Part shown: positions 1 to 64,000 of the stretch, piece by piece
Layout: each line of letters starts with the position of its first letter
Numbering within the stretch: the first letter of the stretch is position 1
Assembly: GCF_008079445.1 (NCBI RefSeq)
Contig: NZ_VRYH01000004.1
Coordinates: 248,001-312,000 of the forward strand
From: Aidingimonas lacisalsi
GTDB taxonomy: Bacteria > Pseudomonadota > Gammaproteobacteria > Pseudomonadales > Halomonadaceae
Length of the DNA: 64,000 nucleotides
Direction of reading: 5' to 3'
Translations under genes and position numbers: made by a program
Notes under the pieces: generated by a model
Told to the model about the DNA's origin: nothing
Databases searched by the model: none
The model's input: the letters and a program-made list of their open reading frames with translations, nothing else

Positions 1-453
1 CTGATGCCGGTACTCGACTTCATGCAGACGATGCCAGCGTTCGTCTACCTCATACCTGCCATTCCTTTCTTCGGTATCGGGTCGGTATCGGCGATCTTCG
101 CGACGGTCATTTTCTCCATGCCACCGGCCATCCGCTTCACGACGCTGGGGATACGCCAAGTCCCCACGGAGTTGATTGAAGCAGCCGACGCATTCGGGTC
201 GACTCGTAAACAGAAATTGCTCAAGGTGCAATTGCCACTGTCTTTGCCTACAGTGATGGCAGGTATCAACCAAACCATCATGCTGGCGTTATCGATGGTC
301 GTGATTGCGGCCATGATCGGTGCCGATGGGCTCGGTAACGAAGTATGGCGGGCTATTCAACGGCTGCGTCCGGGTGATGGCTTTGAAGCTGGTATTGCCG
401 TGGTCATATTGGCAATGATCCTGGATCGCCTGACCCAGGCGTTACGCAAGTGA
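1..453 (+). CDS. Betaine/choline ABC importer permease (5'-truncated)
   Basis: The reading frame is open from base 1, so the start lies outside the window; 150 codons remain. It is the C-terminal part of an inner-membrane permease of the ProW/OpuAB type that moves glycine betaine or a related quaternary amine using ATP. Visible features are hydrophobic membrane segments and an EAA loop ([14 protein letters not shown] followed by a conserved LP pair), the contact site for the ATPase subunit. The matching binding-protein gene follows 156 bases downstream on the same strand. The ATPase gene is not in the window and presumably lies upstream. Substrate is inferred from the adjacent binding protein. 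Confidence 0.9.
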
Positions 454-547
454 CGCCCGGGCGTCGAGTAACGGCTGACCATTCCTGGACTTAACCACCG
501 AATAAGATGCAGGATACATCAGTACCGATCAGAACCAAGTAGTAGGG

Positions 548-572
548 GAGCGGTTCGCATCTCGAGCCGCTC
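548..572 (+). promoter_or_regulatory. Intercistronic hairpin between permease and binding-protein genes
   Basis: A 10-base-pair inverted repeat (gagcggttcg / cgagccgctc, one G-U pair) with a 5-base loop lies between the two genes of the betaine importer, 21 bases ahead of the Shine-Dalgarno sequence. There is no T-run, so it is not a normal terminator. Inference: it could stabilise a processed mRNA or partly stop transcription, so that binding protein and permease are made in different amounts. Confidence 0.5.
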
Positions 573-609
573 AATACGAAGCATGGAGCAAGATAAGGAG
601 AGGTACGCA

Positions 610-1485
610 ATGTTGACACAAACCCCCAAGCCTATGGCCATGCGTTATAGCGCACTGGCTCTTGCCGCTGGTCTCGGCCTGGCAGCCGGTTCGGCGCATG
701 CGCAAGAGGACAAGGGAACGGTGGAACTGGCCTATGTGGAGTGGTCCTCCGAGGTTGCTTCTACCAATGTGGTCCGTGCCGTGTTGGAACAGCAAGGCTA
801 TGATGTCGAGATTAATTCTCTGTCAGCCTCCGCCATGTGGCAGGCAATCGCTCATGACGATGCCGATGCGATGGTTGCTGCCTGGTTGCCGACGACGCAC
901 GAGAATTATCTGGAGCAGACCAAGGACGATGTCGAGGATCTCGGCCCCAATTTTGAAGGCACCAAACTGGGACTGGTAGTACCGGCGGATTCTGACCTCG
1001 AGTCCATTGAAGATATCAACGATCACGCTGACGAGCTTAACGGTGAGATTATCGGAATCGATCCGGGTGCCGGCCTGATGTCTCAGACGGAAACAGTGCT
1101 TGAAGAGTACGATCTCGATGTCGATTTGCGTAGCGGCAGTGGTGCGACCATGACCTCATCACTGAGCACGGCGATCGAGAACGACGAGCCTATCGTCGTC
1201 ACGGGTTGGACACCTCACTGGATGTTCTCTCGTTGGGAACTGAAGTATCTCGACGATCCGCAAAATGTGTATGGTGACGCTGAACGGATCCATACCGTGG
1301 TTCGTAAAGGGTTGAAAGAGGATATGCCTGAAGCCTACGCAATCCTTGATAACTTCGAGTGGACTCCGGAGCAAATGGGCGAAGTCATGCTCATGAACCA
1401 GGAAGAGGATGCCGATCCCTACGAGAATGCCAAGCAGTGGGTCGAAAACAACCAGGATGTCGTGGAAGAGTGGTTGGCCGATTAA
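610..1485 (+). CDS. Glycine betaine ABC transporter substrate-binding protein (OpuAC type)
   Basis: Periplasmic binding protein for glycine betaine or a similar compatible solute. I chose the ATG at 610 because AAGGAGAGG (595-603) sits just ahead of it; an in-frame ATG at 583 lacks a good ribosome site. The protein is 291 residues with a signal peptide ending AHA before QEDKG. The mature part matches the OpuAC family: a VEWSSEVAS segment, AMW, a WLPTTH segment and a tryptophan-rich GWTPHWMFSRW stretch. Tryptophans of this kind form the aromatic cage that holds the trimethylammonium group. It is acidic, as expected for a halophile's exported protein. Choline or carnitine specificity is not excluded. 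Confidence 0.93.
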   Translation: MLTQTPKPMAMRYSALALAAGLGLAAGSAHAQEDKGTVELAYVEWSSEVASTNVVRAVLEQQGYDVEINSLSASAMWQAIAHDDADAMVAAWLPTTHENYLEQTKDDVEDLGPNFEGTKLGLVVPADSDLESIEDINDHADELNGEIIGIDPGAGLMSQTETVLEEYDLDVDLRSGSGATMTSSLSTAIENDEPIVVTGWTPHWMFSRWELKYLDDPQNVYGDAERIHTVVRKGLKEDMPEAYAILDNFEWTPEQMGEVMLMNQEEDADPYENAKQWVENNQDVVEEWLAD

Positions 1486-1517
1486 TACCCATGATTGTTG
1501 GGAACAGCCATCCAGCA

Positions 1518-1546
1518 ACGAAGCCGGCCAATAGGGCCGGCTTCGT
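1518..1546. terminator. Bidirectional terminator between betaine importer and pdxH
   Basis: A perfect 12-base-pair stem (acgaagccggcc / ggccggcttcgt) with a 5-base loop lies 32 bases after the binding-protein stop and 34 bases beyond the pdxH stop on the other strand. The T-run is weak on both sides, but placement between two convergent genes supports a shared terminator. Confidence 0.7.
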
Positions 1547-1580
1547 CGTTGACGATACTATGTGTTGAGACCCATGCCGG

Positions 1581-2219
1581 TCAGGGCGCCAAGCGGACTT
1601 TCGTCCATTGGTCATCACGGCGCTGGTATCTTATCCGATCATGCAAACGGCTTGGCTGGCCCTGCCAGAACTCGATCATCTCCGGAGTGACACGGTATCC
1701 ACCCCAGTTGGCCGGACGGTCGACTTTCTGATTGTCATAAACCTGTTCAAAGCGCTGACGACGCTCTTCCAGCCAATGTCTATTGGGAATTTCGACGCTT
1801 TGGGTGGCAACCCAGGCACCTAATTGACTACCCCGCGGACGGGTCTCGAAGTAGGCATCCGATTCCTGTTCAGGAATCTGTACTACACTGCCTTCGAGTC
1901 GCACTTGGCGCCCCAGCGAAGGCCACCAGAATACCAGGGCGGCGTGGGGGACGTTTGCCAGCTCACTGCCCTTATGGCTGTGATAGTTGGTATAAAACAC
2001 CAGACCGCGTTCATCCACTCCCTTGAGGAGAACGATACGAGCGTGGGGGATGCCTTGACTGTCGGCCGTCGCTAGCGTCATGACATTCCCGTCATCACCC
2101 TCACTATCCAGTGCTAGTGCCAACCACTCTTCGAACAGCGGCAATGGAGCGTCCGGCGTCACTGACTCGTCCAGCAGTCCACCTTCGTAGTCGCGTCGAA
2201 TGTCGGCGATATCACGCAT
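1581..2219 (-). CDS. pdxH: Pyridoxamine 5'-phosphate oxidase
   Basis: FMN-dependent cytosolic oxidase that converts pyridoxamine or pyridoxine 5'-phosphate to pyridoxal 5'-phosphate, the last step of vitamin B6 synthesis and salvage. The 212-residue length is typical. Family signatures are visible: the N-terminal MRDIADIRRDYEGG segment, a RIVLLKG stretch, FYTNYHSHKGSEL (FMN phosphate binding), FWWPSLGRQVR and a C-terminal RVTPEMIEFWQG segment. The ATG at 2219 follows a GGGAG. It appears to be a single-gene unit, convergent with the betaine importer and separated from it by a hairpin. PLP made here would serve EctB, the PLP-dependent transaminase encoded further along. Confidence 0.96.
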   Translation of the reverse strand: MRDIADIRRDYEGGLLDESVTPDAPLPLFEEWLALALDSEGDDGNVMTLATADSQGIPHARIVLLKGVDERGLVFYTNYHSHKGSELANVPHAALVFWWPSLGRQVRLEGSVVQIPEQESDAYFETRPRGSQLGAWVATQSVEIPNRHWLEERRQRFEQVYDNQKVDRPANWGGYRVTPEMIEFWQGQPSRLHDRIRYQRRDDQWTKVRLAP

Positions 2220-2316
2220 TATAGCTATCTCCCGAGAAGTATATTTCTATCATGGCCGCTGGCAGGTGCATGCTCAATGTCTCTTTGTCATTGCAGCGTA
2301 CTCAGAAGCGCGTTAG

Positions 2317-3461
<1,145 letters not shown>

Positions 3462-3502
3462 TCACTATACACTGCGACGAAGACGTCATGAAACATGCGC
3501 CG

Positions 3503-3916
3503 TCATAGCCGTATATAGACCCATGCTCGGGTCCCATCGGCTAGCTGAAGGCGCTGTCGTTCATAACGCTGTCCCAAGCGTTCATAACGATCCAGGCGAG
3601 CCAGCTCGGTCTGATTCACCGTGAGGAGATAGCCTTCAACCTCTGTGTCTGGGGACTCGACCAGGTCCAATCCCTTGCGTCGATAACCTTGCAGAATTGC
3701 GGTTTCCGGATTGCCGGATCGTCCATAGACCAACCAGCGTACGGGAGCATACTGTAACGTGCCATAAACAAACACCTGATGGGGACCGGGTTCGATTGCC
3801 TCGAGATCATCAGGACGATCATAAAAAAACGGGCTCAGCATGGTGAGCCAGAGATAAAAAGCCACGCAAGTGAGACTACCGAGGACTGCAACCACTAGAT
3901 AGCGCCAACGATGCAT
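3503..3916 (-). CDS. Membrane-anchored gamma-glutamylcyclotransferase-like (AIG2) protein
   Basis: A 137-residue protein with an N-terminal hydrophobic segment (about residues 7-29) followed by an AIG2/GGCT-like domain. The fold signature VFVYGTL begins near residue 48. The glutamate in LDRYE, the position of the presumed catalytic acid, is present. Family members act on gamma-glutamyl peptides or amines, but many small bacterial ones have no proven substrate. The anchor is less usual, because E. coli YtfP-type proteins are short and soluble. The ATG at 3916 follows GGAG. The gene diverges from the smr gene. Confidence 0.75.
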   Translation of the reverse strand: MHRWRYLVVAVLGSLTCVAFYLWLTMLSPFFYDRPDDLEAIEPGPHQVFVYGTLQYAPVRWLVYGRSGNPETAILQGYRRKGLDLVESPDTEVEGYLLTVNQTELARLDRYERLGQRYERQRLQLADGTRAWVYIRL

Positions 3917-4019
3917 GAGTACTCCGGGCGACTATGCCTCAAGTGACTGGACATCAACTGTCGCCACCTTTGCACGCTTTGGTAGAATCGCAAAGAGTTC
4001 ACTGAGAGAGGAAGTTGAC

Positions 4020-4607
4020 ATGAAGCAGGATGACCTCGACTTCCAGCGCGAGATGAGCGATGTGCAACCTCTCTTTCAAGGGCGCGATAAGGCAGACTTG
4101 TCATCCAGCAAGCCCGCGGCTCCGTCTCCCGCTCAGATCGCTCGACGGGCGAATGCTGAACACGCGGTGGATGAAGACAACTACCTCTCCGACGATTTCG
4201 TTGAGCTCGTCGGATCGCATGATCCCTTGGAGTTCCGCCGCGACGGCATTCAGATCGGCGTGTTCGATCGATTACGTCATGGCGACTACATGCCCGATGC
4301 ACAATTGTATCTGGTCAAACGCCCCCTGGCAGAATGTCGGCGCGAGCTTTTCCAGTTCCTCAAGGAAGGGTACGACCATGGCATGCGCTGTGTCATGTTG
4401 ATCCATGGGCGTGGCAAACATGACGACAGTCGTGCCAATGTCCTGCGATCCTATGTGGCCAAATGGCTATGCCAGTTTGAAGAAGTGCAGGCATATACCT
4501 CGGCGCCAGCGTCTCGAGGAGGGCTGGGAACGACTTATGTCATGTTGAAGAAATCCGAGAAGGCGAGGGCGCGAAATCGAGAGCGACAGCAAAAGCGTCG
4601 TGGGTAA
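4020..4607 (+). CDS. Smr-domain protein (SmrA-like)
   Basis: A 195-residue protein with a C-terminal Smr (small MutS-related) domain. The core signature is the CVMLIHGRGKH stretch, equivalent to the LxxIHGxG loop, followed by an LRSYVAKWL helix and a late GGLGTTYVMLKK segment. Smr domains of this kind act as nucleases or nucleic-acid binding modules; E. coli SmrA is the closest type. The N-terminal 90 residues are polar and probably flexible. I chose ATG 4020 because GAGAGGAAG lies immediately upstream, in preference to an in-frame start at 3915. The last 15 residues are highly basic. Confidence 0.87.
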   Translation: MKQDDLDFQREMSDVQPLFQGRDKADLSSSKPAAPSPAQIARRANAEHAVDEDNYLSDDFVELVGSHDPLEFRRDGIQIGVFDRLRHGDYMPDAQLYLVKRPLAECRRELFQFLKEGYDHGMRCVMLIHGRGKHDDSRANVLRSYVAKWLCQFEEVQAYTSAPASRGGLGTTYVMLKKSEKARARNRERQQKRRG

Positions 4608-4610
4608 GGA

Positions 4611-4640
4611 AAAAATGGCCCGGTACCGTATGCCCGGGCC
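4611..4640 (-). terminator. Intrinsic terminator of the cysI-DUF934 operon
   Basis: On the minus strand a GGCCCGG / CCGGGCC stem with a 10-base loop is followed at once by ATTTTTT. It begins 7 bases after the DUF934 stop, so it is a textbook Rho-independent terminator for that operon. It may also stop the convergent smr transcript, though no T-run follows in that direction. Confidence 0.88.
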
Positions 4641-4646
4641 GAAGAC

Positions 4647-5156
4647 TCAAGCTTGTTTCAACCGGCGGGCAAACAACGGTTCATCGACATCGACCGCTGG
4701 CTGGTAACTGACACTGAAAGCTCCCAGGGCTCGTAGAGCGTCATCGAGGCGCTGGTCATCACGAAGCGCCAGCGCATCGAAGCCGCAACGGCTCATGTAG
4801 AACAGTTGGTCGACCAGTACGTCACCCACTGCGCGGATTTCTCCTTGATATCCATATCGCTCCCTGAGCAAACGGGCGAGTGTATAGCCGCGGCCGTCAG
4901 TGAAAGCGGGGAAATCGATGGCAACCAGCGGTGCTTTGGCCAATATCCTGGCCAACTCTCCGGTCAGTTCCGTATCACTTGGCAGCCAGGGTGCCAATGC
5001 CTCATCCAGCGGCTGCTCCATCCAGAGCGCGAGGGGAATGATGACGGGACGCGAACTTGGCATTTCGTCCTCGATACGCGACAAGGACCATGTGTCTTCC
5101 TCGGGTTGACCAAGCTTGATCAAGGTCCGCGCTTTCTCGAGTTGGCTGTCAGGCAT
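4647..5156 (-). CDS. DUF934 protein linked to sulfite reductase
   Basis: A 169-residue DUF934 protein. The family is almost always encoded directly after a CysI-type reductase and is thought to help sulfite reduction, perhaps as a redox partner or in maturation; this is not proven. I chose the ATG at 5156 because AAGGAG (5162-5167 on the complementary strand) precedes it by five bases. It overlaps the end of cysI by 8 bases, so the two are coupled. Recognisable segments are APLVAIDFPAFTDGRGYTLA, LRERYGYQGE, and AVGDVLVDQLFYMSRCGFDA, the last containing the single conserved-looking cysteine. Confidence 0.88.
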   Translation of the reverse strand: MPDSQLEKARTLIKLGQPEEDTWSLSRIEDEMPSSRPVIIPLALWMEQPLDEALAPWLPSDTELTGELARILAKAPLVAIDFPAFTDGRGYTLARLLRERYGYQGEIRAVGDVLVDQLFYMSRCGFDALALRDDQRLDDALRALGAFSVSYQPAVDVDEPLFARRLKQA

Positions 5157-6801
5157 AGACACGCTCCTTGAATGGCTTGATACCGATACGGCGATAGGTA
5201 TCGAGAAAGATTTCATCGTCCTGGCGTTGTTCGACGTACACCTGTAGCACCTTGTCGATCACGGAAGGTACGTCTTCTCTGTAGAACGAAGGGCCGAGTA
5301 TCTTGCCTAGCGAGGCATCGTCAGTCGAGTTACCGCCCAATGACACCTGATAATACTCTTCGCCTTTCTTGTCGACGCCAAGAATGCCGATATGTCCCAC
5401 ATGGTGGTGACCACAGGCATTCATGCAGCCTGAAATATTCAGATCCAACGGCCCCAGGTCATACAGGAAATCGAGATCCTCGAAACGTTCCTGAATCGCC
5501 TGAGCGACCGGAATCGCGACCGCATTGGCAAGGCTGCAATAGTCGCCACCAGGGCAGCAGATGATGTCATTCAACGTCCCTACGGTAGGATTGGCCATTC
5601 CGAGGTCGTCAAGGGCACGCCATAGTGCTTCGAGCTGATCGACTGGCACATCGGAGAGCACGACATTCTGCTCGTGAGTGACGCGAATCTCGCCAAAACT
5701 GTACGTATCGGCAAGATCGGCAATGGCATCCATTTGATCGGCAGTGACATCACCAGGAGCGTGCTCACGACGTTTCAGCGACAGTGTGACTGCCTTGTAG
5801 CCGGGCACTTTATGATCAGTGACGTTATTGGTGACGAAGCGCCCAAACGCACGACTTTCATCAATTAAACGACTGAACTGCGTGATGGCTCGGTCGTCGA
5901 CCGAACGACGCTCCGGCTCCGGGAAATGTGATCGAGCCGCTTCCACAGCAGAGTCGGTAAGCGTTTGCGGACCATCCTTGAGATGGGCCCACTCCTCTTC
6001 GACGCGTCGGCGATACTCTTCGGTCCCCAGCGCCTTGACGAGAATCTTGATGCGAGCCTTGAACTTGTTGTCACGGCGACCGAACTGATTATAGACACGG
6101 ACACACGCTTCCAGATAAGTCAGCAAGTGTTGCCAGGGGAGGTCTTCACGCACCACATCGCCGATCATCGGTGTGCGGCCCATGCCACCACCAGCGAGAA
6201 CCTTGACGCGCAGTTCACCTTGCGCATTGCGCCATAGGCGTAGCCCGATGTCATGCACCTGAATGGCTGCACGGTCGGCATTGGCGCCGGTAACGGCGAT
6301 CTTGAACTTGCGTGGTAAATAAGCAAACTCGGGGTGCAAGGTCGACCACTGTCGAATCAGTTCACACCAGGGCCGTGGGTCTTCGACTTCGTCACCGGCG
6401 ATACCGGCGAACTGGTCGCTGGTCGTATTGCGAATGCAATTACCACTCGTCTGAATGGCATGCATCTGAACCTGCGCCAGTTCCGCCAGGATATCGGGCA
6501 CATCTTCCAGTTTCGGCCAGTTGAGCTGCAGATTCTGGCGTGTGGAAAAATGACCGTATCCACGGTCATAACGACGTGTAATGGTAGCCAGCGCCCGTAG
6601 TTGGCGACTGGAAAGCATTCCGTAAGGGATGGCTATCCGTAGCATGGGGGCATGCTTCTGGATATACAGACCATTCTGCAGACGCAGAGGGCGGAATTCA
6701 TCTTCCCCCAGGCGCCCAGCCATATAGCGTTCCATTTGATCGCGGAACTGGGTGACACGCTCATCGACGAGCGTCTGATCGTAGGTGTCGTACCGATACA
6801 T
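5149..6801 (-). CDS. cysI: Sulfite reductase hemoprotein subunit (siroheme, 4Fe-4S)
   Basis: Reduces sulfite to sulfide by six electrons for cysteine synthesis. The 550-residue protein shows the two-repeat nitrite/sulfite reductase plan: an N-terminal half with YGMLSSRQLRALA and GYGHFSTRQNLQLNW, then the cluster ligands CCPGGDYC and SGCMNACGHH, which hold the 4Fe-4S centre coupled to siroheme. No flavoprotein (CysJ) gene is adjacent. With the DUF934 gene downstream, this resembles the Pseudomonas arrangement, where the electron donor is probably not a CysJ. The ATG at 6801 has a modest AGGA nine bases upstream. A perfect AT-rich inverted repeat in the promoter region could bind a regulator such as CysB. 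Confidence 0.94.
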   Translation of the reverse strand: MYRYDTYDQTLVDERVTQFRDQMERYMAGRLGEDEFRPLRLQNGLYIQKHAPMLRIAIPYGMLSSRQLRALATITRRYDRGYGHFSTRQNLQLNWPKLEDVPDILAELAQVQMHAIQTSGNCIRNTTSDQFAGIAGDEVEDPRPWCELIRQWSTLHPEFAYLPRKFKIAVTGANADRAAIQVHDIGLRLWRNAQGELRVKVLAGGGMGRTPMIGDVVREDLPWQHLLTYLEACVRVYNQFGRRDNKFKARIKILVKALGTEEYRRRVEEEWAHLKDGPQTLTDSAVEAARSHFPEPERRSVDDRAITQFSRLIDESRAFGRFVTNNVTDHKVPGYKAVTLSLKRREHAPGDVTADQMDAIADLADTYSFGEIRVTHEQNVVLSDVPVDQLEALWRALDDLGMANPTVGTLNDIICCPGGDYCSLANAVAIPVAQAIQERFEDLDFLYDLGPLDLNISGCMNACGHHHVGHIGILGVDKKGEEYYQVSLGGNSTDDASLGKILGPSFYREDVPSVIDKVLQVYVEQRQDDEIFLDTYRRIGIKPFKERVYA

Positions 6802-6867
6802 TCAGACAGTCCTGCTAGTCAGGGCGAATGAAGGAATATGCCGTGAAACGTACCATACTCCTATCTG

Positions 6868-6888
6868 TTTATTCTATGAAAGAATAAA
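6868..6888. promoter_or_regulatory. Candidate operator upstream of cysI
   Basis: TTTATTCT-atgaa-AGAATAAA is a perfect 8-5-8 inverted repeat in an AT-rich stretch 67 bases before the cysI start. The 157-base gap between the MATE gene and cysI otherwise lacks structure. A TATAAT on the minus strand (revcomp at 6913-6918) lies just upstream. The position suits a LysR-family activator such as CysB, but the sequence alone does not identify the protein. Confidence 0.45.
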
Positions 6889-6958
6889 TGGTCATAGAAA
6901 TTTATTGAAGCATTATAAGTGGCCATGCCGCAAGCTGGCTACCCGGTGCCGTTCATGG

Positions 6959-8287
6959 TCACAGCACCAGCTCCTGCCAGCGTCGACGTTGCCATATCAG
7001 TGCGAACCACAGGGAGTTGAGACAACGGTAGGCGAGCTGCATCCACCAGATTCCCAGTAGACCGTAGCCAAGTACGATTCCCACCCACCAAGCCAGTGGC
7101 AGAAATACCAGCCACTGAGTCGTCAGAGTCGTCGTCATGACGGTGCGGTTTGCACCCGCTCCAAGGAGCGCTTGCCCCAGCACTAATGCTGCGGCATCAA
7201 GGACAATCATCAATGCCGTCAGTTGCAGGGGAAGGCGTCCCATATCGATCAAGTCCGGTTCCGTCAGGAACAGGTTCAGCACGAGATCCGGGAACAACAG
7301 CATCGGTAGGGCCAGCAATGCCAAGCCGGCCCAGGCGACCTGGACGACATCCCAGCCCCAACGGTGGGCGTCACTCTGTTCGTCACGCCCAATAGCCTGG
7401 CCGACCAGGCTCATGGCGGCCAATCCCAATCCCACGCCGGGAAGGATCAGAAACAACGACAGATTGACCAGGACATGGCCCACCGCCACGCTGGCTGTAT
7501 CCAGATGACCGAGTATCCAGAATAGTACCGCATACCCACCGGCAAACCATAGTTGCTGGAAGGAGTGGGGCACGGCCAGACGCAGTGTGTTGGCAAACAC
7601 CCTTGGTGGTGGGCGATGTACCAGGAAGCCGCTTGTGGTGGCATGACGAAGGCTATAGACAGCCCAGATGCACACCCCGATGGTGATAGACACCGTCGTG
7701 CCGGCCCCGGCTCCGGCAGCCCCCATTTTCGGTAATCCTGCGTGACCGAAAATGAAACCGATGCTCGCCAGGACATTAACCAAGTGCGTTATGCTGATAA
7801 TGCCTAAATAAAGTCCCGTTCGCTGAATGCCATTCCAATAACCTCGGAAGCAGAAGATCATCGCGATCGCCACCAAGGCGATGACACGCCAGCGAAAGTA
7901 CTCTACGGCGATATCGCTGACACTGGCTTCTTGAGTGATCAGCGACATCAGCCAGGGAGCCTGCCACAAGCAGAGTACCGAAAGCGGCAGGGCAACCACC
8001 AGGGCGATGACCAGACCGGCGTTCAGGGCCGTCGCCCGTCGGTCCCAGGCCATTTCACCGTGGCGTCTTGCCGTCTGTGCCTGAACGCCGGATGACAGTC
8101 CAAACACGACGGCAGTGACCAGGAACATGGCATAGCCGCCGATACCGACTCCCGCCAAGGCCTCTTTCCCTAGCGTGCCGACAAGCGCAGCATCAACCAG
8201 GTTGAGTACGCTTTGTGACAGCATCCCGCCAATGATTGGCAGGGCTAGTTTCAAGATGGCATGGCGGCGAGAGCGTTCCGGCAGCAT
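6959..8287 (-). CDS. MATE family multidrug/sodium exporter
   Basis: A 442-residue inner-membrane transporter with about 12 hydrophobic segments in two similar halves. Family signatures are LALPIIGGMLSQSVLNLVDAALVG at the N-terminus and the matching start of the second half (LRLAVPHSFQQLWFAGG near residue 235). MATE proteins export cationic drugs or metabolites using sodium or proton gradients. Membership is clear; the substrate is not. It starts only 9 bases after the metH stop on the same strand, so it is probably cotranscribed with metH, which is an unusual partner. Confidence 0.92.
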   Translation of the reverse strand: MLPERSRRHAILKLALPIIGGMLSQSVLNLVDAALVGTLGKEALAGVGIGGYAMFLVTAVVFGLSSGVQAQTARRHGEMAWDRRATALNAGLVIALVVALPLSVLCLWQAPWLMSLITQEASVSDIAVEYFRWRVIALVAIAMIFCFRGYWNGIQRTGLYLGIISITHLVNVLASIGFIFGHAGLPKMGAAGAGAGTTVSITIGVCIWAVYSLRHATTSGFLVHRPPPRVFANTLRLAVPHSFQQLWFAGGYAVLFWILGHLDTASVAVGHVLVNLSLFLILPGVGLGLAAMSLVGQAIGRDEQSDAHRWGWDVVQVAWAGLALLALPMLLFPDLVLNLFLTEPDLIDMGRLPLQLTALMIVLDAAALVLGQALLGAGANRTVMTTTLTTQWLVFLPLAWWVGIVLGYGLLGIWWMQLAYRCLNSLWFALIWQRRRWQELVL

Positions 8288-8296
8288 GTGACCCTG

Positions 8297-11200
8297 TTAC
8301 GATGGATCGTACGACAGTACCGGCGCAAGCCAGCGCTCCAGCTCTGCAAGCGACATCTGTTTGCGTTCCGCCAACGATTCCGCCTGGTCGCGCCCGATCT
8401 TGCCCGTCGAGAAGTACTTCGACTCGGGATGCGCGAAATACCAGCCCGAGACGGCCGCAGCAGGCCACATGGCAAAGCTCTCGGTGAGCGTCAATCCCGT
8501 ATGGCGCTCGGCATCGAGGAGCTCGAACAACTTGCGCTTCTCGGTATGGTCCGGACACGCTGGGTAGCCGGGGGCAGGGCGTATGCCTTGATACTTTTCA
8601 GCAATCAACTCCTCGTTGGGCAACGCTTCATCCGGTACGTATCCCCAGAATTCCTTCCGCACGCGCTCGTGCATATGCTCGGCGAATGCCTCGGCCAGAC
8701 GGTCGGTAAGCGCCTGGACCATGATGGCATTGTAGTCATCGCCTTCCGCTTCATAGCGCTTGGCCAATTTATCGACACCATGACCGGTAGTCACCGCGAA
8801 GCCGCCAATCCAGTCGGGCTTGCTGACACCATCATCTTTGGGAGCCACGAAATCGGCCAGGCTATAGCAGATGCCACCACGGTTTTTCGACGTTTGCTGG
8901 CGAACATGATGCAGGCGCTCGATGACTTCCGTACGCGTCTCATCGGCATAGACCTCTATGGTGTCATCGTCGACCGTATTGGCCGGCCACAGGCCGATGA
9001 CACCACGCGCTTCCACCAAGCGCTCATCGACCAGCTTGCGTAGCATGGTCTGAGCGTCATCGAATAGATTGCGTGCGACTTCGCCCACTTTTTCGTCATC
9101 GAGAATCTTCGGGTATTTGCCCGACAACTGCCAGCTCATGAAGAACGGAGTCCAATCGATGCGCTCGACAAGTGTATCGAGATCATAATCGTCGAAGGCC
9201 TTGAGTCCGGTAAATGCAGGTTCTGGGGGCGTGAATTCACTCCAGTCAGGCGCGAACTTGCGTTTACGGGCCTCTTCATAACTCACATCCGCGGCTTTCG
9301 GACGACGTTTCGCATTACGCTCACGAACTTTTTCGTACTCTTCGCGAATCTCGGACACGTAGGTGTCCTTGAGTTCGTCCGACAACAGCCGTCCTGCTAC
9401 ACCAACCGCACGCGACGCATCCGTGACATAGATGACCGGATGATCGTATTGGGGTTCGATCTTCACGGCGGTATGCGCTTTGGATGTCGTTGCACCACCG
9501 ATCAGCAAGGGGAGATCGAAGTCTTGACGCTTCATTTCCTTGGCGACATGCACCATTTCGTCAAGCGACGGTGTGATCAGACCGGAGAGCCCGATGATAT
9601 CAGCTTTCTCTTCCTTGGCAGTCTGGAGGATCTTTTCAGTCGGTACCATGACGCCCAGATCCACGACATCGTAATTGTTGCACTGCAGGACAACGCCCAC
9701 GATGTTCTTGCCGATGTCATGGACGTCGCCCTTGACCGTTGCCATGACGATCTTGCCCTTGGGCTTGGTATCGGCTGTCTTCTCGGCTTCGATATACGGG
9801 ATCAAGAGGGCAACGGCCTGCTTCATGACGCGGGCGGATTTCACGACCTGCGGCAGGAACATCTTGCCTTCACCGAATAGATCGCCGACCACGTTCATGC
9901 CGTCCATCAAGGGGCCCTCGATGACTTCGATAGGGCGCTCGGCACGCTGTCTGGCCTCCTCGGTGTCATCCTCGATGTAGGCAGTGATGCCTTTGACAAG
10001 CGCATGTTCGATACGCTTTTCGACCTCCCAACTGCGCCATTCGAGGTCTTCCTGTTTGTTGGCGCTGCTACCATCACCCTTATAATTATCGGCGATCTCC
10101 AGCAGCCGTTCCGTCGAGTCGTCACGGCGATTGAGCACGACATCCTCGACGGTCTCACGCAGCTCTTCGGGCAAATCATCGTAGACGGCGAGTTGGCCGG
10201 CGTTGACGATCCCCATCGTCATGCCGGCATGTACGGCATGATAGAGGAACACGGAGTGGATCGCTTCGCGCACCGGGTTGTTGCCCCGGAACGAGAAAGA
10301 GACGTTGGAGACGCCCCCCGAGATCATGGCATGGGGTAAATTGTCGCGAATCCACCGGGTCGCCTGGATGAAGTCCACCGCATAGTTGTTGTGTTCCTCG
10401 ATCCCGGTCGCGATGGCGAAGATATTGGGATCGAAGATGATGTCTTCGGCAGGATAGTCCAGTTCATCGACGAGAATGCGGTAGGCGCGTTCACTGATTT
10501 CGGTCTTGCGTTCGAAGGTATCGGCCTGTCCCTCTTCATCGAAGGCCATGACCACGATGGCTGCCCCGAAACGCCGGCAGGCGGTGGCTTGCTCACGAAA
10601 AGCGTCTTCCCCTTCCTTGAGCGAGATGGAGTTGACCACGGCCTTGCCTTGAACGCACTTGAGACCTGCCTGAACGATCTCCCACTTGGAAGAGTCGACC
10701 ATGATCGGCACCCGCGAAATGTCAGGCTCACCGGCGATCAGCTTGAGAAAGCGCTCCATGGCTTCCTCGGACTCGAGCATCCCTTCGTCCATGTTGATGT
10801 CGATGATCTGGGCACCGTTCTCGACCTGTTCCAGGGCAACTTCAAGTGCTGTGGTGTAGTCGTCGTCCTGGATCAAGCGCTTGAAGCGCGCAGAGCCCGT
10901 CACATTGGTTCGTTCCCCGACGTTGACGAACAAGGAGTCCGCGTCGATGTTGAAGGGTTCCAACCCAGACAGGCGGCATGCCTTGGGACGTTCAGGAATC
11001 TGGCGGGGCGCCAGGCCACGAATGGATTCGGCAACGGCGCGAATATGTTCCGGTGTACTGCCGCAGCAACCACCCATGATATTGACCAGCCCGCTGGAAG
11101 CGAACTCGGAAACGATAGCCGCCATTTCATCAGGCGTTTGATCGTATTCACCGAATTCGTTGGGCAGACCGGCATTGGGGTGGGCAGATATGTAGGTATC

Positions 11201-12004
11201 AGCTTTGTTCGAGAGTTCCTCGATATAGGGGCGCAGCTCTTCAGCCCCCAGGGCACAGTTCAAGCCAATGGAGAAAGGCTGGGCATGTCGGATGGAGTTC
11301 CAGAAAGCCTCTGTCGTCTGTCCCGAGAGTGTGCGCCCCGATGCATCGGTGATCGTGCCGGAAATCATTACCGGAACACGCTCTCCATGGGCTTCGAACA
11401 TCTCTTCCAGGGCATAGACGGCTGCCTTGGCGTTGAGCGTATCGAAGATGGTTTCGATCAGGATCAGGTCGACCCCACCTTCGACGAGAGCTTCCGCCGC
11501 TTCACGATAATTTTCTCGCAATTCGTCGAACGTGACGTTACGTTTCGACGGATCGTTAACGTCCGGCGATATCGAGGCTGTTCTGCTGGTCGGGCCCAGG
11601 ACGCCAGTCACATAGCGAGGAATACCGGTTTCCTCGGCGACTTCGTCACATATCTCGCGAGCCAGCCTGGCCGATTCACGGTTGAGTTCGGGGACCAGCG
11701 ACTCCATTTCGTAATCGGATTGCGACAGGCGCGTACTGTTGAAAGTGTTACTTTCGATGATGTCCGCACCCGCCTCGAGATAGTCCCGATGAATGCGTTT
11801 GACCAGTTCCGGTTGGGTTAGCGACAAAAGGTCGTTATTGCCCTTGAGTTGCCCAGCCCAGTCCTTGAATCGCTCACCTCGAAACTCTTCTTCGCTGAGA
11901 TCGGCGTTCTGCAGCATGGTCCCCATGCCGCCATCCAGTATCAGAATGCGTTCTGCCAGGCTTGCGTTCAATTGGTCAGTCACGGGGGTAAAGGCAATAG
12001 CCAT
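8297..12004 (-). CDS. metH: Cobalamin-dependent methionine synthase
   Basis: Transfers a methyl group from methyltetrahydrofolate to homocysteine through cobalamin. The 1235 residues carry all four modules in order: homocysteine-binding with zinc ligands at GLNCALG and [10 protein letters not shown]; pterin-binding, starting near [12 protein letters not shown]; the cobalamin cap and B12-binding domain with the base-off histidine motif DVHDIGK; and the C-terminal reactivation domain with [11 protein letters not shown]. All catalytic motifs seem intact. The ATG at 12004 follows GGGAG at a long spacing of about 11 bases. I see no SAH or cobalamin riboswitch in the short leader. Confidence 0.97.
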
Positions 12005-12197
12005 ATAAAATCAAATCTCCCGCATCGAAATGCGTTTCGTTGTGATGTCGAAATGAGATAGCCAAGCCACTATATCAGAAAGCACCATGCCTCTTCACAT
12101 CGGTCATGCCTGAGTATTTCACTCGGGATTGTGTCAGACGCCAGTTTTTCTTATCATTAGAGGCAAATCCGTTCTCAGCCTTTGGGATCCAAGCGTC

Positions 12198-12788
12198 ATG
12201 AGCGAGAGCATTCAAATTACCGATAGTGCCCAGGAGTACCTGGCAGAGCTGCTCGACAAGCAGAATGTCGAGGGCATCGCCGTTCGTATCTTCATCACTC
12301 AACCAGGTACGCCTTACGCAGAAACCTGCCTGGCTTACTGCCGGCCGGGCGAAGAGGAACCCACTGACGAAAAACTCGAACTCGACAAGATCAATGTCTT
12401 CCTGGACCAACACAGCCTGCCATTCCTGGAAGAGGCCGTGGTCGATTTCAACGCCGACCGCATGGGAGGGCAACTGACCATCAAGGCACCGAATGCCAAG
12501 ATGCCCAAGGTCAACGCCGACAGTCCCATGGAAGATCGCGTCAACTACGTCCTTTTCAGTGAGATCAACCCCGGGTTGGCCTCGCACGGCGGGGAAGTGC
12601 GTCTCATCCAGTTGACCGATGACAACCTGGCGGTGTTGCAATTCGGCGGGGGATGCCAAGGGTGTGCTGCCGTCGACTTGACACTCAAGGACGGCGTCGA
12701 ACGGACGCTGCTTGAGCGTGTCCCCGAATTGGCCGGCATCCGTGACGTGACGGACCATACCGACACCAGCCAAGCTTACTACCGTTAA
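12198..12788 (+). CDS. nfuA: Fe-S biogenesis protein NfuA
   Basis: Carrier protein that receives a 4Fe-4S cluster and passes it to target enzymes, important under oxidative stress or iron limitation. The 196-residue protein has an N-terminal degenerate A-type domain (about 1-95) and a C-terminal Nfu domain whose cluster ligands are the CxxC in GGGCQGC. The ATG at 12198 gives the family's usual length and N-terminus ([14 protein letters not shown]); an upstream in-frame extension to 12129 does not fit. It diverges from metH and is followed by sufE 18 bases downstream. Possible clients nearby include CysI. Confidence 0.96.
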
Positions 12789-12791
12789 CTG

Positions 12792-12797
12792 TATAAT
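12792..12797 (+). promoter_or_regulatory. TATAAT hexamer next to the sufE start
   Basis: A perfect sigma-70 -10 hexamer lies 9 bases before the sufE ATG, and no Shine-Dalgarno sequence separates them. If used, the transcript would start at about 12804 and be leaderless or nearly so. No good -35 is visible, so this may be chance. Confidence 0.35.
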
Positions 12798-12806
12798 ACG
12801 CCGCTT

Positions 12807-13235
12807 ATGACATCGATCCCGAGCCCTCAGGCAGCCCAGGAAGAGCTGGTGGATGAATTCGATATATTCGATAACTGGATGGATCGTTATCAGTACATTA
12901 TCGACATGGGAAAACAGCTACCGGCTTTTCCCGATGAGTGGAAAACGGACGACCTGAAGATTCAGGGCTGTCAGTCCAACGTCTGGATGCATCATCGGTT
13001 CGATGGCGAGCGCTTGCACTTCGATGCGACATCGGATGCCGCGATCGTATCCGGGCTGATAGCCGTACTGATGCGCATCTATAATGATCGCCCGCCGCAT
13101 GAAATCATTCAGACCCCCCCCAGTTTTCTGGACGCACTGGGGCTCGATAAGCATCTTTCGCCGACACGGAGCAATGGGCTGCACGCCATGCTCGGCCGTA
13201 TCTATGACACCGCCAAGGAAGAAACGGCAGCGTAG
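12807..13235 (+). CDS. sufE: SufE-family cysteine desulfurase activator
   Basis: Accepts persulfide sulfur from a SufS/CsdA-type cysteine desulfurase for Fe-S cluster assembly. The 142-residue protein has the SufE signature IQGCQSNVW with the sulfur-accepting cysteine, followed by SDAAIVSGLIAVLM and a C-terminal LSPTRSNGLHAML helix. It lies 18 bases after nfuA, making a small Fe-S biogenesis unit without the rest of the Suf system. Whether it is SufE or the CsdE paralogue cannot be told from sequence. No ribosome site is visible before the ATG. It converges with yidD, whose stop lies 11 bases beyond its own. Confidence 0.93.
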   Translation: MTSIPSPQAAQEELVDEFDIFDNWMDRYQYIIDMGKQLPAFPDEWKTDDLKIQGCQSNVWMHHRFDGERLHFDATSDAAIVSGLIAVLMRIYNDRPPHEIIQTPPSFLDALGLDKHLSPTRSNGLHAMLGRIYDTAKEETAA

Positions 13236-13246
13236 CAGCATTGGCC

Positions 13247-13522
13247 TTAGCGGTGTCTGCTGCGGCTGGTCGGTCTGTGATCGGGGCAGGGCACGGGGTC
13301 AACTCCGCCGGGATGCCACGGGTGGCATTTTACGACGCGCTTGAGTGCTAGCCAGCCTCCAGTGAATGCGCCATGCGCTCGTATGGCCTCTACAGCGTAT
13401 TGTGAGCAACTTGGCCAGAAGCGGCAACGAGGGCCCAGCAAAGGGCTGATCAGATACTGATAGCCCCTGAGCAGGCCAATCAAGGACCCTCGTACCAGTA
13501 ATTTGAGCCAGTGCAGTGACAT
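13247..13522 (-). CDS. yidD: YidD membrane protein insertion factor
   Basis: A 91-residue YidD family protein, a small inner-membrane-associated factor that assists YidC insertion. Signatures are [27 protein letters not shown], with three of the family's cysteines, and the [23 protein letters not shown] segment. The gene is normally between rnpA and yidC near the replication origin. Here it is the last gene of a zur-hisI-yidD unit, and its start overlaps the hisI stop by one base (TAATG). It may be a relocated sole copy or a second copy; the window cannot say. Confidence 0.92.
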
Positions 13523-13965
13523 TACGAATGATCCGCGTAGAGCGTCTCTGGCGACATCATGGGGGCCTGGTTGATACGCGCCATGCCATCGTCATCGAGT
13601 CGCACGTAAAAGCAGCTACGGCGTCCCGTATGGCATGCGGGTCCATCCTGCTCGACCTGGAGCAGCAAGGTGTCGCCGTCGCAATCCAGGCTGGCTGACT
13701 TGAGACGCTGCTCTTGTCCCGATGACTCGCCTTTGCGCCATAATTTAGCGCGAGAGCGGGACCAGTAACAAACGCGCTGCGTTCGCAACGTCTCCTCCAG
13801 CGCATCCCTGTTCATCCAGGCCATCATTAGCACCTCACCACTATCGTGCTGCTGAGCGATAGCGGGGAGCAAGCCGTCGGCATTCCACTGAACAGCATCC
13901 AGAACATCGGCAAGCAGCCGTTCTGCGCCGTCATCTCGCTCTAGTTCTTTGAATAGCTGGCTCAT
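13522..13965 (-). CDS. hisI: Phosphoribosyl-AMP cyclohydrolase
   Basis: Catalyses the third step of histidine synthesis, opening the adenine ring of phosphoribosyl-AMP. The 147-residue protein is the HisI domain alone, without a fused HisE pyrophosphatase. Metal-site residues are intact: the aspartates and cysteine of DCDGD and the two cysteines in ACHTGRRSC, so this is the zinc-dependent form. Other signatures are [16 protein letters not shown] and [16 protein letters not shown]. It lies between zur and yidD rather than in a his operon. A three-codon open frame (13962-13973) with its own GAGG overlaps its start. Confidence 0.94.
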
Positions 13966-13973
13966 AAGTTCAT
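13962..13973 (-). promoter_or_regulatory. Three-codon minigene overlapping the hisI start
   Basis: Between zur and hisI the minus strand reads GAGG, four bases, ATG-AAC-TTA-TGA, and the TGA overlaps the hisI ATG as ATGA. It is the only well-placed ribosome site in the gap, since the same GAGG is about 12 bases from the hisI ATG. Inference: ribosomes may start at the minigene and re-initiate at hisI. Confidence 0.4.
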
Positions 13974-13987
13974 GTATCCTCGTTGCG

Positions 13988-14434
13988 TCAAGGGCGTGTC
14001 ATACCACACTGATCGCATAGCCCCTGTAGCTCGATGGTTTGCCGCTCGACGCGAAAGCCGAGGGCGCGTGCCTGCTCACCAAGCAAAGAGTTGACATCAT
14101 CGAGATGCAATTCTTCGACACGTCCGCATGAGCGACAAATCAGTAATTGAAAGCCATGTACGTGTTCGGGACAAGGGCAGGCGACGTAAGCATTCAGCGA
14201 CTCGATACGATGCACAAGGCCTTGCTCGATCAAGAAGTCCAGCGCTCGGTAGACGGTAGGGGGGCGTGCAGCACCGTGCTCGACGGCTAGTTTGTCGAGC
14301 AACTCATATGCCTTGAGACCACCACTAGCCGTGGCAATCATTTCCAGCACTCGGCGTCGAATCGGCGTAAAGCGTGCCCCGCGATTCTGGCACTGGCGTT
14401 CAGCTTGTTGTATAAGCATGGCGGTATCGGGCAT
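13988..14434 (-). CDS. zur: Fur-family zinc uptake regulator (Zur-like)
   Basis: A 148-residue Fur-family repressor with an N-terminal winged helix ([13 protein letters not shown], then [21 protein letters not shown]) and a C-terminal metal domain. Structural zinc cysteines appear as CRSCG and CDQCG. The [15 protein letters not shown] segment and the short C-terminus are typical of Zur rather than Fur. When zinc-loaded, Zur represses zinc import and zinc-sparing genes. It heads a minus-strand unit with hisI (22-base gap) and yidD. A 5-7-5 inverted repeat (tgaaa / tttca, 14434-14450) overlaps its own start and could be an autoregulatory site; the match to known Zur boxes is poor. Confidence 0.88.
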
Positions 14435-14489
14435 GAAAAGCCTAATTTCATCGAACGTAACGCCGACATTCTACGTGGGCTGGAGCTCG

Positions 14490-15494
14490 TCAGCTAGCCG
14501 ATACGGAGACTGTACCAGGCGTATTGTTCATGGTGGGATGCAATTCACCACGGCGGGCGAAATGCTGCTGGGCAAAAGAAACACGGGATTTCGCATCAAC
14601 GTGAGGAGGCTGTTGTTCGATCAAGTCGAGTCGAGGACGAAGGCCTTCACCATTGGCCATTTGAATGGCGAGTCCTGGGCGGGCATTGAGTTCAAGCAAC
14701 ATCGGTCCATGATCCCGGTCCAACACCATGTCGGCACCGAGATAACCGAGCCCGGTCATTTCATGACAACCGGCGGCCAGCAGCAGCAGGGTATCCCACC
14801 CTGGAATCTTGAGGCTGGCCAATTCATGCCCAGTGTCAGGGTGATCGCTTCGCGATCGGTCAAACTGCACACCACGCAATGCCGTTCCTGTTGCAATATC
14901 CAACCCAACGCCAACGGCACCCTGATGCAGGTTCGCCTTGCCATCCGAGGCAGCGGTAGACAGACGCATCATGGCCATGACGGGGTAACCCTGGAAGATG
15001 ATGACGCGAATATCGGGGACACCTTCATAAGTATATTCAGTCAGCGATTCATCAAAGTTGATGAGCGCTTCAACGACGGCGACATCGGGTGAACCGCCCA
15101 GCGAATATAATCCCGAAAGAATGTTGGAGACATGTCGTTCGAGATCACCCCGACCGAGCCGGGTACCACTCGGCTTGACATAGGCATCGTTCGCGACGTG
15201 TTCCACGACGAGGATACCTTTCCCACCACTGCCTTTGGCCGGTTTGATGACGAATCCCGGCTGCCCAGAGACAATGCGACTGATATGCTTGACATCGAAT
15301 TGTGTCGTCACCGTTCCGATCAAGGCAGGTGTCGTGATGCCATGTTCATGGGCCAACAGCTTGGTCTTGAGCTTGTCGTCGACCAGCGGGTAGAGGCGGC
15401 GATTATTGTATCGCCCGATATAGCGTATGTTGCGGCGATTCATGCCGATGATGCCCTTGGCCGACAACTTGCGCGGGGATGTCCAGTTGAACAT
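14490..15494 (-). CDS. RimK-like ATP-grasp alpha-L-glutamate ligase-related protein
   Basis: A 334-residue ATP-grasp enzyme of the RimK-related branch that joins amino acids, probably glutamate, to an acceptor using ATP. ATP-grasp landmarks are FVIKPAKGSGGKGI (nucleotide-binding lysine and loop), a YEGVPDIRVII strand and the metal-binding LLELNARPGLAIQMAN segment. The N-terminus (GMNRRNIRYI) is characteristic of this subfamily. It is the last gene of a tight three-gene unit, starting 4 bases after the 7TM gene stop. The substrate is unknown. Because its partners are a membrane protein and a surface protease-like lipoprotein, the product may be an envelope peptide or modification. Confidence 0.88.
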   Translation of the reverse strand: MFNWTSPRKLSAKGIIGMNRRNIRYIGRYNNRRLYPLVDDKLKTKLLAHEHGITTPALIGTVTTQFDVKHISRIVSGQPGFVIKPAKGSGGKGILVVEHVANDAYVKPSGTRLGRGDLERHVSNILSGLYSLGGSPDVAVVEALINFDESLTEYTYEGVPDIRVIIFQGYPVMAMMRLSTAASDGKANLHQGAVGVGLDIATGTALRGVQFDRSRSDHPDTGHELASLKIPGWDTLLLLAAGCHEMTGLGYLGADMVLDRDHGPMLLELNARPGLAIQMANGEGLRPRLDLIEQQPPHVDAKSRVSFAQQHFARRGELHPTMNNTPGTVSVSAS

Positions 15495-15498
15495 GGTT

Positions 15499-17004
15499 TC
15501 AGTCCTCCGTGACCGGCTTGAAACGGCGTAACTCCAATAGCCGGTACCCCGTATAATTACCCAGCAGGAGAATCAGGGACATCAGGATGAACTGCACGCC
15601 AAGGAAGTTGAACGTGATGTGGCGAACCCAGGGATTGTTCATCGCCAGATAGGCCAGAATGGCAGTCAACAGGCTGCCGCCCCCTTGAATGAGGACTTCT
15701 TTCGGGCCTTCTTCTTCCCACAGGATCGACATCCTTTCGATGGTCCAGGCCAGAATGATCATGGGGAAGAAGGTGATCGTCAGCCCCGCATTGAGGCCAA
15801 ACCGATAAGAGAGCACCGAGAACACCGAAATGATCGCGATGACCGTAATAATGACGGCAGACACTCGTGCCACGAGCAACAAATTCAGATAGGACAGATA
15901 ATTACGGATAACCAGACCAACGGCGACCACCAGCAGGAAACCGATGAGCCCGGTCAACAAGGATGTCTGTATGAAGGCGAGGGCGATCAATACCGGCATG
16001 AACGTCCCCGATGTCTTGATGCCGACCAGTACCCGCAGGAAGACCACAACCAGAGCACCGATGGGGATCAACAGAATTGTCTGGAACAGTGCCTGTTCTT
16101 CCAGTGGCAGGCTATGGATCGAGAAGTTGAGCAGGGTATCCGTCGACAGCTGGTTACGAACTGCGGCTGCCGCGGGCTGGTTGTGGCGGATCATGGAAAA
16201 GCCAATGTCGGAATTGGTTCCACCCTCGACCTCAAGCACGGCTTCACCGTTGGCTTCCCACAACAATAAATTATCCGGTCGGCCTTGCTCCCCCGTCGTC
16301 GGGTTGTAAAGTGCCCACTGATCCTCATCGAACACCTGTAACCAGGTCGTCAGGTTCTGACGCCGCCGCCCGTCCTCGAGCAAGAGTCCACTGATAGAAC
16401 GTGCATGCACTCCAGCTTCGTTCAAGAGTCGGACAAACAGGGGAGTACGCTCGAACTCATTCAGCAGTAACCGAGCGTTTTCTCCCTGACGATCGCCGGT
16501 GAATTCACGAATGAGCTCACGAGTGAAGGTGAATGGGTCTGCAGAACGCTGATGGGCACGGTCGATGATTTCCGTGGCTGCCGTACCATAGGGCCGTTCC
16601 CACACGATGGTTTCAGGCAGCTCGGGCCGAACGGAGCGAGGAGGGCGCGAGTCAGGCGCGGCAAGCAGTTGCACCGAGTAATAGAGCCGCTGGGTACCGC
16701 TGGCCTCTCGTCTCGACCACTCGGCACGCCGCCCGCGATCATCTTCCAGGAACGACAGTCCATAGCCCGACGATGCGGTATTTTCCGTCAAGACCCGGTA
16801 ATCCTGCTGATTGGAAGGTAATGCCATGTCGACAATGACAGGACCATTATCTGCATCGAAACTGACCTGGGCTTCGACTTCCCATACTTGACGTTGTTCA
16901 CCGGGAGTCCAGGGCACATCGAATTGCACATGCCGATGGATGCTCATGCCGATGCCGGCAATCATCAAGATCCCTGTGAGGATATAGAAGGGCAAACGTG
17001 ACAT
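15499..17004 (-). CDS. Seven-TM protein with inactive transglutaminase-like domain
   Basis: A 501-residue membrane protein: an N-terminal membrane segment (about 5-22), a large periplasmic region, then about seven hydrophobic segments in the last 190 residues. The middle resembles a transglutaminase core (PFTFTRELIREFTGD, GVHARSISGLL, LTTWLQVFDEDQWALYNPTTG), but the catalytic cysteine and histidine positions are not conserved, so it is expected to bind rather than cut. I chose ATG 17004 because AAGGA lies six bases upstream; an in-frame TTG at 17019 has none. The genes on either side encode the retropepsin-like lipoprotein and the ATP-grasp ligase. The set is conserved in gammaproteobacteria but its function is not settled. 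Confidence 0.85.
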   Translation of the reverse strand: MSRLPFYILTGILMIAGIGMSIHRHVQFDVPWTPGEQRQVWEVEAQVSFDADNGPVIVDMALPSNQQDYRVLTENTASSGYGLSFLEDDRGRRAEWSRREASGTQRLYYSVQLLAAPDSRPPRSVRPELPETIVWERPYGTAATEIIDRAHQRSADPFTFTRELIREFTGDRQGENARLLLNEFERTPLFVRLLNEAGVHARSISGLLLEDGRRRQNLTTWLQVFDEDQWALYNPTTGEQGRPDNLLLWEANGEAVLEVEGGTNSDIGFSMIRHNQPAAAAVRNQLSTDTLLNFSIHSLPLEEQALFQTILLIPIGALVVVFLRVLVGIKTSGTFMPVLIALAFIQTSLLTGLIGFLLVVAVGLVIRNYLSYLNLLLVARVSAVIITVIAIISVFSVLSYRFGLNAGLTITFFPMIILAWTIERMSILWEEEGPKEVLIQGGGSLLTAILAYLAMNNPWVRHITFNFLGVQFILMSLILLLGNYTGYRLLELRRFKPVTED

Positions 17005-17032
17005 GCAGGATCCTTGCAATCAGGTGTGTTGA

Positions 17033-17908
17033 TCACTCTTCATCATATTCGGCATCGCGAGCCTCGTCCTTGGCTGCTTGATCCGAAGGTTCTCCACCGG
17101 GGAACTCGGGGCGCTCATAGCGGTAATTCTCGGCGACATCGACGATCGCAATGTCCATCATGAAGCGTCGTCCCAGCAGGATGGGAAAACTCATATTCCG
17201 CCGGTCACTCAAGGTGAAGTCCACATGTTCGCGAATCGGGCCCAATGTCATCAATAGACTGATGACAGGGCGTGTTTCCGTTCCGGACGCCTGCATGATC
17301 CGTACCTGACGCTCGACTGGCGCTTCGATCCAGGCATCTCTGACATCCTCGACAACGGCCTGGTCGTCGTCGAGAGCCAGCTTGAAGCGTACCCAGTCTT
17401 CGCCGTCACGCTCGAACGGCGTGATGTCGCGGGCAGATATCGATGACGTATTGGCACCGGAATCGATCCGGGCCTTCAAATAAGTACCGATATCGGGAAA
17501 ACCGACCCATTCACTGCGACCCAGGACCTGCTTGTCGCGGTAGCTATCCATTTCATCGTCCGGGTCGCACAGCGTCGGTGGGCGTTGAGGATCGACATCC
17601 AGCAGTTTGATATCGCTATGTAGTTGACGCAACAAGCTACCGAGTTCGCGGACATCCGCAGTGAGCATGGCGGTTTCGTTCCGGTGAGCTTCAAGCGCAT
17701 TGTCGCTGGCTTTGCATTGGCTGGCGACATGTTGTTCGAATTCAGCGAGTCGGCTTTCGAACATGGCGGGTGTCAAGCGAGGTTCGGGCTCTTGCTTGGA
17801 CCATTGCACGATCCCGCATCCCGACAGCAACACGGCCGCCGACACGAATGACACGAATAACAGCATGCGTGGTAACGGAGAGCGTGAAGAGCGCAGGGGG
17901 GTAAGCAT
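17033..17908 (-). CDS. Retropepsin-like (COG4067) aspartic protease lipoprotein
   Basis: A 291-residue exported protein. The N-terminus ends in a lipobox (LLSGC, Cys31), predicting a lipid anchor. Residues 45-105 are helical and charged. A COG4067 domain follows from about 125, with the aspartic-protease-like motif IDSGANTSS (Asp149) and a second-strand MSFPILLGRRFM segment. Family members are often labelled ATP-dependent zinc proteases, but the motif is retropepsin-like and neither ATP nor zinc sites are visible. It is the first gene of the unit with the 7TM and ligase genes. The natural partner would be a peptide or isopeptide made by the ligase; that is inference. Confidence 0.85.
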   Translation of the reverse strand: MLTPLRSSRSPLPRMLLFVSFVSAAVLLSGCGIVQWSKQEPEPRLTPAMFESRLAEFEQHVASQCKASDNALEAHRNETAMLTADVRELGSLLRQLHSDIKLLDVDPQRPPTLCDPDDEMDSYRDKQVLGRSEWVGFPDIGTYLKARIDSGANTSSISARDITPFERDGEDWVRFKLALDDDQAVVEDVRDAWIEAPVERQVRIMQASGTETRPVISLLMTLGPIREHVDFTLSDRRNMSFPILLGRRFMMDIAIVDVAENYRYERPEFPGGEPSDQAAKDEARDAEYDEE

Positions 17909-18127
17909 GTCGTCAGGAGTCCTTGGACGGATGATAGCTCGGTACAGAAAATGCTATGGGTTCGGGAATCATAAAGATTTGGCGACCAGACTTCCAATCC
18001 ATGCCGCGGGGATTGTGTTCTGATAGACCTTATTTAACATAATATACATTATGCGCAATTTCATCATGGCAAGAACACCCAACCATATGCTCTCTCTATC
18101 CATCGCACCAATCATCGTCATACGACC
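17909..18127. other. AT-rich intergenic region with an inverted repeat
   Basis: No plausible gene lies here. The stretch from about 18026 to 18060 is much richer in A and T than its surroundings and holds CATAAT-atac-ATTATG (18038-18053), a perfect 6-4-6 inverted repeat about 130 bases upstream of the lipoprotein gene. It probably contains the promoter and a regulatory site for the retropepsin/7TM/ligase unit. I could not identify convincing -35 and -10 elements. Confidence 0.5.
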
Positions 18128-18164
18128 CCCATGACGCCTCATCGCGTGATCGAAGCGTCATGGG
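18128..18164 (-). terminator. Terminator downstream of ectC
   Basis: A perfect 10-base-pair stem (cccatgacgc / gcgtcatggg) with a 17-base loop lies 34 bases after the ectC stop. It has no T-run, but its position at the end of the ectoine operon supports a role in ending or protecting that transcript. Confidence 0.6.
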
Positions 18165-18197
18165 TGCAGATAGTAACGCGCCTATTGACGTCTACAC

Positions 18198-18593
18198 TCA
18201 ATCGTCTTCCGCTGGTGCATACGAACCATCTTCCCGATGTACTTCATTGCCCGTGATCGGTGGCGTGAATACACAGGCCAGATGCATTGTCTTGCGGGCA
18301 CGCAACAGATGTTCGTCGTGTTGATCGAGAATGTAGATGTCGCCCGGTTTAATTGGCCAGATCTTGCCATCGGCCAAGGTCTCTACTTCACCTTCACCTT
18401 CGATGCAGTACACGGATTCGTAATGATGCTTGTAGTGAATATGAGTCTCTGTCCCTTCGAATATCCTGGTGATGTGGAACGAAAAGTTACCACCATCGTT
18501 GGCCAGGACCAGGCGCGTGCTATCCCAGTTGCCGTTTTCTGCCGTCACCAGACGTTCCGTCTGGCGAGCCTCTTCGATATTACGCACGATCAT
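18198..18593 (-). CDS. ectC: Ectoine synthase
   Basis: Cyclises N-gamma-acetyl-diaminobutyrate to ectoine, the last step. The 131-residue protein is a cupin close to known Halomonas Ect[17 protein letters not shown] start, [23 protein letters not shown] (metal-binding cupin strand), [16 protein letters not shown] and [14 protein letters not shown] chose ATG 18593 because GGAGG lies eight bases upstream; an upstream in-frame start does not match the family. It is the third gene of ectABC, 93 bases after ectB, and the gap holds a strong hairpin. No hydroxylase gene (ectD) or dedicated aspartokinase follows. Confidence 0.97.
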
Positions 18594-18623
18594 CGCGAAT
18601 TCCTCCATGCGGTTACACATAGA

Positions 18624-18650
18624 CGACGGCCCGTCAGGAACGGGCCGTCG
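18624..18650. promoter_or_regulatory. Hairpin in the ectB-ectC spacer
   Basis: CGACGGCCCGT-cagga-ACGGGCCGTCG is a perfect 11-base-pair stem with a 5-base loop inside the ectoine operon, 37 bases after the ectB stop and 30 before the ectC ATG. No T-run follows. It could act as an mRNA stabiliser or partial terminator that sets the ratio of EctC to EctAB. Confidence 0.6.
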
Positions 18651-18686
18651 CAGCGTTTGGTCAGCCTAGCCGTCTCCCGGTAGAGA

Positions 18687-19967
<1,281 letters not shown>

Positions 19968-20109
19968 CTATGGCGAGAAAGGAAACTCATTGGAACGATC
20001 GTGTTCATTGGCCCGAGCCCATGTCGGCCGGACCCGAGCGAATACACGAGGTCTACGTCGACCTGTCTGTTGACAGCAGGCCGGCGCGACCGGGTTAAAC
20101 GGGAATGCA

Positions 20110-20688
20110 TCAGATACGCTCGGGCTGGAAAGGTCCGATGCGTACCAAGTTTTCGGGATCGTGTTCCCCACCGAGTTGATCGGTCGAGAAATATTCACGG
20201 CTATTGAGAGGTGCTTGCCAACGATCCGCAAGGCGAGTGAAAAGCCCCCAGGAGGCTTCATTATCCGGCGTGATAGTGGTTTCCAGATGACGCACATCCG
20301 TCATTTCCGGGCGACCCATGACGGCTTCGACCAAACGGCGAGCCAGCCCCGTACCCCTGGCCTTTTCACCGACGGCGACCTGCCAGAGGAAATAGGTGTC
20401 CGGCGAGTTGCTTTTGACATAACCGGAAACGAAACCAACGATTTCTCCCTCTTCGTTGGTAGCGACGGCACAACTGTTGCGAAATTGTGTCGCTAACAGC
20501 AAATAAGCATACGCCGAATTGACATCCAAGGGCGGGCAGGACTTGACCAGTTCGTAAATCCCCCAACCGTCATCGGGGTTGGGCTTACGAATGAATAGCG
20601 GCGCTTTTTCATTGCCAACCACAGCATCCGCAACACTAGGTCGTGCGAGGTCGGCAGATGGCGTGAAAGGCTGTGTCGTTACGTTCAT
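20110..20688 (-). CDS. ectA: Diaminobutyrate acetyltransferase
   Basis: Acetylates diaminobutyrate at the gamma nitrogen using acetyl-CoA, the second step to ectoine. The 192-residue GNAT protein has the acetyl-CoA loop KARGTGLARRL, preceded by FLWQVAVGE, and family segments DGWGIYELVKSCPPLDVNSAYAY and TTITPDNEASW. It is the first gene of ectABC. A good sigma-70 promoter (20721-20748) lies upstream, and a second -10-like hexamer lies further back. High external salt is the expected inducer, by analogy with characterised halomonad operons. Confidence 0.97.
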   Translation of the reverse strand: MNVTTQPFTPSADLARPSVADAVVGNEKAPLFIRKPNPDDGWGIYELVKSCPPLDVNSAYAYLLLATQFRNSCAVATNEEGEIVGFVSGYVKSNSPDTYFLWQVAVGEKARGTGLARRLVEAVMGRPEMTDVRHLETTITPDNEASWGLFTRLADRWQAPLNSREYFSTDQLGGEHDPENLVRIGPFQPERI

Positions 20689-20720
20689 GGTTCTACTTCG
20701 CTGTTGCGAATTCGTTAGTG

Positions 20721-20748
20721 ATTATAACAGCCCTTTCGATTAGATCAA
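20721..20748 (-). promoter_or_regulatory. Probable ectA promoter
   Basis: On the minus strand TTGATC (20743-20748) and a perfect TATAAT (20721-20726) are 16 bases apart, placing the transcription start about 25 bases before the ectA ATG. A second TATAAT (20788-20793) lies 67 bases upstream without a good -35 and could belong to a stress-sigma or osmotic promoter. Confidence 0.65.
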
Positions 20749-20807
20749 AAAGTCTCTTATCTCAGAGCGGAAACTCCATAAATCCCCATTATACGGCTGA
20801 ACCCTCA

Positions 20808-20841
20808 AAGCATGGCGACTCCACGCGAGAGTGCCATGCTT
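20808..20841. terminator. Hairpin between gor and ectA
   Basis: AAGCATGGC and GCCATGCTT form a 9-base-pair stem, extended inside by ACTC / GAGT after a one-base bulge. It lies 32 bases past the gor stop and upstream of the ectA promoter, so it most likely ends gor transcription and insulates the ectoine operon. There is no T-run. Confidence 0.55.
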
Positions 20842-20872
20842 GAGTATAGACTGGTCGAATGGTATCGGCTGC

Positions 20873-22234
20873 CTACCGGCGGGTCACACTGCGCATGGTG
20901 ACGAACTCTTCCGCCCCGGTGGGATGAATGCCGACGGTAACATCGAAATCTGCCTTGGTCAGCCCGGCACGTACTGCGATGGCAATCCCCTGGATCACTT
21001 CTCCGGCTTCTTCGCCCACCATATGAGCCCCAATGACACGGTCGGAAGCATCATCGACGATGAGTTTCATCAGGCAACGCTCATCGCTTCCCGACAGGGT
21101 ATGTTTCATGGGGCGGAAATCGGCGCTATAGACACGGATGTTGCCGTAGACCTCTCTGGCCTCCTCTTCAGAGAGGCCCACAGTGCCGATATTCGGATGG
21201 CAGAAAACCGCTGTCGCAATGTTGTGGTAGTCCAGATTCCGGGGAGGATCATCGGTGAAATGGTGCTGCACCATATGCATCGCTTCCTCCAGAGCGACAG
21301 GTGTCAACTCCGGTCCACCGGTAACGTCGCCCAATGCCAGAATGGACGGTACCGAGGTTTCATAAGCTTCATTGACTTTGAGGGTGCCGTCGTCGTTGAG
21401 GACGATATCAAGCTGATCGAGCCCCAGGCTTTGCAGATGTGGCTTACGTCCTGTCGCTGCCAGTACGGCATCGACTTCGATGACTTCGCCGTTGGTGAGC
21501 GTCACTTGCAAACCACTCTGGGCACGTTCAATGCATTCGATATTGGTTTCAAAGTGAAGCTGAACGCCCTTCTTGGCCATTTCATCGCGCGTGAATTCAC
21601 GGACTTCGCGGTCGAAGCCTCTCAGGAACAGCTCGCCTCGATAGATCAAGTGGGTCGAGCTGCCGAGTCCGTTGAAGATGCTCGCAAACTCAACGGCGAT
21701 GTAGCCTCCACCGAGTACCAGGAAACGCTCGGGGAAGGTGTCGAGATCGAAGACCTGGTTGGAATCGACGACGTGTTCGTTACCGGGAAAGTCGGGTACC
21801 CAGGGCCAGCCGCCGGTGGCGACGAGAATCTTGTCGGCGCTGACCGTCTCGCCCGCGACGTCAATGTGGTGGGCATCGATGACATGAGCACGAGCGTTAT
21901 ACAGACGAACATCGGCACCATCCAGCAAGCGCCCGTAAATCCCATTGAGCCGCTGGATTTCCGCAATCTTGTTGTCGCGCAGTGTCGCCCAGTCGAAGCG
22001 TGGCGCTTCAGGCAGGTTCCAGCCGAATCCGGCACTGTCCTCGAAGGCGTCATGAAAATGCGCCGCATAGGAATAGAGTTTCTTGGGGACGCAGCCCACG
22101 TTGACGCAGGTACCCCCTAGATAGCGATCCTCGGCCACAGCGACGCGGGCCCCGGTTGCCGCCGCCGTCCGCGCGGCTCGGACTCCGCCTGAACCGGCGC
22201 CGATTACAAAGAGGTCATAGTCGAATTCGGACAC
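20873..22234 (-). CDS. gor: Glutathione-disulfide reductase
   Basis: Flavoenzyme that reduces oxidised glutathione with NADPH. I chose the GTG at 22234 (453 residues), with AGGAG seven bases upstream; longer in-frame ATG starts add residues without family resemblance. Signatures: FAD-binding VIGAGSGGVRAARTAA, redox cysteines GGTCVNVGCVPKK, NAD(P)-binding VLGGGYIAVEFASIFNGLG followed by arginines typical of NADPH preference, ILALGDVTGG, and the catalytic HPTGAEEFVTM at the C-terminus. It diverges from can; the 155 bases between them should hold both promoters. Confidence 0.96.
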   Translation of the reverse strand: MSEFDYDLFVIGAGSGGVRAARTAAATGARVAVAEDRYLGGTCVNVGCVPKKLYSYAAHFHDAFEDSAGFGWNLPEAPRFDWATLRDNKIAEIQRLNGIYGRLLDGADVRLYNARAHVIDAHHIDVAGETVSADKILVATGGWPWVPDFPGNEHVVDSNQVFDLDTFPERFLVLGGGYIAVEFASIFNGLGSSTHLIYRGELFLRGFDREVREFTRDEMAKKGVQLHFETNIECIERAQSGLQVTLTNGEVIEVDAVLAATGRKPHLQSLGLDQLDIVLNDDGTLKVNEAYETSVPSILALGDVTGGPELTPVALEEAMHMVQHHFTDDPPRNLDYHNIATAVFCHPNIGTVGLSEEEAREVYGNIRVYSADFRPMKHTLSGSDERCLMKLIVDDASDRVIGAHMVGEEAGEVIQGIAIAVRAGLTKADFDVTVGIHPTGAEEFVTMRSVTRR

Positions 22235-22389
22235 GAAGTATCTCCTGAAATGACAGTTCATCGTTGATCGGCAATGATGATACCAGCCGAGGAGGCAACT
22301 CGGCAGTGGCATCGATTGACGCGGACATGCCTGCACGGTAAAAACCGGGCTCGATGTCGATCATTCCAATCCGTTGGGGGGAACAAGCA

Positions 22390-23055
22390 ATGAAAGAGGA
22401 AATGCGACGCCTGCTGGAGCGTAACCAGCAATGGGCGAAAGCCATCAGTGAACAAGACCCTGACTTCTTCCCACGCTTATCGCAACAGCAGAATCCGGAA
22501 TATCTCTGGATCGGCTGTTCCGACAGCCGGGTACCCGCCAACCAGATCATCGATCTGCCTCCAGGGGAAGTGTTCGTCCATCGTAATGTGGCCAACCTGC
22601 TCCATCCCAATGACATGAATGCACTGTCCGTCGTGCAGTACGCGGTCGACGTGCTGAAGGTCAAGCACATCATGATCGTCGGTCATTACGGGTGCGGAGG
22701 CGTGCGTTCCGTCGTGGCCGGCGGAGAATGCGGTATCGTCGACTACTGGTTGCACTCCGTACGGGATCTTTTCAGTCGTCATCGTGCTGAATTGAGCGCC
22801 CTCTCCCAGGACGAACAGGTCGACCGTCTTTGCGAGCTCAATGTCCAGATGCAAGTGGACAATCTGTGTCGGACCAAGATCATCCAGCGTGCCTGGCAGC
22901 GTGGCCAATCGTTGGCGGTACACGGCTGGATTTATGGCCTGGCGGACGGGTGCGTTCATGATTTGGACTGCAGTGTGACGGGGCTTGATCAAGTCGCCCA
23001 ACTGTACCGTGTCGACCGTCCGGCATCGGCAGACGAGGGCACGTCAGACGATTGA
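22390..23055 (+). CDS. can: Beta-class carbonic anhydrase
   Basis: Zinc enzyme that interconverts carbon dioxide and bicarbonate, supplying bicarbonate to carboxylases. The 221-residue protein has the beta-class zinc ligands: cysteine and aspartate of CSDSR, and histidine and cysteine of GHYGCGG. VFVHRNVANLL and GWIYGLADGCVHDL are further matches to E. coli Can. I chose ATG 22390, which follows GGGGGA; an upstream in-frame ATG at 22354 lacks a ribosome site. The C-terminal tail (PASADEGTSDD) is acidic. Confidence 0.95.
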   Translation: MKEEMRRLLERNQQWAKAISEQDPDFFPRLSQQQNPEYLWIGCSDSRVPANQIIDLPPGEVFVHRNVANLLHPNDMNALSVVQYAVDVLKVKHIMIVGHYGCGGVRSVVAGGECGIVDYWLHSVRDLFSRHRAELSALSQDEQVDRLCELNVQMQVDNLCRTKIIQRAWQRGQSLAVHGWIYGLADGCVHDLDCSVTGLDQVAQLYRVDRPASADEGTSDD

Positions 23056-23220
23056 ACATCCGGTGATATTCAGTCAGCGAATGGCGCGTGTCATAATTTC
23101 GATTGTCCCTATCTCAAACGACTGTCTAAGGTTAAGCCGTCATCGGCGTCCACACTAGCGACTTCCGAGGGCGTGCGATAACAATCAACAATAGATAGTC
23201 AACCCGGAGTTGGGGACCTC

Positions 23221-24804
23221 ATGAATTTCAACAAGACCGTAATGGCCGCCGTCATTGGCGCGACCATGGCAGGCGCTGTTGCATTACCTGCCGCTGCACA
23301 AAGCGACGATGTGACCTCCTTGCGCATGGCGTACGATGCCGACCCGGTATCACTGGACATCCACGAGCAACTGTCCGGCGGCATACTGCAACTCTCCCAC
23401 ATGACATTCGATCCTCTGGTTCGCTGGACCCAGGACCTGGATTTCGAGCCACGCCTGGCTAGCGACTGGGAGCAAGTCGACGATACGACCTTGCGCATGA
23501 CCCTGCGTGAGGACGTCAGTTTTCATAGTGGCAACACGTTCACCGCCGAAGATGTCGTCTGGACCGTTGACAGGCTCAAACGCAGTCCGGATTTCAAAGC
23601 GATTTTCGAACCGATTTCCCGCGTCACGGCCGTCGATGAGCACACTGTCGAGTTCGAGACAGAGAAGCCTTACCCGCTGCTGCTCAATCTGGCGACCTAT
23701 ATCTTTCCGATGGACCGAGAGTTCTACACCGGTACGGATGAAGACGGCGATCCGAAGGACGAGATCGTCAAGAACGGCAATTCCTATGCCTCGACTCATG
23801 TGTCGGGCACCGGCCCATTCACGGTGAGCGAGCGTCAGCAAGGCGTGCGCGTGGAATTCGAGCGCAACACCAATTATTGGGATGAAGCGTCTCCCGGTAA
23901 TGTCGACCGGATCGAACTCACGCCGATCAGTGAGAACGCGACTCGAGTCGCCGCCCTGCTCTCCGAGGATGTCGATTTCATCGCCCCGGTGCCACCCAAC
24001 GATCTGGAACGTGTTCGTGAAGACGAGAACGCGAATCTGGTCACCATGTCCGGTACACGGATCATCCTGTTCCACATGAACCAGGAGCGCGTCGAGGCCT
24101 TCCAGGATCCGCAGGTGCGAAAGGCTTTTGCCTACGCCATCAATCAGGAAGGTATCGCAGATCGGTTGATGAAAGGGTTTGCCACGCCTGCTGCCCAGTT
24201 CTCGCCGGAAGGCTATGCGGGGCATGTGCCGGATCTCGAACTTCGCTATGACCTGGAGAAAGCCAAGACACTGATGGCCGATGCCGGTTACGAGGATGGC
24301 TTCGAGATCACGATGATGGCTCCGAACAACCGTTACGTGAACGATGCCAAGATCGCTCAAGCCGTTTCCGCGATGCTGGCACGTATCAACGTCGACGTCG
24401 ACCTCAAGACACTGCCGAAAGCGCAGTATTGGGGAGAATACGATGACCGTGCCGCTGACATGATGATGATCGGTTGGCATGCTGATACAGAGGACTCGGC
24501 CAACTTCCATCAGTACCTTACCGAGTGCCCTGACTCGGAAAGCGGTGGTGGGCAGTACAATGCCGGTAACTACTGCAATCCCGAGGTCGATGAGCTGGTC
24601 TCTCAGGCCAACCTGGAAATCGATCAGGACAAGCGCGCCGAGATGCTTCAGGAAGTCGAGCAGACGCTGTATGACGAAGCCGCCTTCGTTCCCTTGCATT
24701 GGCAGGATCTGGCATGGGCATCGGCGTCGCATATCGAGATCGAACCCATCCTCAATGTGATGAACTTCCCCTATCTGGGAGATCTGGTCATCAACGACGA
24801 ATAA
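23221..24804 (+). CDS. Dipeptide/oligopeptide ABC binding protein (SBP family 5)
   Basis: A 527-residue periplasmic binding protein with a signal peptide ending PAAAQ, then a typical family-5 mature chain: an N-terminal AYDADPVSLDIHEQ segment, PRLASDWEQVDDTTLRMTLRE, FHSGNTFTAEDVVWTV, GTGPFTVSE and a C-terminal HWQDLAWAS. It delivers peptides to the permease pair encoded downstream. The gene order and the prolidase at the end of the cluster suggest dipeptides, including X-Pro. Other family-5 substrates such as nickel or opines are possible. Ribosome site GGGGA precedes the ATG. Confidence 0.93.
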   Translation: MNFNKTVMAAVIGATMAGAVALPAAAQSDDVTSLRMAYDADPVSLDIHEQLSGGILQLSHMTFDPLVRWTQDLDFEPRLASDWEQVDDTTLRMTLREDVSFHSGNTFTAEDVVWTVDRLKRSPDFKAIFEPISRVTAVDEHTVEFETEKPYPLLLNLATYIFPMDREFYTGTDEDGDPKDEIVKNGNSYASTHVSGTGPFTVSERQQGVRVEFERNTNYWDEASPGNVDRIELTPISENATRVAALLSEDVDFIAPVPPNDLERVREDENANLVTMSGTRIILFHMNQERVEAFQDPQVRKAFAYAINQEGIADRLMKGFATPAAQFSPEGYAGHVPDLELRYDLEKAKTLMADAGYEDGFEITMMAPNNRYVNDAKIAQAVSAMLARINVDVDLKTLPKAQYWGEYDDRAADMMMIGWHADTEDSANFHQYLTECPDSESGGGQYNAGNYCNPEVDELVSQANLEIDQDKRAEMLQEVEQTLYDEAAFVPLHWQDLAWASASHIEIEPILNVMNFPYLGDLVINDE

Positions 24805-24808
24805 TCCA

Positions 24809-24837
24809 TGACGGCGCGCCCGGACCAGGGCGCGTCA
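24809..24837 (+). promoter_or_regulatory. Hairpin between binding-protein and permease genes
   Basis: CGCGCCC (24815-24821) and GGGCGCG (24828-24834) form a 7-base-pair GC stem with a 6-base loop, flanked by a TGA/TCA pair. It lies 10 bases after the binding-protein stop. Such stems often protect the binding-protein mRNA or reduce readthrough, so that more binding protein than permease is made. Confidence 0.5.
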
Positions 24838-24862
24838 CCGTTTCTCGTGTGGGACGCCTCTC

Positions 24863-25909
24863 ATGCTCGCTTTCTTGATCAAGCGTTTGTTTCATGCGCT
24901 GTTGGTGATGTTCGTCATCAGCGTGATCGCGTTTGCCATTCAGGACAACCTGGGAGACCCGATCCAGCAGATGGTCGGCCAGTCGGTACCTGAAAGCGAA
25001 CGCGCCCAATTACGTGAGGAATTGGGACTCAACGACCCATTCCTGGTGCAGTATCTCCGCTTCGCGATCAATGCTGCTCAATTCGATTTCGGCTACTCCT
25101 ATGTCTTCAACCAGCCGACCACGGAGGTCATTGCTCGGCATCTTCCAGCGACTCTGGAGCTGGTGGCTTCGGCAACCTTCCTGATCGTCGTGCTATCCGT
25201 ACCTATCGGCGTCTACAGTGCGATCAAGCCCCGCGCCTGGTTGTCACGTTTCTTCATGGGCATATCGATCATCGGTATCTCGATTCCCGTGTTTCTGACC
25301 GCGATCGTGTTGATTCAGATTTTTGCCATTGGCATCAGTTGGACCCCCTTCCCTGCGGATACGTCCTGGGGAACATGGCTCAACGAGGTGGTCTCTACCG
25401 AGGGAGGCATGCCGGCCTATGGCCGTGGTGACCCCATCCATGTCGTGGGTACCTGGTATACCAACTTCGCCTCTCCTCGTGGGCTCCTCTATCTGGTATT
25501 ACCCGCCATATCATTGGCCTCGATCATGTTACCGCTGTTCATCCGGCTGATACGTGCCGAGATGCTCGAAGTGCTGCAATCCGATTACATCAAGTTCGCT
25601 CGTGCCAAGGGCATTCGCTTGCGTCGTATCTACTTCTTGCATGCGTTGAAGAACACCATGTTGCCGGTCATTACCGTCGGGGGGGTACAGATAGGCACCC
25701 TCGTGGCCTACACGATTCTCACCGAAACGGTTTTCCAGTGGCCTGGCATGGGCCTGATGTTCCTCGATGCCATTGAGCGTTCCGACATACCGTTGATCGT
25801 GACCTATTTGATGATCGTCGGGTTGATCTTCGTGATCACGAACACACTCGTCGACCTGATTTACGGGCTCGTCAATCCTACGGTCAAGCTGACAGGAAAA
25901 CCTGCATGA
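24863..25909 (+). CDS. Dipeptide ABC permease (DppB type)
   Basis: A 348-residue inner-membrane permease with the N-terminal segment LIKRLFHALLVMFVISVIAF, a GLNDPFLVQYLRF stretch and the family signature FARAKGIRLRRIYFLHALKN (EAA loop that contacts an ATPase). About six membrane segments are predicted. It pairs with the next gene, whose start overlaps its stop as ATGA. An insertion-like loop (about 160-205) between membrane segments is longer than in E. coli DppB and probably periplasmic. Confidence 0.93.
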   Translation: MLAFLIKRLFHALLVMFVISVIAFAIQDNLGDPIQQMVGQSVPESERAQLREELGLNDPFLVQYLRFAINAAQFDFGYSYVFNQPTTEVIARHLPATLELVASATFLIVVLSVPIGVYSAIKPRAWLSRFFMGISIIGISIPVFLTAIVLIQIFAIGISWTPFPADTSWGTWLNEVVSTEGGMPAYGRGDPIHVVGTWYTNFASPRGLLYLVLPAISLASIMLPLFIRLIRAEMLEVLQSDYIKFARAKGIRLRRIYFLHALKNTMLPVITVGGVQIGTLVAYTILTETVFQWPGMGLMFLDAIERSDIPLIVTYLMIVGLIFVITNTLVDLIYGLVNPTVKLTGKPA

Positions 25910-26844
25910 ATTCGATGTCTCCTTCGCTAAGCCGCTGGTCACGTTTCCGCGACTCCTATTTACTGTACAGCTTCAAGCGTGACCTGATAGCACAACTCAG
26001 CCTGGTCATCTTCATTCTGCTCTTGGCCGCGGCAGTGCTGGCACCCTGGTTGGCACCAACCAACCCTTACGACTTGGCACAAATCGACCTCTTGGCTTCG
26101 GAATTGCCCCCATTCTGGATAGAAGGCAGTGACGACGCTTATCTCCTGGGCACCGATGCTCAGGGGCGAGACCTTCTGTCAACGATCCTTTATGGGGCGC
26201 GGGTGTCCTTGATCATCGGTTTCGGAGCGGTCGCACTGCAGGCAACCCTGGGGGTTTGCTTCGGACTGCTTGCCGGTTATCTGGGCGGTCGTATCGATGC
26301 ATTCCTGATGCGTCTTGCCGATATCCAGCTTTCCTTTTCCACGTTGATGGTCGCGATCGTGGTCGGCGCACTGGTCAAGGCGATTTTTGGCGGTGACACC
26401 TTCGGTGCCTACGCGGTCCCGCTCCTGGTACTGATCATCGGTCTGGCCGAATGGCCGCAATACGCTCGAACCGTACGAGCTTCCGTACTGGCCGAAAAGT
26501 CCAAGGAATACGTGGATGCCGCTCGTGTCATGGGGTTGCCGAGTCGGCGCATCATGTTCCGGCACATCCTGCCGAACACCCTCTCGCCGATTTTCGTGAT
26601 TTCCACGGTTCAGGTGGCCAATGCGATCATTTCGGAAGCTGCCCTCTCCTTCCTGGGGCTCGGTATGCCCGAGACACAGCCATCCTTGGGGTCATTGATC
26701 AAATCGGGATTCGACTACCTGCAGTCGGGCTCCTGGTGGATCACGTTGATTCCAGGCGCCGCCCTCGTCGTTCTCGTACTGGTGATCAACCTGCTCGGCG
26801 ATTGGTTGCGTGATGTTCTCAATCCACGACTCTACAAGGGCTGA
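25906..26844 (+). CDS. Dipeptide ABC permease (DppC type)
   Basis: A 312-residue permease, the second half of the channel. The N-terminal cytosolic segment ends FKRDLIAQLSLVIF, then LLGTDAQGRDLLSTILYGARVSL, a hallmark of DppC/OppC, and the EAA loop DAARVMGLPSRRIMFRHILPN. The C-terminus has GLGMPETQPSLGSLIKSG and the GAALVVLVLVINLLGDWLRD segment. ATGA overlap with the upstream permease indicates coupled translation. Confidence 0.93.
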   Translation: MNSMSPSLSRWSRFRDSYLLYSFKRDLIAQLSLVIFILLLAAAVLAPWLAPTNPYDLAQIDLLASELPPFWIEGSDDAYLLGTDAQGRDLLSTILYGARVSLIIGFGAVALQATLGVCFGLLAGYLGGRIDAFLMRLADIQLSFSTLMVAIVVGALVKAIFGGDTFGAYAVPLLVLIIGLAEWPQYARTVRASVLAEKSKEYVDAARVMGLPSRRIMFRHILPNTLSPIFVISTVQVANAIISEAALSFLGLGMPETQPSLGSLIKSGFDYLQSGSWWITLIPGAALVVLVLVINLLGDWLRDVLNPRLYKG

Positions 26845-26863
26845 TGACACCTCAGGAGATACC

Positions 26864-27886
26864 ATGTCACTTCTCGACGTTACCCATCTCGACGTGCGAT
26901 TCGCCCTGCGAAAAGGCGATGTGAAAGCGCTCCGCGATGTCAGCTTCAGCCTGGATCGTGGCGAGCGGTTAGGCATCGTGGGTGAATCCGGTGCCGGCAA
27001 GTCGGTCGCCGCTTTTACTTTGCTCAATCTGATTGCCAAGCCAGGCTACATCGCCGGTGGAAGCATCTGCTTCGATGGCCAGGAACTGATCGGTCGCAGC
27101 GATCGATCCCTGCGTCATATTCGCGGGCACCGCATTTCGATGATCTTTCAGGACCCGATGATGACCCTCAATCCGGTATTGAGCATCGGCGAGCAGATGG
27201 TCGAATGTCTCAAGGCGCATCGACGCATTTCGACGCACGAAGCACGAGCCATTTCCCTGCACAAGCTAGTTCAGGTGCAGATACCCTCGCCCGAAGCGCG
27301 TCTCGACCAATATCCGCATGAACTGTCTGGCGGTATGCGACAGCGTGTGATCATCGCGATCGCCCTGCTGCTCGACCCAGACATCATCATTGCCGATGAA
27401 CCCACGACGGCACTGGATGTCACGATTCAGGCCGAGATCATGGCGTTACTCCTTTCTCTCTGCGAGAAGCATAATGTCGGGTTGATTCTGATCACTCACG
27501 ACCTGGGCGTCGTTAGCCAAGTGACGCAACGCATGTTGGTCATGTATGCCGGTCGAGTCATCGAAGACGGTCCGACTCGGGAAATCATCAATGATCCTCA
27601 GCACCCTTATACTCAGGGGCTGATGAATGCACTTCCCCAGATGGCCACTCCTGGCAGTCATCTCAACCAGATTCCGGGCAGTATGCCTTCGCTCGACAAC
27701 CTGCCGAGCGGCTGTGCATTCCATCCTCGCTGCCATTTCGTGACACGCCCCGATGGTCAGCATCGCCAGGCCTGCAAGGAGCAAGTCCCTGACTTCGTTA
27801 CCTCCGGAAACTGTCGGGTCGCCTGTCATATGGTAGCCGACATGCTCGGGTACGAACGGATACCGGCTGAGGAGATAACGCAATGA
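26864..27886 (+). CDS. Dipeptide ABC ATPase (DppD type)
   Basis: A 340-residue ATPase. Walker A GESGAGKSVA, Q-loop in SMIFQDPMMTLNP, signature ELSGGMRQRV, Walker B IIIADEPTTALDV and the switch histidine in LILITHDLGVV are all present. The C-terminal FHPRCHFVT...C extension is the oligopeptide-transporter type and can hold an Fe-S cluster in some members. I chose ATG 26864 with AGGAG upstream; longer in-frame starts overlap the permease gene. Its stop overlaps the next start. Confidence 0.94.
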   Translation: MSLLDVTHLDVRFALRKGDVKALRDVSFSLDRGERLGIVGESGAGKSVAAFTLLNLIAKPGYIAGGSICFDGQELIGRSDRSLRHIRGHRISMIFQDPMMTLNPVLSIGEQMVECLKAHRRISTHEARAISLHKLVQVQIPSPEARLDQYPHELSGGMRQRVIIAIALLLDPDIIIADEPTTALDVTIQAEIMALLLSLCEKHNVGLILITHDLGVVSQVTQRMLVMYAGRVIEDGPTREIINDPQHPYTQGLMNALPQMATPGSHLNQIPGSMPSLDNLPSGCAFHPRCHFVTRPDGQHRQACKEQVPDFVTSGNCRVACHMVADMLGYERIPAEEITQ

Positions 27887-28911
27887 GTGTGGCAGACGCA
27901 GCATCGCCGCTGCTGGAAATCCGTGGCCTGGAGAAGCATTTCTCGCTGTCCGGTGATTTTCTCGAACAGTTGCAGTTTCAAGGCGGACGGCTGGTACGCC
28001 GCCAGGAATATGTCCATGCCATCAACGGCGTCGATCTGGAAATCCAGCGAGGTGAGGCCCTCTGCGTCGTTGGGGAGTCCGGATGCGGCAAATCCACCGT
28101 GGCTCGCACGGTCATGGGCTTGTTGCGTCCTTCTGCCGGCGAGATCCGTTATCAGGGACAGCGGATCGATGATCTATCGACACAGGCACTGCTGCCCTAC
28201 CGACGACGCATGCAGATGATTTTCCAGAATCCCTATGCCTCGCTGAATCCTCGCATGACCATTCAGCAGACGCTCGAAGAACCGATACGCCTCCATCATC
28301 CCGATTGGAACCGACAAGCCGTCGAGGAAAAGGTACAGGAAGTGATGACGTCGGTGGGCATCGCCTCGGACTGGGGAACGCGCTACGGCCATGAATTTTC
28401 CGGCGGTCAGCGACAGCGTATCGCCATTGCCAGGGCGCTGGCCGTCGATCCGGAGTTCATCGTCGCTGATGAGCCCATCTCGGCTCTGGATGTCTCGATA
28501 CAGGCACAGGTTCTGAATCTGCTCATGGAAGCGCGCCACGAACGGCAACTGACCTATCTGTTCATCACTCACGATCTCGCTGTCGTCGAACACTTCGGGA
28601 CCCGAGTCGCCGTCATGTATCTGGGACGGGTTTGTGAGATCGCGGATACGGCCACCTTGTTCAGCCGCCCACGACATCCTTATACACAGGCATTGATGTC
28701 CGCCATCCCGCGGCTAGAAGATGATCGTCCTCAACATATTCGACTCGAAGGCGAAGTCCCTACGCCGGTCCACTTACCTGCCGGCTGTGTCTTTCATGGA
28801 CGTTGTGCTCATGCCGATGAACGTTGTCGACGCGAGATACCATCGCTCATCGCTACCGATGATGGCAGTCGCGTCGCTTGCCATGCAGTCGAAGAAGGCA
28901 GACTCGATTGA
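27883..28911 (+). CDS. Dipeptide ABC ATPase (DppF type)
   Basis: A 342-residue second ATPase with Walker A GESGCGKSTVART, Q-loop MIFQNPYASLNPRM, signature FSGGQRQRIAIARAL, Walker B FIVADEPISALDV and FITHDLAVVEHF. The C-terminal CVFHGRCAHADERC segment again carries the family's cysteines. It overlaps the DppD-type gene by ATGA. The N-terminal FSLSGDFLEQLQFQGGRLVRRQEY insertion before the Walker A is usual for DppF/OppF proteins. Confidence 0.94.
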   Translation: MSVADAASPLLEIRGLEKHFSLSGDFLEQLQFQGGRLVRRQEYVHAINGVDLEIQRGEALCVVGESGCGKSTVARTVMGLLRPSAGEIRYQGQRIDDLSTQALLPYRRRMQMIFQNPYASLNPRMTIQQTLEEPIRLHHPDWNRQAVEEKVQEVMTSVGIASDWGTRYGHEFSGGQRQRIAIARALAVDPEFIVADEPISALDVSIQAQVLNLLMEARHERQLTYLFITHDLAVVEHFGTRVAVMYLGRVCEIADTATLFSRPRHPYTQALMSAIPRLEDDRPQHIRLEGEVPTPVHLPAGCVFHGRCAHADERCRREIPSLIATDDGSRVACHAVEEGRLD

Positions 28912-28970
28912 GGCTGGATACATACGGGATGCGATGAGACTCCGGCAAAACGCCCGGTGAAGGGGACGAG

Positions 28971-29900
28971 ATGGAATTACGATGGATGGAAGACTTCATC
29001 GCCTTGGCCCGTACCCAGCATTTTTCGCGGGCCGCGGATGAGCAGAATGTCACTCAGCCGACATTTTCACGGCGGATAAAATTGCTTGAAGAGGAGATGG
29101 GGACGACGCTCATCAATCGTCAGAGCTTACCTCTATCCTTGACACCGGAGGGCGTGGAATTTCTCAGGCTGTGCGAACAGGTGACCGAGCGCGTTCGTTT
29201 GACACGTGAGCGTCTCGGGCGAATGTCTGAAGAGCATGCCAACCGTGTGCTCATTGCAGCGCCGCAAAGCTTGTTGACGCATTTTCTGCCGCAATGGATT
29301 GCTGATCAGCCCGGATCATCACGCATGCAGCCCTATCTACGTGCGACCGGCTGGCTGATCGCCGACTATTTTCAGGGGCTCGAGCGTGGCGAATGCGACC
29401 TGGCCATGTGCTATTGGCCAGCCGGTCGATGCGAGATCGATATCGATGTCGGAGCATTCCGTTATCGGGTCATCGGCCATGAGCACTTGATTCCATGTTC
29501 AGCACCGGATGACGACGGCAAGCCTCGCTATGCACTGCCCGGCTCGCGACGCCATCCGCAAGCCTGGATCGCCTATCATCCGCGAGGGCTCTTGCGTGCC
29601 GCAGTCCGGGGTCATCTCGGCCGTATGGGCGAGTCGACACATCTCACGGTATTGAACGAGACGATACAGACCACCAATGTGAAGGAACTCGTCACCCTGG
29701 GCTACGGAATGGGCTGGTTACCGCTGCGTATCGTACAAAGTGCCCTGGAGCAAGGCAACCTGGTACGAGCTGGCGATGAACACTGGGATATCCCGCTGCA
29801 GATCAGGCTCTACTGCCTGGCTTCCACGCAACATGATGAAATCGATAATCTTTTGTCCCGACTGGACGCCACACCAGACACGCTTCCGGGAGCCGAATAA
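28971..29900 (+). CDS. LysR-family transcriptional regulator
   Basis: A 309-residue LysR protein with a winged helix-turn-helix (residues 1-65: WMEDFIALARTQHFSRAADE, then QPTFSRRIKLLEEEMG) and a periplasmic-binding-like effector domain. Sequence style is close to the second LysR in this window and to the E. coli YjiE/HypT branch. It follows the ABC ATPase by 59 bases and overlaps the prolidase start by one base (TAATG). It probably controls the importer and prolidase genes; the effector is unknown. It is co-oriented with its likely targets rather than divergent. Confidence 0.9.
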   Translation: MELRWMEDFIALARTQHFSRAADEQNVTQPTFSRRIKLLEEEMGTTLINRQSLPLSLTPEGVEFLRLCEQVTERVRLTRERLGRMSEEHANRVLIAAPQSLLTHFLPQWIADQPGSSRMQPYLRATGWLIADYFQGLERGECDLAMCYWPAGRCEIDIDVGAFRYRVIGHEHLIPCSAPDDDGKPRYALPGSRRHPQAWIAYHPRGLLRAAVRGHLGRMGESTHLTVLNETIQTTNVKELVTLGYGMGWLPLRIVQSALEQGNLVRAGDEHWDIPLQIRLYCLASTQHDEIDNLLSRLDATPDTLPGAE

Positions 29901-31207
29901 TGACCGATGACTTGGCGGATGCCCAACGCCAACACCTCGACCGCTTGCAGACCCTCTATGCTCATATCCTGGAAAATGCTGGATATGATGGGGTCCTGTT
30001 GTACAGTGGTCATCCGCGTACGCACTTTGCCGACGATCAGCCGACCGGTTTCATCGCGTATGCGCATTTTCTGCACTGGGTCCCCATGCCGAGTCTAGCG
30101 CATAGCTGGCTGCTCATACGCCCTGGACATCGGCCGCTGTTGCGCTTTTACGCGCCCAGCGATTTCTGGCATCTGACAGCGGAAATTCCCTCTGCGGCCT
30201 GGGGCGATAATATCGATATCGCATTGACCGATCACCCCACGCCGCCTGAATTACCCAGGGGACGCTTTGCCGTACTGGGTGATGTGACGCACGACATGGC
30301 GGGCTCATTGCCTGCGGATCTCAACCCTGCTCGTTTGACCCGAGCACTCGATGACATCCGCCTGTACAAGAGTGATTATGAGGTCATCTGTCTGCGTGAG
30401 GCCAATCGTCTGGCACTGGTCGGGCACCATGCAGCTGCCGATGCCTTTTCCAACGGCGGCAGTGAACTCGATAGCCAGCTAGCCTACCTTGCAGCAAGCC
30501 GACAGCGCGAGACCGCACTGCCTTATCCGAACATCATCGCCACCAACCAGCATGCGGGCGTACTTCATTACCAGCATTATGCAACCCAACCACCCGCTCA
30601 TCGGCACAGTCTACTGGTCGATGCCGGATACCGTCATCATGGTCACTGTGCCGATATCTCGCGAACAACCGCGGGGCCGGATGCCGATGAACGCTTTGTC
30701 GCCTTGATCGATGGCGTAACGGAGATACAGCGCCAATTGATCGCTGAATTGAAACCCGGTCTCTCCTTTCCCGATCTACATCAACAAATGCATCGACGGC
30801 TAGGCGAGTTGTTGATCGATCAGCGGATTGTACGATGTACCAATGATTCAGCGGTTGAGCGAGGCATCACGAGGGCCTTCTGTCCCCACGGACTTGGACA
30901 TTCGCTAGGACTGCAGGTCCACGATGTCGGCGGCCTCACCGCGAATGATGGAACGTCGCTCCCTCCTCCTGCGTCGGATCCTGCACTACGCTTAACACGA
31001 ACGCTGGATAGCGGCATGGTCGTCACTATCGAACCGGGATGGTATGTCATTCCCATGCTGCTCGATCCGTTGAGAGACCAGCCAGTGGGGCGTGATATCG
31101 CGTGGCCGATAGTCGATACTCTAGTTTCCCATGGTGGCATACGCATCGAGGACAATCTGTTGATTCGCGACGACGGCTATGAAAATTTGACGCGAGTCAG
31201 CCCATAG
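29900..31207 (+). CDS. pepQ: Xaa-Pro dipeptidase (M24 family)
   Basis: A 435-residue metallopeptidase that would cut dipeptides with C-terminal proline in the cytosol. The five M24 metal ligands are visible: aspartates in VDAGY and ADISRT, the histidine in CPHGLGHSLGLQVHD, and glutamates in IEPGWY and RIEDN. N-terminal residues 1-165 form the usual creatinase-like domain. Length fits bacterial PepQ (about 440). It is last in the importer cluster, so imported X-Pro peptides can be cut immediately. Released proline is a nutrient and also a compatible solute. Confidence 0.92.
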   Translation: MTDDLADAQRQHLDRLQTLYAHILENAGYDGVLLYSGHPRTHFADDQPTGFIAYAHFLHWVPMPSLAHSWLLIRPGHRPLLRFYAPSDFWHLTAEIPSAAWGDNIDIALTDHPTPPELPRGRFAVLGDVTHDMAGSLPADLNPARLTRALDDIRLYKSDYEVICLREANRLALVGHHAAADAFSNGGSELDSQLAYLAASRQRETALPYPNIIATNQHAGVLHYQHYATQPPAHRHSLLVDAGYRHHGHCADISRTTAGPDADERFVALIDGVTEIQRQLIAELKPGLSFPDLHQQMHRRLGELLIDQRIVRCTNDSAVERGITRAFCPHGLGHSLGLQVHDVGGLTANDGTSLPPPASDPALRLTRTLDSGMVVTIEPGWYVIPMLLDPLRDQPVGRDIAWPIVDTLVSHGGIRIEDNLLIRDDGYENLTRVSP

Positions 31208-31281
31208 GCCGTTGGTGGCGTTTGCTTGGGTAGCGAGCCGCGATAAGCTAGCCACCATAGCTCATCCGTGTCGAGGACGGC

Positions 31282-32322
31282 ATGTCACGTACTATCGTTT
31301 CCGCCGATTTTCAGCCTCCCAGGGGGCTAGCCAATCGTCATGTGCAAACCCTGTTGCCACGCTTGTTGCCGTATCGACGGCTGGCACGCGATACCGAGAT
31401 CATCAATCTTCCCGATGGTGATTTCGTCGAACTCGCCTGGTTGCGTAAGGCACCCGTACGTCACGATGCCCCGCTATTCGTGCTTTTTCATGGCCTGGAG
31501 GGGTCGTTCGATTCACCGTATGCACGGGAATTACTGGCTGCCGCCGCAGGGTGTGGTTGGCGAGCGGTACTCATGCATTTCCGGGGGTGTGGTCAGGCAG
31601 CGAACCGTTTGCCACGTGCCTATCACAGTGGCGATACAGCCGATGCCTATTGGGTCATCGCTCAATTGGCCCAGCGTTATCCACATGCCATCAAGGTGGC
31701 GGCGGGCGTATCGTTGGGTGCCAACATGCTGGTCAAGCTCGTGGCGGAACAGGGTGGTGACGGACTCGACCTGGCAGGGGCGATCGCGATCAGTGCCCCT
31801 TTGGATCTGGCAGCGAGCGCGGATGCCTTGAATACGGGGTTTGCCAGAGTCTATCAGCGTCATCTGCTGAGGTCGTTGAAGCGCAAGGTGACCAAAAAGA
31901 TGGCTCAGGGCCCACTACCGATTTCACTGCCCCCCCATCAACTGCAAGAACTCGACAGTTTCTGGGCCTACGACAATGAAGTGACGGCCCCCCTGCATGG
32001 TTTTGCTTCAGCCAGCGATTATTACCGCCGCGCATCGGCGGGCCGATTGCTCGGCGATATCGAGCTGCCCACCCTGATCCTGCACGCCGCCGACGATCCA
32101 TTCATGCCTGGCGAACTGTTCTCGCGGTTACCGACACCATCGGACGCCGTGCGCGTAGAAATCGCCCGTCACGGTGGTCACGTCGGATTCATCGAACGTC
32201 ACGGATGCCGCCTCAGGCCCTGGCTGGCGCGGCGTGTTGCCGCTCAACTCAGAGACTGGTCGGCCCTGTCACCGTCGGCCAGCGGATGGCCATCGAGGTC
32301 AGCTAGCCAGTCGGACAACTGA
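31282..32322 (+). CDS. yheT: YheT-type alpha/beta hydrolase
   Basis: A 346-residue alpha/beta hydrolase. Catalytic residues are visible as the serine in GVSLGANM, the aspartate in HAADDPFMP and the histidine in [10 protein letters not shown]. The N-terminal [16 protein letters not shown] and [17 protein letters not shown] segments identify the YheT branch. The physiological ester substrate is unknown; relatives act on lipids or small esters. GAGGACGGC precedes the ATG. The last 20 bases overlap the convergent msrA. Confidence 0.9.
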
Positions 32323-32947
32323 CACCGGTCCCCTTCAGTCCACAATAACCGCCGGGGTTCTTGGCCAAGTACTGCTGGTGATACTCTTCAGCGATATAAA
32401 AGGCATCGAGTGGACGAATCTCCGTAGTAATGGCGTTCTTCCCTGCCGCCAGCAGAGCTTGCTGGTATTGATCACGGCTATCCAATGCGATCCGCGCTTG
32501 CTCGTCGTTCGTCGTATAGATCGCCGAACGATACTGGGAGCCGACATCATTGCCCTGACGCATGCCCTGTGTCGGGTCATGAGCTTCCCAGAATACCTGC
32601 AGCAAGTGTGCCAGTGATATCCTGGACGGGACATAAACGACCCGTACAACCTCGGTGTGTCCGGTTAGGCCAGTGCATGTCTCTTCATACGTAGGGTTGG
32701 GGGTATATCCACCCGCGTACCCCACTGCTGTCACATGGACACCAGGCAGTTGCCAGAAACATTGCTCGGCGCCCCAGAAACATCCCATGCCCAGCACGAT
32801 GACTGCTGAATCATCAGGAAACGGAGGTAACATCGATTGACCACTGACCACATGCACACCGCTGACGGACAGGGGCCTTTCTCTGCCGGGCAGTGCCTGG
32901 CCCGCGGTGATCATCGATGGTTCCCGGTGACGTTTGAACATGATCAT
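32303..32947 (-). CDS. msrA: Peptide-methionine (S)-S-oxide reductase
   Basis: Repairs oxidised methionine in proteins with reducing power from thioredoxin. The 214-residue protein has the catalytic [11 protein letters not shown] motif and a C-terminal pair of glycine-flanked cysteines ([11 protein letters not shown]) for resolution. Other signatures are [26 protein letters not shown] and GSQYRSAIY. Two in-frame ATGs six bases apart are possible; the first is closer to GGAG. It lies 29 bases after tamB on the same strand and may be cotranscribed with it. Confidence 0.95.
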
Positions 32948-32976
32948 TAGTCTCCAATGTCAGTCGTTCTTCATTG

Positions 32977-35900
32977 TCAGGGAGCATTTGCAGTGTTGCC
33001 AAGACTAAAGCGATAGACGAGATCCACGGCCTGAGCGGCACCGGAAACGGCTTCCAGATACAGATTCTGCCAGAGTGTATAACGAAGCGTAAGCTCGGCG
33101 ATCGGCGAGAAGATCCCCACACCGTAACTGACCTTTAGATCGTCGAAAACGTAACCGCTTACCACTACTTGGCTGTCATCACCAGCACCAGCAGTATCCA
33201 ATGCCAGCTCGTCGACACCGAACACTTCGCCAATCTGCCCGACGGTGCTTCCTGTACGGGACAGAGATAATCCGATCAGTGCCGAGGTCAAGGCCCCATC
33301 GGCATCACCGTCCTCGGGAGCCCGGCCGCGTAATAAATACGACAGGGCGCGCGTTTCATCCATTGCCGGTTCAGAGAAAACCGTCAATTGCGGTGAAGAT
33401 GCAGGCCCAGTCACACGCAGTCCAGCAATGACACCGTCTTCCGTGACCTCGGGGTCGCGAATCGCTTCGAAATCAAGCAGAGGTTGGTCCGTCGGGCCAC
33501 TAAACAGGATCTCGCCACGACGAATCAGCAACTCCTGGCCAAAGGCACTGAAACGGCCATCGACTAGATTGACATCACCGAACAGCTGTAGTGGCCCCCG
33601 TCCCTGACGGACCTCCAGGTTGCCTTGCAACCCCGATTCCAACCCATACGCGTCGAGTTGCATATCCGGCCCCAAGGCAAGATCGATCTGCATGTCCAAT
33701 GGCATCCCGGCGTTGGCCAGTGCTTCTGAGGTAGCTGTGTCGCCCCCTGTATCGTCATCCGAACGTCTTGCTTGCTCGGCGGCGCGATCCTCTCGTTCGC
33801 TGATGATGACCTCGTCGGGACTCGGGGACGTCGCAGAGGGCGGTATCTGACCCACCTCCAATCTCGCCCAGGGCACCTCGACGCGACCGCGTATGCGAAG
33901 GTGCGATGGGGCGGTATCGATGCTCAGATCGGGCGCGATACGCAACCGACCGAATTCCGGCATGTCGATCAGCAAGGGCTCGTCACGACCATCGACAGTG
34001 AGCGATGCCTGCCATGACTCGCGGCTCGGCCAGCGAGCATTGCCATCAAGCGTCAGCCGGCCTTCCTGGGCGGCAATGAAACCGTCGATTGAGCCGCGAT
34101 TGCCCATCAGTTCGATAGTCAGTTCGCCATCGTGAAGATCGAGAGGCAACTCCCCGCCACTCGCTCGTAGCCCCGTCATCTGAAGCGTTCCATCCAGATC
34201 CGGGTTGTCGAGCGTTCCAGCGATGTCGACTTCCCCACCAATGTCACCTTCGAAGACATCCACGCCCGTGACAAATGCACGATATGGAGCAAGCCGTATC
34301 CCCTCGAGAGACAGCGTACCGCTCAAGTCGCCCGCTTCGAGCGGTTGGTCGATATTGAGAGTGAGTGTCATGTCGCCTGCTTCGGCAAGGCTGGCTTCCA
34401 AACCGAGTTCCGCTTGTGCCGGCGTCGCGTCACTGGTCAAGGACAGACGCGATTCCGGCAGTTCCCATGGCTGTCCATAGGCATCGACACCTTGCAGAGA
34501 CAAACGACTATCGATCGCGGCATCCAGTGACCAGTCAGCACCGCCCTGCTGCCAGACGACAGTCACCTCACCTTGCGTCTCGCCATCCACTGTCCAATCG
34601 TCAGGCAGGGTGGCGGATATCAAGTCCATGGGAAGTTCATGCAGGGCGACCACAGCCCGTCCTGCATTGGCGGAGGCGTCGAGACGTTCAGAAAGGCACA
34701 GGCGGCCTCCTGATTCACGACGCAGACAGAACGGTTGTACCAGGAGATTGCCAGCGTCCAGGTTCGCGGTGAAATCGATCGCTTCGGCTAAACGGATGTC
34801 ACCTTGCTGAGTATCGATCGATAACGGATCGAGACGGCCTTGATAGCGAGTCCGGTCGTTATTCATTCCGCCCGTGAGAGCCAGTTCAGCACGTGTGAGC
34901 GGCATACTGTCATTGGCCTGGGCATTCAGCGTCAGCCGATGATCGGACAACCGGCCAGTCAATCCAAGCACCAGAGTCTCAACGCGCTGATTCCCTGCTT
35001 CGATGCCGCTCGCCTCGAGGGTCATGTCCATCCGGGGATCATCGATACCGTTGACCTCGGCGACGACCGAGAGGTCATCGAGTCGGTTAGCGGCGAAATG
35101 CAGCGCTTCTCCCCGCACGTCGAGCTCGAGTTGAGGCGACGCCAATGTCCCGCCGATGACGATGTCGCCACGTACCCTGCCACCGAGCTGGTCGGAAATT
35201 GTCCCAAGCCGAGGTGCATCCAGTGTGCCTACGAAATCGAGATGCTCGGCCAGTTCCCCTTGTGCTGTCAGGCGGTTGTCACCCTGTCGGAGATCGAGCC
35301 TTTCCACTTGCCAATGCATAGCGTCATTGCCTGCCAGCCGGGCATCCAGCGCAAATGGCAATGACTGCAACTGCCCATCCAGAGCCAATTCCGGGACATC
35401 GATGCGCCATCCCTCGGCGTCCTGAGTAAACTCGATTCGGCTCTCGCCACTGATCCGGCTATCATCGATGGCGTCGCTGAATTGACCGGGATCCAGGTCA
35501 TCGAGTTGTATACTCGCGCCAACGTCCAGCCCCTCTGTCCAACTGATCGTGCCTTGGCTCTCCAACGATCCCCGTTCGGTCGTCAACGATAGTGGCGACC
35601 ATTCGAATCGTCCGAGATTGCCATCACCTGTCATGTCCAGGCGGGTGCGCGGCAATTGCGTACCACTTGCCATGACCGACAGTTCAGTGCGATATCCTTG
35701 CAAGTCACCTGCGACCTGCAGATTCAGATCTTCCAGCCGGTAGATCGTGGCGTCATCGGTGGCCGCCTGCTCTCCCAATGGCCATCGCAGTGCCTGAGCC
35801 TGTAGTGCCAAGGAAAATGGCAAGGTCGGGTTCAACACGTTCAGTGTCCCATCGGCTTGCAGTGTTGCCGGTCCCTCGGCACTCACGCTCGCGTCGAGAT

Positions 35901-36990
35901 CGGCAAGACTTCCCCCGAGCGTGAGGGAAAGCCGTTCACCTGACAGCTGGGGAAACATGTCAGGCAAATAAAGTTCGGCCAGCAACTCGGCATCCAGGGG
36001 GTAGTCGTCGCGTAGCGTGATATCGGCACGGAGCTCGATGTCGGCATCGCGTGTCTCGATCTCTAATGGCTCGATATGGACACGATGTCCTTCACCGGAT
36101 ACGGCCAGCGCCAGATGCGGCACCTGATAATCCGTCGGCCCGGTCAACTGGAAATCCTCAACCTGCAAGTCGGGGGCCTCAATGGCGATCGGCAAACGAA
36201 TGGCGGGCAGTTCGAGCGCCTTCCGCTCGTCCAGAGGCACCGTCTCGGTGTCCGACAAGGTCTCTTCGGCCGTAGCCGGCAGAGGCGATTGGGCAGCAAG
36301 AGAGGCGTCAATGGCCGATGCAACGATGCGATCGTCATGAGGTTCCGCATCGCCGGCAAGCGCGAGGACGTTGCCGGGACTGGCCGGCAACGCCAGAAAG
36401 GGCGACATCAGCGTCGTCGGTGAGAGCGTCAGACGATCCGCTTCCGCAACAGCGCCGGAATGGAATGATTTCCATCCCAGACGCGTACCATCGGCCAGGG
36501 TGATCTCGATATCGGTTAACGACAAGCGTCGCAGCTCAATCGGAAACGGCAGATCAAGCGACAGTGGCTCGGCGTCTTCATCACCGGCGGAGGAAGGCGC
36601 TTCCTCGGTCGTTGCACTTCCATGCAGGTCGAGACGCAGTCCATCGAGGGATAAATCGTCGATGCAGAGTCGCCCCGACAGCAGGCAATCGTCTGCCCAG
36701 ACGAGGCTGAGGCTGTCCAGGCGGACTTCGACTTGCCCTGCCGTCAAGTGCAGACCATCGATCCGTAATGCGTCGAGAGGCGCCCCTTCCGCCGACTCAT
36801 AAGTCAGCCACCCTCGCGACTGGCCCTGTTCGAGCAACACATCGGTTCCCCATGGCGATAAAGCCAATCCCGACACCAATAGCATCAGGCCGATCAGCCA
36901 GAGTGGAATCCATAGTAACGTGCGTAGCATGGCCCAGAGGGCCACTATGACGTTTAGAATTCGGGGCCGATGGCGAAATGAATGCGCCAC
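32977..36990 (-). CDS. tamB: Translocation and assembly module protein TamB
   Basis: A 1337-residue AsmA-like protein anchored by one N-terminal membrane segment (about residues 22-44). It spans the periplasm as a long hydrophobic beta groove that moves phospholipids and helps TamA insert outer-membrane proteins. The body is repetitive beta sheet, and the C-terminal TamB domain ends in YVFDDLKVSYGVGIFSPIAE and TLWQNLYLEA. The GTG at 36990 overlaps tamA by 37 bases and has GAGG upstream; an ATG at 36930 is an alternative, losing the first 20 residues. Confidence 0.93.
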   Translation of the reverse strand: MAHSFRHRPRILNVIVALWAMLRTLLWIPLWLIGLMLLVSGLALSPWGTDVLLEQGQSRGWLTYESAEGAPLDALRIDGLHLTAGQVEVRLDSLSLVWADDCLLSGRLCIDDLSLDGLRLDLHGSATTEEAPSSAGDEDAEPLSLDLPFPIELRRLSLTDIEITLADGTRLGWKSFHSGAVAEADRLTLSPTTLMSPFLALPASPGNVLALAGDAEPHDDRIVASAIDASLAAQSPLPATAEETLSDTETVPLDERKALELPAIRLPIAIEAPDLQVEDFQLTGPTDYQVPHLALAVSGEGHRVHIEPLEIETRDADIELRADITLRDDYPLDAELLAELYLPDMFPQLSGERLSLTLGGSLADLDASVSAEGPATLQADGTLNVLNPTLPFSLALQAQALRWPLGEQAATDDATIYRLEDLNLQVAGDLQGYRTELSVMASGTQLPRTRLDMTGDGNLGRFEWSPLSLTTERGSLESQGTISWTEGLDVGASIQLDDLDPGQFSDAIDDSRISGESRIEFTQDAEGWRIDVPELALDGQLQSLPFALDARLAGNDAMHWQVERLDLRQGDNRLTAQGELAEHLDFVGTLDAPRLGTISDQLGGRVRGDIVIGGTLASPQLELDVRGEALHFAANRLDDLSVVAEVNGIDDPRMDMTLEASGIEAGNQRVETLVLGLTGRLSDHRLTLNAQANDSMPLTRAELALTGGMNNDRTRYQGRLDPLSIDTQQGDIRLAEAIDFTANLDAGNLLVQPFCLRRESGGRLCLSERLDASANAGRAVVALHELPMDLISATLPDDWTVDGETQGEVTVVWQQGGADWSLDAAIDSRLSLQGVDAYGQPWELPESRLSLTSDATPAQAELGLEASLAEAGDMTLTLNIDQPLEAGDLSGTLSLEGIRLAPYRAFVTGVDVFEGDIGGEVDIAGTLDNPDLDGTLQMTGLRASGGELPLDLHDGELTIELMGNRGSIDGFIAAQEGRLTLDGNARWPSRESWQASLTVDGRDEPLLIDMPEFGRLRIAPDLSIDTAPSHLRIRGRVEVPWARLEVGQIPPSATSPSPDEVIISEREDRAAEQARRSDDDTGGDTATSEALANAGMPLDMQIDLALGPDMQLDAYGLESGLQGNLEVRQGRGPLQLFGDVNLVDGRFSAFGQELLIRRGEILFSGPTDQPLLDFEAIRDPEVTEDGVIAGLRVTGPASSPQLTVFSEPAMDETRALSYLLRGRAPEDGDADGALTSALIGLSLSRTGSTVGQIGEVFGVDELALDTAGAGDDSQVVVSGYVFDDLKVSYGVGIFSPIAELTLRYTLWQNLYLEAVSGAAQAVDLVYRFSLGNTANAP

Positions 36991-38912
36991 GAATCATCCT
37001 CGTCGTCGAAAGGGTGAGCGATATCGAGTCGGATCGGGCCGACAGGAGAAATCCAGCGGACTCCCAGGCCAGCACCGGTGTTGAGCGTATCCGGCCACCA
37101 GCTATCGAATGCATCACCGGTGTCGACGAAGGTGGCTCCCCACCAATCACCGGTGATGCGTTGCTGTACCTCGGCACTGGCAGTGAACATGTGGCGACCG
37201 CCACGCAGTTCACCATCGTCATTGCGCGGTGCCAGACTCTCATAGGAGTACCCACGTACACTGCGATCCCCACCCGTAAAAAAGCGCAATGACGGCGGTA
37301 TCTTGCTGAAGTCTTCCGTATCGATGGTCCCGACACCGGTACGACCGACCAGGCGGGTGTCGTCTCCGATCATCCGAATCCATTGAGAGTCGAGTGTGGC
37401 ACGCAGGAAGGTGGCATCAGAGCCCCACAGCGTGTCCGAATATTCGAATGCCAGTCGTTGACGGTCGCCCCATGAGGGAAAGGTCGGGTTACGTGTACGG
37501 GTACGGGACCAACTGATGCCGGGGTAATAGAGCAGTACCTGATCCTCCTGATCGGCCTGAGTAAAATCTTCATAAAGCGCACGGACATAAAGGCTTTGAT
37601 TCCAGCCATTGTCGAATTCCCAACGCCTTGCAAGCTCGACGGCGGCTTCCAGACTCTGGGTATCTTCATTGTCGCGTTGACGAAACCCATACTGCAGTCG
37701 ATAGCTATCCCTGAGAGGGTCTGCCAGGGGCATCGTGTACTCACCGGTCAATCGTTGCTCCGGTGCCGACAGAAAAAGATCGTGATCCAGGCTGTCACCA
37801 TCGCTATTGATCCAGGGTTGCTCCCAGGAGAAACGGAGTCTGGGGCCCACATCCGTGGCATAGCCGATGCCGGCTTCGAACTGATGCCGGTCGGCGGGAG
37901 TAAGCTCCACGTCGACCGGCACATCGTGGGTTCTGTCCGGGTTGATGGAGCCGACTGCCGACAAGGCCATTGCCGTCAGTCTCGAGGACGATGATCGGGA
38001 CTCAACGTCTGCCAGTTCCGCTTCTTGCCACCACTGCGAGGTCGGCGTCTTGATCGCCAATCCTTCCGTAGCTCTCAGACGAGGACGGACACTGATGGAG
38101 GAAAACCAATCGCTTTGGCCCAGCCGCTGGTTGTAGGTTGCCAGATCGCTGGCAAGGTAAGGCGAACCGGTGTCGAACGGCAACATGCGACGCAAGCGAG
38201 TCTCATCGATATGACTACCACGATAATGGACGTCGCCAAAGTGGTACCGGCGACCGCTGTCAAGAGACAGATACAATCTCGCACTCTCTTCCCAAGGGCG
38301 GATTTCCATCCGTCGTTGTCGAAAGCGTGAATCAAAGTATCCACGCTCCATCGAGAGCGCCGATAAGCGGTTTCTCAGACTATCATATGGTGCATGAACC
38401 AGAGGATCGCCAACAGATAGCGAAAAATCGTCGAGAACCTCCGTGAAGGCGTTGTCGTTCGAGGCATCACCGGTGACACCGATATTGAGTTCAGTGATAG
38501 TGACACGTGGACCGGGGTCGATCGTCAAGTTGGCATGTTCGACTGGCTCCCCAACGAGCTCCACATTGAATTGGGGCTCATAGTAGCCATAAACGCGCAA
38601 CGCTTCCGCGCTCCGTCGTCTGATGACCGCCTCGAGTCGGCTACGACTGTAGCGCTCACCAGCCACGCCATCGAGATAGGTCACCACATTGTTCTTGGCC
38701 TGCTCATTATCCAGGCCATCGACACGGGCTTCCAGAGCCATAGCGGGTGGCGATAGGCAAACAATGAGAACGAACAGGCCCCAACGGCGGGTCACGCGTT
38801 GCCCGAACGCTGTCTGAGTTCGATGACACCCCGTAAACTCCGACTTTTCGCCGATCGTTGCCTCGTGGCCATCGCTCGATGACTTATCGGACACACTCAG
38901 GCAATCATCCAT
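36954..38912 (-). CDS. tamA: Outer-membrane assembly factor TamA
   Basis: A 652-residue Omp85-family barrel. A signal peptide (about residues 41-59, ending PAMA) follows an unusually long hydrophilic N-terminus; the real start may be later. POTRA domains span about 60-290 (ARVDGLDNEQAKNNVVTYLDG; PRVTITELNIGV; YHFGDVHYRG) and the barrel from about 325, with GGDRSVRGYSYESLAPRND, the conserved strand-6 loop. The last strand ends FAIGPEF with a terminal phenylalanine, as expected for BAM recognition. It forms a unit with tamB and, upstream, a coiled-coil protein 14 bases away. Confidence 0.92.
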   Translation of the reverse strand: MDDCLSVSDKSSSDGHEATIGEKSEFTGCHRTQTAFGQRVTRRWGLFVLIVCLSPPAMALEARVDGLDNEQAKNNVVTYLDGVAGERYSRSRLEAVIRRRSAEALRVYGYYEPQFNVELVGEPVEHANLTIDPGPRVTITELNIGVTGDASNDNAFTEVLDDFSLSVGDPLVHAPYDSLRNRLSALSMERGYFDSRFRQRRMEIRPWEESARLYLSLDSGRRYHFGDVHYRGSHIDETRLRRMLPFDTGSPYLASDLATYNQRLGQSDWFSSISVRPRLRATEGLAIKTPTSQWWQEAELADVESRSSSSRLTAMALSAVGSINPDRTHDVPVDVELTPADRHQFEAGIGYATDVGPRLRFSWEQPWINSDGDSLDHDLFLSAPEQRLTGEYTMPLADPLRDSYRLQYGFRQRDNEDTQSLEAAVELARRWEFDNGWNQSLYVRALYEDFTQADQEDQVLLYYPGISWSRTRTRNPTFPSWGDRQRLAFEYSDTLWGSDATFLRATLDSQWIRMIGDDTRLVGRTGVGTIDTEDFSKIPPSLRFFTGGDRSVRGYSYESLAPRNDDGELRGGRHMFTASAEVQQRITGDWWGATFVDTGDAFDSWWPDTLNTGAGLGVRWISPVGPIRLDIAHPFDDEDDSWRIHFAIGPEF

Positions 38913-38926
38913 GCACCGACATCCTT

Positions 38927-39745
38927 TTACTGTCCTTGCAGTGCTTCAAGCTGTGCATTGAGAGCCAATTGGGATTGACGCAATTCCCTTAACTGATCCT
39001 GATTGTCTTCCACTTGTTGCTGCAACTCGCTCAAGCTCTGCTGACCGGTCTCTCGGCTATCCTCCAGCGAGCCTAGCCGTTCTTCCAGTGAACGAACGGA
39101 TGTCATCAGAGATGAAACGAGCACGTCCTGGGCAGTCTGCCGATCTTCCCACTGGTCCAACCGTTCTTGCCAAGCATCAAGGCGTTCCGTGTTATCCGCC
39201 TGCCGGCTTTCCAGTGTGGCACGACTATCTTCCCCGGCTTGCTCCAGAGCATTCAGTGACTCTCGGGTTGCCGCGACGATATCGCTCAGGGTCTGGTAAT
39301 CCTCGTCCATGCTTTCCAGGCGTTGGGTCAATTCAGCAAGGCGCTCTTGATCATCCTCGTTTCCTTCGACCGTATCGAGCCGATCCTGCTGATCGTCTAG
39401 CCGGCTTGTGAATGTCTGTTGTTCATTGGTCAGTGATTCCAACTGATCTTCGATATCATCCAGACCCGTGGTGCGCGTTTCATCGACGCTATCGAAACGT
39501 GCGTGAATGTTGGATAGTTGCCCTTCCAGCGCGTTGATATCACGCTGAAGCGTCTGATACACCTGCCAACCGACATACCCAAATCCCGACATGGTCAACA
39601 GGACGATAAGCAACAAGCACCACAATGGCCAGACCCTGGGTGACGGCGCATGACGCTGCCTAGGAGGGGGATGTGAGCCAAAACTGGCATCGGCATCAGG
39701 CACGATACGTGGGGTAATACGTTCTTCCTCCGGGCGCTCGGCCAT
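38927..39745 (-). CDS. Hypothetical single-pass membrane coiled-coil protein
   Basis: A 272-residue protein I do not recognise. Residues 1-40 are polar with prolines; 41-62 form one membrane segment; 63-272 are an unbroken, very acidic and glutamine-rich coiled coil (many QLESL, DRLDTVEG and LEDS heptads). That topology puts the coil in the periplasm. I chose ATG 39745, which follows CAGGAG by nine bases. It stops 14 bases before tamA, so it is probably cotranscribed with tamAB. A structural or tethering role in the envelope is inference. It diverges from the SOD gene. Confidence 0.7.
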   Translation of the reverse strand: MAERPEEERITPRIVPDADASFGSHPPPRQRHAPSPRVWPLWCLLLIVLLTMSGFGYVGWQVYQTLQRDINALEGQLSNIHARFDSVDETRTTGLDDIEDQLESLTNEQQTFTSRLDDQQDRLDTVEGNEDDQERLAELTQRLESMDEDYQTLSDIVAATRESLNALEQAGEDSRATLESRQADNTERLDAWQERLDQWEDRQTAQDVLVSSLMTSVRSLEERLGSLEDSRETGQQSLSELQQQVEDNQDQLRELRQSQLALNAQLEALQGQ

Positions 39746-39811
39746 AGAAAAGGACTCCTGTCCGGACAACGACTCTCGTGACGGTATGCACGATCGTAAG
39801 CAGGGAACGAC

Positions 39812-39839
39812 GGTATGGCTCGTTATTGGCGAGCATACC
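39812..39839. promoter_or_regulatory. Hairpin in the divergent region before the SOD gene
   Basis: GGTAT-g-GCTCG and CGAGC-ATACC form a 10-base-pair stem with one bulged base and a 7-base loop, in the 230-base gap between the coiled-coil gene and the SOD gene. Its role is unknown. No terminator T-run adjoins it, though TTTTTT occurs about 55 bases further on. Confidence 0.35.
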
Positions 39840-39975
39840 CCATGCTGCTACGATGTGGCGATCCGCCTTGCGCAGATAGTTGGTATTGTACGGTTTTTTA
39901 TGCCGGGTTCGGTAGCGGGTGGCAATTATCCATCAAAACATTCGTCTAGCAACGACTGATTCAGGAGTCGTCGGA

Positions 39976-40623
39976 ATGCCATTTGAATTACCCGCACTGC
40001 CCTATGACACTCCCTCGCTGGCGCCTTATCTATCCGCGGAAGCGATTGAGTACCATTACCGGCACCATCATGGGGACAGCATCAAAGCACTCAATCGATT
40101 GACTCACGCAACCTCCCGGGCCGATTGGTCTTTGGAGACACTCCTACTTCAGTCAACGGGAGCGCTGTATGAACATGCCGCCGATGCCTGGAATCACACC
40201 TTTTTCTGGCACTGTCTTTCTCCCTTCGGCGGCGGTAGACCCAATGCATCTTTGCTCAATGACCTGGAGTCGGCTTTTGGCAGTTTCGAAGGCTTTCAGC
40301 ATGCCTGCACCACCTGTGCTCATCGTCATGTCGGCTCTGGTTGGCTCTGGCTGGTCAAATCATTCGATGGCGAGCTTGCCGTGCTCTCCACAGACGACAA
40401 CGATACGCCACTGACTCACGGCTTGACGCCACTCTTGGCGATCGACCTCTGGGAACACGCCTATTACCTGGATTACGTGAGAAACGGCGATCACTTGACC
40501 GCCTGTCGTCGGTATATCGACGCATTGTGGCACATCGTCAACTGGGAATTCGTTGCCCTGAACTCGGACTCGCCATTCGTGGGCCATTACCCGGGATCGG
40601 CTCGACGTCCAATGCCACGGTAG
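39976..40623 (+). CDS. Divergent Fe/Mn superoxide dismutase homologue
   Basis: A 215-residue protein with the Fe/Mn-SOD fold. Ligands His27, His74, Asp157 and His161 are all kept (EYHYRHHH, WNHTFFW, DLWEHAYY). Against E. coli SodB, however, the gateway tyrosine (Tyr34) is Ser35 here, and the active-site glutamine (Gln69) is Asp70; the alternative Mn-type glutamine position is asparagine in DDNDTPL. These residues tune proton delivery and redox potential, so activity may be low or different. The second-shell His31 is kept. ATG 39976 follows AGGAG. Its end overlaps the ugd-like gene by 37 bases, tail to tail. Confidence 0.85.
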   Translation: MPFELPALPYDTPSLAPYLSAEAIEYHYRHHHGDSIKALNRLTHATSRADWSLETLLLQSTGALYEHAADAWNHTFFWHCLSPFGGGRPNASLLNDLESAFGSFEGFQHACTTCAHRHVGSGWLWLVKSFDGELAVLSTDDNDTPLTHGLTPLLAIDLWEHAYYLDYVRNGDHLTACRRYIDALWHIVNWEFVALNSDSPFVGHYPGSARRPMPR

Positions 40624-41879
40624 CTTAAACCGCTGGCCGCGACATAGTCCGGGTCGTAGATATTGCGACCATCAAGTATCAACCGCTCAGTGAGCTCTTT
40701 GCGCAGACGTCGCCAGTCCGGATTCCAGTACAGCTTCCATTCAGTCACCAACATCAGCGCATCGGCTCCCTCGCATGCTTGATAGGGATCATCCTCGAAT
40801 ACCGTGAGCAATGGGTGGTTGCCAACGTCGCTGATCAGCGCAGGGATGGCTGCAGGATCGTGCAACTGCACCTTGACGCTTTGTGCCCAGAGCGCTTTCA
40901 GCAACGTCAATACCGGCGCATGATCGATGCGAGCCGTGCCCGGTTTGAACGCCGCTCCCCATATGGCAATGGTTCGTCCTTCCAACTGCCCTTGGAAATA
41001 GGCCCACAACTTTCTGAAAAGCGTTTCCTTCTTGTGCTCGTTGATGTCCAGGACGCGTTCAAGAAGCACCGAATCTCGTCCACTGGCCGATTGTACATCG
41101 GCCAGACGCATCAAATCGCGTGAAAAGTTGGGACCGCCGAAACCGCACCCCGGATAGAGATATTCGTAACCGATACGAGAATCCGCCCCCATTCCTCGGC
41201 GCACTTGTTCGACATCCACGTCGAGGGAATCCGCCAGCCCTGCGACCTCGTTCATGTAACTGATACGCGTAGCCAGCATCCCGTTGATCGCCAGCTTCGT
41301 CAGTTCGGCAGCACGACGCGACATGCATTGAAACACATCGGCACGGCGGTTGAAGGCCCGCAACAACTCGCGAACTTGACGTTCGGCCTCGTCATCCTCG
41401 CACCCCAGCAACCAGCGTTCCGGTCGTGTAAATACCTGCCATGCCCGCCCCTCTTCAATCATGTCGGGTAATGCGACGGCCACCTGCCCTGCATGACCGA
41501 GTGACGCTTCCAGGCGTTCGGTATCGCCTACAGGAAAGGTCGAATTATTGATCACGACCAGCGGGCTGGTCTGCGAATCAGCCAGCCGGGCAACACAGTC
41601 TACGGCGCTATGGCGCTGATCGGGCGCTAACGCCAGCCACAGGACATCATGGTCAACGGACGTTGCGGCCAAGGATTCGACAATCGCCAGATCCCGGGAC
41701 GCGATGGCCGAATCGATTTGTTCGAGTAGCGAGGGTTCCCGTGTGAGCCAACTCGCTTCACGCAACGACGACCATGGCGTGTCCGGGTGGGGATACCAAT
41801 TGACGCGATGACCGACACTCGCTAACGCTGCCGCCGCTGTAGCGGCCGATAGCTCACTGCCATGAACGATAACTCTCAT
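40587..41879 (-). CDS. UDP-glucose dehydrogenase homologue lacking the catalytic cysteine
   Basis: A 430-residue UDP-glucose/GDP-mannose dehydrogenase family protein. The fold is clear: a VINNSTFPVGDTERL strand, AELTKLAINGMLATRISYMNEVAGLAD with Lys195 and Asn199, and GAAFKPGTARIDHAPVL. But the active-site segment is GFGGPNFSRD, with Asn251 where the family has the nucleophilic cysteine, and Arg254 in place of the usual lysine. The N-terminal NAD motif is GSELSA rather than GxGxxG, and the usual EFLREG is DMIEEG. It starts 3 bases after the galU stop, so substrate (UDP-glucose) is made next door. Probably a pseudoenzyme, a binding protein, or an enzyme of different chemistry. Confidence 0.88.
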   Translation of the reverse strand: MRVIVHGSELSAATAAAALASVGHRVNWYPHPDTPWSSLREASWLTREPSLLEQIDSAIASRDLAIVESLAATSVDHDVLWLALAPDQRHSAVDCVARLADSQTSPLVVINNSTFPVGDTERLEASLGHAGQVAVALPDMIEEGRAWQVFTRPERWLLGCEDDEAERQVRELLRAFNRRADVFQCMSRRAAELTKLAINGMLATRISYMNEVAGLADSLDVDVEQVRRGMGADSRIGYEYLYPGCGFGGPNFSRDLMRLADVQSASGRDSVLLERVLDINEHKKETLFRKLWAYFQGQLEGRTIAIWGAAFKPGTARIDHAPVLTLLKALWAQSVKVQLHDPAAIPALISDVGNHPLLTVFEDDPYQACEGADALMLVTEWKLYWNPDWRRLRKELTERLILDGRNIYDPDYVAASGLSYRGIGRRADPG

Positions 41880-41882
41880 GAT

Positions 41883-42773
41883 TCATGTCCTGGCCGCGTA
41901 ACGGGTCAACAAGTCATCGAACTCAGTGCCGTATTTCGGATGGCGTTTAGCGAATGCCAGGATGGCCTCAAGGTAACCCAATTGATGACCGCAATCGTAG
42001 GTCTCGCCTTGCATGCGATAGGCCGATACGCCGGTCTCGCTTCTCAAACTGTCAATGGCATCCGTCAACTGGATTTCATCACCAGCCCCGGGGGGGGTCT
42101 GGGCCAGTATTGGGAATATGGCGCCAGGCAACAAGTAGCGACCTATCACCGCCAGCGTTGATGGTGCATCTTCCACGGCAGGTTTTTCCACCATCCCGAT
42201 CAGAGACGTCGACTTGCCTGGTTCGAGGCCCGGTTCATCCAGCTCGACGATCCCGTACTTGTAGACAAGTTCACGGGCGACGTTCTCGACCATCACCTGA
42301 GCTTGCCCGCTAGTTTCATAGGCTTCGATCATACCGGCCAGATCGTTTCTCGACATGCCATCGTCGTCTACGAGAACATCCGGCAAGAGTACGGCGAAAG
42401 GGTCATCGTCACCGACAATGGGGCGTGCACAGAGTACCGCATGCCCCAGACCGAGAGGTTCGGACTGGCGAATGCTGATGATCTTGACGTCATCAGGGAT
42501 GATGTTGCGTAACGCGTCCAGCAAGTCGGTCTTCCCTTTCGCTTCCAGCGTACTCTCAAGTTCGAAATGCTTGTCGAAGTGATTCTCGATGGCCCCCTTG
42601 CTGGAATGAGTCACCAGAATGATTTCCTTGATACCCGCTTCGACAGCTTCTTCCACGACATATTGAATGACAGGCTTGTCGACGATCGTGATCATTTCCT
42701 TGGGAATGGCCTTGGAGGCAGGCAGGCAACGCGTGCCAAAGCCCGCGACGGGAAGTACGGCCTTGCGAATCAT
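41883..42773 (-). CDS. galU: UTP-glucose-1-phosphate uridylyltransferase
   Basis: Makes UDP-glucose from UTP and glucose 1-phosphate, for envelope polysaccharides and trehalose-type solutes. The 296-residue protein has the nucleotidyltransferase signature VLPVAGFGTRCLPASKAIPKEM, then QYVVEEAVEAGIKEIILVTH, DDDPFAVLLPDVLVD and GMVEKPAVEDAPS. I chose ATG 42773, with AAGGA upstream. It is the first gene of a galU-ugd-like pair and diverges from ubiG. Confidence 0.95.
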   Translation of the reverse strand: MIRKAVLPVAGFGTRCLPASKAIPKEMITIVDKPVIQYVVEEAVEAGIKEIILVTHSSKGAIENHFDKHFELESTLEAKGKTDLLDALRNIIPDDVKIISIRQSEPLGLGHAVLCARPIVGDDDPFAVLLPDVLVDDDGMSRNDLAGMIEAYETSGQAQVMVENVARELVYKYGIVELDEPGLEPGKSTSLIGMVEKPAVEDAPSTLAVIGRYLLPGAIFPILAQTPPGAGDEIQLTDAIDSLRSETGVSAYRMQGETYDCGHQLGYLEAILAFAKRHPKYGTEFDDLLTRYAART

Positions 42774-42915
42774 GACGGATCCTTGCATTGCGGTGTATGT
42801 ATGGAGAAATTATGCCACAGCCTGACTGGCGACTCTTCCACACAAACGGAAACATCGCGGGTAGAATGAGTCTGTCATAGAATCGAGAACCTGAATCTCA
42901 GCGTAGAGGCCTATC

Positions 42916-43647
42916 ATGACCAGTTCGTCAGTCCCATCTCAAGCTGAAAATGTCGATGATGTCGAAATCGCCAAATTCGAAGCATTGGCCAGTCATTGGT
43001 GGGATAGCCAAGGCGAGTTCAAGCCGCTACACGATATCAACCCCTTGCGTCTGGACTTCATCGACTCCCGAGCCGATTTGGCGGGAAAACGCGTTCTCGA
43101 CGTTGGTTGTGGGGGAGGAATCCTCAGTGAAGCCATGGCCCATCGAGGTGCGCAGGTAACAGGGATTGACATGGGCAGGGAGCCATTGGCCGTTGCGCGA
43201 TTGCATCAACAGGAGAGTGGCGTTGAGGTGGAATATCGCCAGGTCAGTGTCGAAACGATGGCTACCGAACACCCCGGCGCATACGATGTCGTGACCTGCC
43301 TGGAAATGTTGGAACACGTACCTGATCCAGCTTCGGTCGTCCGTGCCTGCGCCACCTTGGTGAAACCCGATGGCCATGTGTTCTTTTCTACCATCAATCG
43401 CAACCCCAAGGCTTATGCATTCGCCATTCTCGGTGCCGAATACGTCCTGAGCCTGTTGCCACGAGGGACGCATGACTATCACAAGTTCATCCGTCCTTCG
43501 GAACTGTCGAGCTGGTGCCGACATACCGGATTACAGGTTCGCGAGCAATGCGGGTTGACCTATAACCCGGTCACCCGTCGTTACCGTCTGGCGACGCATG
43601 ATGTATCCGTCAATTACCTGATGCACTGCCGTCTGGACTTACCGTGA
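42916..43647 (+). CDS. ubiG: Ubiquinone biosynthesis O-methyltransferase
   Basis: SAM-dependent enzyme for both O-methylation steps of ubiquinone synthesis. The 243-residue protein has SAM motif I as [14 protein letters not shown], then MDIGREPL-like [15 protein letters not shown], and [14 protein letters not shown]. An N-terminal [25 protein letters not shown] segment is diagnostic of UbiG. The stop overlaps the mupP start (GTGA), so the two are coupled, as in Pseudomonas. Confidence 0.96.
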
Positions 43648-44321
43648 AACCAACATCTCTTCCGCGCACGTTACTGTTCGATCTCGACGGTACCCTAGTG
43701 GACACAGCGCCGGATCTGGCAAAAGCGACCAATGCGTTGCGCACCTACCATGGCTTGCCGCCCTTGCCGTATGCACAGATTCGATCCGAGGTATCCAACG
43801 GCGGGAATGCGCTGGTTACACTAGCGCTGGGTATCGATGAGAACGATGCAGCCCACGCTGCTGCGAGAACCTTCCTGTTGGAGGCCTATGGTAGGGATGT
43901 CGCCACCGATAGTCGCCTGTTTCCGGGACTCGACGCCTTGTTGACACATTGGTCTCAACCGCCGCGTTCATGGGGCATTGTCACCAATAAGCCCAGGGCG
44001 TATGCGGTTCCATTGATCAAGGCCCTCGGGCTGGAACCGGGAGTCTTGTTGTGCGCTGATGACACGGAAACAAAGAAACCGTCTCCTGAACCGCTTTGGG
44101 AAGCGGCCCGGCAACTGGGGGTGCCGGTGAATGAATGCTGGTATATCGGTGATCATCGACGCGACATGGAAGCGGCAAGCGCCGCCGGAATGGTCGCTGT
44201 TGCTGCGGGGTATGGGTATCTCGATGCCGGGAACGACTACGTTGATTGGCCAGCCGACTTGTGGGCCTCGACGCCGGAGGCCCTCGTTGCGCTATTGATC
44301 ACGACATCCTGTTCGACGTAA
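43644..44321 (+). CDS. mupP: HAD phosphatase, probable N-acetylmuramate 6-phosphate phosphatase
   Basis: A 225-residue HAD-family phosphatase: motif [17 protein letters not shown] with the nucleophilic aspartate, motif [10 protein letters not shown], motif [11 protein letters not shown] and motif [14 protein letters not shown]. Sequence alone would suggest Gph-type phosphoglycolate phosphatase. The position immediately after ubiG and beside yciK matches the Pseudomonas MupP locus, where the enzyme acts in peptidoglycan recycling (MurNAc-6-P to MurNAc). I therefore favour MupP. It starts with GTG. Confidence 0.78.
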
Positions 44322-44333
44322 TGGCCTGCCCGC

Positions 44334-45095
44334 TCAATGACGAGGGGGTTGAGCATCGAAGCGTTCGCCACTGTGAGCACGACTATCCGGCCCCATTAGC
44401 CATAGGTATGTCGGCATGATGTCTTCCGGCGTACGCAAGGCATCAGGATCTTCCCCCGGATACGCAGTCTTGCGCATCTGTGTGCGAGTGGCGCCAGGAT
44501 TCAAACTGTTGACGCGAATGGGAGAGACATTCTCCTGTTCATCGGCAAGCACGTCGACGAAACCTTCTGTAGCGAACTTCGATACGGCATAGGCGCCCCA
44601 GAATGCACGTCCTTTGCGTCCGACACTCGACGACGTAAAGATGACCGACGCATCCTGCGACTGTTTCAGCAAGGGCAGCAAGGCCTGAGTCATCCAGATA
44701 GGACCGTTGATGTTCACTTGCATTACCTGCTCCCACAGTGCGGGATTGTACTGTTCGACTGGGGTAATGCGTCCTAGTAAACCGGCGTTGTGTAGCAAAC
44801 CATCCAGCCGGCCGAATTCCTTGTCGAGCGTTTCGGCCATATGTTGATAGTCCGCAACGGCGGCTCCTTCCAGATTCAAAGGATAAATCGCCGGCTGTGG
44901 GCCACCTGCAGCCTCGATCTCATCGTAAACCGCTTCCAGCTTGGCAATCGTACGCCCAAGCAGCACCACGGTAGCGCCATGAGCTGCGAACACCTTGGCA
45001 GCGGCGCGACCAATCCCATCGCCAGCACCAGTCACCAGCACGACACGATCCTTCAACAGATCATGTGCAGCCTGGTAGTCGATCATGCATTTCAT
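44334..45095 (-). CDS. yciK: YciK-type short-chain dehydrogenase
   Basis: A 253-residue short-chain dehydrogenase: cofactor motif VTGAGDGIGRAAA, LHNAGLLG, catalytic SSSVGRKGRAFWGAYAVSKFA with serine, tyrosine and lysine, and NPGATRTQMRKTAYPGEDP. It closely matches E. coli YciK, whose substrate is unknown. Start ATG 45095 has GAGGG upstream; a second in-frame ATG nine bases on is also possible. In Pseudomonas the same gene is cotranscribed after mupP; here it is on the opposite strand, tail to tail. Confidence 0.9.
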   Translation of the reverse strand: MKCMIDYQAAHDLLKDRVVLVTGAGDGIGRAAAKVFAAHGATVVLLGRTIAKLEAVYDEIEAAGGPQPAIYPLNLEGAAVADYQHMAETLDKEFGRLDGLLHNAGLLGRITPVEQYNPALWEQVMQVNINGPIWMTQALLPLLKQSQDASVIFTSSSVGRKGRAFWGAYAVSKFATEGFVDVLADEQENVSPIRVNSLNPGATRTQMRKTAYPGEDPDALRTPEDIMPTYLWLMGPDSRAHSGERFDAQPPRH

Positions 45096-45112
45096 CGCGC
45101 CCTCTTCTAGCC

Positions 45113-45886
45113 TCAATCGGTATTCTGTTTGAGGAACTCATTGGCCAATTCGGCGGCCGTGCTATCAGGATACTCGTCGCGAGTTCTGGTCAAGAGTTCA
45201 CGTCCGCCACTGGTCTCCCCTTGCCTGATTTGCAGTAAGCCCAGCTTGTACATGGCATCAGGCACCTTACTGCTGTCCGAAAAGTCATCAATGACCCGTC
45301 GAAAGGCAGTCGCTGCCTCGTCGAGTTGAGACTCCGCAGAATACAACTCACCTAGCCAGTAATAACTGTTGGCCGTATAGCGAGAATCAGGATAGGTGCC
45401 GACAAACCGCTCGAAAGCCTCGATAGCCGTGGGGAATTCGCGTGACTGCACATGTTGGAATGCCTCTTGATAGGCCGATTGCGCCTCATTGTCAGCGCTA
45501 TCATCTTCAGAGCCTCCTGCAGCCACGTCCTGTGCTGATTGGGTATCGACTCTAGGCGTCCCGTTACCCGACTCGCTAATAGACCGGAGGCGCTCTTCTA
45601 GATCGAGATAGCGTTCTCGGGATAGTTGTCTTTCCTGTTCTAATTGATGGCGCAGCTCTTCCAGTTGACCGCGCAACTGACGAATCTGATCCTGTTGCTC
45701 ATCCAGTTGATTGAGCAGCATCAGATTGCCGCCCCCACGAGCTTCAGTCTGCTCGTAGAACGAGCTTCCTCCGCCATTACCACCGTTGGCACTGTCGGAA
45801 AGGTCGGTAATCTCGGGACTGGCCAATACAGATAACGGGAGCAACAGGGCTCCCGCACCGCATAGCCCTTTCAGACCATGTTTCAT
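45113..45886 (-). CDS. cpoB: Cell division coordinator CpoB
   Basis: A 257-residue periplasmic protein with a signal peptide ending SVLASPE, a coiled coil (about 55-100: LDEQQDQIRQLRGQLEELRHQL) and C-terminal tetratricopeptide repeats (AYQEAFQHVQSREFPTAIEAFERF; YYWLGELYSAESQLDEAATAF). CpoB links peptidoglycan synthesis to outer-membrane constriction by the Tol system. It is the last gene of the Tol-Pal cluster. A glycine-rich stretch (SANGGNGGGSS) near residue 35 is probably a linker. Confidence 0.94.
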   Translation of the reverse strand: MKHGLKGLCGAGALLLPLSVLASPEITDLSDSANGGNGGGSSFYEQTEARGGGNLMLLNQLDEQQDQIRQLRGQLEELRHQLEQERQLSRERYLDLEERLRSISESGNGTPRVDTQSAQDVAAGGSEDDSADNEAQSAYQEAFQHVQSREFPTAIEAFERFVGTYPDSRYTANSYYWLGELYSAESQLDEAATAFRRVIDDFSDSSKVPDAMYKLGLLQIRQGETSGGRELLTRTRDEYPDSTAAELANEFLKQNTD

Positions 45887-45918
45887 TATCGACTCCCTGG
45901 ATACAGGGTCATATCGCC

Positions 45919-46458
45919 TCAGTAATCAAACACTACACGACGATTGCGTGCATAGCTCTCTTCGTCGGTACCGTCGACTGCGGGACGCTCTTCGCCATAA
46001 GCGACCACGTCCAGCTGTGAAGAAGAAACGCCTTGCACCGATAGATAACGTTCGACGGCTTTGGCACGGCGTTCACTCAATGCCATGTTGTACTCGCGAG
46101 TTCCCCGTTCATCGGTATGTCCTTGCAACACGACTTCCGTACCCGGGTTATCGTTGAGGTACTCTGCATGGTCGTTGAGCACCGATTCAAATTCGCTACG
46201 AATGCGGTCACTATCGAACTCGAAGTAAATCGTTCGGGTCTGGGGAATGCCATCGGCACCATCCATCCCGCTACCCGTGCGAGTACCGCTCTGCTGATCA
46301 GTGCCGGTGGCTCCCTGCGTGGATGCCGAATCGCGACCACTAACGGCACCATCGCTGTCCATCGAACCATCCTGGGTTCCACCGGTACTGGAGCAACCTG
46401 CTAACGCTGCCAATGCGAGTACCGCAACCAGGTATTTGGCGTGAGGCTTGAATTCCAT
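45919..46458 (-). CDS. pal: Peptidoglycan-associated lipoprotein
   Basis: A 179-residue lipoprotein, lipobox LAALAGC, with an OmpA-like C-terminal domain that binds peptidoglycan: YFEFDSDRIRSEF, VVLQGHTDERGTREYNMALSERRA and VVAYGEERPAV. Tethers the outer membrane to the cell wall and works with TolB. ATG 46458 follows AAGGAG. A glycine/serine-rich segment (about 25-70) after the lipid cysteine serves as a linker and is longer than in E. coli. Confidence 0.96.
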   Translation of the reverse strand: MEFKPHAKYLVAVLALAALAGCSSTGGTQDGSMDSDGAVSGRDSASTQGATGTDQQSGTRTGSGMDGADGIPQTRTIYFEFDSDRIRSEFESVLNDHAEYLNDNPGTEVVLQGHTDERGTREYNMALSERRAKAVERYLSVQGVSSSQLDVVAYGEERPAVDGTDEESYARNRRVVFDY

Positions 46459-46503
46459 TGTCGACTCCTTGCTAGGAATGAATGATATCAACGTCGTGAC
46501 ACA

Positions 46504-47796
46504 TCAGTTCATGAACGGTGACCATGCCGGTTCCCGTACATTGCCTTCGGACGAAGGCAGGCGAAACGATGCCTCACCATCGGCCGATACCGCTCTCAGT
46601 TCCCCGCGGCCACCTTGTTGGGTGGCGAAGATTACCATGGTTCCATTGGGGGCAACACTGGGAGATTCGTCACGCCGGGAATCCGTCAGCGTCACCAACC
46701 TATCATCATCCAGATCCTGGCGCGCCACACGATAACCATTGTTATCGCGGTGTATCAGGAAAATAGCGTCGCCGTCCGGCGCGTAACGCCCTCGCGCATT
46801 GTAATTGCCAGTGAAGGTCATGCGTTCCGTGTTACCATTGGCGAGATCGATCTCGTAGAGTTGCGGACCGCCACTGCGATCAGAGGTAAACAGGAGGCTA
46901 TCGCCGTCGGGAGACCAGCTCGGCTCCGTATCGATGGCGCCATTATTGGTTATCCTGTCGAACTCACGACTACCGATATCCAGTACATAGATCTCCGGTT
47001 GCCCATCCCGAGATAGGGACATCGCCAGTTTACGACCATCCGGTGACCAGGACGGTGCACCGTTGATGCCATCGAATGACGAGGCCCGTACACGTTCACT
47101 AGAGGCGATGTCTTGAATATAGATAGCCGGGCGACCGGTTTCGAAGGATACGTAGGCCAGCTTCTGACCATCCGGTGACCAGTCCGGTGACAGGATCGGC
47201 TCATTGGAGCTCAATATCTGTTGGCTATTGTGACCATCGGCATCCGCAATATGGAGTGCGTAGCGGCGGTCGTCTGCACTCCCCCGTGCCGTCACATAAG
47301 CGATTTGCGTCGAGAAAGCACCGCGTACGCCGGTAATCTCTTCAAAGATCTGGTCGCTGATGTAGTGAGCGGCAGCACGCAATTCACCACGGCTACTGGT
47401 CACCACCTCACCCAGAATGCGCTCTTCACCGTAGATATCGAGCAATTCAAATTGAATACGATACTGCTCTCCGGTGTTCTCGACGCGCCCGACGACAAGA
47501 TATTCACTGTCGACGGCACGCCACTCTCGATAGTTGACGTCACCACTCTCGCTGGGCTGCGCGATCAGAGCGCTGGCCGATAGCGGGTCGAACTCGCCAC
47601 TGCGTTCCAGATCATTACTAACGATATCGGCGATATCTTCCGGTAGAGCCTCGTTGCCCTCGACCTCGAACGGTACGACAGCGATGGGAATAGCGCGATC
47701 GCTACCCTGAGTGATCTCAATGGTAAGATCGGCCTGAGAGATGGCACTGCCCAGCAGCAGGGCAACCCCTAGACAGAGATTCAGTAAATGTTTCAT
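46504..47796 (-). CDS. tolB: Tol-Pal system protein TolB
   Basis: A 430-residue periplasmic protein with a signal peptide (ending ISQA), an N-terminal domain (to about 160) and a six-bladed beta-propeller made of SWSPDG repeats ([44 protein letters not shown]). It binds Pal and the TolA C-terminus. It starts within the tolA stop codon (TGATG), so the two are coupled. Confidence 0.96.
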
Positions 47797-48902
47797 CAGC
47801 GTACTTCCCCTGGACTGAATCGTAGGTTGAATTCACGGAAGCGACGTTGAGCCCCCGGCGGTAAGTCCTGCATTTCCCTGAATGGTGCAGCCCGTTCGAC
47901 AGCGCGAACCACTGAACGATCAAATGAGTCACTGCCGCTTCTTTGAATCACATTCGCCTCGACAAGTTCGCCCGTAGGCAGAAGGCGCAATCTGACCAAG
48001 GCGACCGTGCCGGAATCCGCTTCGGGTGGGACATTCCACGCCTGTTCCACATACCGTTTTACCAGATTCTGAAAGCTATTGGCGGCTTCGTCGGCCTGGC
48101 GTGCTTGAGCAATCGCATCCTGCTCGCCGGCAATTGCCCTATCCAAGCTACCGCTGGCCGCTTCCGCCGCTCGCTGTGCTGCATCCTCCTGGCGTTGACG
48201 CTCGGCCTCGGCTTCTTCCCGACGACGCTGTTCCTCCTGGCGCTGGCGCTCGGCCTCGGCTTCTTCCTGACGACGCTGTTCTTCCTCCTGGCGTTGGCGC
48301 TCGGCCTCGGCTTCTTCCTGACGACGCTGTTCTTCCTGGCGCTGACGCTCGGCCTCGGCTTCTTCCTGGCGACGCTGCTCCTCTTCCTGACGTCGGCGCT
48401 CGGCTTCCGCCTCCTCGCGACGTTGCTGTTCTTCCTCACGTTGACGCTCAGCCTCTTCCAAACGACGCTGTTCCTCTTCGCGTTGCTGCGCCAGACGTTC
48501 GGCTTCCTGCTGCCGGCGTTCCGCTTCTGCAAGGGCCGCTTGGCGGGCTTCCTCGCGTTCCTGAGCGGTAGTTTCACGCTCAGCCGCCTGTTGTTCGGTA
48601 TTGTCTGCCGGTTCAGGCGTATTCTCTTCCGCAGGTTCCTGCTCAGCCTCTTCCGCTTGCGTCTGCTGTTCCTCCGGCTCCTCATCGGAAGACTCAGTGC
48701 CACCGCTAGCGTCCTCGTTGCGAAGCGCCTGATCCGTCGTCGTTTCGGTTCTGACCAGCGTAGCCTGAACCACCGACGCCTCAGTCGGATCACTGGTGCT
48801 GGACGGCAAACTGATCATGCTGATGATAATCACCAGAACGTGAAGACCGACTGCCAACATCGTTGGCAGGCCATAGCCTACACGCTTGTCGTGTCTGGCC
48901 AT
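47796..48902 (-). CDS. tolA: Tol-Pal system protein TolA
   Basis: A 368-residue inner-membrane protein: one membrane segment (about 15-32), a long charged helical domain (about 100-260) dominated by Glu/Arg/Gln repeats, and a C-terminal globular domain (from about 275; [27 protein letters not shown]) that contacts TolB and Pal. It transmits energy from TolQR across the periplasm. Residues 161-240 are five near-identical 15-17-residue units, so length may vary between strains. Confidence 0.94.
48183..48422 (-). repeat. tolA: TolA coiled-coil coding repeat
   Basis: Five consecutive copies of a 45-51-base unit encode [15 protein letters not shown](E)Q-like segments (TolA residues 161-240). Adjacent copies are nearly identical at the DNA level, which favours slippage or recombination. 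Confidence 0.9.
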
Positions 48903-48911
48903 GACGCTTCC

Positions 48912-49355
48912 TCAATCCTCATCGGCGGGCGGCTCTGAAATCAGCCCCACATTCGCGACGCCGGCAGTCTGCAGTGTGCCCATCAATGTCACGACCTGAC
49001 CGTAGGAGACATTCCGGTCACCTCTGACCATGACCGGGGTGTTGGGATTCCGTTCCAGAATCGCCATCACGCGATCCGCGATGTTGTCCAGCGACACCGT
49101 GGTCTCATCGTCATCGAGCGAGATGTAATAGTTTCCCTCCTTGTCTACCGATACGATAACAGGGTCGCTATCCTCGACATCCTCAATGGGCTCCGACGTG
49201 ACTTGGGGAAGATCCACTTGCACACCTTGCGTCAACATCGGAGCGGCAATCATGAAGATCACCAGCAACACCAGCATGACATCGATGAAAGGGACCACGT
49301 TGATTTCGCCCATCGGCTTGTTGTGACCGCCGCGGTGAAAAGGACCATGCATCAT
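48912..49355 (-). CDS. tolR: Tol-Pal system protein TolR
   Basis: A 147-residue ExbD/TolR protein. The single membrane segment (MGEINVVPFIDVMLVLLVIFMI) carries the proton-linked aspartate. The periplasmic part ends VTLMGTLQTAGVANVGLISE, typical of TolR. I chose ATG 49355, which follows AGGAG by seven bases; an in-frame TTG upstream would overlap tolQ. With TolQ it forms the proton-driven motor. Confidence 0.94.
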   Translation of the reverse strand: MMHGPFHRGGHNKPMGEINVVPFIDVMLVLLVIFMIAAPMLTQGVQVDLPQVTSEPIEDVEDSDPVIVSVDKEGNYYISLDDDETTVSLDNIADRVMAILERNPNTPVMVRGDRNVSYGQVVTLMGTLQTAGVANVGLISEPPADED

Positions 49356-49366
49356 AGCCTGTCTCC

Positions 49367-50056
49367 TCAAGCCCCTTCGGAATTACCACGTCCCTGCAAA
49401 TTGCGATGCAGGATTGAATGAAACTCTTCGGCGAAGTCCTCGTACTTACCCAGGAGCTTGCTCGAGGCGGACGAAAGGCGGTTGTAGAAAATGACTGCCG
49501 GGATCGCAGCGAACAATCCCATCGCAGTCGCAATCAAGGCCTCGGCGATCCACGGGGCGACCGTGGCCAATGTGGCCTGTTGTGCCATCGAAAGACTCTG
49601 GAATGATCCCATGATTCCCCATACCGTTCCGAACAGACCAATATAGGGGCTCGCCGATGCGACTGTCGCCAGAAACACTAGATGCAAGTTCAAGCGCTCT
49701 TCTTCGCGAGACCAGGCAACGCGCATGCTGCGCTGGACCCCTTCAAGAATCGATTGAGGGTTGCGGGTTTTGGGTAGCAAGCGATTGAATTCACGGAAAC
49801 CGGCACGAAAGATGTGTTCGGCACCCACGGTTTCCTGTTCGGAAGGGGTTTCCTTATACAGCTCGTTGAGATCGATTCCCGACCAGAATCGTTCTTCGAA
49901 ATCCTGGTGAGCTCGTTTCGCACGACGAATGACGAAGCTACGCTGAAAGATCACGATCCAGGACAGCAGCGAGGCCAGAATCAGTATCAACATCACGAAT
50001 TGCACGACGCCACTGGCGTTCATGATCAAGTAGGGAATGGACATGGAGTCGTTCAC
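49367..50056 (-). CDS. tolQ: Tol-Pal system protein TolQ
   Basis: A 229-residue ExbB/TolQ protein with three membrane segments: about residues 15-37 (VVQFVMLILILASLLSWIVIF), and two near the C-terminal half (LVFLATVASASPYIGLFGTVWGIMG; PWIAEALIATAMGLFAAIPAVIFYN). The GTG at 50056 has GAGG upstream. It follows ybgC by 24 bases. Stator of the Tol motor. Confidence 0.95.
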   Translation of the reverse strand: MNDSMSIPYLIMNASGVVQFVMLILILASLLSWIVIFQRSFVIRRAKRAHQDFEERFWSGIDLNELYKETPSEQETVGAEHIFRAGFREFNRLLPKTRNPQSILEGVQRSMRVAWSREEERLNLHLVFLATVASASPYIGLFGTVWGIMGSFQSLSMAQQATLATVAPWIAEALIATAMGLFAAIPAVIFYNRLSSASSKLLGKYEDFAEEFHSILHRNLQGRGNSEGA

Positions 50057-50080
50057 GGGTGTCCTCGTCAGTCTTGCTGG

Positions 50081-50476
50081 TTAACCATTGAGGGCCGCGG
50101 CAAGTGCCGTCGGCCAGCGAGTCGGCTTGCCTCGAGTCGCATCCATGCATGCAATATCGACTCGGGCATCACAAAGCCCTTCTCCACGTCGGGTGACTTC
50201 CTGGTGGAAGCGTAAGCGACAGGAAGTGTGTGATTCGATGACGGCACTGACCAGTAGTTCGTCATCGAGTCGAGCGGGTTTGGCATAACGGCAGTCAAGT
50301 CGGTGTACGACAAGCTGGATGCCCTTCTGGAATAGCTCGTATTGCGTGATACCAAATCGCTTGAGCCATTCACTACGCGCCCGTTCCATATATTTGAGGT
50401 AATTCACGTAATAGACGATGCCTCCAGCATCGGTATCCTCGATATATACGGTCACCGGCCACTCAAAATGCCTCAT
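50081..50476 (-). CDS. ybgC: Tol-Pal-associated acyl-CoA thioesterase
   Basis: A 131-residue hot-dog fold thioesterase. The diagnostic N-terminal segment [29 protein letters not shown] contains the catalytic aspartate. It heads the tol genes as in most gammaproteobacteria and hydrolyses acyl-CoA or acyl-ACP, perhaps for phospholipid adjustment. Its ATG overlaps the ruvB stop as ATGA. Confidence 0.95.
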
Positions 50477-51525
50477 GGACGCGTCTCTCCCGCCGCCTCA
50501 GGAGCATCGTTGCTGCCACTGGAAAGACCGAAGTGTACGTATGCCTGGCGAGTGACCATCCGACCTCGTGCGGTTCGCATCATCAACCCTTGCTGGATCA
50601 GGTACGGTTCAATGACATCTTCGATGGTATCTCGTTCCTCACTGATGGCCGCAGCCAGTGAGTCGACACCGACAGGTCCCCCCTCGAACTTCTCGATCAT
50701 CGCCAACAACAGGCGACGATCCATGTTATCCAGGCCATGACGGTCGACATGCAACAGATTGAGTGCCTGATCGGCTATATCGGCTTGCAGCCGTCCGTTG
50801 CCACGGACTTCAGCGTAGTCACGAACACGACGCAAGAGTCTGTTGGCAATCCGCGGTGTCCCGCGAGAGCGACGTGCAATCTCCGTTGCGCCGTCATGGT
50901 CGGATTCGACCCCGAGCAGACGTGCCGAGCGCGCAACAATCTCGGTCAGTTCATCGATGTCGTAGAACTCGAGACGTTGAACGATCCCGAAACGATCACG
51001 CAGAGGCGATGTCAACAAACCGGCTCTCGTGGTGGCCCCGACCAGGGTGAAACTCGGCAAATCCAGCTTGATCGACCGGGCTGCCGGTCCTTCGCCGATC
51101 ATGATGTCGAGCTTGAAATCCTCCATGGCGGGATACAGGATTTCCTCGACAACCGGCGACAGGCGATGTATCTCATCGATGAACAGAACATCGCCCTCTT
51201 GCAGATTGGTCAGCATTGCGGCGAGATCGCCAGCACGCTCCAGAACCGGGCCCGACGTCGATTTGATATCGACGTCCATTTCGGAAGCGATGATATTGGC
51301 TAGCGTCGTCTTGCCCAGCCCCGGTGGACCGAATATCAGCGTGTGATCGAGACTCTCCTGTCGACCGCGTGCCGCGCTGATGAAGATGTCCAACTGCTCA
51401 CGGACCTGGGGCTGGCCAATGTAATCGGTCAGCCTGCGAGGCCGTATCGCTCGATCGACACCGGCCTCTCCTTCCTTCTCGTCAGCAGCAATCAGGCGAT
51501 CACTCTCCAACATGGGAATCCCCAT
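50473..51525 (-). CDS. ruvB: Holliday junction helicase motor RuvB
   Basis: A 350-residue AAA+ ATPase that drives branch migration. Walker [12 protein letters not shown], Walker [13 protein letters not shown], sensor [18 protein letters not shown] and the C-terminal winged helix ([18 protein letters not shown]) are intact. It lies 26 bases after ruvA. The residue string at the C-terminus ([16 protein letters not shown]) is a short disordered tail. Confidence 0.97.
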
Positions 51526-51551
51526 TCGTCATGGTCAGCTTCCTCATGAGT

Positions 51552-52169
51552 TCAGCTCGATAGCTTGCGGGCCAGAGCCGACTTGATCAAGGCTTCGGTA
51601 GTCTGTCCGTCATCGAGACCAGACAGCATGCGAGCTGCTTCCGCTGGCTTATAGCCCAGAGAAACCAGCGCTGCCTCGGCATCAGCCAACGTATCACGTC
51701 GGGACGACGTGCCGCTGGTTGTTGGCATGTTTTCCATCGCCGTGGCCGGCGCCGCCTGATTCTGCCAATGAGGAAAGCGGTCACGCATCTCGATGACGAG
51801 TCGCTCGGCAGTCTTGCGACCCACACCGGGCAGTCTCGTCAAGGCCTTGATATCATCATCCATGACGCACCGTATGAAGGCGTCTTCATCCATGCCAGAC
51901 AGGATGGCAAGTGCCAGTTTCGGCCCGATGCCATTAACCTTGACCAGGGCACGAAAGAGTTCGCGCTCCTGCTCACGGGCAAACCCGAAGAGCAGATGCG
52001 CATCTTCGCGTATGGTCAAATGCGTGAATAGTCGAACCGTCTCTCCAGTGTCGGGCAGGGCCATGAAGGTATTCATGGATGCCTCGATTTCGTAACCGAC
52101 ACCGCCAACATCGATCATCAGCCAAGGAGGCTTCTTCTCGACAAGCGTGCCATGCAAGCGTCCTATCAT
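51552..52169 (-). CDS. ruvA: Holliday junction protein RuvA
   Basis: A 205-residue junction-binding protein: N-terminal OB fold (MIGRLHGTLVEKKPPWLMIDVGGVGYEI), two helix-hairpin-helix motifs (KVNGIGPKLALAILSG; RLPGVGRKTAERLVIEMRD) and a C-terminal RuvB-binding domain (DAEAALVSLGYKPAEAARML). ATG 52169 is set by homology to other RuvA proteins. An in-frame extension to 52208 is not family-like. Confidence 0.96.
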   Translation of the reverse strand: MIGRLHGTLVEKKPPWLMIDVGGVGYEIEASMNTFMALPDTGETVRLFTHLTIREDAHLLFGFAREQERELFRALVKVNGIGPKLALAILSGMDEDAFIRCVMDDDIKALTRLPGVGRKTAERLVIEMRDRFPHWQNQAAPATAMENMPTTSGTSSRRDTLADAEAALVSLGYKPAEAARMLSGLDDGQTTEALIKSALARKLSS

Positions 52170-52257
52170 GCCATGACTGTCCTTGTGTGACGGGGGGGCC
52201 CCGAACATGGGAATGCCAGTATGACGTCACCATCAGATGACCGGCTGGAAATTACTA

Positions 52258-52279
52258 TACTGATCAGTAGCGGCACTGA
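52258..52279. promoter_or_regulatory. Overlapping inverted repeats upstream of ruvA
   Basis: TACTGATCAGTA (52258-52269) is a perfect 12-base palindrome overlapping TCAGT-N6-ACTGA (52264-52279). They sit in the 175-base gap between ruvC and ruvA, across a weak promoter (TGGTCA, 17 bases, TATAGT on the minus strand). The half-sites resemble those of a LexA box but the spacing does not. Confidence 0.4.
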
Positions 52280-52344
52280 CCAGCATTGTATAGAACAGCG
52301 TTTGATAATTAGCGGCCCATCACATACATGAGCCGACGATCCCG

Positions 52345-52890
52345 TCACTCTGGGCGAAAATCCCGCCAACGTTGAGCTTTACCCCGCCCCGTTCGGCGGC
52401 GACTGTAGGGTTGGCTGGGCACGCGCCCTTGACGGGCATACGCATGGGTCAATGCAATGGCCAGTGCATCGGCAGCATCAGCCGGAGGCGACGCATTCAG
52501 GCCCAGAACGGCGACCACCATGTGCTGGATTTGCGTTTTTTCAGCGCTTCCTGACCCTGTCACGGCCTGCTTGATCTGACGCGCTGCGTATTCGCTAACA
52601 GCAAGTCCATGGTTGGCCGCACACACGATAGCCGTACCGCGAGCCTGCCCCAATTTCAGCGCCGAGTCGGCATTTTTCGCCATGAACACCTTTTCAATAG
52701 CGAATTCGCCGACTCGATGCATAGCGATCAACTCACTGAGTCCGGCATAAATCTGGGCAAGCTTCTGTGCCAAATCATCGGCCTGAATACGAATGCAACC
52801 ACTACCGACATACACCGGCTTGCCACTGGATATATCGATGAGACCATAGCCTGTAGTGCGTGAACCAGGGTCAATACCCAATATCAGCAT
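52345..52890 (-). CDS. ruvC: Holliday junction resolvase RuvC
   Basis: A 181-residue endonuclease that cuts Holliday junctions. Catalytic acids appear in [13 protein letters not shown] (first Asp), [10 protein letters not shown] (Glu) and [16 protein letters not shown] (last Asps). It follows yebC by 9 bases. The C-terminal 20 residues are very basic. Confidence 0.96.
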
Positions 52891-52899
52891 GCAGTGCGC

Positions 52900-53649
52900 T
52901 CACTCGAGCTGATCGAGGATGGCATCGTCGAAATCAGCGTTGGTATAGACGTTCTGCACGTCGTCCAGGTCTTCGAGCATATCGGTCAGCTTGATGATAC
53001 GGCGTGCGAGTTCCACATCGTCTATCGGTGTATAGTTATCCGGATAGAGTCCGACGTCACTGGAAACCGGTTCGATACCTGCCGCCGCCAGTGCGTCTTT
53101 TACCGCACCAAAACTGGTCGGTGTCGTGACGACCTCCAGCGCCCCGTTGTCCTGCTGCTCGATCTCCTCGGGTTCCGCGTCCAGCGTTGCCTCCATGGCG
53201 GCCTCTTCGGTAACGTCATCGGGCAACAACAGACGCCCCTGTTTATGGAACATGAAGGCAACGGAGCCCGATGTGCCCATGTTGCCGCCGTGTTTGTTGA
53301 ACGCATGACGCACTTCGGAAACGGTGCGGTTGCGGTTGTCGGTCATGCATTCGACCATGACCGCGACGCCTTCCGGACCATAACCTTCGTAGACCGTCTC
53401 CTCCATGTCGTCGCCGTCGGTATTCCCGGCCCCACGATCGACGGCACGCTGGATCGTATCCTTGGTCATATTGTTCGAGAGCGCCTTGTCGATCGCGGCC
53501 CGCAAACGAGGATTATCATTGGGTTCACCACCCCCTTGTCGGGCAGCGACGGTCAATTCCCGGATCAATTTGGTGAAGATCTTGCCCCGCTTGGCGTCCT
53601 GAGCGGCCTTACGGTGTTTGATATTGGCCCATTTACTGTGACCTGCCAT
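52900..53649 (-). CDS. yebC: YebC/TACO1 family protein
   Basis: A 249-residue YebC protein: MAGHSKWANIKHRKAAQDAKRG start, YEGYGPEGVAVMVECMTDNRNRT and GGNMGTSGSVAFMF. Once regarded as a transcription regulator, the family is now linked to easing ribosome stalling on proline-rich stretches. ATG 53649 is set by homology. It follows aspS by 68 bases. Confidence 0.95.
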   Translation of the reverse strand: MAGHSKWANIKHRKAAQDAKRGKIFTKLIRELTVAARQGGGEPNDNPRLRAAIDKALSNNMTKDTIQRAVDRGAGNTDGDDMEETVYEGYGPEGVAVMVECMTDNRNRTVSEVRHAFNKHGGNMGTSGSVAFMFHKQGRLLLPDDVTEEAAMEATLDAEPEEIEQQDNGALEVVTTPTSFGAVKDALAAAGIEPVSSDVGLYPDNYTPIDDVELARRIIKLTDMLEDLDDVQNVYTNADFDDAILDQLE

Positions 53650-53717
53650 ACAAAAGACTCCTGTGGCGTGCCACCGGCGTCCAACGACGCCGGTCAATTG
53701 CAGGGGGATACGTGCCC

Positions 53718-55496
53718 TTACTCGCTGGACTCGGATTTAGCTTTATGGCGTAGCCGAATATTGAGCTCCTTGAGCTGCTGTGACGACACATCACCCGGGG
53801 CATCGGTCATCAGACAAGCGGCACTCTGTGTTTTAGGGAAGGCGATGACTTCACGAATCGTCCGTGCTCCCGTCATCAGCATCACCAGGCGGTCCAGGCC
53901 GAAAGCCAGTCCTCCATGCGGGGGGGCACCATATCTCAGGGCATCCAGCAGGAAACCGAATTTCTCTTCGGCCTCCTCCTCACCGATGCCCAGCACCTCG
54001 AAGACGACGCGCTGCATGGCCTGATCGTGGATACGAATCGAGCCACCGCCGAGTTCCGTTCCGTTCAGAACCATGTCATAGGCCCGTGAAAGTGCGGCAG
54101 CCGGGTTCTCCTTGAGAGATTCGGGCGTGCAGGAAGGTGCCGTAAAGGGGTGATGCAGGGCGGCCAACTTGCCATCGTCATCGACCTCGAACATGGGGAA
54201 ATCGACGACCCACAGCGGTGCCCAGTCGCGAGTATAGAGGCCGAGATCTTCGCCCAGCTTGACACGCAGCGCCCCCAGCGCTTCATTGACAATGCGCGTT
54301 TTGTCGGCGCCAAAGAAAATGATGTCGCCGTCGCGTGCATCGAGACGATCGAGCAGCGGATCGACGATACCCTCCATGAACTTGACGATCGGTGACTGCA
54401 GACCGTCAATGCCTTTACTACGCTCGTTGACCTTGATCCAGGCCAGCCCCTTCGCCCCGTAAATACTCACGAACTGGGTATACTCATCGATCGCCTTGCG
54501 AGACAGCTCTGCCCCGCCACTGACCTTCAGCGCGGCGACTCGCCCGTCACTGGCATTAGCGGGGCCGGAGAAGACCTTGAAATCAACATCCGTCATCAGG
54601 TCGTCGACATCCACCAGTTCCAGCGGGATGCGTAAATCCGGCTTATCGGACCCGTAACGGCGCATCGCCTCATCGTAAGGCATCCGCGGAAAGTCGGGTA
54701 ACTCGATATCGAGAACGTCTGCGAATAGCGAACGAATCATGGACTCCGTGATGTCCATGATATCGTCTTCCTCGACGAACGAAGCCTCGAGGTCGATCTG
54801 GGTGAACTCGGGTTGGCGATCGGCGCGCAGGTCTTCATCGCGGAAGCATTTGGCGATTTGGTAGTATCGATCGAAGCCCGACACCATCAGCAGCTGCTTG
54901 AACAACTGCGGTGACTGGGGCAGTGCAAAAAAGCTACCCGCATGGGTTCGGCTCGGTACCAGATAGTCTCGTGCCCCTTCGGGAGTCGCCCTCGTCAGAA
55001 TAGGCGTTTCAATGTCGAGAAAGCCCTGCCCCTCCAGGAATGCACGCACGCTGTGCGATATCCGGGAACGCAAGCGTAGCTTATCGATCATGTCCGGACG
55101 TCGCAGATCGATGTAACGATGCGTCAAGCGGACCTCTTCACCGACCTTGCCATGTTCATCCAGTTGGAACGGCGGAGTCGCGGCACTGTTGAGGACCTCG
55201 ACCTGATTCGCCAGGACTTCGATCAGCCCGGTCGGCATGTTGGGATTCTGCGTGCCCTCCGGACGCATGCGTACGCGACCGACAATGCGCAGGACGTACT
55301 CATTGCGGGCCCTGTCGGCATTGGCGAAGGCCTCGGCGGTATCGGGATCGACTACGACCTGGGCTATGCCATCACGATCGCGCATGTCGAGGAAGATCAC
55401 TCCTCCGTGATCGCGACGGCGGTGTACCCATCCGCACAAGGCGACCTCTTGGTCCACCAGAGTTTCGTTCAGCTGGCCGCAATAATGGCTGCGCAT
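53718..55496 (-). CDS. aspS: Aspartyl-tRNA synthetase
   Basis: A 592-residue class II synthetase. The N-terminal anticodon-binding OB fold ([24 protein letters not shown]), class II motif 2 ([19 protein letters not shown]) and motif 3 ([13 protein letters not shown]) are all intact, with the bacterial GAD insertion between. Whether it is discriminating or also charges tRNA-Asn cannot be told here. It heads the aspS-yebC-ruvCAB block. Confidence 0.97.
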
Positions 55497-55545
55497 GTCA
55501 AATCCTGTTCTGTTGCGTTATCGAAAAATCATCAAATGGCGAACA

Positions 55546-55884
55546 TCAAGCCACTGAGCCATCTCGAGACGAGGCGCTGCCCGCTGGCGATTGACTGCCA
55601 CCACCTTCGCTTTTTGCATTCGTCACTTTAGTCGCGGCGCCATTACTTGATGAGTCGGACGAATGGCTGCCGGTACTGTCACCAGCGAGGTTTTTCTTGC
55701 TGCCCGATTTAAAATCGGTTTCATACCAGCCACCACCGGCCAGTCTGAAACCGGCTGCCGACACCAATCGCGTCAACTCGGCCGTATGGCATGAGGGACA
55801 ATCGGTCAATGGGGAGGCACTAATTTTCTGCAGCTTCTCAAGACGATGGCCGCAGGCCTTGCACTCGTACTCATAGATGGGCAT
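55546..55884 (-). CDS. FmdB family zinc-ribbon protein
   Basis: A 112-residue protein with an N-terminal zinc ribbon (MPIYEYECKACGH, then CPSCHT) and a low-complexity C-terminal half rich in serine, glycine and alanine. The family is widespread and its function is not established. ATG 55884 follows AGGAG; an upstream in-frame extension is not family-like. It lies 49 bases upstream of aspS, as in Pseudomonas relatives. Confidence 0.87.
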   Translation of the reverse strand: MPIYEYECKACGHRLEKLQKISASPLTDCPSCHTAELTRLVSAAGFRLAGGGWYETDFKSGSKKNLAGDSTGSHSSDSSSNGAATKVTNAKSEGGGSQSPAGSASSRDGSVA

Positions 55885-56095
55885 GGTTCTATCACTCCTA
55901 AGAACGTCGACACTCCGGGACGACGACCATGAGGAACGCGCTGACAGGAGTACATCGCGAACCTCTGGCCAGTGATAGGCATATAAGGCCAATCATCGCG
56001 CTTTCCAAGCCTGCCCCGAAAGCTCGACATTATAGCGTGTTGCGCCCCCTGCCGGGCAAGATGGCACGACATCGATACCAGGAAGGAACTTTGCC

Positions 56096-57040
56096 ATGCA
56101 TGCCGTAATCCTCGACGCCGCCACTCTGGGCGATGACATCGACCTGTCTCCCTTGCGCAGTGAAGTCGATCGACTTGATGTCTATGACAATACGACCTCA
56201 GATCGGCGCATTGAGCGTTTGAAGAACGCCCGCGTTGCGCTCGTTAATAAAGTGGTACTCGACGCGGATACACTGAATGCCTTGCCGGAACTGGAATTGA
56301 TCTGTGTGCTTGCCACCGGCACCAACAACATCGATATGGAGGCCGCCAACAAGTTGGGCATTGCCGTTCGCAACGTGACTGCGTACGGCACCCAGAGCGT
56401 GGCACAGCATACCATGATGCTGATGCTCGCATTGGCGAACCGGTTACCGTTATACCAGCGTGATGTGCAGCAAGGCCATTGGGAGAACAGCCCGTTTTTC
56501 TGTCTGCTCGACCATCGCACGCTCCAACTCGCCAATAAACGACTCGTCATTGTGGGACAAGGAGAGTTGGGGCGACGAGTCGCATCCCTGGCGGAAGCGT
56601 TCGGCATGCATGTGCAGTTCGCTGCACGTCCCGGGAATGAGCAACAGGATGCGCGCCCGAGCCTTCGCGAGCTTGCCCCCCAGGCCGATATACTCAGCCT
56701 GCACTGCCCGTTGACCGAAGCAACTTGCCACCTAGTGGATGCCGACTGTCTGAGTACTCTGAAAAGAGAGGCGATCGTCATCAACTGTGCACGTGGTGGC
56801 GTCATTGATGAAGAAGCCGCGTTGGCGGCATTACGTCAGGGTCACCTAGGGGGACTAGGTGTCGACACGTTACCGGTAGAGCCTCCCCACGATGGTCATC
56901 CTTTGATTTCGGCACTATCCGAGCCGCTCAACTTGATCGTCACACCGCATAGCGCCTGGATCGCACCGGAGGCCCGTGCCAACGTTGTCAAACTGACTGT
57001 CGACAATCTCAGACAATGGCGAGGCTCCAAGGATGACTGA
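56096..57040 (+). CDS. D-2-hydroxyacid dehydrogenase (HprA-like)
   Basis: A 314-residue NAD-dependent dehydrogenase of the glycerate/phosphoglycerate family. Substrate-side VLATGTNNIDMEAANKLG, cofactor loop IVGQGELGRRVASLAEAFG, catalytic arginine in NCARGGVIDE, and histidine in TPHSAW are seen. The closest type is hydroxypyruvate reductase/glycerate dehydrogenase. It overlaps the ribokinase gene by 8 bases, so the three genes to 58959 form one operon. Confidence 0.9.
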   Translation: MHAVILDAATLGDDIDLSPLRSEVDRLDVYDNTTSDRRIERLKNARVALVNKVVLDADTLNALPELELICVLATGTNNIDMEAANKLGIAVRNVTAYGTQSVAQHTMMLMLALANRLPLYQRDVQQGHWENSPFFCLLDHRTLQLANKRLVIVGQGELGRRVASLAEAFGMHVQFAARPGNEQQDARPSLRELAPQADILSLHCPLTEATCHLVDADCLSTLKREAIVINCARGGVIDEEAALAALRQGHLGGLGVDTLPVEPPHDGHPLISALSEPLNLIVTPHSAWIAPEARANVVKLTVDNLRQWRGSKDD

Positions 57041-57983
57041 TCTAGTGCAGCAGCCACTGTTCAATCTAGGCTCGATCAATATCGATCATATCTATCGCGT
57101 ACCTCACCTCGTGCGGCCTGGCGAAACGTTATCCAGCACGAGTTATCGGCAGGTGCTTGGCGGCAAAGGGGCTAACCAGTCACTGGCCATTGCGAGAGCC
57201 GGTGGCGATGTCACGCACTGGGGTCGTTTGAATTCGGGGGATGACTGGGCTCGTGACATTCTCGCTACATCAGGCGTGAAAACCCGTGATATCGTCCCTG
57301 TCGATGAGCCGAGCGGCCATGCTTTGATCCAGGTCGATGATGACGGCGAGAACGCCATCATTCTCTATCCCGGTGCCAATCACGGTTTTAGTGAATGTGA
57401 CATTGACCGTTGGGTTGCGATGGCTCCTGCGCAAAGCTGGCTGTTGCTGCAAAACGAATGCAACGGTCTGGCCCATATCATGAAGCGAGCTCACGAACAC
57501 GGCCTTTCGATCGCATTCAATCCGGCTCCGATGACGGCGGCGGTCCATGAACTCCCCCTGGATACGTGCTCGGTCCTGTTCGTCAATCGAGGGGAAGCCG
57601 CCAGCCTGGCTGGCATGAGCGACAATGCAGGTGCCGATGAACTACTCGATGCGCTGGCCTGTCAGCTCCCCGAGGTGGAAATCGTTCTGACACTTGGCGC
57701 CGCAGGCGTCTGTTATCAGCATGGTACGCAGCGATTCGAGTTGCCCGCTCACGAGGTAGTGGCCGTCGATACGACGGCAGCCGGCGATACGTTCATTGGC
57801 TATTTCATGGCGTCACGTCAGGTCAACGAGACGATCGAACATTGCCTGCAGCGTGCCAGTGTGGCCTCTGCCCTGTGCGTCCAGCAGGCGGGAGCGGCTC
57901 CCAGCATTCCTTCTGCGGTGGATGTCGATGACGCATTCGCCGATTGGGATAGCCTGGTAACATCCGCTTCCCACGCTGAATGA
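57033..57983 (+). CDS. rbsK: Ribokinase (PfkB family)
   Basis: A 316-residue sugar kinase with the PfkB signatures GGKGANQSLAIARAGG and DTTAAGDTFIGYF, the latter holding the catalytic aspartate. It probably phosphorylates ribose freed by the nucleoside hydrolase encoded 34 bases downstream. Specificity within PfkB is inferred from context. There is no ribose transporter nearby. Confidence 0.87.
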   Translation: MTDLVQQPLFNLGSINIDHIYRVPHLVRPGETLSSTSYRQVLGGKGANQSLAIARAGGDVTHWGRLNSGDDWARDILATSGVKTRDIVPVDEPSGHALIQVDDDGENAIILYPGANHGFSECDIDRWVAMAPAQSWLLLQNECNGLAHIMKRAHEHGLSIAFNPAPMTAAVHELPLDTCSVLFVNRGEAASLAGMSDNAGADELLDALACQLPEVEIVLTLGAAGVCYQHGTQRFELPAHEVVAVDTTAAGDTFIGYFMASRQVNETIEHCLQRASVASALCVQQAGAAPSIPSAVDVDDAFADWDSLVTSASHAE

Positions 57984-58017
57984 AGCCGCTCATCCCCGCT
58001 TATCGACGAGGACTGTC

Positions 58018-58959
58018 ATGCGCTACCCCATCATTTTCGATACCGACCCAGGAGTCGACGATGCCCAGGCCATCGCCATCGCGATGGCTCACCCTGACAT
58101 CGAACTTCTGGGACTTACTACCACCTTTGGTAATGTCGATGTCGCGACGGCGACACACAATGCGCTGCTGCTCTGTGAACTGGCTGGACAGAACATTCCC
58201 GTCGCACGTGGCGCTGCTGTGCCGCTGGTCAAAAAGAAACACCCTGCCCCAGCCCATATCCATGGCACCAATGGATTGGGGAATATTGCCCTGCCTGACG
58301 TTCGCGGCGACGCAATGCCTCAGAGTGCCGCCCAATTCATTGTCGATACAGTCAATGCTCGGCCTGGTGCCGTCACGCTGGTTGCTGTTGGCCCGTTGGG
58401 CAACCTTGCGGCTGCACTGCAACTCGATCCGGAAATCATCAGTAAGGTCAAGCAAGTCGTCATCATGGGGGGATCGATCAAGGAGGGCGGTAATGTGACA
58501 CCAGTCGCTGAAGCCAATATCTTCAATGACCCCCATGCCGCGGCGCACGCCCTGACGGCTGGGTGGCCACTGACCATGGTCGGTCTGGATGCGACTCATC
58601 GCTGTACCCTGAAACCGCACGACATGGAAGCCATCGCTACCGGCCAAGGGCGGCTCGGCGCGGTTCTCGCCGACAGTTATGCGTTCTATCGCGCCTTTTA
58701 CCAACAGACGATGGGGTTCGATGGATGCTGCCCGCACGATAGTTGTGCGTTAGCCTGGCTGCTATGCTCGGAACTGTTCACCACGGCGCGGGGCCATCTC
58801 ACCGTAGTTACCGAAGGAGATGCCGAAGGACAGACGATCTTCGCGCCTGAAGCTCGCCCCTTCATCGATACACGCTGGACTCGCACTCCTTCCGTCGATG
58901 TCTGTCTTGACGCCGATGGCCCGGCGATAGTCGACTGGATCGTTTCGACCTTACATTGA
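58018..58959 (+). CDS. Inosine-uridine preferring nucleoside hydrolase
   Basis: A 313-residue N-ribohydrolase. Calcium-binding N-terminus IIFDTDPGVDDAQAIAIAMAHP, GLTTTFGN and the C-terminal FDGCCPHDSCALAWLL with the catalytic histidine are all present. Splits ribonucleosides into base and ribose. Together with ribokinase it makes a nucleoside salvage path ending in ribose 5-phosphate. Confidence 0.93.
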   Translation: MRYPIIFDTDPGVDDAQAIAIAMAHPDIELLGLTTTFGNVDVATATHNALLLCELAGQNIPVARGAAVPLVKKKHPAPAHIHGTNGLGNIALPDVRGDAMPQSAAQFIVDTVNARPGAVTLVAVGPLGNLAAALQLDPEIISKVKQVVIMGGSIKEGGNVTPVAEANIFNDPHAAAHALTAGWPLTMVGLDATHRCTLKPHDMEAIATGQGRLGAVLADSYAFYRAFYQQTMGFDGCCPHDSCALAWLLCSELFTTARGHLTVVTEGDAEGQTIFAPEARPFIDTRWTRTPSVDVCLDADGPAIVDWIVSTLH

Positions 58960-59015
58960 TCCAATCATGGCGGCTCCCCCCACGTATATTTCAATGACCA
59001 GGAAAATCGCACTGG

Positions 59016-59288
59016 CTATAGGGTCAGAAAGGCATCGCGGTCTCGCCACTCGACACCTTCCACCTCCACATGAGTGACGTGGGCATCCGGTGGCCCTTGC
59101 CACAGCCACTGACTCACGGTATTGACCGCCTCACCGTCACCGCATAACAGGACTTCCACGCGCCCGTCGGGCAAGTTTCTAGCGTAGCCGGTGACGCCTG
59201 CCTGCAAGGCACGTTCTTGCGTCGCACGGCGAAACCAGACGCCCTGCACCTTGCCGGTCACTAGTGCCTTGACGCAACATTTGCTCAT
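59016..59288 (-). CDS. yccX: Acylphosphatase
   Basis: A 90-residue acylphosphatase: GKVQGVWFRR with the phosphate-binding arginine, and GYARNLPDGRVEVLLCGD with the catalytic asparagine. It hydrolyses acyl phosphates such as acetyl phosphate or carbamoyl phosphate. ATG 59288 follows GGAGG. It stands alone, 107 bases from the BrkB-like gene. Confidence 0.93.
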   Translation of the reverse strand: MSKCCVKALVTGKVQGVWFRRATQERALQAGVTGYARNLPDGRVEVLLCGDGEAVNTVSQWLWQGPPDAHVTHVEVEGVEWRDRDAFLTL

Positions 59289-59395
59289 TTCGGGCCTCCT
59301 CGTCTGCATGGTTCGCCGGCACGGTTTCCACGTTATCGTGTCGAATGCCGTCTGTATAACCTCATGAATATATTGTCCTCAATGGCGACGTATCA

Positions 59396-60301
59396 TCAAT
59401 CGGATAGCAACTCTCGCTTGACCAGAACGGCAGAATTGCGCGGCACAATAGGCCTGCCTCGTGCCAACAAATGGCATTTGGTAAACGCAGCGCCGAATAG
59501 CAGAATCAGGGACGAGTAGTAGACCCACAGCAGAATCAGCACGACAGAGCCCGCTGCCCCGTACGTCGAAGCCGTTGCGGTGTAAGCCAGATAGGCGGCT
59601 ATGGCATAGCGACCCAAAGCGAACAGCACTGCCGTCACGATGGCCCCGACGAGGACATCTCGCCACCGTAGCAAGACATCGGGCAGTACCTTGAAGATCG
59701 TGGCAAACAGGGCGGCGATCATGGCCAACGACACCAGGAATTCTGCACTACCGGCCATTATCCCGACGACAGGCAGAATGTCTTCGGTATGGCTCAGTAC
59801 CGCCCTTAGCATGACGCCAAATATCAGGGAAACGAGCAGAATGAAACCGATAGCCAGGACTACCATCATCGATAACACGCGATTCTTCAGAAAAATCAGA
59901 ATGCTGTTACCCGACGGTTTGGCTGTGACTCCCCATAACGTATTGAGGGAAAATTGCATTTGCGCGAAGACAGTCGTGGCACCAGCGAACAGGGCACCGA
60001 AGCCAAGCAGCGAAGGCCACCAGCCCGCTTCCTGAATACGCGACTGCGAGACGGCCCGCTCGACGGCAAGTGCAGCATCGTTGCCAACCGCACCTTGCAG
60101 TTGAGAATAGATTTCACCACGTGCGGCATCTTCGCCCAGCACCAGTCCAATCACCATGACGGCGATGATCACTGTGGGTGCCAGGGAAAACAGCGTATAG
60201 AACGCCAAGGAGCCGGCATAGCTGAACGCATTGCTGTCCAGCCAAAGCCTTAACGCATCGTGGACGATACGCCACCAATAGATGACGGTGTCTCTAATCA
60301 C
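59396..60301 (-). CDS. YihY/BrkB family inner-membrane protein
   Basis: A 301-residue protein with about six membrane segments. Family matches are FSYAGSLAFYTLFSLAPTVIIAV at the N-terminus and GAAGSVVLILLWVYYSSLILLFGAAFTK near the C-terminus. Once annotated as ribonuclease BN, the family is now thought to be a transporter or envelope protein. The GTG start at 60301 has GGAGG upstream. It diverges from the NadM-Nudix gene. Confidence 0.88.
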   Translation of the reverse strand: MIRDTVIYWWRIVHDALRLWLDSNAFSYAGSLAFYTLFSLAPTVIIAVMVIGLVLGEDAARGEIYSQLQGAVGNDAALAVERAVSQSRIQEAGWWPSLLGFGALFAGATTVFAQMQFSLNTLWGVTAKPSGNSILIFLKNRVLSMMVVLAIGFILLVSLIFGVMLRAVLSHTEDILPVVGIMAGSAEFLVSLAMIAALFATIFKVLPDVLLRWRDVLVGAIVTAVLFALGRYAIAAYLAYTATASTYGAAGSVVLILLWVYYSSLILLFGAAFTKCHLLARGRPIVPRNSAVLVKRELLSD

Positions 60302-60450
60302 GACTCATTCCCTCCCTGGATGCAACAGTCTGCCCAGCATACGTCAGATAGTTGGTATCAGTCGTCAACGCAGGAGTGTCCTTAGTGCATTGCAGCGACG
60401 TCATCGTGGACCGATAATGGCCGGATATTGCACTTCCAATCGGGAGCTAC

Positions 60451-61545
60451 ATGGTGCCATCTTCCATGGACGACAACGATAGCCAGGATTTTGACTGCCT
60501 GGTTTTCATCGGACGCTTTCAACCCGTGCACCTTGGGCACCTGGCAGTCATTCACGACGCTCTGAAACGTGCCCATCAGGTCATCGTGTTGGTTGGCTCG
60601 GCCTGGCAGGCTCGATCGTTGCGCAACCCATGGCGTTTCGCCGAACGCCAGGACATGATTCGTGGCTGCTTTGACGATGAAGATAATGAACGCCTCGAAA
60701 TCGAACCCTTGCTTGATGCACTCTACAACGATGATGTCTGGGTACGCGATGTGCAGCGCAAGGTTCGTGACATAGCGTCCCCCATAAACGGCCGCCTTCC
60801 CCGCATTGGCCTGATTGGCGCTAGTCGCGGTCAATCCAGTTATTACCTGACGCTCTTCCCGCAATGGGAATCGGTCAGCGTGCCCCTGGTCGACGGAATC
60901 TCCGCAACCAGTATTCGTGAACGACTGTTCCGCTCCACGTCATCGGCGGATGACTATTTATCGACCGGTGCAGCGCATGATCTGCCGCCAAGCGTACATC
61001 AAGGTTTGCTCTCATTCATCTGTACCGATGACTACCAGAATCTACGAGAAGAACAGGCACTGCTGGACCAGTATCGACAGGCATGGTCGCAGGCCCCCTA
61101 CCCCCCGATTTTCGTTACAGTGAATGCTGTCGTCGTTCAATCCGGCCATGTCTTGCTGGTCAAGCGCACGGCGGCACCTGGCAAGGGGTTGCTCGCCCTG
61201 CCCGGCGGCTTTATCAATCCCCATGAACGCTTGCTGGACGCTTGTTTGCGGGAACTGCGCGAACGACTCCGGCTCAAGGTCCCGGAGCCCGTTCTCAAAG
61301 GGTCGTTGCAAGGACAACGCCTGTTCGATGAGCCTCACCGCAGTTGGCGCGGCCGTACACTGGCGGAAGCCTTCTATTTTGCACTAAGGCCGGAACAACA
61401 GCTTCCCCGCCTCAAGCCTGTCAAGGGTGGCGATCATGCGCGCTGGGTTGCGCTGGCCGACCTCGAACCTGAAAGTCTATTCGAAGACCATTTCTTCATC
61501 ATTCAGAACTTCCTGGGCTTGCCAGCGGATTTCAGTGGTATGTAG
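60451..61545 (+). CDS. nadM: NMN adenylyltransferase-Nudix fusion (NadM-Nudix)
   Basis: A 364-residue two-domain protein. Residues 1-190 form an NMN adenylyltransferase of the NadM type, with FIGRFQPVHLGHL and the ISATSIRERL motif. Residues 215-355 form a Nudix domain. Its Nudix box reads GGFINPHERLLDACLRELRERLRL; the second glutamate of the usual EE pair is arginine and the following glycine is also arginine, so pyrophosphatase activity may be weak. Such fusions make NAD and hydrolyse ADP-ribose in other bacteria. ATG 60451 follows GGGAG. Confidence 0.87.
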   Translation: MVPSSMDDNDSQDFDCLVFIGRFQPVHLGHLAVIHDALKRAHQVIVLVGSAWQARSLRNPWRFAERQDMIRGCFDDEDNERLEIEPLLDALYNDDVWVRDVQRKVRDIASPINGRLPRIGLIGASRGQSSYYLTLFPQWESVSVPLVDGISATSIRERLFRSTSSADDYLSTGAAHDLPPSVHQGLLSFICTDDYQNLREEQALLDQYRQAWSQAPYPPIFVTVNAVVVQSGHVLLVKRTAAPGKGLLALPGGFINPHERLLDACLRELRERLRLKVPEPVLKGSLQGQRLFDEPHRSWRGRTLAEAFYFALRPEQQLPRLKPVKGGDHARWVALADLEPESLFEDHFFIIQNFLGLPADFSGM

Positions 61546-61638
61546 CACTCCTCACTCGCAGTGACCCGGTCGTTCCCGCCGAGGGAGCTCACGCATTGTC
61601 ATTGCACGATTGTGTGACTCTCTCCGAGCGCTGGCCTC

Positions 61639-62556
61639 TCACGCTTGCAGGAAATCTCGTGGCAGCTTCATCATTTGTCGCCAGAGTTTTTCCACCCCTG
61701 GTTTATGCACCAACGAACAACGGTATAACCGGATTTCAAGCGGAACATCCCAATGGCTGTCACCAGCCCTGACCAGCCGCCCCGTGGCAAGTTCGTCTCG
61801 AATGCAGAAATCGGGGATCCAAGCCATCCCCGCTCCTTGCAGCATCATGCTTTTCAGACCTTCCGCCATGGCTGTCTCGTAGACAGTGCGTAATTTCAGG
61901 CGCAAAGGGTCGTTCTTCAACATCATCCGCACACTACGCCCCAGAAAAGCGCCTTGGGTATAGGCGAGAAACGGGATAGGGGGTTCACTGTCCAGCGGAA
62001 AGCGCGGTTCCCCTCGGTCGTCGGGCAAGCATACCGGCAGCATCTTGACCTGGCCGATGGAAAATGATGGGAACACCTCGGCATCGAGTTGCATCGTGGC
62101 ATAAGGGTCATAGTAACCCAGCATCAAATCACAATTGCCCTCACGCAGGACATGGATCGCATCTCCTACATTCATCGCAACCAGACGGGTAGGCAGCTCA
62201 CCGACGCCTTGCTGGAGACGCGAGATCCACTGAGGATAAAAGGCCAGGGCCAGTGAATGTGCCGCCACGATGTCCAGAGCCTCATTATCCATCGAAACGC
62301 CCCGCAAGTGGCCCAGGCATTCTCCCAACTGCTCGACCAGGTTACGCGCCGTCACCAGGAATAATTGCCCTTCAGGCGTCAGGCCGACGGGTGTCGTCGA
62401 CCGATCGACCAACGTCACGCCCACAGCTTGTTCCAACGACCGGATACGACGACTGAAAGCAGGTTGTGTGACGTGGCGCTGGCGAGCCGATGCAGAGAAG
62501 CTGCGCGTATTCGCCAATGCGACAAAATCTTCCAGCCACTTGGTTTCGAGATTCAC
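61639..62556 (-). CDS. LysR-family regulator, HypT/YjiE-like
   Basis: A 305-residue LysR regulator: DNA-binding half NLETKWLEDFVALANTRSFSASA then QPAFSRRIRSLEQAVG, matching the E. coli HypT (YjiE) branch better than most LysR proteins, followed by an effector domain rich in methionines. I chose the GTG at 62556, which has GGGAG upstream. HypT in E. coli responds to hypochlorite by methionine oxidation; whether this one does is unknown. It is isolated, between NadM-Nudix and cls. Confidence 0.85.
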   Translation of the reverse strand: MNLETKWLEDFVALANTRSFSASARQRHVTQPAFSRRIRSLEQAVGVTLVDRSTTPVGLTPEGQLFLVTARNLVEQLGECLGHLRGVSMDNEALDIVAAHSLALAFYPQWISRLQQGVGELPTRLVAMNVGDAIHVLREGNCDLMLGYYDPYATMQLDAEVFPSFSIGQVKMLPVCLPDDRGEPRFPLDSEPPIPFLAYTQGAFLGRSVRMMLKNDPLRLKLRTVYETAMAEGLKSMMLQGAGMAWIPDFCIRDELATGRLVRAGDSHWDVPLEIRLYRCSLVHKPGVEKLWRQMMKLPRDFLQA

Positions 62557-62684
62557 CGTCTCTCCCAATCGAAGATCATTAGAATGCCGGCAGTCTACTC
62601 AAGCGACCTAGCCGACTCCAATACCAATGTCGTGTTTTGACAAATTGATAGGCACATTCGTGAGATGCATGCGCCAGCGAGGCA

Positions 62685-64000
62685 TCATTGAATGGGGGCC
62701 ATCAGATAGGTGGCTCGGGACAAGATCTTACGCCACACAGGACGCTGTCGAAGTTCCTCGAGTAACACCTCGCGGCAATTGGCGAAATCGTTTTCCAACA
62801 TCGTTTCCACGTCGCTGACGAACGTCGGATCGGCAATATAGGCGGTGATTTCGAAATTCAACCGGAACGAGCGATTGTCCAGATTCACCGTGCCGACCGT
62901 AGCACCGACATTGTCAATCAACATGACCTTCTGATGCAGGAATCCCGGCTGGTAACGATAGATCTTGACGCCTGCCATCACCATGTCCGGCAAGAAGGCG
63001 AACGCCGATAGGAACACCAGCAAATGGTCGGGACGTTCCGGCATCATGATACGCACATCGACACCACGCATCGCCGCGAGGCGCAAGGCATCCTGTACGC
63101 CCTGATCCGGGACGAAATACGGGCTCGTGACCCAGAATCGTTCCTTGGCGCCATGTATGGCCTGCTGAACCATCAGACTGGCGGTTTCTTGTTGATCGGC
63201 AGGACCCGATGGAATGATCAGGACATCCTGACATTCATCACAGGTAATGCGGGGTTGCCAATCGAGGCCCAGCACCTCCCCCGTCGCCCAATGCCAATCT
63301 TCCCAGAACGCTTCTTGTAACCCCAGGACGCTCGGCCCCATGAGTTTCAAGTGGGTGTCCCGCCAGCCACCATGACGACTGTCATGCCCCAGGTATTCAT
63401 CCCCGACATTGAAGCCGCCAAGCCAACCCGCATATCCATCCACGACCACGATTTTTCGGTGGTTACGAAAATTGAGCTGAAAGCGGTGGCGAAATCCCCT
63501 TGATGAGTGGAAGGCGCTGACAATCACGCCGGAGTTGCTGAGATCCTGCAGGTAGCCTTCATTGAGCGCTCGACTACCAATTTCGTCATAAAGGAAGTAG
63601 ACCCTGACCCCGCGCATGGCCGCCTCTTCAAGATGACTTTTGAGGCGTTGGCCCAACCCATCATGCCGCACGATGAAGAACTGAATGAGTATATACTCCT
63701 CGGCAGCATCGATGCCGGCGAAAATACTATCGAATGTCGCTTTACCGTCAGCCAGCAGTTCTACCCGATTCCCCGTGGTCAAAGGCATCTGCGCCAAACG
63801 TTCGAGTGCCCTCAGCTCATTGGGATGGTCATGGCTCAAATACGGGGCGACATTGGGTCGATGGTGGGCAAGTACACGGCGCAGTACCGTATCCCGCTCG
63901 CCCCGCGCCGACACATACCCATAAAAGCGAGGTCGACCGAATATCCAATAGGCAGGTAGAGCCACATAGGGAAAGGTAACCAGCGAGATAATCCAGGCGA
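62685..64000 (-). CDS. cls: Cardiolipin synthase (5'-truncated)
   Basis: The frame is open to the window edge, so the N-terminus is missing. The visible 438 residues begin inside a hydrophobic segment (SLVTFPYVALPAYWIFG) and contain two phospholipase D motifs: NHRKIVVVD (about 63435-63465) and LHQKVMLIDN (about 62907-62941). It condenses phosphatidylglycerol to cardiolipin at the inner membrane. Cardiolipin content rises with salt in many halophiles. Confidence 0.93.
   Translation of the reverse strand, partial: AWIISLVTFPYVALPAYWIFGRPRFYGYVSARGERDTVLRRVLAHHRPNVAPYLSHDHPNELRALERLAQMPLTTGNRVELLADGKATFDSIFAGIDAAEEYILIQFFIVRHDGLGQRLKSHLEEAAMRGVRVYFLYDEIGSRALNEGYLQDLSNSGVIVSAFHSSRGFRHRFQLNFRNHRKIVVVDGYAGWLGGFNVGDEYLGHDSRHGGWRDTHLKLMGPSVLGLQEAFWEDWHWATGEVLGLDWQPRITCDECQDVLIIPSGPADQQETASLMVQQAIHGAKERFWVTSPYFVPDQGVQDALRLAAMRGVDVRIMMPERPDHLLVFLSAFAFLPDMVMAGVKIYRYQPGFLHQKVMLIDNVGATVGTVNLDNRSFRLNFEITAYIADPTFVSDVETMLENDFANCREVLLEELRQRPVWRKILSRATYLMAPIQ

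Follow-up and report, generated by a model that had tools for sequence, protein, structure and literature searches.

A gene of the UDP-glucose dehydrogenase (Ugd) family is found directly behind galU in the window (the whole 64,000-nucleotide stretch of DNA analysed here), and it raises the question of what such a protein does without the catalytic cysteine and the NAD motif of its family. The initial annotation had proposed a UDP-sugar-binding pseudoenzyme, a regulator of GalU or an enzyme carrying out a single-step reaction. The gene, P0001, begins 3 bp past the stop of galU (gap 41880-41882), as had been read, and this galU is the sole copy found in the genome (Table 1). Membership of P0001 in the UDP-glucose/GDP-mannose dehydrogenase superfamily by descent is clear. 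It passes the generic nucleotide-sugar-dehydrogenase model TIGR03026 (201.8 bits, cut-off 189.8), and PF00984 (92 bits) and PF03720 (76.9 bits) both score above their cut-offs. The nearest solved fold to its AF2 model (pLDDT 92.3) is the BceC Ugd 2y0d, with a TM score of 0.93, and BceC-type proteins are also nearest by sequence. A DNA-binding or other output domain was not found in the domain search of P0001.

Table 1. Features of the locus and diagnostic residues of P0001 (positions in the window)
Feature	Position	Strand	Basis
Ugd-family pseudoenzyme gene P0001	40587..41879	-	430 aa, ATG start, frame intact
galU, UTP-glucose-1-phosphate uridylyltransferase	41883..42788	-	TIGR01099 337.8 bits, cut-off 326.8
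Residues 7-12 GSELSA, in place of GxGxxG dinucleotide motif	41844..41861	-	alignment with clade
Residues 139-144 DMIEEG, in place of EFLKEG/EFLREG	41448..41465	-	direct reading
Lys195 (human UGDH Lys220), kept	41295..41297	-	K 116/117
Arg235 (human Arg260), kept	41175..41177	-	R 117/117
Asn251 (AAC) at catalytic-cysteine position	41127..41129	-	0 Cys in 119 distinct clade members
Asp319, canonical Ugd Arg (human Arg346)	40923..40925	-	D in 102/117 clade members
Fe/Mn superoxide dismutase gene	39919..40623	+	
Gene for conserved protein of unknown function	38927..39769	-	

In a tree of 53 proteins, built by a quick method without bootstrap and with some long branches, the degenerate proteins form one clade (SH-aLRT 100) separate from canonical Ugds. 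Independent degeneration in several lineages is thus unsupported. The active-site stretch of P0001 reads G248-G249-P250-N251-F252-S-R254-D255. The spacing between Lys195 and Asp255 equals that between Lys220 and Asp280 of human UGDH; the numbering differs by 25 throughout, which makes Asn251 the counterpart of the catalytic Cys276, Asn199 that of Asn224 and Arg235 that of Arg260. The missing cysteine, which the initial annotation had seen directly, is a clade-wide state: all 119 distinct members read are without it, namely 117 scored proteins plus L108 (N251) and L133 (G251), which the Trp criterion of our script had misplaced. The asparagine itself, whose conservation the initial annotation had recommended checking, is not constant: residue 251 is N in 81, S in 22, G in 8, A in 4, T in 1 and H in 1 of the 117 scored members. 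A sequencing error at this codon is excluded, because AAC lies at least two base changes from a cysteine codon (TGC/TGT) and a non-Cys residue is found in 119 of 119 members. The nearby Cys245, suggested earlier as a substitute nucleophile, had to be dropped. It is an ordinary Ugd residue, present in canonical Ugds as well (PGCGYGGSCFPKD; 33 of 37 canonical rows, once the degenerate L108 and L133 were moved out of that set), and some clade members carry Ile, Thr, Ser or Val in its place.

The NAD half has been altered further. Within the GSELSA segment, E9 is present in 89, L10 in 111 and A12 in 109 of 117 clade members, where canonical Ugds have G9, Y10 and G12. Around the second altered motif P0001 reads P138-D139-M-I-E-E143-G144; both replacements had been recognized correctly at the outset. 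Besides the GxGxxG glycines, the clade has lost the beta2 acid (P30 here), Tyr10 (now Leu) and a two-residue GT loop, which is deleted. The BceC paper reportedly gives Tyr10, in its title, a part in thioester hydrolysis. Canonical D317/R319 has become R317/D319 in most members, and we take human Arg346 and Lys279 to be contacts of NAD. P0001 lacks the NAD domain of a functional Ugd, with its GxGxxG and beta2 acid, as seen from E9, A12, P30, the deleted GT loop and the PF03721 score, which at 25 bits falls just below the cut-off of 27. Positions invariant in canonical Ugds are kept or lost in the clade at 11/27 in the N domain, 30/13 in the central domain and 21/6 in the C domain. That is, 27 of 38 are lost in the NAD half versus 19 of 70 elsewhere (Fisher p=1.5e-5, N domain versus rest), for an invariant set defined on 15 canonical Ugds of one bacterial order and excluding positions of intermediate conservation. 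Across seven genomes that carry both copies, the degenerate one is most diverged in its N domain, where identity is 50% versus 70% in the canonical copy. Judged from these residues, the loss of dehydrogenase activity is well supported. Dehydrogenation by the clade is very unlikely because the cysteine and the NAD motif are absent and an acidic residue stands at canonical Arg319. The suggested single-step reaction fares no better as an oxidation, since oxidation needs NAD and the NAD motif is gone.

The loss is one-sided, and the UDP-glucose pocket is kept. K195, R235, K312 and R405, the counterparts of human Lys220, Arg260, Lys339 and Arg442, are found in 116-117 of the 117 scored members (Lys312 and Arg405 in all), and Glu143 in 111. 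The earlier statement that Lys195, Asn199 and Asp255 are retained stands for Lys195 throughout the clade, but Asn199 (92/117) and Asp255 (99/117) belong to the majority only. Human Lys339 and Arg442 presumably act in the UDP-glucose pocket. In human UGDH, Arg260 reaches the UDP-glucose in the partner subunit, and the role of Lys220 is taken from the same source (PMC3184952). Because the UDP-glucose residues and the trans-acting Arg235 are retained, P0001 is best read as a UDP-sugar-binding dimeric pseudoenzyme, its binding and dimerisation both being predictions. The same pocket could also serve a new enzyme that converts a UDP-sugar without NAD, via Lys195, Glu143 and mostly Asp255, as the near-invariance of the first two, the frequency of the third and the strong selection would allow. 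However, residue 251 varies among six amino acids and Asp255 and Asn199 vary too, which is unusual for an active site. Compared with canonical Ugd, the clade has gained no new conserved catalytic-looking residue; its gains are the near-invariant Trp292 and Trp385 together with Arg205, Tyr240 and similar. We regard a new enzyme as rather unlikely.

The gene is under strong purifying selection and is not decaying, in agreement with what had been deduced from its intact 430-codon frame. Pairwise dN/dS, taken between close relatives with unsaturated synonymous sites, is about 0.02-0.11, comparable to galU and ubiG. Relatives of P0001 across the family have intact frames and about 60-80% identity, the nearest named one being that of Aidingimonas halophila (80%). 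A decaying pseudogene or a sequencing error would account for the lost catalytic residues, and one C-terminally truncated copy exists: in the complete, single-contig genome G010 the frame of L108 stops after 372 residues, without the C-terminal part including the Arg405 region, which reflects either loss under way or a frameshift. Against this stand the intact frames and identities across the family, the low dN/dS and the single old origin; conservation and dN/dS rule out decay, and the whole explanation deserves hardly any credence. The protein is thus conserved, selected, devoid of the catalytic residues and distinct from active paralogs, as a pseudoenzyme should be, its inactivity being deduced from the residues. 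The proposal of a UDP-sugar-binding pseudoenzyme is well supported: the loss is one-sided, the clade monophyletic and deep, and dN/dS low.

Matches are found in 249 of 250 Halomonadaceae genomes at E<=1e-40 and in 236 at E<1e-100, canonical Ugds matching far more weakly (~1e-60 to 1e-85). The pseudoenzyme is apparently absent from the family genomes G016, G017 and G018. Scored with a profile built from the degenerate clade, members in the class sample reach at least 552 bits versus at most 493 bits for canonical Ugd. Among the best ~22 lower-scoring matches there, the cysteine is missing only from L167 (486 bits), a degenerate protein whose gene adjoins pgi. In the order sample the weakest among the matches listed score 503-531 bits and are assigned by score alone. 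By the criteria of profile score and cysteine reading, the clade is found in the family of the window, in f206, f217 and f223 of the same order and in f55, f104 and f156 of other orders of the class. In the phylum sample no clade member was found outside the order at the threshold used. A description of the clade was not found in the open-licence PMC literature.

A second, canonical ugd, which the initial annotation had recommended searching for, is present in the same genome (G000) on contig C9, with 231 bits to PF03721 and an intact GSCFPKD. A replacement of the organism's own Ugd by P0001 is thereby excluded. Another nucleotide-sugar dehydrogenase family member, L002 (G000:C27:84673-85191), scores 108.7 bits to PF03721. 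With its shared fold and well conserved central (dimer) domain, P0001 might join the cell's own canonical Ugd in a mixed oligomer, as its non-catalytic part. However, the two genes are unlinked here and the putative partner is not constant, because in about 45 of 250 family genomes the degenerate copy was the only match at E<=1e-40 and no TuaD-type canonical Ugd was found; the 20 of these that were checked carry only more distant dehydrogenase-family members. Such an oligomer is quite improbable.

The neighbourhood of the gene points to UDP-glucose synthesis. Some of the loci in our survey ended before the neighbouring gene came into view. Among the Halomonadaceae loci examined, nearly all have galU immediately upstream. 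The same holds in f223, where pgi then follows. In f55, f104, the outlying genera g3/g5 and others, the gene either stands last in the arrangement galU-pgi-gene or adjoins pgi. Neither galU nor pgi is found within about 1.5 kb of any of 37 canonical Ugd genes. The galU-ugd-pgi gene order was not found in the accessible part of PMC3720592. Linkage to galU and/or pgi at nearly every locus lends contextual support to the GalU-regulator proposal, by which the pseudoenzyme would bind UDP-glucose and feed back on the neighbouring GalU by contact. A dead protein regulating an active enzyme has a precedent in prozyme and AdoMetDC (accessible part of PMC5201418), but P0001 is not a paralog of GalU, unlike prozyme and its enzyme. 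Furthermore, galU is gone from the locus in G068 and G046, where the single GalU found is encoded at another place and shares 57-58% identity with that of the window. The pseudoenzyme gene remains intact there between ubiG and the orf280 homologue (L190/L209; L210), its product about 70% identical to P0001. A dedicated GalU subunit is less likely because the gene persists in these two genomes without a resident galU, and we consider this explanation unlikely. What the two loci favour is a role linked to UDP-glucose itself rather than to the GalU protein encoded next door.

On its other side the pseudoenzyme gene is convergent with the superoxide dismutase gene, whose 3' end overlaps it by 37 bp. 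This gene evolves faster than its neighbours and is absent from a few relatives, and its product reads AADAWNH where most relatives have AAQxWNH, an Asp for the Gln near the metal site. The gene of unknown function between sod and tamA, a placement found in almost all relatives, encodes a coiled-coil protein that likely has a single membrane segment.

The explanation towards which we lean, with slightly more confidence than doubt, is that P0001 is a non-oxidising, NAD-independent descendant of Ugd, a UDP-sugar-binding homodimer that would signal UDP-glucose supply. It keeps the predicted fold of Ugd and most likely binds UDP-glucose or a closely related UDP-sugar in homodimeric form, each sugar being touched by Arg235 of the opposite subunit. 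The N-terminal domain has ceased to be suited to NAD. Ligand occupancy may alter the closure between the N and C domains and in this way signal UDP-glucose supply to a partner; the supply read would be that provided by GalU, encoded by the next gene, and Pgi, clustered with it in other families. The protein is probably a UDP-glucose sensor, sensing being the most economical role, with a presumed signalling step. More tentatively, and with doubt somewhat outweighing confidence, we envisage an undescribed clade of UDP-glucose receptors, Ugds stripped of NAD binding and catalysis, through which halomonads and several other gammaproteobacterial families would inform the control of envelope or growth about UDP-glucose supply at the galU/pgi branch point.

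Automatic annotation likely names the clade proteins dehydrogenases because they pass the generic TIGR03026 model, a label that is almost certainly wrong. A conserved pseudoenzyme that binds UDP-glucose, encoded beside GalU and Pgi, would offer a testable point of control over the use of UDP-glucose in envelope glycans, exopolysaccharide and the osmotic response of industrially used Halomonas. Since the clade has a clean sister group that is active, one can follow, one residue at a time, how NAD binding was lost while substrate binding was retained.

Among known systems, GlmR/YvcK belongs to a different protein family from Ugd. As a functional analogy, this UDP-sugar-binding protein of Bacillus is reported to tune the pathway that makes a sugar nucleotide, although it binds UDP-GlcNAc and acts on GlmS (accessible part of PMC7525490). 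OpgH and UgtP, which mediate UDP-glucose-dependent size control, are active glucosyltransferases that act on FtsZ and are unrelated to P0001 (accessible part of PMC3723540). As far as these sources go, both analogies demonstrate no more than that sugar nucleotides serve as signals in cells. GalF (TIGR01105, a GalU regulator family) is alike in its proposed role around GalU, but GalF is a GalU paralog whereas P0001 is a relative of Ugd. The TuaD/BceC-type Ugds (2y0c-2y0e, TIGR03026) are the true homologues. P0001 differs from them in having no catalytic Cys, GxGxxG, beta2 acid or GT loop, with Leu for Tyr10 and Asp for the Arg346 equivalent; it shares with them homology over the whole length (about 35% identity, TM 0.93), the three domains including the central dimer domain and the UDP-binding domain, and Arg235, Lys195, Lys312 and Arg405.
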